Shown: positions 1 to 32,220 of the stretch, piece by piece | Layout: each line of letters opens with the position of its first letter | Position numbering within the stretch: position 1 is the stretch's first letter | Program-made: the position numbers and the translations under genes | Notes under the pieces: model-generated | Databases searched by the model: none | Seen by the model: only the letters and a program-made list of their open reading frames with translations | Told to the model about the DNA's origin: nothing | DNA from: Campylobacteraceae bacterium | Lineage (GTDB): Bacteria > Campylobacterota > Campylobacteria > Campylobacterales > Sulfurovaceae | Assembly: GCA_027065045.1 (NCBI GenBank) | Contig: JAMOOX010000132.1 | Coordinates: 1-32,220 of the forward strand | Length of the DNA stretch: 32,220 nt | Reading direction: 5' to 3'

Positions 1-179
1 TTAGATGCTAATGTATTATAAAAAAACTCTTCTGCTATATCTTCTTGATTATTTGAGATACCTCCTACCATTTTTGCTATCTTATCTAATTTCTTATCAG
101 TTTTTTCCATTTGTTCATCTGTTTTAGCTTGTGAAATTGCTAGACTTGCTACTAACTCTTTTAGTTCTTTATCTGTCAT
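1..179 (-). CDS. DUF3782-like protein, N-terminal part (cut by window edge)
   Basis: About 59 residues are visible, reading from ATG at 179 off the left edge. The start is MTDKELKELVASLAISQAKT, then a short charged helical segment with TDEQMEKTDKK and LDKIAKMVGGISNNQ, then EDIAEEFFYNTLAS. This layout (a helical Lys/Asp/Gln-rich lead followed by GGISNNQ and AEEFF) resembles a family of hypothetical proteins common in Campylobacterota, often annotated DUF3782 or PD-(D/E)XK nuclease-like. The catalytic part, if present, lies outside the window. It follows the DUF6172 gene by 11 bases with an upstream GAGG (AGAGGAGTATAAA before ATG), so it may be the tail of the same operon. The function is unknown and the family match is from memory. 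Confidence 0.6.
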   Translation of the reverse strand, partial: MTDKELKELVASLAISQAKTDEQMEKTDKKLDKIAKMVGGISNNQEDIAEEFFYNTLAS

Positions 180-190
180 TTTATACTCCT

Positions 191-502
191 CTAACTATCT
201 TCTACTACTACCTCTTCTTTAATAGGTTTAGCCACCTCTTTTGCCAATATTTCTATATAACACTCTTCCCAATTTTCACTAAGTGTAATATCCAAAGCTT
301 TGATTAAATCTTTGATTTCAATAATATCTGCTTCATCTCTACTCTTACCAAATTTACAATCAAAATCCCAAAACATTGTAGATTTATCTGATAAACTCTT
401 TTTTTTCTCTCTTTTAAGATATTTTCTTATCTCATTTTTGATTGCCTCTAATGTTCTCTCTCTTTTTTTATTACTCTCTTGTAGTTTAAATGTTTTTCTC
501 AT
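191..502 (-). CDS. DUF6172 family protein
   Basis: This is a small basic protein of 103 residues. It starts MRKTFKLQ, has a lysine-rich stretch IRKYLKREKKKSL near residues 26-39, then FWDFDCKFG around 44-52 and a final ECYIEILAK. The pattern (RKTFKL, IRKYxKRERRK, WDFDCxFG, YVEILA) matches the DUF6172 family as I remember it; no biochemical function is established. The ATG directly abuts the TAG stop of the upstream pseudouridine synthase gene with no gap, which implies translational coupling. The gene is the sixth of a leftward run starting at dnaA. Confidence 0.75.
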   Translation of the reverse strand: MRKTFKLQESNKKRERTLEAIKNEIRKYLKREKKKSLSDKSTMFWDFDCKFGKSRDEADIIEIKDLIKALDITLSENWEECYIEILAKEVAKPIKEEVVVEDS

Positions 503-1444
503 CTATTTTATCCTTTTATTAAATTTCCTATCTTTAGGGTCTGTTATTAGTGCTTTAGCACTTCTAAAATTCTCTTTGCTATATAGTATATACTTATTAT
601 CCTTATATTTAAACCTTAGGCTTTGAGCGTGTAGTAATAGCCTTTTTGCTCCTGTATATATTTTTCTCTTCTCAATAGTTAGAGTATCTTCTAAATACTC
701 ATCGCTAATATCAAAATCTGTTCCATATATTGGGTCTCCAATAATAGGATGTTTCACATGAAACAGATGTACTCTAATTTGATGTGTTCTACCAGTATGG
801 GGGTAACAAGCTAATAGTGTAGTATCTAAATCTTTATCATAATATAGAGGTTTAAATAGTGTTTGTGCCTTTTTACCATCAGGTGATATAATTACTTTAT
901 GCTTACTTGTTTCATATCCTATTGGTAGTGTTAAAATAGGTTCATCTACAAATAATTCATCTCTAAACTCCCCATCTACCCATGCTAAATATGATTTTTG
1001 TATCTCTCTCTCTTGAAATAGCATCTTAATATTTTTCTCTGCCAGTTTATTCTTAGAAGATAAAAAGAGTCCTGAAGTCTCCATATCTATTCTATGACAA
1101 CCATTAGCATTTTGCCCTCCAAAGCTTCTTACTTCATCTAGCATTGAGTATGGTGTAGTCATCTTTTTGGGGTGGACTAATACTCCTGATGGTTTATCAA
1201 ATAGCATAAAATCAGGAGTATGAAAGATTGGCTTTAATCCTCTTGAAGATGGTTTGAAATATACTATCTCTACCTCTCCTTGGATTTTTTTATTGCTTTT
1301 AGTCATAGATTGATTATCTATTATTAATCGCCCTCTTGCTATTAATCTTTGTGATTCTCCTTGGGTATAATTAAACTCTTGCATAATATATATAAAAGCC
1401 AAAGACTCCTCTTGGATAAAAAACTTCTCTTTTACAAAGGGCAT
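503..1444 (-). CDS. RluA-family RNA pseudouridine synthase
   Basis: Isomerises uridine to pseudouridine in rRNA or tRNA. The 313 residues have the usual RluA length. Residues ~10-60 form an S4-like RNA-binding region (GESQRLIARGRLIID). The catalytic motif HRIDMETSGL at 117-126 carries the nucleophilic aspartate D120. LFDKPSGVLVHP at 81-92 and HTGRTHQIRVH further on are also family hallmarks. The start at 1444 overlaps the recJ end by 13 bases; the stop abuts DUF6172. Which uridine is modified (an RluC, RluD or TruC role) cannot be told from the sequence. Confidence 0.9.
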   Translation of the reverse strand: MPFVKEKFFIQEESLAFIYIMQEFNYTQGESQRLIARGRLIIDNQSMTKSNKKIQGEVEIVYFKPSSRGLKPIFHTPDFMLFDKPSGVLVHPKKMTTPYSMLDEVRSFGGQNANGCHRIDMETSGLFLSSKNKLAEKNIKMLFQEREIQKSYLAWVDGEFRDELFVDEPILTLPIGYETSKHKVIISPDGKKAQTLFKPLYYDKDLDTTLLACYPHTGRTHQIRVHLFHVKHPIIGDPIYGTDFDISDEYLEDTLTIEKRKIYTGAKRLLLHAQSLRFKYKDNKYILYSKENFRSAKALITDPKDRKFNKRIK

Positions 1445-3024
1445 ATTTCAATCTTTTCAATTAGTAATTGTATTGTAGTTTCACCTCTAAAGTGATTTTC
1501 ATTGATAGTATAGATAATATCTATTTTCTCTCCTACCATTACTTCATCTTCACATCTAAATTTAATAGCATTAAGATAACTATTACCTTGATTTACTATC
1601 ATTTTAAGATGTTCTTTATTTTTACCCATCTTATCACTATGTGAAACTTCTACACCATAAGATATAAATTTAGGACGACTATTTTCATTTCCATAAGGCT
1701 CAAATTGATTTAATATATCTATAATAGTGTTATCTATTAAATCTAGTTTTATTTCACCTATAATATCTTTATCAATATTATCTATTTTATAGTTTTTACT
1801 ATTAAATGATTTTTGTAAGTTTTCTTTAAATATATTAAAATTATCTATATCAAGACTCAATCCAACAGCCATTTTATGACCACCAAAACCCAATAATAGC
1901 TCTTTAGATTGATTAACAATATCAAATAAATCACACTCTCCATAGCTTCTACCACTACCTTTGAGCCTATCTCCCTCCTTTGATAATATAATAGCTGGTT
2001 TTGAGAAATGATTTGATACTCGTGAGGCTACAATCCCCACTACTCCCTCATGCCAATTTTCACCATAAACAATAATTACATCATCATCACTACTTGATTG
2101 AGATATAGCCTCTTTTGTAATAGTAGCCTCTATCTCTTTTCTCTCTTCATTAAACTCTAAAAGCTTAGATAATGACTCTTTGGCTTGATAAATATTAGAT
2201 GAGAGTAAAAAATCAACTCCATAACTAGCATCTTGCATTCTCCCTGCACTATTAATAAGTGGAGCAATTTGAAATCCTATATCATCACCTTTGAAGTTAT
2301 CTCTATTTAAATGCTCTTTTAAAGCCTTTATAGAGGGCAAAGAAGAGTTGCTAAGTAGATTTAGACCCGAGAGTACCATAGCACGATTTATATGTATTAA
2401 GGGCATTACATCTGCTATTATAGCAATAGATACAAGAGATAAATATACTTTGGTATCTACTTTACACTTAAGTGCTATTTTAAGAGATGATATTAAATAC
2501 CAAGCAATTTGAGCCCCACATATCTCATCATAAGGAAAATTACAATCACTTTGCTTTTGATTTATAATTGAATGGGCAGTAGGTAGCTTATTTGGAACGA
2601 TATGATGGTCGGTAATGATAAGCTCTATATTAAGCTTTTTTGCCAAAATAGAGGCCTCTAGGGCAGATATTCCATTATCCACTGTTATTATCAAATCATA
2701 ATCTTTGATTTTATCAATTATTTTAGGACTTAATCCATAACCATCTCTAAATCTATTTGGAATTATAGTTTTAAGCCCTACTCCTATATCATCAAAAAAC
2801 ATCTTCATAATAGTCGTTGATACTACTCCATCAACATCATAATCTCCTATCAAAACAATTTTTTGATTTTTTTGAATTGCTTCAATAATTCTCTCTGTTG
2901 CTTTTATCATATCTTTGAGAGTTGAGGGGTGTGGTAAATCTTTGAGAGATAAAAATCCATCTCTCTCAAAACGATTCTTTAGAGTGCTATTTAAGCCCTC
3001 TAAAGATATTAATTTATAATTCAT
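1432..3024 (-). CDS. recJ: Single-stranded-DNA-specific exonuclease RecJ
   Basis: A 5'-to-3' single-strand DNA exonuclease used in recombination and mismatch repair. The 530 residues contain the DHH phosphoesterase signature: motif I IGDYDVDGVVST (59-70), DNGISA (116-121), the DHH triad at 139-141 (ITDHHIVP), and the DHHA1-domain motif GFGGHKMAVGLS at 379-390. A C-terminal OB-like region with FEPYGNENSRP follows. Its ATG directly abuts the pyrG stop (TAG then ATG). In the origin-proximal cluster with pyrG and an RNA-modifying gene, the linkage looks like a growth-related housekeeping operon rather than a dedicated pathway. Confidence 0.95.
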   Translation of the reverse strand: MNYKLISLEGLNSTLKNRFERDGFLSLKDLPHPSTLKDMIKATERIIEAIQKNQKIVLIGDYDVDGVVSTTIMKMFFDDIGVGLKTIIPNRFRDGYGLSPKIIDKIKDYDLIITVDNGISALEASILAKKLNIELIITDHHIVPNKLPTAHSIINQKQSDCNFPYDEICGAQIAWYLISSLKIALKCKVDTKVYLSLVSIAIIADVMPLIHINRAMVLSGLNLLSNSSLPSIKALKEHLNRDNFKGDDIGFQIAPLINSAGRMQDASYGVDFLLSSNIYQAKESLSKLLEFNEERKEIEATITKEAISQSSSDDDVIIVYGENWHEGVVGIVASRVSNHFSKPAIILSKEGDRLKGSGRSYGECDLFDIVNQSKELLLGFGGHKMAVGLSLDIDNFNIFKENLQKSFNSKNYKIDNIDKDIIGEIKLDLIDNTIIDILNQFEPYGNENSRPKFISYGVEVSHSDKMGKNKEHLKMIVNQGNSYLNAIKFRCEDEVMVGEKIDIIYTINENHFRGETTIQLLIEKIEICPL

Positions 3025-4656
3025 CTACCTTCTATTTTCCAAAGCAAATTTAATAAATGCCAAAATTGATGGGTTTGGAGTTTGTAGTCTTGATGTAAAT
3101 TCAGGATGAAATTGAACTCCTAAAAACCATGGGTGGCTTTTAACCTCTACAGCCTCAATAAGTCCATTTGACTCTCCTGAAATTATCATTCCATTCTCCT
3201 CTAAAATATCTCTATATTTAGGATTTGCCTCATATCTATGTCTATGTCTTTCATAAATTGTAGAGTCATGATAAGCCTTTGCAAGATTAGAACCCTCTAA
3301 GGTATTACACTCATACTCTCCTAATCTCATAGTACCACCAAGTGGTGATTTAGTTGTTCTTACTTGCTTATCTCCACTAGCATCTATAAACTCATCAATT
3401 AGATATATTACAGGTTCATTTGTATCTTCATCAAACTCTACTGAATTAGCATCTTTAATTCCTACTACATTTCTAGCAAACTCAATCATAGCAAGTTGCA
3501 TTCCTAGACATATTCCTAAAAATGGTATTTTATTCTCTCTAGCATATTTAATTGCTTCTATTTTACCCTCTACTCCACGGTTACCAAATCCACCTGCTAC
3601 TAAAACAGCATCGCTATTATGTAGATATTTTTGGCTTCCCTCATCTTCTAATTTTTCACTATCTACCCAGTTAATTCTAATTTTACAATCTAAATTAGCA
3701 CCTGCGTGGATAATTGCTTCTGTAAGAGATTTATATGACTCTTTAAGGTCAAGATACTTTCCTACAAATGCTAAATTTATCTCATTTTTAGGATTTATAA
3801 TTTTATGAACTAAAGAGTCCCATTTATTCATATCAGGCTTTAATTCACCTAGATTTAACTGTTTGCTAATTGGTTCTAATATATCTTGATATAAAAAATT
3901 AATAGGAACTTTATATATACTCTCTGAATCCATAGCATCAATAACAGATTTTATATCTACATCACAGTTAAATGCTATTTTCTCTTTTACATCTTTTGGA
4001 ATAAAATGCTCACTTCTAACAACCAACATATGAGGAGTAAGCCCTATTCTTCGTAACTCTTGGACAGAGTGTTGAGTTGGCTTAGTTTTGAGTTCTCCTG
4101 CTGTTTTGATATATGGCAGTAGTGTAACATGGACATTCATTACACTATCTCTTCCAAATTCATGTTTCATTTGTCTAATAGTTTCTAAAAATGGTAACCC
4201 CTCTATATCTCCTGTTGTACCACCTAATTCTACAATTAAGACATTTTTATTTTCTCCTGCATAGACTATTCTCTCTTTTATCTCATTTACAATATGAGGT
4301 ACTACTTGAATAGTTTTACCTAAATATTTACCTTTTCTCTCATTCTCTATAACAGTTTTATATACTTGACCTGTTGTAAAGTTATTTTTTTGAGTAAGTG
4401 ATGTATCTAAAAATCTCTCATAATGCCCCAAATCCAAATCTGTTTCTGCTCCATCTTTAGTTACAAAAACTTCACCATGTTCTAATGGACTCATTGTACC
4501 TGGGTCAACATTTATATATGGGTCTAACTTTAAAACACCAACTCTAATTCCTGAGTGTTTTAAAAGAGTACCAATACTTGCAGCTGTTATACCTTTACCT
4601 AGAGAACTTAATACTCCACCTGTTACAAATATAAATTTTGTTCTATTTTTTTGCAT
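3025..4656 (-). CDS. pyrG: CTP synthase
   Basis: Converts UTP to CTP using ATP and glutamine. It has 543 residues, the normal full length. The N-terminal synthetase domain shows the nucleotide loop [18 protein letters not shown] (10-27), the ATP/Mg region [12 protein letters not shown] (145-156) and the UTP-binding [14 protein letters not shown] (190-203). The C-terminal class I glutamine amidotransferase domain has GICLGMQLA with nucleophile C383 and the late VQFHPEF His/Glu pair. It starts 9 bases after dnaN, with AAGG ahead of the ATG. Position directly behind dnaN is unusual; many Campylobacterota have gyrB there. Confidence 0.98.
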
Positions 4657-4665
4657 TTATTGACC

Positions 4666-5739
4666 TTAATTTGTTATTGGCATAATTATAGTTATAAAGT
4701 CTTTATCTTTTACTACAAATGGCAGTTTTTTGCTATTAATTCCTATAATAAATTCATTACTATCTATTTGTGATAAAAAATCTATTAAATATTTACTGTT
4801 AAAATTAAGTTCTATATCTTCCTCAATATTAAGATTTATCTCTAATTGTGTTCTTGCTTCTACATTGTTGCTATTTTGCATTAATGAAGAGAAATATACT
4901 GCATTTGTAGTAAAATTAATAGTAATATCTTGAGATATAATAGATATTTGTTTAATTGCCTCTAACATCTCTTTTTTAGGAAATTTTATATTATATTTTA
5001 TCTCTTTTGGAATAATTTTATTATAATCTGGGAATTTACCATTTAAAAGCTTTGTAAATATAAAATATTTATTATTTTGAATTATAAGTTCTTTTTGGTC
5101 ATAGAATATATCAATCTTTTCTAAAAATATTTTCTCTATCTCTACAATAGCCTTTTTAGGTATAATAATAGACAACTCTTTATCATTGTTATTATAGATT
5201 GAAGCTACTGCTAATCTTTTGGTATCTGTACCTACTATATTTGTAACACCCTCTTTTATATCTATCAAAGCACCATTTAGTTCATACTTTGGATTATTAT
5301 TATCAATAGATGGTGTAATCTTTTTTAAATTTCTAATTAAATTTAGAGAATCTAGTGTTATTTGTCCCTTATCTTCAATAGTTGGAAATTTTGGAAATTG
5401 AGATGATTCAAATGTAGGTAATTTAAATTTAGAACGATTTTGTTTAATTATTAAAATCTGTTCATCTAACTCCAAAATTATATCTTCATCTTTTAATATC
5501 CTAATAATATCTAATAATTTTTTACCATTTACTGTAAAACTTCCAAGTTCATATACCTCTATATCTTTTGTTATTATTTTTATACCAATTTCTAAATCTG
5601 TTGCTTTAATAATACATATATCTTTTTCTACATTAAAATATATATGAGATGTAATTTGAGTAGCATCTTTTTTATCTAAAAAAGGTTGTGTATTAATCAG
5701 TATAGACTCTATTATCTGTTTCTTTATTTCAATCTTCAT
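4666..5739 (-). CDS. dnaN: DNA polymerase III subunit beta (sliding clamp)
   Basis: The ring-shaped processivity clamp that tethers polymerase III to DNA. It has 357 residues, typical for the three repeated clamp folds. Recognisable parts include LNGALIDIKEG and VGTDTKRLAVAS in the middle domain, LLNGKFPDYNKIIP, and the C-terminal VKDKDFITIIMPITN with the hydrophobic-Met-Pro ending typical of DnaN. The sequence is diverged and very AT-rich. AGGAG on the minus strand just upstream supports ATG at 5739. It follows dnaA, separated by the 156-base oriC2 region, so its leader overlaps the likely unwinding element. Confidence 0.95.
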   Translation of the reverse strand: MKIEIKKQIIESILINTQPFLDKKDATQITSHIYFNVEKDICIIKATDLEIGIKIITKDIEVYELGSFTVNGKKLLDIIRILKDEDIILELDEQILIIKQNRSKFKLPTFESSQFPKFPTIEDKGQITLDSLNLIRNLKKITPSIDNNNPKYELNGALIDIKEGVTNIVGTDTKRLAVASIYNNNDKELSIIIPKKAIVEIEKIFLEKIDIFYDQKELIIQNNKYFIFTKLLNGKFPDYNKIIPKEIKYNIKFPKKEMLEAIKQISIISQDITINFTTNAVYFSSLMQNSNNVEARTQLEINLNIEEDIELNFNSKYLIDFLSQIDSNEFIIGINSKKLPFVVKDKDFITIIMPITN

Positions 5740-5763
5740 TTTAACTCCTAATATTAGATATAT

Positions 5764-5781
5764 AAGTAGTAGTAGTAGTAG
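5764..5781 (+). promoter_or_regulatory. DnaA-trio motif
   Basis: AAG followed by five TAG triplets on the plus strand. Five bases later comes a reverse-oriented DnaA box (5787-5795). The polarity matches the Bacillus subtilis basal unwinding system as I recall it, where 3'-GAT-5' triplets next to a DnaA box guide a DnaA filament onto single-stranded DNA. AT-rich sequence lies on the far side (5740-5763). Function is inferred from arrangement. Confidence 0.75.
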
Positions 5782-5856
5782 AGTGAGGTGAATATGTTAA
5801 AACATTCAACTCACTACCATTTTACGACTACTTTTAACATCTCTTAATGAATTTAC

Positions 5857-5875
5857 TTATTCACATCTATTCACA
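5857..5875 (+). promoter_or_regulatory. Two tandem DnaA boxes
   Basis: TTATTCACA and CTATTCACA in the same orientation, separated by a single base. The first fits the classical TTATNCACA consensus exactly. Both contain the TTCAC core proposed for Campylobacterota. They lie 21-39 bases from the dnaA stop codon. Confidence 0.85.
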
Positions 5876-5895
5876 TTTCAAATTATATCTTTTTT

Positions 5896-7230
5896 TTAAT
5901 CAATTTTAATTTTATTAGAGCCAATTTTATTAGATAATTCCTCTAATAGCACTCTAAAGTTCTCATCAGTATTAATAATCTCATTTATTTTCTTCATTGA
6001 GTGGCTAATTGCAGAGTGATTTTTCATTCCAAAATATACAGCAATTTGTGGCATTGAGTTTGGAGTGAGATGTCTAGCTAAATAAATTACAATTCTTCTA
6101 GCCTCTACAATACTCTTATTTCTCTTTTTTGATTTTATATCGGATGGCTTTACATTTCTCTCTTTTGATATAAAATTTACAATATCATCTATTGAAATAG
6201 TCTCTTTTTTCTCATCTAATTGGTCTTTTATAGCATTTTGAGTAAATTCTAGTGTAATCTCTTGATTGAGTATAGAACTCAACGCATTAAGCTTTATAAT
6301 AGTCCCCTCAATCTCTCTAATATGACTTCCCATATTACTAGCAAGATAATTAATAACCTCACTACTAATCTCTATCCCATCTAACTCACACTTCTTTTTG
6401 ATAATAGCAATTTTAGTTTCAAGTTTTGGTGGTTGAATATCTGCCATTAATCCCCACTCAAAACGACTTCTAAGTCTATCAACAAGCCCAATGATTTTAT
6501 TAGGTTGTCTATCTGCTGTCATAACAATTTGTTTATTATTTGAGTGTAGTTCATTAAATGTATGAAAAAACTCCTCTTGTACCTTATCTTTACCACTTAA
6601 AAACTGTATATCATCAATAAGTAGTAAATCACACTCTCTAAAGTGTTCTCTAAATCTATCCATATTTTTACTTTTAATATGTGATGTAAATTTATTCATA
6701 AACTGCTCTAGTGTAGTATATAATACTCTTTTACCAAAATTTAGTTGATAATTACCAATGGCTTGAAGTAGGTGAGTCTTACCTAACCCTACCCCACCAT
6801 ATAAAAATAGAGGATTATATAACATTCCTAATTTATCTGCTACACTCTTAGCCGTTGTAAATGCAAATTGATTAGATGTCCCTACTATAAAGCTATCAAA
6901 TGTAAATGATGGATTTAATATTGTACTTTTTGATGATTTTCTTTGAGAATTACTTGTATAGCTTTTTGAATTATCTATCTTTTGGATTTTCTCTTTTACA
7001 CCTATTTTAATTTTAGGCTTTCTCCCACTTAATATCTCAAAAATATTTTCTATATCTTTATGAAATTTTGTATATATCCATTTAGCTACAAATATATTAG
7101 GTGCAATAAAGTATGCTATATCATTTTTAGAGTTTTGGACATCATAAGTGATAAGTTTAATATATCTCTCATAATCTTTAAGAGCAATCTCTTGTTTTAG
7201 TTCTAATAATACTTTTTGACCAATACTCAT
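5896..7230 (-). CDS. dnaA: Chromosomal replication initiator protein DnaA
   Basis: Binds DnaA boxes and opens the origin. It has 444 residues. Domain I (about 1-70) contacts helicase or regulators; a short Ser/Lys/Asn-rich linker at ~80-108 is domain II. The AAA+ domain III has Walker A GGVGLGKT (145-152), Walker B LLLIDDIQFLS (202-212) and the RLRSRFEWG box (252-260). Domain IV carries the helix-turn-helix with GMKNHSAISHSMKKI (401-415). That signature departs from the usual GGRDHTTV form, in line with the altered DnaA-box recognition reported for this class. GGGAG precedes the ATG. It heads the leftward dnaA-dnaN-pyrG-recJ cluster. Confidence 0.98.
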   Translation of the reverse strand: MSIGQKVLLELKQEIALKDYERYIKLITYDVQNSKNDIAYFIAPNIFVAKWIYTKFHKDIENIFEILSGRKPKIKIGVKEKIQKIDNSKSYTSNSQRKSSKSTILNPSFTFDSFIVGTSNQFAFTTAKSVADKLGMLYNPLFLYGGVGLGKTHLLQAIGNYQLNFGKRVLYTTLEQFMNKFTSHIKSKNMDRFREHFRECDLLLIDDIQFLSGKDKVQEEFFHTFNELHSNNKQIVMTADRQPNKIIGLVDRLRSRFEWGLMADIQPPKLETKIAIIKKKCELDGIEISSEVINYLASNMGSHIREIEGTIIKLNALSSILNQEITLEFTQNAIKDQLDEKKETISIDDIVNFISKERNVKPSDIKSKKRNKSIVEARRIVIYLARHLTPNSMPQIAVYFGMKNHSAISHSMKKINEIINTDENFRVLLEELSNKIGSNKIKID

Positions 7231-7363
7231 ATCTCAACTCCCACAGTGAATAACTTCGTGAATTTTATCTAAATTTAGATAAAATTTGAGTTATAAAATA
7301 TAGATGTGAATAGTTTTGTAGTTCTATGTTACTAAAGTTATTAACATGTTAATAAAGGTGTGA
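7231..7363. other. Replication origin, upstream DnaA-box cluster (oriC1) between dnaA and ruvC
   Basis: Contains four TTCAC-core boxes on the minus strand: TTATTCACT (7245-7253), AAATTCACG (7257-7265), CTATTCACA (7305-7313) and TCATTCACA (7359-7367, running into the ruvC start). A fifth, TTATTCACT, lies inside ruvC on the plus strand (7435-7443). Two perfect palindromes, 7261-7286 and 7338-7355, lie between boxes. TGTTACT at 7327-7333 fits the TGTT(A/T)C(A/T) sites described for the HP1021-type response regulator; that assignment is tentative. The region also has to hold the divergent promoters of dnaA and ruvC. Confidence 0.85.
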
Positions 7364-7840
7364 ATGAATATCCTAGGAATAGACCCTGGAAGCCGTAATT
7401 TGGGCTATGCTATAATAAATTACAATAACAGAAGTTATTCACTTATTGAAGCAGGGGTTGTTAAAATCAAGACAACCAACTTACAAGAACAGATAGTAGA
7501 ACTAATAGAAGGACTTGATATAATAATCAAAAGAAATACAATAGATGAAGTAGCAATTGAGGGTATATTTTTTGCATATAATCCACAAAGTGTACTTAAA
7601 CTTGCTCAAATTAGAGGAGCATTATCTCTCAAAATTTTACAAGATATTGGATACTTTTATGAATATACTCCTCTTCAAGTCAAAAAGGCTCTTACAGGAA
7701 ATGGAAAAGCCTCAAAAGAACAAGTAGCCTTTATGGTTAAAAGAGTTCTAGGAATTAAAAAAGAGATAAAACCACTAGATATTACAGATGCTATGGCAAT
7801 AGCAATCACACACTCTCAAAGAGTAAAAATAGGAAAATAG
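7364..7840 (+). CDS. ruvC: Holliday junction resolvase RuvC
   Basis: The endonuclease that cuts Holliday junctions together with RuvAB. It has 158 residues, normal for the family. The four acidic catalytic residues are present at the usual places: D7 in GIDPGS, E66 in VAIEGIFF, and D139 and D142 in [14 protein letters not shown]. The conserved [15 protein letters not shown] lies at 107-121. The start ATG sits inside a DnaA box, so DnaA binding may touch its expression. It is divergent from dnaA and is followed with no gap by the cytidylyltransferase gene (TAG then ATG). Confidence 0.97.
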
Positions 7841-8221
7841 ATGAAAAAAGTTATAACTTATGGAACATTTGATATTTTACATATTGGACATATAAATATT
7901 TTAAAAAGAGCCAAAGCATTAGGTGATAAATTAATAGTAGGACTCTCATCAGATGAGTTTAATTCAAAAAAGCATAAATCATCACTTTTAAATTATGATA
8001 ATAGAAAAGTAGTTTTAGAATCAATCCGTTATGTAGATATGGTAATCCCAGAAACTAATTGGGAACAAAAAATATTAGATATTCAAAAATATAATATAGA
8101 TATATTTGTAATGGGTGATGATTGGCAAGGTAAATTTGATTTTTTAAAAGATTATTGCCAAGTAATATACCTCTCACGAACAGATGGAATATCTACAACT
8201 CAAATTAAAGAGGAATTATAA
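7841..8221 (+). CDS. Glycerol-3-phosphate cytidylyltransferase-like (TagD family)
   Basis: A small nucleotidyltransferase of 126 residues. It has the N-terminal TYGTFDILHIGHINIL with the HIGH nucleotide-binding motif at 14-17, GDDWQGKF near 92-99, and the C-terminal RTDGISTTQI. These are the hallmarks of CTP:glycerol-3-phosphate cytidylyltransferase, which makes CDP-glycerol. In a Gram-negative cell the product would feed surface polysaccharide decoration rather than teichoic acid; that is inference. No polymerase partner is adjacent. A related substrate such as another polyol phosphate cannot be excluded. Confidence 0.82.
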   Translation: MKKVITYGTFDILHIGHINILKRAKALGDKLIVGLSSDEFNSKKHKSSLLNYDNRKVVLESIRYVDMVIPETNWEQKILDIQKYNIDIFVMGDDWQGKFDFLKDYCQVIYLSRTDGISTTQIKEEL

Positions 8222-8237
8222 ATTAAATAATTATGTT

Positions 8238-8383
8238 GTAGGGTGGGTAAAAACCACCAATTTAATATTAAACTTCTTGCAAAACTTGGAACTGGTGCTT
8301 TAGCTCCAGCTTTTGGTGAGGCTGAAGCCATCATTTCCGATTAGTTTTGCATATATTTAATATTTGGTTGCACCAAACCTACC
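8238..8383. repeat. Inverted pair of GTAGG-type hairpin repeats around another repeat
   Basis: The left unit (8238-8258) starts GTAGGGTGGGT and closes with CCACC. The right unit, inverted (8363-8383), has TTTGGT-TGC-ACCAAA arms and ends CCTACC, which reads GGTAGG on the minus strand. Inside lie AT-rich stretches, GCAAAAC (8279-8285) matched by GTTTTGC (8344-8350), and the separate GGAA...TTCC hairpin (8288-8338). Together it looks like nested inverted repeats filling the gap between tagD and mqnA. It may also terminate both converging genes. Confidence 0.7.
8288..8338 (+). repeat. GGAA-TG-TG hairpin repeat, copy 1
   Basis: Two ~23-base imperfectly complementary halves. The left reads GGAACTGGTGCTTTAGCTCC; the right, read on the other strand, starts GGAAATGATGGCTTCAGCCT. 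The same element, inverted relative to this copy, is found at 14802-14855, showing a dispersed family. Confidence 0.75.
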
Positions 8384-8399
8384 TAAGAGATTTATATAA

Positions 8400-9050
8400 T
8401 TATAAATCTCTAGCCTTCTTAATAAAAAGCTTAAATGCCCTATTCCCTTTATAATCAATCTCATAGTTAATAAAAGATAAATACTCTATTAACTCTCTAG
8501 GTTTAATGCCTCTTTTTAACGCCTCTTTTTTGAGAATATATTGAGGTATCCTTACATTACTATATATAAACTTTTTTGCAATGCTTTCTATCTCTTGTTG
8601 ATGTGAGTTATAACAAAGCCTTGCAAATACAAAAGGCAATTTATATCTCTTATACCACTCACTAGCCAAATCTATCACATCACCACCATCAAGATAATAT
8701 CTCAATGCCCTATCCCCTATAATTACCTCACCATCAAGATTAAGTATTTTTGCCAACTTATTAGATGATGCAGAGGCACTATCATCTCTATTTCTACTAT
8801 TTGGTATCACAAATACACTCCGTACCTCTTTGTGAGCTACTATACCAATACTACTACATTTACATCTACGAGATTCTATACTAGATATAAAAGCACCATC
8901 AATAGTTCGTCTTTTAAATCTCTTATTAATAATTGAGGGGACATCTCTTTTGTATCTAAGACCTTGATAAATATTTGAATTTTTCATATATTTTTTAAGA
9001 AATATATGAAAAGGCAACAGATTTAGATACTCTATACTTCCAAAAGTCAT
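8400..9050 (-). CDS. mqnA: Chorismate dehydratase MqnA (futalosine menaquinone pathway)
   Basis: Turns chorismate into 3-enolpyruvylbenzoate, the entry to menaquinone through futalosine. It has 216 residues, on the short side as in Campylobacter. It starts MTFGSIEYLNLLPFHIFLKK, and has DGAFISSIESRR (51-62), LDGEVIIGDRALRYYLDGGD (104-123) and WYKRYKLPFVFARL (132-145). These match the Campylobacterota MqnA form of the periplasmic-binding-protein-like fold. It is monocistronic here; the gene on its left is separated by repeats. Menaquinone made this way would serve the cbb3-linked respiratory chain, although c-type electron carriers intervene. Confidence 0.88.
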   Translation of the reverse strand: MTFGSIEYLNLLPFHIFLKKYMKNSNIYQGLRYKRDVPSIINKRFKRRTIDGAFISSIESRRCKCSSIGIVAHKEVRSVFVIPNSRNRDDSASASSNKLAKILNLDGEVIIGDRALRYYLDGGDVIDLASEWYKRYKLPFVFARLCYNSHQQEIESIAKKFIYSNVRIPQYILKKEALKRGIKPRELIEYLSFINYEIDYKGNRAFKLFIKKARDL

Positions 9051-9142
9051 TTAATATATTCTCTTTTTAAGCTATTATATCACGATTTATCATGGAATTA
9101 TTAACAAATCATTAACTTTTTGTTAATTTTTATTAAAAATCC

Positions 9143-9172
9143 TTGACTTTTTAAAGAATCCTATGTTATAAT
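9143..9172 (+). promoter_or_regulatory. Porin promoter
   Basis: TTGACT (9143-9148), an 18-base spacer and TATAAT (9167-9172), about 40 bases ahead of the porin start. A clear GAGGAGA ribosome site follows at ~9201. This is a near-consensus vegetative promoter, stronger than others in the window, and agrees with the porin's biased codons. Confidence 0.8.
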
Positions 9173-9211
9173 TCCTAAAATCATAAACAAAAAATATTCT
9201 GAGGAGAAATT

Positions 9212-10579
9212 ATGAAAAAACTATTATTATTATCAATCGCAGCATCAGCTGTACTATTTGCTGGTGGAGACATCAAAGAAGTTGTTATACCAGAAGAGGT
9301 AGAAGTTAAACCTTGTCCAACATCAAATCTTAAGTGGTATGGTCAAACTGTACTTTATTATCAAACAGTAGAAAATGGTGCAGCTGTAACTGACAATGAA
9401 TTATTTGATGGTGATGTTTCAAAAGCAAATGCTGGTATTAAATTAGGTGTTACAGGTAGTAACCTTATGGATACAGGTATTGGATTTGGTGTAGAAATTG
9501 TTGCACTTGGTTCTTTAGGTTTAGAAAAAGATGGTGATGCTATCGCTGTTCCTGCTCCTGTTGGTTTTGTTGATGGTGGTGCTGATGGAATAGTAAATGA
9601 TTTCGTATCTGGTACAATGCAAGGAGCAGGTGCTGGAATTAATGGTGGTGAATTAACACAAGCTTACCTTACATATACAGCCGGTAATACAACAGCTAAA
9701 GTTGGTAGAATGTATCTTCCAAAAAATCTTTCTCCATTTGCTTTCTCTGAAAAATGGAATGTATTCTCTAACTCATTTGAAGCAGCACTTCTTATAAACT
9801 CTGATTTACCAGATACTACTTTAGTTGGTGCTTGGATTGCTAGAGGAAATGCTATTGGTAACCTAGGAGCATGGGCTGATATTGGTGCTAATAATAATGG
9901 TGCTTTAATGTTAACTGCTGTTAATAAATCAGTTGCTGGTCTTACTCTTACAGGTTCTTTCTACTTCTTATCAGAAGCTGGATTATTAGCTGAAGATACT
10001 ATCGCTTTATGGGGTGATGCTAAATTTAGTACAAAAGTAGCTGGTAATACAATTAATGTTGGTGTTCAAGGTGGTACATTAGATGTTGATTCTACAGATG
10101 CTACAATCGCTTATGGTGTAAAAGCTGGTGGTAACTTTGCTATCCCTGCATTTGGTAGTGTAGCATTAAGTGCAGCATATACAGGTGTTGATTTACAAAA
10201 TGGTGCTGGTAACTTAGCTGTTAGAAATATTTCTACAGGTGTAAAAACTCCACTATATACACAAATGGTTGCTAACCAAAACTTTATTTCAGGTGCTAAC
10301 TCTGTTTTAGGTACTGCTGATACAATCGTAGTAAAAGGTTCAGCTACTTATGATTTACCAGCAATTGGTAATACAACTCTTACTGTTGCTTATGGTATGA
10401 CAGAAATGGAAACAGGTGCAGGTGTTACATTGAATGATTATAATGAATTAGATGTAATTGCTACAGCTAAAATTGGTAATGCACAAGTACTTGCTGCTTA
10501 TGTTGCTACTGAAGTTGATGATGGTGTTGATGCTACAGATAATGACATCGTTCGTGTATGGGCTAAATGGAACTTCTAG
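9212..10579 (+). CDS. Major outer-membrane porin
   Basis: A 455-residue exported beta-barrel protein. Residues 1-18 are a signal peptide (MKKLLLLSIAASAVLFAG), likely cut after Ala-17 or nearby. The body alternates Gly, aromatic and hydrophobic strands, with many GNTTAKVGR-, GLTLTGSFYF- and IGNTTLTVAYG-like hairpins. The last residues RVWAKWNF end in Phe, the usual outer-membrane signature. It resembles the porins of Sulfurovum/Sulfurimonas and more loosely Campylobacter MOMP or the OprD-like group; I cannot place it more precisely. Base composition is visibly less AT-rich than the neighbours, with GGT/GCT/GTT codons, typical of very high expression rather than transfer. It has its own promoter and hairpin terminator. 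Confidence 0.85.
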   Translation: MKKLLLLSIAASAVLFAGGDIKEVVIPEEVEVKPCPTSNLKWYGQTVLYYQTVENGAAVTDNELFDGDVSKANAGIKLGVTGSNLMDTGIGFGVEIVALGSLGLEKDGDAIAVPAPVGFVDGGADGIVNDFVSGTMQGAGAGINGGELTQAYLTYTAGNTTAKVGRMYLPKNLSPFAFSEKWNVFSNSFEAALLINSDLPDTTLVGAWIARGNAIGNLGAWADIGANNNGALMLTAVNKSVAGLTLTGSFYFLSEAGLLAEDTIALWGDAKFSTKVAGNTINVGVQGGTLDVDSTDATIAYGVKAGGNFAIPAFGSVALSAAYTGVDLQNGAGNLAVRNISTGVKTPLYTQMVANQNFISGANSVLGTADTIVVKGSATYDLPAIGNTTLTVAYGMTEMETGAGVTLNDYNELDVIATAKIGNAQVLAAYVATEVDDGVDATDNDIVRVWAKWNF

Positions 10580-10598
10580 TTTTAGACTATTTTTGTTC

Positions 10599-10624
10599 GT
10601 AAGTTCGGTTTCTACCGAACTTAC
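10599..10624 (+). terminator. Porin terminator hairpin
   Basis: A perfect 11-base stem, GTAAGTTCGGT paired with ACCGAACTTAC, with a TTCT loop, 20 bases after the porin stop. The following sequence is T-rich but not a clean T tract, so termination may be partial. Confidence 0.7.
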
Positions 10625-10635
10625 ACCCATTTATT

Positions 10636-10704
10636 AAATATTTTAAATAAATATATCTGTAATTATTTAAAATATTTTGTAGGGTGTTGTCCCCTGACAA
10701 CACC
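10636..10704 (+). repeat. AT-rich inverted repeat plus GTAGGGTG hairpin repeat
   Basis: Perfect 15-base arms at 10636-10650 and 10663-10677, with a 12-base loop, are followed at once by a hairpin repeat (10679-10704). The repeat has head GTAGGGTG, arms GTGTTGTC and GACAACAC with a CCCT loop, and a CC end. A similar ATTTAAAATA flank precedes the copy at 28333, so the flank is probably part of the mobile or duplicated unit. Confidence 0.75.
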
Positions 10705-10744
10705 AAAATAGAAAATACTCTTTTAAATTTTACTCCCCTTTAAC

Positions 10745-10773
10745 TTGACAACTATTTTAAAATATTGTATTAT
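10745..10773 (+). promoter_or_regulatory. Promoter of the antitoxin gene
   Basis: TTGACA (10745-10750), a 17-base spacer and TATTAT (10768-10773). It lies 84 bases before the antitoxin start, leaving a ~75-base leader that contains a shortened hairpin repeat at 10811-10826. Confidence 0.65.
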
Positions 10774-10810
10774 ATAGATGTTTAATATAGCATAATTTAT
10801 AGATATAGAA

Positions 10811-10826
10811 TGGGTGCTAACCCACC
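10811..10826 (+). repeat. Shortened hairpin repeat
   Basis: TGGGTGCTAACCCACC: the GGGT/ACCC arms and CC end of the GTAGGGTGGGT family without its GTAGG head. It lies in the antitoxin mRNA leader. Confidence 0.5.
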
Positions 10827-10856
10827 AAATAAATTATATATTTTAGGAGTGCACTT

Positions 10857-11111
10857 ATGATAGCTACAAATCAGATAGAATATAGTAGAATAACTTTTTC
10901 TTTACCTAATAGTATGAATATAGCTTTAGATAATTTAAAAAATGAGATAAAACATTCAAAATCAGAAATTATAAAATTAGCAATAGAGAGTTATCTTGCT
11001 CAACAACAAAAAATAAAACTTCAAAAAGCTGTAGAAATGATGGCTAATGAGTATAAAGATGGTAATAATTTAACAGAATTTACTACTTTAGATAGTGAGG
11101 ACTTTCTTTGA
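10857..11111 (+). CDS. Ribbon-helix-helix antitoxin, partner of a decayed MazF toxin
   Basis: An 84-residue protein. Residues ~8-50 fit a ribbon-helix-helix DNA-binding fold: a beta strand (YSRITFSLP), a helix (MNIALDNLKNEIKH) and a second helix (SKSEIIKLAIESYLAQQ). An acidic, flexible tail (TEFTTLDSEDFL) would bind the toxin. The stop codon TGA overlaps a TTG start of the remains of a mazF gene, the usual antitoxin-toxin coupling. With the toxin broken, the protein would be an orphan repressor or antitoxin that could still neutralise a related toxin elsewhere; that is inference. GGAG precedes the ATG. Confidence 0.75.
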   Translation: MIATNQIEYSRITFSLPNSMNIALDNLKNEIKHSKSEIIKLAIESYLAQQQKIKLQKAVEMMANEYKDGNNLTEFTTLDSEDFL

Positions 11112-11217
11112 AACAGGGTGAAATTTGGCTCAAAATAGATTAGTTAAGAAGATAGGTTTCGTTGATAAAGAAACTTTAATTGCATGTAAAGAGTCATTAG
11201 ATATTGTATTTCAATAG
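11108..11217 (+). pseudogene. mazF/pemK-type toxin, only both ends left
   Basis: The first codons read (TTG) L-KQGEIWL, the typical start of MazF/PemK endoribonucleases. Right after the Trp, from 11128 in another frame, the text reads AQNRLVKKIGFVDKETL followed by IACKESLDIVFQ and TAG at 11215. That is the normal C-terminal end of the same family. The ~80 residues between, including the RNA-binding and catalytic core, are gone and the junction shifts frame. This is therefore a deletion remnant and not a functional toxin. Confidence 0.8.
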
Positions 11218-11254
11218 TGATTTAATTTTTTATATATCCCAATTTATGCTATAA

Positions 11255-11398
11255 TTATCCTATGAAAAAAGAGGAATAGAGAAAGGAATAATAACCACTG
11301 CTATTACAATGATAAAAGAGTTTAATCTATCTATTGATATAGTAGCTAAAAAGTTAAATATATCTATAGATGAACTTAAAAAATATTTAGACAAGTAG
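11255..11398 (+). pseudogene. C-terminal remnant of an Rpn-type (PD-(D/E)XK) nuclease gene
   Basis: The frame reads YEKRGIEKGIITTAITMIKE then FNLSIDIVAKKLNISIDEL and KKYLDK before TAG. This is the recurring tail of Rpn recombination-promoting nuclease/putative transposase proteins: a GIEKG linker followed by a helical 'iak.lnis.eel' module. No catalytic part is present. The TAG stop is inside the head of a GTAGGGTG repeat (11395-11420). A TATAAT and a separate ATG-led six-codon frame precede it, so transcription is possible. Confidence 0.65.
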
Positions 11399-11420
11399 GG
11401 TGTCGTCCCCTGACAACACC
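11395..11420 (+). repeat. GTAGGGTG hairpin repeat
   Basis: Head GTAGGGTG, arms GTGTCGTC and GACAACAC around a CCCT loop, then CC. It is nearly identical to the copy at 10679 except for one arm base, which gives a G-T pair on the opposite strand only. It lies 28 bases upstream of rimO. Confidence 0.75.
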
Positions 11421-11448
11421 AAAAATATAATAATAAAAAGAGATAAAA

Positions 11449-12753
11449 TTGAGTAAAAAATTACATTTAATTAGTTTAGGTTGTACCAAAAACCTAGTAG
11501 ATAGTGAAGTTATGTTGGGTAGATTAAAAGAGTATGAGGTGGTAGATGATGCCTCTATTTCAGATGTTATTATTATTAATACTTGTGGATTTATAGATTC
11601 TGCCAAAGAGGAGAGTATCAACACAATTCTTGATACTCATAATATACGAAAAGATAATTCGCTTTTAGTTGTAAGTGGATGTCTAAGTGAAAGATATAGA
11701 GAAGAGCTTCAAAAAGAGCTTCCTGAGGTAGATATATTTACAGGTGTTGGAGATTATGAGAAGATTGATGAACTAATAGCATCTAAAGAGAATAGATTTA
11801 GTGATAGTGTATATCTAGCAGATGAGAGTTCTAATCGTGTAATTACAGGTTCAAACTCTCATGCTTATATCAAAATATCAGAGGGTTGTAATCAAGTTTG
11901 TAGTTTTTGTGCTATTCCATCATTTAAAGGTAAATTACACTCTCGTGGATTAAATTCTATCAAAAAAGAGGTAGAGAGATTAGTAGCTAATGGATATTAT
12001 GAGTTCTCTTTTGTATCACAAGATAGTAGCTCTTTTGGTAGAGATATGGGATTAAAAGATGGTTTAATTGATTTAATTGATATGGTAGAAGAGATTGATG
12101 GGGTAAAGAGTGCCAAAATATTATATCTATATCCATCTACTACTACAATAGAGTTAATTGATAAAATTGCATACTCCAAGATTTTTGAAACATATTACGA
12201 TATGCCAATTCAACATATTGCAGATTCTATGTTACTTAAGATGAAGAGAGGATTTGGAGAAGAGGCTACAATTAGATTACTTGAACAAATGAAAAGTCAT
12301 AAAGATAGTATGATAAGAAGTGCGATTATAGCAGGACACCCAAATGAAAGTAAAGAGGAGTTTGAAAAAGTTTCTAAATTTGTAAAATCTTTTGAATTTG
12401 ATAGATTAAGTATCTTTGAATATTCTAATGAAGAGAGTACAAAAGCTCATACAATGGAGCAGTTAGATAGTGAATTAATTGCTAAAAGAGCAAATATTTT
12501 GGGTGATATTGCATCTAAAACAAATATAAAATCACTTAAAAATATGATAGGTAAAACTATTGATATTGTATTAAATGGAGAGAGTGATGAACATGAGTAT
12601 ATCCTCTCTGCTAGACCACTTAGTTGGGCATTTGAGATTGATGGAGATATATTAATCAATGATACAAATGAATTAGAGATTAAATATGGAGAGATTTATA
12701 GAGCCAAAATTACAGAGATAGCAGGAGATAGACTATTAGCCACATTAATTTAG
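11449..12753 (+). CDS. rimO: Ribosomal protein S12 methylthiotransferase RimO
   Basis: A radical-SAM enzyme that adds a methylthio group to an aspartate of ribosomal protein S12. It has 434 residues. The N-terminal UPF0004 domain has C12, C46 and C78 as cluster ligands. The radical-SAM motif is CNQVCSFC with C147, C151 and C154. The C-terminal TRAM-like RNA-binding segment begins around 372. The start LHLISLGCTKNLVDSEVMLG is the RimO rather than MiaB form. It starts with TTG at 11449 behind an AAGAGA. It overlaps the start of tilS, so the two are probably co-translated. Confidence 0.93.
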   Translation: MSKKLHLISLGCTKNLVDSEVMLGRLKEYEVVDDASISDVIIINTCGFIDSAKEESINTILDTHNIRKDNSLLVVSGCLSERYREELQKELPEVDIFTGVGDYEKIDELIASKENRFSDSVYLADESSNRVITGSNSHAYIKISEGCNQVCSFCAIPSFKGKLHSRGLNSIKKEVERLVANGYYEFSFVSQDSSSFGRDMGLKDGLIDLIDMVEEIDGVKSAKILYLYPSTTTIELIDKIAYSKIFETYYDMPIQHIADSMLLKMKRGFGEEATIRLLEQMKSHKDSMIRSAIIAGHPNESKEEFEKVSKFVKSFEFDRLSIFEYSNEESTKAHTMEQLDSELIAKRANILGDIASKTNIKSLKNMIGKTIDIVLNGESDEHEYILSARPLSWAFEIDGDILINDTNELEIKYGEIYRAKITEIAGDRLLATLI

Positions 12754-13718
12754 AGCATATAGAACTCTTAAAAGAGTCCAAAAATTTATTAGCTTTTTCA
12801 GCAGGAGTTGATTCTACGGCTCTATTTTTTCTACTATTACAAGAAGAGATAGAGTTTGATATAGCACTTGTTAATTATCAAACTAGAGATAGTTCAGATG
12901 ATGAAGAAAAATATGCCAAAGAGTTAGCTAATATATATGATATTAACTGTTATACAATACAATCTCTAATAATTGGAAATAATTTTGAAAAACAAGCAAG
13001 AGATATAAGATATAAATTTTTTGATAAACTAATGGTAGATTATGATAATCTATTAATGGGACATCAACTAAATGACCAATTAGAGTGGTTATTTATGAGA
13101 CTCTCCAAAGGTGCAGGATTAATGGAACTTATTGGATTAGAGTCAATATCTAATAGAAAAGATTATAAAGTTATTCGCCCCATTCTTCAAACCTCCAAAA
13201 ATGAACTTTTAGAGTTTTTAGATCAAAATAGTTATAAATATTTTGTTGATAGCTCAAATTTTAGTGATAAATATGAGAGAAATAGATTTAGAGAAGAGTT
13301 TGCAAATAGTTTTATAGATAAATATAGAGATGGTGTCAAAAAAAGTCTTGATTATCTAAAAACTGATAAATCTCAACTTACTCAAAATTTTAGAGAAATA
13401 TATAGCTATCAAGAGTTAATTATCCTCAAAATAGAAAATATGCAATATAAAATCAAAGCAGTAGATATAACACTCAAAAAACTAGGTTATCTACTAAGCA
13501 ATGCCCAACGAAATGAAATTATTCAATCAAACTCTATCGTAATTGGTGGATTATGGGTGGTTGAAAGTAGTAATAACTTAATCTATATATCACCCTATAT
13601 CAAAACTAAAATGCCAAAAGAGTACAAAGAGTTATATAGAAAAGCCAAAATTCCACCCAAAATTCGTCCATATTATTATCAAAACTCAATTGTGCCTAAT
13701 CTGGTGGCATATAATTAG
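12735..13718 (+). CDS. tilS: tRNA(Ile)-lysidine synthase TilS, apparent ATT start
   Basis: Modifies C34 of the tRNA-Ile CAU anticodon to lysidine so it reads AUA. From 12735 it has 327 residues. The PP-loop NLLAFSAGVDSTALFF sits near residues 18-33 (SAGVDS in place of the usual SGGxDS). MGHQLNDQLEWLFMRLSKGAG and RPILQTSKNEL are further family motifs. The first in-frame ATG (13032) lies after the ATP loop, and there is no GTG or TTG before it; an upstream TAG at 12729 closes the frame. The best candidate is ATT at 12735, seven bases after AGGAG; ATT at 12744 is the alternative. It overlaps rimO and converges on ccoS with a 23-base overlap. Confidence 0.88.
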   Translation: MSHINLEHIELLKESKNLLAFSAGVDSTALFFLLLQEEIEFDIALVNYQTRDSSDDEEKYAKELANIYDINCYTIQSLIIGNNFEKQARDIRYKFFDKLMVDYDNLLMGHQLNDQLEWLFMRLSKGAGLMELIGLESISNRKDYKVIRPILQTSKNELLEFLDQNSYKYFVDSSNFSDKYERNRFREEFANSFIDKYRDGVKKSLDYLKTDKSQLTQNFREIYSYQELIILKIENMQYKIKAVDITLKKLGYLLSNAQRNEIIQSNSIVIGGLWVVESSNNLIYISPYIKTKMPKEYKELYRKAKIPPKIRPYYYQNSIVPNLVAYN

Positions 13719-13926
13719 ATTTAGATTTTGTTTCTGCTCTTTTTTGCTTTTCACTCATTCTTACAGCATCCTCTAAATCCTCTTGGTTATCATATCTTGC
13801 CCCATCAATAAACTTAGATTGGTCATCAAACTGCCCAGTCTTCACACCCCAAATAAGAGCAAGAAGCCCCAATGCCCCAAGAAATGTAGATACACTTAAC
13901 ATCAATATAATTATACTTTCGCTCAT
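13696..13926 (-). CDS. ccoS: cbb3-type oxidase maturation protein CcoS
   Basis: A 76-residue membrane protein. One transmembrane helix at about 5-27 (IIILMLSVSTFLGALGLLAL) is followed by the diagnostic WGVKTGQFDD. The rest is a charged cytoplasmic tail ending YMPPD. CcoS is needed to load heme and copper into the CcoN subunit. It lies apart from the ccoNOQP operon, 3.6 kb away, and is divergent from uppP. Its tail overlaps the 3' end of tilS on the opposite strand. Confidence 0.88.
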   Translation of the reverse strand: MSESIIILMLSVSTFLGALGLLALIWGVKTGQFDDQSKFIDGARYDNQEDLEDAVRMSEKQKRAETKSKSNYMPPD

Positions 13927-13975
13927 ACTAATTTCCTTTGTGATATAATAGCAGATATTAATTAAAGGTAGTTAT

Positions 13976-14740
13976 ATGGATATTTTTCAAGCAATAATTA
14001 TAGGAATAATAGAGGGATTTACAGAGTTTTTACCTATATCTTCAACAGGACACATGATAGTAGCATCTCATTTTATGGGAATTGAACAAAATAGTATAAA
14101 CAAAGCTTACGAAGTAATTATACAATTTTCAGCAATCTTAGCAGTGATATTAGTATATAAAGATAAACTAAGCCCCCAAAATATAGAGCTATGGCAAAAA
14201 TTATTAATAGCATTCTTACCATTAGCAATTATAGGATTTATATTCAAAGATAATATCAAAGAGCTTTTTAGTATGAATATCGTAGCAATTATGTTTATAA
14301 TAGGTGGAATAATCTTTTTAATAGTAGAAAAGTTTTATGATGAGCAAAAAACTCACACCACAACTATAGATAACATTACATTCAAACAAGCCTTTTTTAT
14401 AGGATTAGCACAAATATTCTCACTAATTCCTGGCACAAGTAGAGCAGGGGCTACAATTATAGGGGGATTATTATTAAAATTAGATAGAAAGACCTCCACA
14501 GAGTTTTCATTTTTATTAGTAATTCCTGTAATGGGTGCAGTAAGTGGATATGATTTACTTAAACACTATGATGAGTTTGCTAATTTAGATTATACCCCAT
14601 TTATTATAGGATTTATAGTATCTTTTATAGTAGCCTATATTACAATCAAATCACTTTTAATATTTTTAGAGAGATTTACATTTGTATCATTTGGAATATA
14701 TAGAATATTATTTGGAATATTTTTATTAATTTATATGTAA
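13976..14740 (+). CDS. uppP: Undecaprenyl-diphosphate phosphatase
   Basis: Recycles undecaprenyl diphosphate to the lipid carrier for cell-wall and surface-glycan synthesis; it also confers bacitracin resistance in many bacteria. It has 254 residues with seven or eight membrane segments. Motif 1, EGFTEFLPISSTGH (13-26), includes the catalytic Glu; motif 2, PGTSRAGATIIGG (152-164), includes R156. Both are intact. The gene is alone in its unit and is followed by a repeat element and a strong terminator. Confidence 0.95.
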   Translation: MDIFQAIIIGIIEGFTEFLPISSTGHMIVASHFMGIEQNSINKAYEVIIQFSAILAVILVYKDKLSPQNIELWQKLLIAFLPLAIIGFIFKDNIKELFSMNIVAIMFIIGGIIFLIVEKFYDEQKTHTTTIDNITFKQAFFIGLAQIFSLIPGTSRAGATIIGGLLLKLDRKTSTEFSFLLVIPVMGAVSGYDLLKHYDEFANLDYTPFIIGFIVSFIVAYITIKSLLIFLERFTFVSFGIYRILFGIFLLIYM

Positions 14741-14750
14741 TAATTTTTTT

Positions 14751-14855
14751 GGACGAGATGACTTCAGCTCAATGCCAATGACTTAAGGATTATTGCTCTT
14801 CGGAAGTGATGGCTCCAGCTTCACTAAATACCTGCTGAAGCTAAAGCATCAGTTC
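14751..14855. repeat. GGAA-TG-TG hairpin repeat, copy 2 with an extra half unit
   Basis: Three related arms are visible: GGACGAGATGACTTCAGCTC (14751-14770), one starting GGAAGTGATGGCTCCAGCTT (14802-14824), and an inverted one ending GCATCAGTTCC (14833-14855). Arms two and three pair into a hairpin homologous to the element at 8288-8338. Arm one is a solo half, suggesting duplication or partial deletion. It lies between uppP and its terminator. Confidence 0.72.
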
Positions 14856-14879
14856 CAAAAAGTTAAATATTTTCCTGAT

Positions 14880-14918
14880 AGAGTATTATAAAACTTAATT
14901 TATAATACTCTTTTTTTT
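14880..14918 (+). terminator. Rho-independent terminator after uppP
   Basis: A perfect 13-base stem, AGAGTATTATAAA with TTTATAATACTCT, around ACTTAA, is followed by eight T. It is the clearest intrinsic terminator in the window. It reads in the uppP direction, beyond the repeat. Confidence 0.85.
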
Positions 14919-14988
14919 AGATATACTTCCTTAATATTTTAGAAAGATAAAGCAGAAGTATTAGCAAGAAGTATTAAAATTATGAATT

Positions 14989-15477
14989 TTATTCTACCCT
15001 TAGCAAATGCGTAGCTGATATTATATCTTGAAGAGATTTTTTATCTTTATGAAAAAATGGAATAAATAGTGGTATTATACTAATAATAGCAAGTAGTTCT
15101 ATATAGTATCTTAGTATTATAGAGCCTATTAATGGCTTATTCCCATCTCTATCTACAAGCTTTATATTATATGCTTTGCACCCTGGGGTTTGGGATTTTT
15201 TGGCAAAGAATACCACTACTAATATAAAGTTTGGAATTATAATATATATCCAACCCATTGCCATATTATTGCTAAAGTTCTCTCTGCTTCCTACTATTAC
15301 ATATACTACAAAGTACATTATTGGCATCAGTAGCATAAATAAATCTGTTAAGAATGCTTTGAATCTATCTCCAATGGAGGCGTAATTATTGTTATCTTTT
15401 ACTTCTGTTTTTTTCTCTTTTTTAGGTATATCTTTGATATTACCTTTTTTTATATCTCTAAATCTCTGTTTTGCCAT
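14989..15477 (-). CDS. RDD family membrane protein
   Basis: A 162-residue protein. A lysine-rich N-terminus (about 1-30) is followed by the RDD-type lead YASIGDRFKAFLTDLFMLL with the Arg and Asp of the family. There are three membrane segments (about 37-63, 71-93 and 120-141). A second motif, KSQTPGCKAYNIKLVDRDG, is the usual RDD turn after helix two, and a final SLQDIISATHLLRVE closes the domain. Roles proposed for RDD proteins include transport, but none is fixed. It starts three bases after the gspF stop, so it is probably co-transcribed with it. Confidence 0.85.
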   Translation of the reverse strand: MAKQRFRDIKKGNIKDIPKKEKKTEVKDNNNYASIGDRFKAFLTDLFMLLMPIMYFVVYVIVGSRENFSNNMAMGWIYIIIPNFILVVVFFAKKSQTPGCKAYNIKLVDRDGNKPLIGSIILRYYIELLAIISIIPLFIPFFHKDKKSLQDIISATHLLRVE

Positions 15478-15480
15478 CTC

Positions 15481-16692
15481 TTATGCTCCTAAATTCATAG
15501 AAAAAATTGGTAGCAACATTGCTACAACTATCACACCTACAATACCTGCAATAAAAAGCATCATAATTGGTTCTAAAAGACTAAGTAGTAGTTTAATCTT
15601 ATCCTCATTCTCTTCATTATAAAGTTTTGCTATATTATCTAATATATGTGCTACTTCACTTGACTCTTCTCCTAATGCTAATGATTGCATAAAGTTTCTT
15701 TTTAGCTTAACACCTTTACTTATAGCTAGAGCATTTGATAGCTTATTTCCCTCTACTACTTTTATTGAGGCATCTGCAAATAGTTTTTTGAGTCCATTAT
15801 TATTAAATGTAGTTGAAGCAAGTTCTACGGCTTGTGCGTAAGATACTCCTGAATTTAACATCAAAGATAATATATAAGAAAATCTTCCTAGTTCATAATT
15901 TTGAATGATTGTACCAATTATTGGTAATCTTATCATTAGTTTATCTACTGATAATTTAAAAGAGGTTATATTTTTATAAGAAAATTTATATACTATAACC
16001 CATATTATCAAAGATATAAAAAGAGTAATATAGTGAGCTTTTAAAAAATCACTTATAGAGAGTACAAATTGTGTAATTTCTGGTAGCTCTTGACCTGTAT
16101 CTTCAAATATACCTGTGATTTTGGGTACAACAAATGTAATAAGAAATCCACTCATTAAAATTGCAACACTTAATATAAATATAGGATATGCCATTGCACT
16201 TGAAATTTGTTTTTTTACTTTTGATTGAGATGAGAAGAAATTTCCCATATTAGTAAGGACTTCACCAAGCTTCCCACCACTACTTGATACACTAATACTT
16301 TGTGTAAAAAAGTTTGGAAGAGAGAATACTTTTTGAGAAGTTAGTGCAACATTAAGTGATTTTCCCTCATCAATCATACTTTTAAGCGAATTTAAAAATG
16401 AGCTATATTTTTTTTCATCTTCGTGTTGGTTTTCCATTAGTTTGAGGGCTGTTAGCATAGCCATTCCAGAATTTAGATAAGAAGATAACTCTTTGGCAAA
16501 TCCACTAAGTAACACACTAGGCATTTCTCGTTTAGAAAATTCATCTAATGATAACTGTTTTGATGGTTTGAGTAGTTCGTAATATATACCCATTGCCTTT
16601 AATTTACTTTTAGCTTCATCTTGTGTTGAGGCTTCTAGTGTACCTTTGGCACTTTTACCAAGTTTATCTATACCTTTATATTTAAAAAGCAT
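15481..16692 (-). CDS. Type II secretion/type IV pilus inner-membrane protein, GspF/PilC family
   Basis: The polytopic platform protein of type II secretion or pilus systems. It has 403 residues. The N-terminal FKYKGIDKLGKSAKGTLEA and the length fit GspF/PilC. Two T2SSF domains are seen, roughly 65-190 and 265-390, each ending in membrane helices: ISSAMAYPIFILSVAILMSG, then MMLFIAGIVGVIVVAMLLPI near the C-terminus. The second domain has EEENEDKI-like acidic Leu-rich text before the final helix. No ATPase, secretin or pseudopilin gene is adjacent, so its partners must be elsewhere; the gene is paired only with an RDD protein. Confidence 0.9.
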   Translation of the reverse strand: MLFKYKGIDKLGKSAKGTLEASTQDEAKSKLKAMGIYYELLKPSKQLSLDEFSKREMPSVLLSGFAKELSSYLNSGMAMLTALKLMENQHEDEKKYSSFLNSLKSMIDEGKSLNVALTSQKVFSLPNFFTQSISVSSSGGKLGEVLTNMGNFFSSQSKVKKQISSAMAYPIFILSVAILMSGFLITFVVPKITGIFEDTGQELPEITQFVLSISDFLKAHYITLFISLIIWVIVYKFSYKNITSFKLSVDKLMIRLPIIGTIIQNYELGRFSYILSLMLNSGVSYAQAVELASTTFNNNGLKKLFADASIKVVEGNKLSNALAISKGVKLKRNFMQSLALGEESSEVAHILDNIAKLYNEENEDKIKLLLSLLEPIMMLFIAGIVGVIVVAMLLPIFSMNLGA

Positions 16693-16752
16693 CTCTTTAT
16701 AAACCTTTTTGTAAAATTATACAGTAATTAATTTAATTAGTAAGGTTATCAT

Positions 16753-16980
16753 TTGAAAAAAGAGATTATACTGTTTTTATCAGTTTTTATATTTTTAGCA
16801 TTAGGTATGCATTTTAAAGAGTGGTTAGACCACCCATTATCTCATATAGAGGCACTTTCCACGGCAGGTGCTTATGGAATTGGTGCATTTCATCCATTAG
16901 TATTTACTATTGCTATATACTTAATCTTAGGACTTTTTAGAGTCTTGTTTAAATATATCAAAAAATTATTTAATAGATAG
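16753..16980 (+). CDS. Small two-helix membrane protein of unknown function
   Basis: 75 residues starting from TTG (16753) with AAGG ten bases upstream. Two membrane segments (about 4-20 and 47-66) frame a His-rich soluble loop (HFKEWLDHPLSHIEALSTAG), with the second helix preceded by GAFHP; a basic C-terminus (FKYIKKLFNR) should be cytoplasmic. I do not recognise the family. It lies 10 bases before the Rrf2 regulator and reads the same way, so the two are probably one transcript. It is divergent from gspF. The histidines in or near the membrane could bind metal or heme, but this is speculation. Confidence 0.7.
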   Translation: MKKEIILFLSVFIFLALGMHFKEWLDHPLSHIEALSTAGAYGIGAFHPLVFTIAIYLILGLFRVLFKYIKKLFNR

Positions 16981-16990
16981 AAGATATTTA

Positions 16991-17401
16991 ATGATATTAA
17001 CAACAACTGCACAATATGCAATACAGATTTTATCGTTTATGGCAAAATCACCAGATGAGAGATATTCATCAAAAATACTCTCCCAAGAGCTAAATATCTC
17101 TTATAAATATTTAGCAAAAATTATGACTAAATTAAAAAAGAGTGAGATTATTACATCTATTCAAGGTAAATATGGTGGTTTTATCTTAAATAGAGAGTTA
17201 GAAAAGATTAGGGTTATAGATATTATTAAGGTATTTGATAATATTGATAATAGTAAATGTATTTTGATGGATATAAAATGTAATTTTAAACAAAAATGTA
17301 TTCTCCATGATAAGTGGCAAAAACCTAGATGTTCTATCGATGATTTTTTGATAAATACTACTCTTTTAGAACTTATTGAAGATAATAAATTAACATCTTA
17401 A
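16991..17401 (+). CDS. Rrf2-family transcriptional regulator with cluster-type cysteines
   Basis: 136 residues. The winged helix covers about 1-80: LTTTAQYAIQILSFMA, then a recognition helix around YKYLAKIMTKLKKSEII, and the wing IQGKYGGFIL. C90, C97, C103 and C114 follow. The first three are spaced like the Fe-S ligands in NsrR- and IscR-type regulators, so it probably senses NO, oxygen or cluster status. It lies upstream of ccoNOQP in the same direction, separated by a weak terminator. Regulation of the oxidase operon is a reasonable but untested idea. Confidence 0.87.
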   Translation: MILTTTAQYAIQILSFMAKSPDERYSSKILSQELNISYKYLAKIMTKLKKSEIITSIQGKYGGFILNRELEKIRVIDIIKVFDNIDNSKCILMDIKCNFKQKCILHDKWQKPRCSIDDFLINTTLLELIEDNKLTS

Positions 17402-17402
17402 T

Positions 17403-17424
17403 ACTACTTGCTAGTAGTGTTTTT
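17403..17424 (+). terminator. Short hairpin after the Rrf2 gene
   Basis: ACTACT-TGCT-AGTAGT then GTTTTT, directly after the stop codon. A six-base AT-rich stem is weak; it may only attenuate read-through into ccoN. Confidence 0.45.
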
Positions 17425-17493
17425 AAATCTAGTTTTTTTATAATTTTAGCTCTAAAAAGCATTTTATTTAGTCATTCTTAATACCACTTTAAC

Positions 17494-17530
17494 TATAATA
17501 CAAGGTTAATATATATCATTATGTTATGAT
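17494..17530 (+). promoter_or_regulatory. Candidate promoter region of the cco operon
   Basis: Two possible -10 boxes: TATAAT at 17494-17499 and TATGAT at 17525-17530. Neither has a good -35 box, which is common for the main sigma factor of Campylobacterota. A GGGGG ribosome site lies at 17543-17547, seven bases from the ccoN ATG. Confidence 0.45.
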
Positions 17531-17553
17531 GTAAAAAATAAAGGGGGTATTGC

Positions 17554-19017
17554 ATGCAATCAAATGCTGCGTTAGAATATGATTATTCTATAGCGAAATT
17601 GTTTACTTATACAACAATTTTGTTTGGAATTTTAGGTATGATAGTTGGTACGCTTATAGCGTCTCAATTGGCATTTCCAGAACTTAATTACTTATTAGGG
17701 GAATATGGTACTTTTTCAAGACTTAGACCAGTTCATACTACTGTTGTAATTTTTGGTTTTACTTTAAGTGGAGTTTTTGCAACATTTTATTATGTAGCAC
17801 AAAGAGTTCTTAAGGTTTCAATGGCAGAGTCAAAATTTCTTATGGTTATAGGAAAGATTCACTTTTGGTTATATTTTGTAGGTGCATTACTTGCAACTAT
17901 TTCACTACTTTTAGGGTTTACTGCTGGTAAAGAGTATGCTCAATATGAGTGGCCAATAGATATTGTTATTGTTATTGTTTGGGTATTATGGGGAGTTAGT
18001 CTATTTGGTATCATTGGTATCAGAAGAGAAAAATCACTATATATTTCATTATGGTATTATATTGCTTGTTTCCTTGGTGTAGCTATGCTTTACCTATTTA
18101 ATAATATGGAAGTACCAACTGCTTTAGTATCAGGTTATGGTAATATTATGCACTCCGTTTCTATGTATTCTGGGACAAATGATGCTCTAGTTCAATGGTG
18201 GTGGGGACATAATGCTGTTGCATTCGTGTTTACTGTGCCTATTGTTGCTATGATTTATTACTTCTTACCAAAAGAGTCTGGTCAAGCAATCTATTCATAT
18301 AAATTGTCTTTGTTATCATTTTGGGGTTTAATGTTTGTATATCTTTGGGCTGGTTCTCACCACCTTTTATACTCTCCTGTTCCTGATTGGATGCAGACTA
18401 TGGGTTCTATTTTCTCAATAGTTCTTATCTTGCCATCTTGGGGTTCAGCGATTAACATGCTTCTTACAATGAAGGGTGAGTGGAATCAACTTACTGAAAA
18501 TCCACTAATTAAATTTATGGTTCTAGCTTCAACATTCTATATGCTTTCAACTCTTGAAGGTCCAATTCAAGCTATTAAATCAGTAAATGCTATTGCTCAC
18601 TTTACAGATTGGATTCCTGGGCATGTTCATGATGGTGTTCTTGGTTGGGTTGTATTTATGATTATGGCTGCAATATTCCATATGACACCTAGAATGTTCA
18701 AAAGAGAAATATACTCTAGAAAACTTCTTGAATCTCAATTTTGGTTACAAACTGTAGCTGTTGTATTATACTTTACATCTATGTGGATTGCAGGTATTAC
18801 ACAAGGTATGATGTGGAGAGCTGTTGATGAATATGGTAACTTAATGTACTCATTTATCGATACAGTAACTGTACTTCACCCATATTATGCAATTAGAGCA
18901 TTATCTGGTGTATTATATTTAGTAGGATTCTTGATGTTCGCATTTAATATTTATAAAACTATAACTGCTTCTAAGAGATTAGAAGAAGAACCACAGTTTA
19001 AAACACCTATGGCTTAA
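17554..19017 (+). CDS. ccoN: cbb3-type cytochrome c oxidase subunit I
   Basis: The catalytic subunit of the high-affinity oxidase, reducing O2 at a heme b3-CuB site and pumping protons. It has 487 residues with about twelve membrane helices. Metal ligands are visible: H61 (LRPVHTTVV) for the low-spin heme, H219 (WWWGHN), H269 and H270 (AGSHHLLYSPVPDW) for CuB, and H357 and H359 (IPGHVHDGVLGW) for the hemes. It is first in a tight operon with ccoO 11 bases downstream. It acts in the inner membrane under low oxygen. Confidence 0.98.
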   Translation: MQSNAALEYDYSIAKLFTYTTILFGILGMIVGTLIASQLAFPELNYLLGEYGTFSRLRPVHTTVVIFGFTLSGVFATFYYVAQRVLKVSMAESKFLMVIGKIHFWLYFVGALLATISLLLGFTAGKEYAQYEWPIDIVIVIVWVLWGVSLFGIIGIRREKSLYISLWYYIACFLGVAMLYLFNNMEVPTALVSGYGNIMHSVSMYSGTNDALVQWWWGHNAVAFVFTVPIVAMIYYFLPKESGQAIYSYKLSLLSFWGLMFVYLWAGSHHLLYSPVPDWMQTMGSIFSIVLILPSWGSAINMLLTMKGEWNQLTENPLIKFMVLASTFYMLSTLEGPIQAIKSVNAIAHFTDWIPGHVHDGVLGWVVFMIMAAIFHMTPRMFKREIYSRKLLESQFWLQTVAVVLYFTSMWIAGITQGMMWRAVDEYGNLMYSFIDTVTVLHPYYAIRALSGVLYLVGFLMFAFNIYKTITASKRLEEEPQFKTPMA

Positions 19018-19028
19018 GGAGGTAGATT

Positions 19029-19694
19029 ATGTTTCATTGGTTAGAAAAAAATCCATTCTTTTTTAGTGTTGGAGTATTTATTGTTATCGCATTTGCAGGT
19101 CTTATAGAGATTTTGCCAAACTTTGCAGAAGCTTCTCGTCCTGTTCAAGGTTTAAAACCTTATACAGTTCTTGAACTAGCTGGTAAAGAAGTTTATAAAA
19201 AAGACAACTGTATGTCATGTCATTCACAAATGATTAGACCATTTAAATCAGAAACTGATAGATATGGACAATATTCATTAAGTGGAGAGTATGCTTATGA
19301 TAGACCTTTTTTATGGGGTTCAAAAAGAACTGGACCTGATTTACATAGAGTAGGAAATTATCGTACAACAGATTGGCATGAAACTCATATGTTTGAACCA
19401 ACAGCAGTAGTACCTAGTTCTATTATGCCAGCATATAAACATCACTTTACAAATATAGCTGATATTGAGACTGCTTATGCAGAAGCTTTCACAGTTAAGG
19501 CAGTATTTAATACTCCTTATGATGTAGAGGGTGGAGTTAAACTTGGAACTTGGGAAGAGGCACAAAAAATGGCTCTTGCAGAGGCTAAGTTAATTACAGC
19601 TGATATGAAAAATAAAAATGTTAAAGATGCAGTAGAATCAGGAAAAATCCCTGAAATTGTTGCATTAATTGCATATTTAAATAGATTGAAGTAG
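19029..19694 (+). CDS. ccoO: cbb3-type cytochrome c oxidase subunit II (mono-heme)
   Basis: A membrane-anchored c-type cytochrome that passes electrons to CcoN. It has 221 residues. One N-terminal helix (about 10-30, FFFSVGVFIVIAFAGLIEIL) is followed by the periplasmic domain. The heme motif is CMSCH at 61-65, inside KKDNCMSCHSQMIRPFKSE; later RTGPDLHRVGNY and a Met in SSIMPAY serve heme ligation. GGAGG precedes the ATG, which starts 11 bases after ccoN. Confidence 0.97.
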   Translation: MFHWLEKNPFFFSVGVFIVIAFAGLIEILPNFAEASRPVQGLKPYTVLELAGKEVYKKDNCMSCHSQMIRPFKSETDRYGQYSLSGEYAYDRPFLWGSKRTGPDLHRVGNYRTTDWHETHMFEPTAVVPSSIMPAYKHHFTNIADIETAYAEAFTVKAVFNTPYDVEGGVKLGTWEEAQKMALAEAKLITADMKNKNVKDAVESGKIPEIVALIAYLNRLK

Positions 19695-19705
19695 AGGTTA
19701 GCATA

Positions 19706-19918
19706 GTGGAAATAAGGGAGCTACAAGCGTATGCAAACTTCTTTTTTACAATGTTTTTGGTATTTCTTCTGTATGGATATATAGTTCATTTATACAGAAG
19801 TGAAAAAAAAGGTGAGAGGGATTATGAAAAATATGCAGATATGGCACTTCATGATGAGATAAGTGATGCCCCTGTAGATGTTAATCCTAAAACTTTAGAT
19901 AAAAAAGGTAAGGAGTAA
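19706..19918 (+). CDS. ccoQ: cbb3-type oxidase subunit CcoQ
   Basis: A 70-residue small subunit that stabilises the complex. It starts with GTG at 19706. One membrane helix (about 8-28, AYANFFFTMFLVFLLYGYIV) is followed by HLYRSEKKGERDYEKYADMALHD, a charged tail common in Campylobacterota CcoQ. It sits between ccoO and ccoP with short gaps of 11 and 5 bases. Confidence 0.9.
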   Translation: MEIRELQAYANFFFTMFLVFLLYGYIVHLYRSEKKGERDYEKYADMALHDEISDAPVDVNPKTLDKKGKE

Positions 19919-19923
19919 AATAT

Positions 19924-20808
19924 ATGAACGGTTTAATGATAAAAGCACTATCATTTGCAGTGGTTCTTATCCTAGCTACATTTTATGTAGTTAATTCTAT
20001 GAATATTGATTTGAGTGATCCTATCAATATGATTACAATGATAGGTGCTATTGCAATTGCTGTAATAACAGCTGGTGTATCTGTAAAATATATCAATCAA
20101 ATGAAGAGTGATACAGCAGATGGAAAATTGGCAGAAGAGAACTGGGATGGTATTGGTGAGTATTTAAATGAGCTTCCATCTGGTTGGGCATTTTCATTTT
20201 TAGGAACAATGATTTGGGGAGTATGGTACTGGTTTATAGGTTATCCTTTAAACGCATTTTCTCAAATTGGACAGTACAACGAAGAGGTTTTAGCATATAA
20301 TAAGAAGTTTGAAGCTACTTATAAAAACCCTAGTGTATCTGTATTAAAAGAGATGGGTGAATCTATATTTCTAGTTAAATGTGCGCCATGTCATGGTACT
20401 ACAGGTGATGGATTATCAGGTAAAGCACAAGATTTTACTACTCGTATGAGTAAAGCTCAAATATTAGATATAATAGCAAATGGTTCAAATCAACTTAGCT
20501 ATCCAATGGGTGCAATGCCAGCTGGTATGGTAAGTGGAGATGATGCTAATGTTATTGCTACTTGGATTGCTAGTGGAATGAAAGGTGAAAAACCTGTTGC
20601 ATTTACTGCTTGTGCATCTTGTCATGGTGAAGATGGTAAAGGAATGGCTGGAATGGCACCTAATCTTGCTGAGTATGATGATACAATTATTATCAAAACT
20701 TTAGAACATGGTAAAAAAGGTAAGCTTGGAACTATGCCATCATTTAAAACTATGCTAACACCAGTTCAAGCTAAATCATTATCAGCTTATATCAAAACAT
20801 TGAAATAG
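19924..20808 (+). CDS. ccoP: cbb3-type cytochrome c oxidase subunit III (di-heme)
   Basis: Brings electrons from soluble cytochrome c into the oxidase. It has 294 residues. There are helices at about 5-24 and 37-55, then the CcoP signature ENWDGIGEYLNELPSGW (72-88) with a further helix. Two heme motifs follow: CAPCH (153-157) and CASCH (230-234), each in a cytochrome-c fold ending with Met ligands (MGAMPAGM, GTMPSF). Full length and intact. It is followed 10 bases later by the DUF4006 gene. Confidence 0.97.
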   Translation: MNGLMIKALSFAVVLILATFYVVNSMNIDLSDPINMITMIGAIAIAVITAGVSVKYINQMKSDTADGKLAEENWDGIGEYLNELPSGWAFSFLGTMIWGVWYWFIGYPLNAFSQIGQYNEEVLAYNKKFEATYKNPSVSVLKEMGESIFLVKCAPCHGTTGDGLSGKAQDFTTRMSKAQILDIIANGSNQLSYPMGAMPAGMVSGDDANVIATWIASGMKGEKPVAFTACASCHGEDGKGMAGMAPNLAEYDDTIIIKTLEHGKKGKLGTMPSFKTMLTPVQAKSLSAYIKTLK

Positions 20809-20818
20809 GGAGAGTGAT

Positions 20819-21052
20819 ATGGTAACAGAAAACACAAATAGAAATGTATTTGGATTACATGGTGTAACAGGTATGTTAATAGCTACTGTACTTTTATTGA
20901 CTATATTAGTTGTTTTAACTATATGGGGAATTGGAGTACAACAAAAAAGTGCTACTAATTATTATGATGCTAGTTCAATTACTGGAAGTTTAACAAATGT
21001 TAAAGCTAATAGTGTTGATAATGCTAAGCATTCATTTGTTGATGTAAAATAA
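20819..21052 (+). CDS. DUF4006 family small membrane protein
   Basis: 77 residues. One hydrophobic helix (about 15-38, VTGMLIATVLLLTILVVLTIW) is preceded by a polar N-terminus and followed by a polar, probably periplasmic, tail (GVQQKSATNYYDASSITGSL). The family is found next to ccoNOQP in Campylobacterota, as I recall; no function is established. Its constant linkage suggests a role as an accessory subunit or assembly aid of the cbb3 oxidase. GGGAGAG precedes the ATG, and it is clearly part of the operon. Confidence 0.8.
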   Translation: MVTENTNRNVFGLHGVTGMLIATVLLLTILVVLTIWGIGVQQKSATNYYDASSITGSLTNVKANSVDNAKHSFVDVK

Positions 21053-21063
21053 GGAGAATTATT

Positions 21064-21165
21064 ATGATATCAATTATGGATAAAGTATTAGGTGTAGGTA
21101 TGCTTTTAATGGCATTAATCACAATATGGTCTGTTGTAACAGACAACCATCTATTTATAAGCTAA
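21064..21165 (+). CDS. 33-residue membrane micro-protein in the cco operon
   Basis: ATG at 21064, seven bases after AAGGAG, ends with TAA at 21163-21165, and that TAA overlaps the ATG of the next gene. The product starts MISIMDKVLGVGMLLMALIT and continues IWSVVTDNHLFIS: a single helix with a short polar end. The ribosome site and the TAATG junction make it very likely a real gene although it is short. It may be one more small subunit or assembly factor of the oxidase. I do not know a named family. Confidence 0.72.
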   Translation: MISIMDKVLGVGMLLMALITIWSVVTDNHLFIS

Positions 21166-21770
21166 TGCAAAAAAGTAAAGTATGGGCTTTTGCCCTGCTT
21201 ACTTTTATCTTTCAAACTCTTCTATACTCAAATAATATACTCAAAGATGACTTTATTACATACAAAGCTGGAATTTTAATAAATGATATATCTAAAGAAT
21301 CAAAAGATAAATTAGATATTAATATATATACAATTAGTAGTAATGAGATGTTAAAGCCAAGAAGTAATTTATTTGAATATTTAAAGAGTTATGAAAATAA
21401 TATGAGTAAGCCTTATGTTGCAGTAATATTTATTCCTCGTGCTAAAAGAGTAGGATTAATCGCATCTTCACCCAAACTTGCTAAAATGTATAATTCAGGT
21501 GAAGTAAAATCTGCTATGATAGGTGTAGTTGCATCTATAGATAAAAATAGCTTAGAGGATAAGTATAATATAGCATTAGTTCAAGGTGTATCAGAATTAG
21601 CAGACCAAATTGCTAAATTTAAGTGTATTAAAATGGAAAAAACAATACCAAATGATACAAAAGATTTAATATCTATTTTCCAATATATCGTATATGCAGG
21701 TAGTTTAGTTGTATTATGGATATTTTTGGTTCAACCATTTATTATAAGGAGAAAGCGTGGAGAGAGTTAA
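21165..21770 (+). CDS. Exported, membrane-anchored protein of unknown function in the cco operon
   Basis: 201 residues from ATG at 21165, the start that overlaps the previous stop and gives a proper signal peptide (MQKSKVWAFALLTFIFQTLL, then YSNN). A longer frame from 21126 would put 13 odd residues (MVCCNRQPSIYKL) before the signal and lies within the micro-protein gene. The periplasmic part contains DINIYTISSNEM, KPYVAVIFIPRAKRVGLIA and ALVQGVSELADQIAKF. Its order loosely recalls TPM-domain proteins, a weak guess. A C-terminal helix (about 170-190) ends with RRKRGES in the cytoplasm. It overlaps the FixH-like gene by 14 bases. Confidence 0.75.
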   Translation: MQKSKVWAFALLTFIFQTLLYSNNILKDDFITYKAGILINDISKESKDKLDINIYTISSNEMLKPRSNLFEYLKSYENNMSKPYVAVIFIPRAKRVGLIASSPKLAKMYNSGEVKSAMIGVVASIDKNSLEDKYNIALVQGVSELADQIAKFKCIKMEKTIPNDTKDLISIFQYIVYAGSLVVLWIFLVQPFIIRRKRGES

Positions 21771-22317
21771 AGAAAAAACATATTGGCCTCATATGATAGT
21801 TGGCTTTTTAATGATGGCTATTCTTCTTAGCTATTGGACAATTCGTTCAGCATCATCAATGCCTGTCCAAGAGTCTAATACATATATGCAAAAGTATCAA
21901 ATGGTAGATATAAATATTAATGAAATATTAATAAAAAAAGATGCTTTTGATAAAAAATATAGTATTGAACTTACTCACAAAGATAGAATGGTAGTTACTG
22001 ATAATATTCATAGTAATAAAATTCAAAAAGACCAAGTAGTATTAAAAGAGGGTAAAAATAGCTTTAATTTTATTATCAAAGATAAAAGCAGTTCTAATAT
22101 AGTCTCAACTTTAGATATAGATAGTATTCAGTTTCTACTCACTAGACCACATACAAAAGTAGATGATATATTAGTTAAAGATATTAAATTTATAGATAGT
22201 AAAATAGTTATAAATGATATAAATATCAAGAAAAAAGGTAGATATACCGTTCAAATCAGACTTGATATGAGAGATGGTAGTATAGGATATTATCAAACAC
22301 CTGCCTATTTAAAATAA
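21757..22317 (+). CDS. FixH-family protein (cbb3 oxidase assembly)
   Basis: 186 residues from GTG at 21757, seven bases after AAGGAGA. It starts KEKTYWPHMIVGFLM, then MAILLSYWTIRSASS, a single N-terminal helix. The periplasmic region opens with PVQESNTYMQKYQMVDININEI, as in FixH/CcoH proteins, and continues into a beta-rich domain (KIVINDINIKKKGRYTVQIR) ending YYQTPAYLK. FixH proteins help assemble cbb3 oxidase and its copper supply. It is the last gene of the operon and is followed by a terminator hairpin. Confidence 0.82.
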   Translation: MERVKEKTYWPHMIVGFLMMAILLSYWTIRSASSMPVQESNTYMQKYQMVDININEILIKKDAFDKKYSIELTHKDRMVVTDNIHSNKIQKDQVVLKEGKNSFNFIIKDKSSSNIVSTLDIDSIQFLLTRPHTKVDDILVKDIKFIDSKIVINDINIKKKGRYTVQIRLDMRDGSIGYYQTPAYLK

Positions 22318-22335
22318 AATATAATATAATATCAT

Positions 22336-22363
22336 AAAGAGGATAGTAAAATTACTCCTCTTT
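22336..22363 (+). terminator. Terminator of the cco operon
   Basis: Stem AAAGAGGA/TCCTCTTT extended by GTAA/TTAC, with a two-base bulge (22344-22345) and a two-base loop, followed by AATTTTATT. It is 18 bases after the FixH stop and 33 bases before gpmI. Confidence 0.7.
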
Positions 22364-22396
22364 AATTTTATTAAAAACTAATTTAGGATTAGATAT

Positions 22397-23869
22397 ATGC
22401 AAAAAACAATTTTAGTAATAACAGATGGTATAGGATATAAGCCTGATAGTATATGTAATGCTTTCAAAGATGCTACTACACCTACTTATGATAAACTATT
22501 CCAAGAAGTACCTCATGAACTTATATCAACTTCAGGGCTTAGTGTAGGTTTGCCTGATGGACAGATGGGAAACTCTGAAGTGGGTCATATGACTATTGGT
22601 AGTGGTAGAATTTTATATCAAGATTTAGTCAAAATATCTTTGGCATTAGAAGATGGTTCAATAAAAAATAATAGAGCATTAAATAATACAATAACCAAAA
22701 GTGATAGAGTTCATTTAATTGGATTACTTAGTGATGGTGGAGTACACTCTCATATATCTCATACTATTGGATTAGCACAATTAATAGCAAAAGAGGATAA
22801 AAAAGTTTTTTTACATCTTATTACAGATGGTAGAGATGTATCACCTTCATCTGCTATGAGTTATATTAATCAAATTCAAGATATTTGTAGTGATAATATA
22901 TCTATAGCCTCTGTTGGTGGTAGGTTTTATACTATGGATAGAGATAATAGATGGGATAGAGTAGAGAGAGGTTATAACGCTATTGTAAATGCTATACCAA
23001 AGAGCGATAATATAGAAGATTATATCAATTCACAATATAGTAGTGATATTTATGATGAGTTTATTATACCAACTGCTTTTGATGGTTATGATGGTATCCA
23101 AAATGGTGATAGTATAATTATGACAAACTTTAGAAGTGACAGAGCAAGAGAGATAACAACAGCTCTTGGATTAAAAGATTTCAGTGAGTTTAAGAGAGAA
23201 TTTATCTCTCTTAATATCGCTACAATGACACAATATGATGCATCATTTGATTATCCAATACTATTTCCCAAAAAAGCACCTACTAATACATTATCAGAGG
23301 TAATTAGTGCAAAAAGATTATCTCAACTTCATACTGCCGAAACTGAAAAATATGCTCATGTTACATTTTTCTTTAATGGTGGAGTAGAAGAGGAGTTAAG
23401 TGGAGAAAAAAGAGTTTTAGTACCAAGTCCAAATGTTAAAACTTATGATATGAAACCAGAAATGTCAGCTATTGAGGTTTGTGATGGAGTATTAGAGGCT
23501 ATGGAAGATGAGTATGATTTTATAGTAGTAAATTTTGCAAATGGCGATATGGTAGGACATACAGGAGATTATGAAGCAGCTAAGATAGCTGTAAATACCG
23601 TAGATAAACAACTCCAAAGAATATTAGATAAAGCAAAAGCCAAAAATTATGCCTCTATCATCACAAGCGACCATGGAAATTGTGAAGAGATGAAAGATAA
23701 AGATGGAAATACTCTTACCAATCATACCGTTGGAGATGTATGGTGTTTTATAGTAGCAACTGGTGTAACAACTATCAAAAAAAATATGGGATTAAATAAT
23801 ATAGCACCCACCATTTTAAAACTAATGGGGTTAGACATTCCTAGTGAGATGGATGAGCCTTTGATATAG
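22397..23869 (+). CDS. gpmI: 2,3-bisphosphoglycerate-independent phosphoglycerate mutase
   Basis: Interconverts 3- and 2-phosphoglycerate in glycolysis and gluconeogenesis, using two metal ions. It has 490 residues. The metal-binding start VITDGIGY, the phosphoserine site GNSEVGH with S60, [40 protein letters not shown] and the late [10 protein letters not shown] and NHTVGDV are all in place. In autotrophic Campylobacterota it works in carbon assimilation. It stands alone and converges on the protease gene with a shared terminator. Confidence 0.97.
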
Positions 23870-23877
23870 AAGCTATT

Positions 23878-23913
23878 AAACTTGATAAGTATAATTAACC
23901 TTATCAAGTTTTT
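23878..23913. terminator. Bidirectional terminator between gpmI and the protease gene
   Basis: Twelve-base arms AAACTTGATAAG (23878-23889) and CTTATCAAGTTT (23900-23911) around a ten-base loop, with T runs following on each strand. It lies between converging stop codons at 23869 and 23922. Confidence 0.8.
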
Positions 23914-23921
23914 AACATATA

Positions 23922-25340
23922 TTATAATCTCTGGCTATCTTTGATACTATATCTCTCTAATATCTCTTTTTTAATAGCTTTTGCTTTGACTCTATTTATT
24001 ACTACCTTAGAGCCTTTTGCACCCTCTAGTATAATAAATTTATCTTTGCTATTTTTGATAATATTTACAAAATCTTTAAAGTCTTTATACTCTTTATTAT
24101 TAATTTTATCAATTTTAAATAGTGAATAGCTATGGTCTCCTCTATTTAATTGAGTTGCTAAAACTTTTAATAAAACTACAGCCTCTTTTTTATCTTTTGT
24201 AGCCCACTCTCTTTGAGCAAGTTTTAATCTCAATAGTGATTGTTTTTTGCCATATAATAGATTTCTAGTAAGAGGACTAAATACATATCCACCTAAAATA
24301 TAATATCTTGGCATTTTATCATATTGAAATGTATTAACTAATAGATTATCGTTTGTAACATTATTTAATACTACATCTACTGTTAAAAATTTACCATCTC
24401 GTAAAATATTAATAGGAATACTCTCTCCAATTTGCTTTTGGTCAAAATAGTAAGAGTAGTAGGTAAATGCACCTTTTTCAAACTCTACTTTACCATCATT
24501 TTCTACCTTATGCCCATCTATACCTACTAATATATCACCCTCTTTGAGTTTATCATAAGCTTTTGAAACTTGGGCGATTTGAGTTATTAAGATACCAGTA
24601 GTATTGTTATCCATTTTATAATACTCTCTAATTGTTGGATTTTCCATTCTCATAGTAGTAAGTCCCAAATCTGCAAAACCATCTAGTTTTCCATCTTTTA
24701 TATCTTCTAAAAATCTCTCTATTATATCAATAGATATTAAGTATCCTACATTTTGTGCATTTGTCATACCTTGCATCACTACACCCACAATCTTACCTTT
24801 ACTAATCGCAGGTCCTCCACTATTTCCACTATTAATAGCAGCATCTATTTGAACTCCTAGAAAAACCTCTCCACTATGGACATAAGATATATGTTCTATT
24901 CGTGAGACTATACCTGTAGTAACACTTAAAGTATTCCCACCCAAAGGAAATCCATAAACTGCTACTTTTTGCTCTTTTTTAGGTCTTTTACCAAACTCTA
25001 AAGCCCTAACATTATCAAAAAATTTCTCATCAACAATCTTGATAATAGCTAAATCTACTTGATGTGATACAAACTCTACCTTAGCACGATATTTTTTGGT
25101 ATCTCCATTTCTTTTTACCTCTAAAAATGTGGTATTTGCTACAACATGAGCATTTGTCAAAATTCTATTTCCCTCAATTACTACTCCACTTCCACTAGCA
25201 CTTTGCACTCTACTATTCCATGGTGTATCATAACTTGGTGTTTTAAAAACTGTATAAATTTTTACAATAGAATCATCTACTTTAGCATAACTTATATTAC
25301 CAAAGAGTATCATAATTACTATATATTTTATTATTCTCAC
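23922..25340 (-). CDS. Deg/HtrA-type periplasmic serine protease
   Basis: 472 residues with a signal peptide (about 1-19, ending NISYAK). The trypsin-like domain carries the triad H65 (ILTNAHVVAN), D96 (HQVDLAIIKI) and S174 (NSGNSGGPAIS). A PDZ-like segment around 235-320 includes GILITQIAQVSKAYDKLKEG and DILVGIDGHKV. The C-terminal ~150 residues (YYILGGYVFSPLTRNLLYGK and on) resemble the extended tail of the plant Deg2/Deg9-like group rather than DegP, which has two standard PDZ domains. It probably degrades or checks exported proteins. It is monocistronic, divergent from the DUF438 gene. Confidence 0.88.
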   Translation of the reverse strand: MRIIKYIVIMILFGNISYAKVDDSIVKIYTVFKTPSYDTPWNSRVQSASGSGVVIEGNRILTNAHVVANTTFLEVKRNGDTKKYRAKVEFVSHQVDLAIIKIVDEKFFDNVRALEFGKRPKKEQKVAVYGFPLGGNTLSVTTGIVSRIEHISYVHSGEVFLGVQIDAAINSGNSGGPAISKGKIVGVVMQGMTNAQNVGYLISIDIIERFLEDIKDGKLDGFADLGLTTMRMENPTIREYYKMDNNTTGILITQIAQVSKAYDKLKEGDILVGIDGHKVENDGKVEFEKGAFTYYSYYFDQKQIGESIPINILRDGKFLTVDVVLNNVTNDNLLVNTFQYDKMPRYYILGGYVFSPLTRNLLYGKKQSLLRLKLAQREWATKDKKEAVVLLKVLATQLNRGDHSYSLFKIDKINNKEYKDFKDFVNIIKNSKDKFIILEGAKGSKVVINRVKAKAIKKEILERYSIKDSQRL

Positions 25341-25429
25341 AAATAATCCTTTTATTATATTTTATAAAGTATTATACTATATTATTTAAGCTAACTATAT
25401 TATACTACCAAAAAAATTAAGGCTAAAAT

Positions 25430-26404
25430 ATGAGTAAACTTTCAAACTCTCCATTTGAGGGACAATATCCGGATGGACACCCTGTACGAACATATCTTGA
25501 AGAGAACCTACTAATCCGTAGTTATATTAGAGAATTAGAGGTAGCAAACCCTATACACCACTTTGAACTTTTTAAAGAGTTATTTGCAAAATTATCCAAA
25601 GTAGAGCTTCATTTTGCTAGAAAAGAGAATCAACTTTTTCCATATTTAGAGAAGTATGGTTGGACAAGTCCATCTCAAAATATGTGGGCATTTCACGACC
25701 AAATTAGAGAAGAGATAAAAGAGGTCAAAAAGTTAATAGCAGATGAGAATATGGAACAGATAATATATGCTTCTCAAAGAGTTTTTAATTCACTAGAACA
25801 TATTATGCAAGTAGAAGAGGGTAGATTATTACCAAATGCTATGAGTATGCTAAGCCAAGATGATTGGAAAGAGTTTTATGAGGGAGATAAAGAGATTGGT
25901 TGGATGTTTGATACACCCCCTACTCAATACCCAGCACCAGAGTATATTCACCCAAGTCAAGATACCAAAAAGAAAAAATTACCATTTGATATAGATGATA
26001 AGATTCACTATGATGAGGGTTATCTTACTCCTGCACAAGTAAATTCAATTTTTAGAATACTACCAGTTGATATTACCTATGTAAATGAAAATGACCAAGT
26101 AGTATTTTATAATCGTGGAGATGATAGAGTTTTCCCTAGAAGTGCAGGAATTATAGGAAGAGAGGTAAAGTTTTGCCACCCTCCAAAATCAGTTGACCAA
26201 GTACTAAGAATATTAGAAGAGTTCAAAGCAGGAAGACAAGATAAAGCAGAATTTTGGATAGAATTTAAAGGTCAATTTGTACATATTCAATATTTTGCTG
26301 TAAGAGATGAAGATGGGACTTATAGAGGAGTAATAGAGATGAGTCAAGATGTAACTCATATCCGTTCACTAAAAGGACAACAAAGACTTTTGGATTGGGA
26401 GTAG
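25430..26404 (+). CDS. Hemerythrin-PAS protein (DUF438 domain)
   Basis: 324 residues. The N-terminal ~150 residues form a hemerythrin-like four-helix bundle with HFELFKELFAKL, ELHFARKENQLFPYLEKYGW, FHDQIREEIKEV and LEHIMQVEEGRLLP, holding the His/Glu pattern for a di-iron site. From about 200 a PAS-like domain (FRILPVDITYVNENDQVVFY, then NRGDDRVFPRSAGIIGREV, KFCHPPKSVDQV) matches the DUF438 group. There is no output domain; it ends LKGQQRLLDWE. A cytoplasmic sensor of O2 or NO is plausible; its partner is unknown. AAGG precedes the ATG. Confidence 0.87.
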   Translation: MSKLSNSPFEGQYPDGHPVRTYLEENLLIRSYIRELEVANPIHHFELFKELFAKLSKVELHFARKENQLFPYLEKYGWTSPSQNMWAFHDQIREEIKEVKKLIADENMEQIIYASQRVFNSLEHIMQVEEGRLLPNAMSMLSQDDWKEFYEGDKEIGWMFDTPPTQYPAPEYIHPSQDTKKKKLPFDIDDKIHYDEGYLTPAQVNSIFRILPVDITYVNENDQVVFYNRGDDRVFPRSAGIIGREVKFCHPPKSVDQVLRILEEFKAGRQDKAEFWIEFKGQFVHIQYFAVRDEDGTYRGVIEMSQDVTHIRSLKGQQRLLDWE

Positions 26405-26420
26405 AAAAAATTATAAATTT

Positions 26421-26485
26421 GTAGGGTGGGTGAAACCCACCGTTTAATGATTATCTTCATTTTTGGTGGGTTTTACCCACCCTAC
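26421..26485. repeat. Inverted doublet of GTAGGGTGGGT hairpin repeats
   Basis: Unit one (26421-26441): head GTAGGGTGGGTG and end ACCCACC. Unit two (26464-26485) is the same in reverse: TGGTGGGT and ACCCACCCTAC. Twenty-two bases separate them. The two can fold separately or as one long hairpin of about 21 paired bases. The layout is that of REPIN-type elements. It fills the space between the DUF438 gene and folE. Confidence 0.85.
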
Positions 26486-26566
26486 GATTTTATGTGTAAC
26501 ATCAGTAAACAAGATACTTTTAGAAAAAAAAGATAAAATTCATTTATAAAAATTGATAGGATATAT

Positions 26567-27139
26567 ATGAACAAAGAGTTTGAAAATGCCGTTACAAAAA
26601 TATTAGAACTTGTTGGAGAAGACCCAAATAGAGAGGGATTAATCAAAACACCATCAAGAGTAGCTAAATCATTTGAGTTTTTAACACAAGGTTATCATCA
26701 AGACCCACAAGAGGTGCTAAATAATGCTCTCTTTAGTAGTAGTAATGATGAGATGGTAGTAGTAAGAGATATAGAGTTTTACTCTATGTGCGAACATCAT
26801 ATATTACCAATTATAGGTAGAGTCCATGTAGCATATATTCCTGATGGCAAGGTGGTAGGATTATCCAAGATACCAAGAGTAGTAAATATATTTGCTAGAC
26901 GACTACAAATCCAAGAACAGATGACAGAACAAATCGCAGATGCAATAAATAGTACAATCAACCCAAAAGGTGTAGCCGTTGTAGTAGATGCAAGACACAT
27001 GTGTATGGAGATGAGAGGAGTAGAGAAGATAAACTCTACTACTGTAAGTTCAGCTTTAAGAGGACTATTTAAGAGTGATAATAGGACAAGAAAAGAGTTT
27101 TTTGATATTATAAATAGTCCACAAGGGAAGAATTATTAA
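26567..27139 (+). CDS. folE: GTP cyclohydrolase I
   Basis: Opens the imidazole ring of GTP to give dihydroneopterin triphosphate, the first step to folate. It has 190 residues, normal for type I. The zinc ligands are C75 and H78 (SMCEHHILP) and C146 ([11 protein letters not shown]). The substrate region [21 protein letters not shown] (85-105) and [14 protein letters not shown] are the family hallmarks. The stop overlaps the apparent ATT start of the flavoprotein gene (ATTAA). Confidence 0.97.
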
Positions 27140-28301
27140 AATTATAATTATAGGAGGAGGGGCTAGTGGGTTATTAGCCTCAATTCTACTTGCCCAAAAA
27201 GGTGAGAGAGTCTTAATATTAGAGAAAAATAGCAAAGTTGGTAAAAAACTACTTATTACTGGAAATGGAAGATGTAATATAACCAATAGAGATATAGATA
27301 TTAAATATTTTCACTCTGATAATATGGATTTTGTATCTCAAACTTTAATTGGATTTGATAGAGTTAAATCTATATTAGAGGAGTTAGGGATTAAGCTTAC
27401 TCAAAATAGTGATGGTAAAGTATATCCCATGAGTAGAGAGGCTAAAAGTGTAGTAGAGATTTTATTATATGAAGCACTTAATTTAAAAGTAGAGATACTT
27501 TATAATCAAGATGTTAAGAATATATCAAAAGATAGAGATTTTATAATCCAAACTTCTAGCAATAGCTTTAAAACATCAAAGCTAATTATAGCATCAGGAA
27601 GTAGTGTCTATCCACAATTAGGAGCATCTAATATAGGATTGGATATTGCTTCTTCATTTAAGCATAATATTATTCCTACCTCACCATCATTAGTCCAACT
27701 CACCACCCCAAACCCAATAAAATCATTATCAGGATATAGACAAAAAGCCAAAGTTAAACTTATATCTAATGGGACAACTATTCAAGAGGTATCAGGGGAT
27801 GTCCTATTTACCAATTATGGTATTTCAGGACTTGCTATACTTGATATTAGCTATTTAGTGGCTAAAGGGTTAAATAACTATGAGTATATAGAACTTTCTA
27901 TTAATCTATTAGAAGATTTAAAGACTCTCTCAATAAATAAAAGTAGTAATAAACCATCAAAACTTTGGCTAAGTGGATTTATAAATCAAAAATTAGCTCA
28001 AATTATATTATCTCAAAACTCTCTATTAGATAAAAAAGAGAAAGATATAAATACCAAAGATATAAAAAAGATAATATACTCCCTAAAAAACTTTAGATTA
28101 GAGATAGATGGTACAAGAGGAGAAAAAGGGGCTGAGGTAATGGCAGGAGGAATAGATACAAGAGAGCTTAACTATAATATGAGTTCTAAATTGGTTGATA
28201 ATCTATATTTTATAGGTGAAGTAGTAGATGTAGTTGGAGATAGAGGAGGATATAATTTACACTGGGCTTGGAGTAGTGCTTTAAGATTAGTAGATATATA
28301 A
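27135..28301 (+). CDS. HI0933-type NAD(P)/FAD-dependent flavoprotein, apparent ATT start
   Basis: 388 residues from ATT at 27135. The FAD-binding loop [20 protein letters not shown] (2-21), the ILEKN turn, [16 protein letters not shown] (36-51) and the C-terminal [20 protein letters not shown] are the hallmarks of this flavoprotein family (BaiN/HI0933). The first in-frame ATG (27324) is 63 residues in, past the FAD loop, and no GTG or TTG lies before it; a TAA at 27111 closes the frame upstream. ATT at 27135, six bases after AAGGGA, gives the expected M-K-I-I-I start. Redox substrate unknown. The gene is coupled to folE. Confidence 0.85.
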
Positions 28302-28332
28302 ATCATTAAAAATATTTTATTTAAAATAATCT

Positions 28333-28358
28333 GTAGGGTGCTTTCCCCTGAAAGCACC
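28333..28358 (+). repeat. GTAGGGTG hairpin repeat
   Basis: Head GTAGGGTG, arms GTGCTTTC and GAAAGCAC around CCCT, then CC. The arms differ from the copies at 10679 and 11395 (GTGTTGTC type) yet remain paired. It lies between converging genes and may terminate transcription. Confidence 0.8.
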
Positions 28359-28373
28359 AATTAAGAATATAAT

Positions 28374-28841
28374 TTAATTATTTTTAATACACTCTTTTGT
28401 TGATTTAATTATAAAATCTTTAATTTCTTTATTTGGATTATTTAATATAGTTTCATCTAAATTATATTTATTATCCACTTTATTATATAAACATTGACAT
28501 TGAGATTTTGATTGTAATTGTTCATGACATTGAGCAATAAAAGCAACTTCTATTTTATTTGAGAAAAGATTAACAGATATACCTACCCCAATCCAAGCAC
28601 CCAAAAGAAATCCTACATATTTATATATTGTGCTACCATAATCAATACCAATAGCACTAGAAAACCAATCAAAAAATAAACCTATATATCTTCCTATTAT
28701 GGCAAATGGAGTTCCTATAATAATACTTACAAAGAAAATCATAATATTTGATGCTAATCCTGTTCCTGTATTTCCAAAAATAATTGTTAATATAACTATA
28801 ACTGCTGTTATTAGTGTTGATTCTAATAATGTATCTTTCAT
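28374..28841 (-). CDS. Membrane protein with cysteine-rich tail, unknown function
   Basis: 155 residues. Three hydrophobic segments (about 7-23, 29-50 and 73-90) rich in Gly and Ile (VIVILTIIFGNTGTGL, IGTPFAIIGRYIGLFF, YVGFLLGAWIGVGISV) are followed by a soluble tail of ~60 residues. The tail contains the motif CHEQLQSKSQCQCLYNKVDN, a C-x12-CxC pattern also seen in the tails of various small exported proteins, and a last Cys four residues from the end. No family is recognised. It is divergent from an XRE regulator with two shared operator-like sites, so it is likely the regulated partner. Confidence 0.7.
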   Translation of the reverse strand: MKDTLLESTLITAVIVILTIIFGNTGTGLASNIMIFFVSIIIGTPFAIIGRYIGLFFDWFSSAIGIDYGSTIYKYVGFLLGAWIGVGISVNLFSNKIEVAFIAQCHEQLQSKSQCQCLYNKVDNKYNLDETILNNPNKEIKDFIIKSTKECIKNN

Positions 28842-28869
28842 AATTTATATCTCCTTAAAAGATTAGTTT

Positions 28870-28937
28870 AACACCTTATAGAGTGTTGCTATTAAAATAA
28901 TATAGTAATACAATTTAAAGAAACCTTATAGGGTGTT
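28870..28937. promoter_or_regulatory. Two operator-like sites between the membrane-protein and XRE genes
   Basis: AACACCTTATAGAGTGTT (28870-28887) and AAACCTTATAGGGTGTT (28921-28937) are near-identical, each close to palindromic. They are 33 bases apart (about five helical turns centre to centre) in the 91-base gap between divergent genes. The second overlaps the GTG start assigned to the regulator. They are most simply binding sites for the XRE protein itself. Confidence 0.7.
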
Positions 28938-29193
28938 AAATAATTTGAAAATAATAGATTTTGATGATGATTCTTTAGAAAATTTTTATAAATTAATAAG
29001 TTCTAATATAATAAGAATTAGAAAAGATAAAAAAATATCACAATTAAAGTTAGCCAATGCGATAGGGCATCAAAATGCCACTTTTTTAGGAAAAGCTGAA
29101 CTTTTGGCAGAAAATAAACACTTTAATCTTGAACATTTACATAAAATATCAAAAGTATTAGATATAGATATTTGTGAATTTTTAAAGCCTTAA
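28933..29193 (+). CDS. XRE-family helix-turn-helix regulator
   Basis: 86 residues from GTG. The helix-turn-helix domain spans about 20-84: NIIRIRKDKKISQLKLANAI then GHQNATFLGKAELL and LEHLHKISKVLDIDICEFLK. It is probably a repressor acting on the two operator-like sites upstream. An alternative TTG start at 28945 (KIIDFDDDS) has AGGGTG nine bases ahead; with it the second operator would lie in the leader. It is in an accessory stretch next to VapBC. Confidence 0.78.
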   Translation: MLNNLKIIDFDDDSLENFYKLISSNIIRIRKDKKISQLKLANAIGHQNATFLGKAELLAENKHFNLEHLHKISKVLDIDICEFLKP

Positions 29194-29226
29194 ATATATT
29201 ATAGTAATATTTTTTGATTATTTTAG

Positions 29227-29252
29227 TTATAATATTGTTAATAATATTATAA
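29227..29252. promoter_or_regulatory. Palindromic operator of the VapBC-like pair
   Basis: Ten-base perfect arms TTATAATATT and AATATTATAA around GTTAAT, 14 bases before the antitoxin start and followed by AAGGAG. It overlaps likely -10 sequences, the usual place for autoregulation by a toxin-antitoxin complex. Confidence 0.68.
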
Positions 29253-29266
29253 ACAAGGAGTATCAG

Positions 29267-29566
29267 ATGTTACAATTAAAGATAAATAATCCTCAAATAG
29301 AGACTATTTTTGAAACAAAATTTCACTCTAATCAAGAGAAATTTATAGAGTTTATTGTTGATTTTATAGAAAATAATAAAAAAGTAGTAGATAGATATTT
29401 TGATAAAAAAAGTAAATCTAAAATTAAATATAAAAGATTAAATCCAATGGAAAATTACTATACTTTATCTATTGATGAAAATCAGGTAGAGATGACAAAT
29501 CCATTTGAGAATATAGAAAATTCTGTAGATTTTGCTAAAAAGTTACGAGAAGAGTCTTATAGATGA
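29267..29566 (+). CDS. Antitoxin of a VapBC-like pair
   Basis: 99 residues with no strong family match visible. The N-terminal half (LQLKINNPQIETIFETKF, then NQEKFIEFIVDFIENNK) looks like a short strand plus helices, and the C-terminal half (SVDFAKKLREESYR) like a toxin-binding tail. Its stop overlaps the toxin start by four bases (ATGA), the standard antitoxin-first order. AAGGAG and a palindrome precede it. The call as antitoxin rests on position. Confidence 0.72.
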   Translation: MLQLKINNPQIETIFETKFHSNQEKFIEFIVDFIENNKKVVDRYFDKKSKSKIKYKRLNPMENYYTLSIDENQVEMTNPFENIENSVDFAKKLREESYR

Positions 29567-29922
29567 TATTTCTTGATACTAATATTTTAATAGAATATTT
29601 AAAGGGTAATAGAGATATTCTAAGAGATTATAATTTAGAAGAGTTATTTATTAGTGATATTGTTATAATGGAGTTATATCAAGGAGCAAGAAATAGAAGT
29701 GATTTAAATTTTATAGCTAAAGAGATTTCTATTTTTAAGATTTTAAAAACAAATGATGAGATTATAAAGTTAGCTACTATTTTGGTTAAAGAATATAATT
29801 TATCACATAATATGAAAATGATGGATGCTATTATTGCTTCTACTTCAATGGTTTATAATATTAAACTTATGACTCTTAATAGAAAAGATTTTATATATTT
29901 AACAGAAATAGAATTGGTGTAA
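29563..29922 (+). CDS. vapC: PIN-domain ribonuclease toxin, VapC family
   Basis: 119 residues, a full PIN domain. Acidic metal-binding residues are D5 (IFLDTNILIEYLKG), E37 (IVIMELYQGARN), D88 (HNMKMMDAIIAST) and D109 (MTLNRKDF). Such toxins cut tRNA or rRNA and are held in check by the paired antitoxin. It is intact and probably active when freed. bioF follows 10 bases after it without a visible ribosome site. Confidence 0.88.
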   Translation: MIFLDTNILIEYLKGNRDILRDYNLEELFISDIVIMELYQGARNRSDLNFIAKEISIFKILKTNDEIIKLATILVKEYNLSHNMKMMDAIIASTSMVYNIKLMTLNRKDFIYLTEIELV

Positions 29923-29932
29923 AAGTCAAATA

Positions 29933-31027
29933 ATGTATAAATCATCACTAAAAGCAATTCAAAAATCAGGTAGATTTAGAGAGAGAAGAGTATATAATCC
30001 AAATTTAATAGATTTTGCCTCTAATGATTATTTGGGATTAGCCTCTAAGTATAAACTATTAGATAAAGCTATTAAACTAATCAAAAATTATAACTCTTAT
30101 GCCCCAAAATCTTCTATGCTTGTAAATGGATATCACCCTATACATAAACTATTTGAAGATAGATTATTAGAGTTACAAAGCTTTGAGAACTCTATTGTAG
30201 TTGGTAGTGGATTTTTGGCAAATATATCTTTGATAGAATCACTTGTAAGAAAAAATGATATACTTTTTATTGATGAGGAGTATCATGCTTCAGGGATTTT
30301 GGCTACTAAACTTATACCTAATAGAGTGGTATATTTTAAGCATAATAACCCACAAGATTTAGAAGATAAATTAAAGAGTTATAAATATAATCGCTCATTA
30401 ATTGCCGTAGAGGGTGTATATTCTATGAGTGGAAATATATGTAATAGAGATATTATAGATATTGCCAATAGATATAATTCTATATTGATAATGGACGAAG
30501 CACATAGTAGTGGAGTAATAGGAAAAAATCTACTTGGGATTTTTGATTATTATAATCTACCTATTAGAGAGAATTATATTAAAATGGGAACACTTGGCAA
30601 GGCTTATGGGAGTTATGGGGCGTATATATTAGCATCAAATGAGATTATAAGTTTCTTGGAAAATAGAGCTAAACCTATAATATACTCTACTGCTCCATCA
30701 ATATTAGATATAGCCTTAGCATTAATTAATTTAGATTATATTCATCAAAATAGAGCTAAATTATCAAAAAAAATTAAAAATAGACATAAAATTATCAAAG
30801 ATATATTAGATATAGATATAAAATCTCTAATTCTACCTATACCTCAAAATAGTAATCAAGATACAATAGATACTCAAAAGTTATTAATAGATAGAGGTTA
30901 TATTGTTGGAGCTATTAGACAACCTACTGTTCAAAAACCAATTTTAAGAGTTATACCACAAATAGGAAGTAGCAAAAAGGATTTGATAGAGATATTAAAA
31001 ATAATAAGCTATAATAACTCAAAATAA
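29933..31027 (+). CDS. bioF: 8-amino-7-oxononanoate synthase
   Basis: A PLP enzyme of biotin synthesis, joining pimeloyl thioester and alanine. It has 364 residues. Family motifs are FASNDYLGLA (28-37), the substrate loop SSMLVNGYHPIHKLFE (60-75), EGVYSMSGNICN (160-171), DEAHSSGVIG (188-197), and the PLP lysine K223 in MGTLGKAYGSYGAYI. Other alpha-oxoamine synthases (2-amino-3-ketobutyrate CoA ligase) are related, but the length and motifs favour BioF. The other biotin genes are not in the window. It is placed directly after vapC with only weak translation signals. Confidence 0.9.
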   Translation: MYKSSLKAIQKSGRFRERRVYNPNLIDFASNDYLGLASKYKLLDKAIKLIKNYNSYAPKSSMLVNGYHPIHKLFEDRLLELQSFENSIVVGSGFLANISLIESLVRKNDILFIDEEYHASGILATKLIPNRVVYFKHNNPQDLEDKLKSYKYNRSLIAVEGVYSMSGNICNRDIIDIANRYNSILIMDEAHSSGVIGKNLLGIFDYYNLPIRENYIKMGTLGKAYGSYGAYILASNEIISFLENRAKPIIYSTAPSILDIALALINLDYIHQNRAKLSKKIKNRHKIIKDILDIDIKSLILPIPQNSNQDTIDTQKLLIDRGYIVGAIRQPTVQKPILRVIPQIGSSKKDLIEILKIISYNNSK

Positions 31028-31051
31028 AAAATTTGAGTTAAAAGAGTTTTA

Positions 31052-32056
31052 ATGGCAAAAAGTCTAATTGAAAAACCTCCATTTAAGTTTGAGTATCAAC
31101 TCTATAATACACAAGATAATTTAGAGTATCTACAAAAGTATAGAGATGTAGATAAAAAGGGTAGATATTTATATTGGGATAAATTTAAATATCGTGTAGA
31201 TAAGGGTGATGATGTCAAAAGGGCTTGGTGGGCTACAAAGTTTGTACGATTTTCTAAATCTAAACCTATAGATTATAGAGATAAGAGTGGGGATATATTT
31301 ATATTTTGTATTCCTGATACACTTCAAGCTAAATTATATAAAATATCTCATTTAGCATCACAAGGGATAGTCCCATATAACTCAATTAAAAAGCACTATT
31401 TAATATCATCTCTAATGATGGAAGAGGCTATTAGTAGCTCTCAATTAGAGGGGGTATCAACTACACGAAAAGTTGCTAATTTTATTCATCCTATTATCAA
31501 AGCTATTATATTACATTTTATGATAGCTTATGAACATCCATTTGCAGATGGCAATGGTAGAACGGCAAGAGCTATATTTTATTGGTATATGCTCAAAAGT
31601 GGATATGATTATTTTGAGTATGTATCTATTAGCAAACTACTCAAAAAAGCACCCAAACAGTATGGATTATCATTTTTATATAGTGAGATTGATAATAATG
31701 ATTTGACATATTTTATAGACTATCAACTTGATATTATACTTAGGGCTATTGATGAGCTATTGAGCTATTTAGAAGAGAAGAGTAGAGAGTTTCAAGAGCT
31801 TAATATAGTTTTAGATAACTCTTCTATTGGTAACTCTCTAAATTTTATAGAAAAAGATATTCTAAAAAAAGCTATTAAACATCCAGCTAGAATATTTACT
31901 GCCAAAGAGATAGCAAATAGCTATAATAAATCTTTAAATAGTGCAAGAAAATATCTAAATCAACTTGTAGAGCTTAAGGTTCTTGCTATTATTAAAAATG
32001 GTAGAACTAAAGAGTATATTGCGTTATCTGATATATTAGAGAAGTTGAAGAGGTAG
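31052..32056 (+). CDS. Fic-domain protein with a missing central segment
   Basis: 334 residues. N-terminal domain (about 1-120), then the inhibitory helix EEAISSSQLEGVSTTRK (S128-S130, E133, G134). Catalytic motif HPFADGNGRTAR (162-173) transfers AMP or another phosphate group in active members. Then FYWYMLKSGYDYFEYVSISK and a C-terminal winged helix (ARIFTAKEIANSYNKSLNSA). In related proteins ~90-110 residues, including the substrate-positioning flap, separate the inhibitory Glu from the catalytic His; here only 28 residues do. The frame is intact. It is either a deletion derivative or a divergent compact form; activity is uncertain. Confidence 0.82.
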   Translation: MAKSLIEKPPFKFEYQLYNTQDNLEYLQKYRDVDKKGRYLYWDKFKYRVDKGDDVKRAWWATKFVRFSKSKPIDYRDKSGDIFIFCIPDTLQAKLYKISHLASQGIVPYNSIKKHYLISSLMMEEAISSSQLEGVSTTRKVANFIHPIIKAIILHFMIAYEHPFADGNGRTARAIFYWYMLKSGYDYFEYVSISKLLKKAPKQYGLSFLYSEIDNNDLTYFIDYQLDIILRAIDELLSYLEEKSREFQELNIVLDNSSIGNSLNFIEKDILKKAIKHPARIFTAKEIANSYNKSLNSARKYLNQLVELKVLAIIKNGRTKEYIALSDILEKLKR

Positions 32057-32097
32057 TAATTGAAGATTGTAATTATATTTATTTAACTCCATTATGT

Positions 32098-32103
32098 TAT
32101 AAT
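32098..32103 (+). promoter_or_regulatory. Likely -10 box of the Rpn-type gene
   Basis: TATAAT preceded by TG one base away (TGTTATAAT), 20 bases before the start; no -35 box is visible. AAAAGGAAAAG gives the ribosome site. Confidence 0.5.
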
Positions 32104-32123
32104 AAATTCAAAAAGGAAAAGAT

Positions 32124-32220
32124 ATGAGATTTTTAAATATGAAAACAGATTACGCCTTTAAAAAAGTATTCGGAAGTGAAAATAGCAAAGATATACTAAA
32201 AAGCTTTTTAAACTCAACCC
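32124..32220 (+). CDS. Rpn-type PD-(D/E)XK nuclease/putative transposase, start only
   Basis: The 32 visible residues begin MRFLNMKTDYAFKKVFGSEN and go on SKDILKSFLNST. The pattern 'TDYAFKKVFG..ENKDILKSFLNS' is the typical start of Rpn recombination-promoting nucleases. The gene runs off the right edge. A C-terminal remnant of the same kind lies at 11255-11398. Confidence 0.88.
   Translation, partial: MRFLNMKTDYAFKKVFGSENSKDILKSFLNST

Follow-up and report, generated by a model that had tools for sequence, protein, structure and literature searches.

The window, i.e. the whole analysed stretch of 32,220 nucleotides, contains the genes ruvC, dnaA and dnaN in the order ruvC-dnaA-dnaN, as is found for oriC2 of Campylobacterota, and the gene after dnaN is pyrG (CTP synthase, 3025-4656). 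The gap between dnaA and dnaN (5740-5895) harbours a run of triplets next to a DnaA box, together with further boxes and potential regulatory elements (Table 1). The original prediction had read this site as AAG plus five TAG triplets at a distance of five bases from a reverse-oriented box, which is correct to the base. The layout that it had compared to Bacillus subtilis is also the one that we see, namely a box, a short spacer, 3'-GAT-5' triplets leading away from the box and finally AT-rich DNA.

Table 1. Positions of genes and sequence features at the dnaA-dnaN locus of the window
Feature	Position	Strand	Remarks
dnaN	4666-5739	-	Pfam DNA_pol3_beta domains 1-3
AT-rich part of unwinding element	5740-5763		reaches dnaN start; outer side of trio
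Inverted repeat/hairpin	5756-5842	-	33 pairs (RNA fold); triplets paired with upstream partner
AAG, imperfect sixth trio	5764-5766	+	CTT on - strand; read from sequence
DnaA-trios, five perfect TAG triplets	5767-5781	+	TAGTAGTAGTAGTAG; 3'-GAT-5' away from box; read from sequence
Spacer AGTGA, box to trio	5782-5786		five bases; length fixed, sequence free among relatives
DUE-proximal DnaA box	5787-5795	-	ATATTCACC; + strand GGTGAATAT; TTCAC core intact
Outer tandem box	5795-5803	-	GTTTTAACA; 1-bp overlap with proximal box; core TTAAC instead of TTCAC
DnaA box	5857-5865	+	TTATTCACA; orientation opposite to DUE-proximal pair
DnaA box	5867-5875	+	CTATTCACA
TATAAT, probable -10 of dnaN promoter	5882-5887	-	just past dnaA stop; invariant in 31 aligned family members
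dnaA	5896-7230	-	Pfam Bac_DnaA, Bac_DnaA_C, DnaA_N
oriC1-like cluster, dnaA to ruvC	7231-7367		boxes 7245-7253, 7305-7313, 7359-7367 (-); weaker matches 7338-7346, 7347-7355
ruvC	7364-7840	+	Pfam RuvC

A trio element is defined by at least three trios with a central A on the bound strand, at best in the form 3'-GAT-5', and the locus offers five perfect TAG triplets and AAG. The accompanying box is expected to have at most two mismatches, to lie within 16 bp of the trio and to point towards it. ATATTCACC does so at a distance of 5 bp, with two mismatches to the epsilon form TTATTCACA and a whole TTCAC core, this being the consensus of the box core (PMC5043019). For the second co-oriented tandem box, which is common, but not universal, in trio systems, GTTTTAACA at 5795-5803 is a candidate, with a mismatch in its core. 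At this core position 30 of 31 members of the family alignment possess a C and the window alone has an A, which might be a sequencing error, the genome being a draft. On the other side of dnaA, the oriC1-like cluster comprises five matches with one mismatch or less inside 123 bp, so that box clusters lie on both sides of dnaA in the manner of a bipartite oriC (7231-7367 on one side, 5857-5875 and the tandem pair on the other). Across the whole window there is no excess of DnaA boxes (18 found, 22 expected); the two clusters alone stand out.

The run TAGx5 occurs once in the genome from which the window derives (2,060,903 bases on 164 contigs) and not at all in the reversed control, and by dinucleotide shuffling even TAGx4 is expected only 0.01 times in the window. 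Three triplets by themselves are meaningless, since the loose pattern of TTCA, 3-16 nt and (CTA)3 matches nine times in this genome and 14 times in its reversed control. We dropped this unspecific pattern as evidence; the significance of the site therefore depends on run length, position and conservation.

To address conservation, we looked for dnaN in 60 relatives as well as in named genomes, and the region upstream of it was taken for 72 Campylobacterota loci. The named matches are uncultured Campylobacterota, including Sulfurovum, Campylobacteraceae, Nitratiruptor and Nautiliaceae records. A strict rule demanded the end of a box, a distance of 6-8 nt and three triplets with at least two CTA among them. 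The module of box, spacer and trio in this form is present upstream of dnaN in 48 of the 72 loci, compared to a mean of 0.13 and a maximum of 2 in dinucleotide shuffles; the other 24 loci miss the rule, several of them being visibly near-variants. The first triplet is 7 nt away from TTCA in 43 of these 48 loci, while its distance to dnaN varies between 39 and 182 nt. Because the spacing between box and trio is fixed and the distance to dnaN is variable, the trio is linked to the box rather than to dnaN. In the family alignment of 31 sequences, the two trio halves reach 1.33 and 1.26 bits per site, the outer tandem box 1.78, the proximal box 1.02 and the box pair at 5857-5875 1.30, while the spacer (0.34) and the middle (0.31) drift. 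The triplets are thus kept between drifting flanks at the same gene order, which is the outcome that the original prediction had named as a check on its reading. In some loci (L007, L009, L010, L014, L016, L017, L018, L019, L022, L030, L079, L081) the register upstream of dnaN skips, with three triplets, one extra base and about two more triplets replacing five in register.

We also searched 31 genomes of a sister genus, here called g9, for a tighter pattern, TTATTCAC-N(2-8)-TTCA-N(6-9)-(CTA)3. It is found once in each of 14 genomes (control: 0), and in 13 of these 14 it sits between dnaA and dnaN, in some of them in a gap that has widened to about 0.4-1.15 kb and carries 10 to 27 TTATTCAC-like sites. 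The usual form of the trio in this genus is at least five CTA followed by CTT, and 8 of the 48 loci under the strict rule also have perfect (CTA)5 runs. Contrary to what had been supposed, the repeat run in the window is consequently not unusually regular. A trio-like match on contig C99 of genome G046 was discarded, since it resembles protein-coding sequence (cytochrome b-like by eye). In another genome, G056, boxes and a trio lie upstream of dnaN with no adjoining dnaA (L127, G056:C52, 3490-3760); this assembly has dnaA-like genes on two other contigs and a contamination of 8%.

The most informative relative is the g9 genome G012. Its dnaA-dnaN gap is down to 11-17 bp and lacks the trio, and boxes together with (CTA)5CTT are found on another contig (C40; L158, about 8950-9998) without dnaA, dnaN or ruvC nearby. 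There they occupy an intergenic region of 1 kb that is rich in TTATTCACA and contains a dozen TTATTCAC-like boxes. The adjoining genes resemble surface-polysaccharide genes. This region is probably a relocated origin, and its module may be the one from which the G012 chromosome is replicated. Since boxes and trio left both genes as a unit, the module would belong to the origin and not to the dnaN leader; this joint movement is the strongest argument from sequence comparison for the module as a part of the origin.

Other relatives differ in the opposite direction or appear to have parted with the initiator gene. Enlarged dnaA-dnaN gaps of about 0.4-1.15 kb with 10-27 TTATTCAC-like sites are present in L204 (G072), L211 (G060), L199 (G074) and L003 (G001); in the last one the gap measures 506 bp and carries evenly spaced repeats of ACGTGAATAACT. 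In the g9 genome G021, which is 99% complete, neither a protein search nor a profile of the DnaA C-terminus detected dnaA. When the interval from dnaN to the gene preceding dnaA in G012 (87% identical between the two) is compared, a remnant of 22 residues alone aligns before dnaN (L126, G021:C11, 14484-14632; also L078). This remnant (14525-14590) is 73% identical to the DnaA of G012, and paired TTATTCAC boxes were not found in the G021 genome. G021 appears to have lost dnaA. A missing contig would be no explanation, since the deletion would lie inside a contig; a divergent second copy might reside in unassembled sequence. In total, 6 of the 31 g9 genomes are without a dnaA match, those besides G021 being less complete.

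The GC skew, which had also been proposed as a check, gives a divided answer. In the window itself the skew changes its sign near 7.0-7.5 kb, but the cumulative curve reaches its minimum at 8.5-9.5 kb, and a gene-strand effect is all that four-fold sites reveal. We therefore rejected the window skew as an origin locator, since it tracks gene orientation, and its minimum is uninformative. In the complete relative G026, 20 sampled stretches have a positive skew from 0 to 1.12 Mb and a negative one from 1.21 to 2.22 Mb, so the switch coincides with the dnaA end. In G007, where dnaA lies inside a contig, the skew rises from -0.03 to +0.10 between the sampled 17.5-kb stretches that flank the locus, with uneven arms. 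In these two relatives the expected sign change is thus found at dnaA and across the locus, respectively.

The location of the module upstream of dnaN raises the question of a role in dnaN expression. Since a promoter scan gave no excess over shuffles, it is conservation that points to TATAAT as the -10 of dnaN. This element would plausibly put the trios and the unwinding element into the dnaN leader, so that unwinding and dnaN transcription could overlap, as had been suspected. It would also place the dnaN start near the boxes at 5857-5875, and therefore the dnaN promoter may be repressed by DnaA.

For the leader strand (5872-5740) a fold of -32.1 kcal/mol was computed, and 0 of 200 shuffles were as stable. 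An Rfam search gave no match. It is possible, though unlikely, that the site is an opening site whose triplets have also joined a hairpin, which tunes dnaN expression or opening in this species. The 33-pair hairpin fits this idea, as do short GTAGTAG partners in the congeners L004-L006, but the fold stability of the congeners is ordinary (z about -0.8) and the hairpin is not generally conserved. A more specific proposal, to which we give just as little credence, is that the module has been rewired in this species: with a broken outer box and an inner box whose core is perfect, the hierarchy of the tandem boxes would be swapped, and the long inverted partner (5756-5842) would couple opening and dnaN expression via a hairpin that is unused by the relatives.

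Very improbable is the explanation that the site is a leader element alone, i.e. that a hairpin in the transcript controls dnaN expression and the likeness to a trio is incidental. The fold of the leader strand, in which the triplets are paired, is indeed unusually stable (z -3.83), and the invariant upstream -10 would make the region transcribed. However, the triplets are conserved and the hairpin is not, for which reason we rejected the hairpin as the main function; moreover, the variable distance to dnaN contrasts with the fixed spacing to the box, and in G012 the trio is missing upstream of dnaN and found elsewhere with boxes. A chance or slippage-made triplet repeat without function, which would agree with the short TTCA...(CTA)3 being no commoner than its reversed control, has a negligible probability and is refuted by the conservation of position, spacing and sequence across the phylum next to a drifting spacer.

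The window derives from a member of the Campylobacterota near Sulfurovum, and in the origin of its chromosome (oriC2) the module is almost certainly the basal unwinding module, at which DnaA would open the DNA. That the site is the probable opening site, as originally predicted, is supported by layout, conservation, fixed spacing, the skew of relatives and the joint movement in G012. By analogy to published homologues, DnaA would bind the tandem boxes (5787-5803) as double-stranded DNA, cross the five-base spacer and polymerise along the TAG triplets of the + strand with one protomer per triplet. The filament over 5764-5781 would stretch and open roughly 5740-5781, where the helicase would be loaded. 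The outer boxes (5857-5875) and the oriC1 cluster (7231-7367) probably aid assembly, perhaps by looping out dnaA. Binding, filament polarity and growth, opening and looping are thus taken over from known systems; for binding, filament growth and opening this is because the mechanism is published and the pocket residues are kept. In B. subtilis adjacent DnaA molecules form a pocket that holds two bases of each triplet (PMC10721633), and in the alignment the DnaA of the window keeps the corresponding residues (N179 for Asn187, R194 for Arg202, E220 for Glu228). Ile190 of B. subtilis contributes to the separation of the third trio base. The window has Thr182 at this position, and Thr is also the residue found in 45 of the 67 Campylobacterota DnaAs that were aligned.

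For an uncultured Sulfurovum-like lineage, the probable site of opening is thereby placed to within a few bases, and we found no detailed description of a Sulfurovum origin in the literature searched. The added value lies in the relatives, since growth of the box array, relocation and apparent loss of dnaA occur inside one genus. Depending on the g9 genome, the locus is compact, enlarged to as many as 27 box-like sites, relocated or apparently dnaA-less, and G012 represents a natural experiment, since its boxes and trio have moved jointly away from dnaA and dnaN. This genus might serve as a system to study the parting of origin and initiator.

DnaA-trios have already been published for origins of Arcobacter, Sulfurimonas, Wolinella, Campylobacter and Helicobacter, and in this respect the site in the window is ordinary. 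In H. pylori, dnaN is presumably not adjoining dnaA. Its oriC2 shares with the window tandem boxes with a weak outer (ts1) and a strong inner (ts2) one, a short spacer, five perfect trios and an AT-rich end, and opening is lost there when the trio is changed (PMC8235120). The spacer AGTGA of the window is, in contrast to that of H. pylori, not GC-rich.

In Arcobacter butzleri, Sulfurimonas denitrificans and Wolinella succinogenes, all of which have a trio, DnaA opens the dnaA-dnaN gap in vitro (PMC5043019). These three origins and the window have in common the order ruvC-dnaA-dnaN, boxes flanking dnaA, an opening site in the dnaA-dnaN gap, the TTCAC core and a trio beside the DUE-facing box; the opening was measured there, whereas that in the window is predicted from sequence. 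While gyrB after dnaN is described as usual for the class (PMC5043019), dnaN is followed by pyrG in the window. Campylobacter jejuni possesses twin boxes with a 1-bp overlap about 5 bp before the unwinding element in the same gap, but its trio is degenerate (PMC6052347) and that of the window is perfect. Boxes 6/7 and trios of B. subtilis likewise consist of tandem co-oriented boxes and of 3'-GAT-5' trios leading away from them, downstream of dnaA (PMC6669920, PMC10721633). However, the critical consensus box of B. subtilis is the outer one (#6), whereas the outer box of the window is degenerate, and the window DnaA has Thr in place of Ile190. Judged from the sequence, the order of a weak outer and a strong inner box seems to resemble ts1/ts2 of H. 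pylori more closely than boxes 6/7 of B. subtilis.
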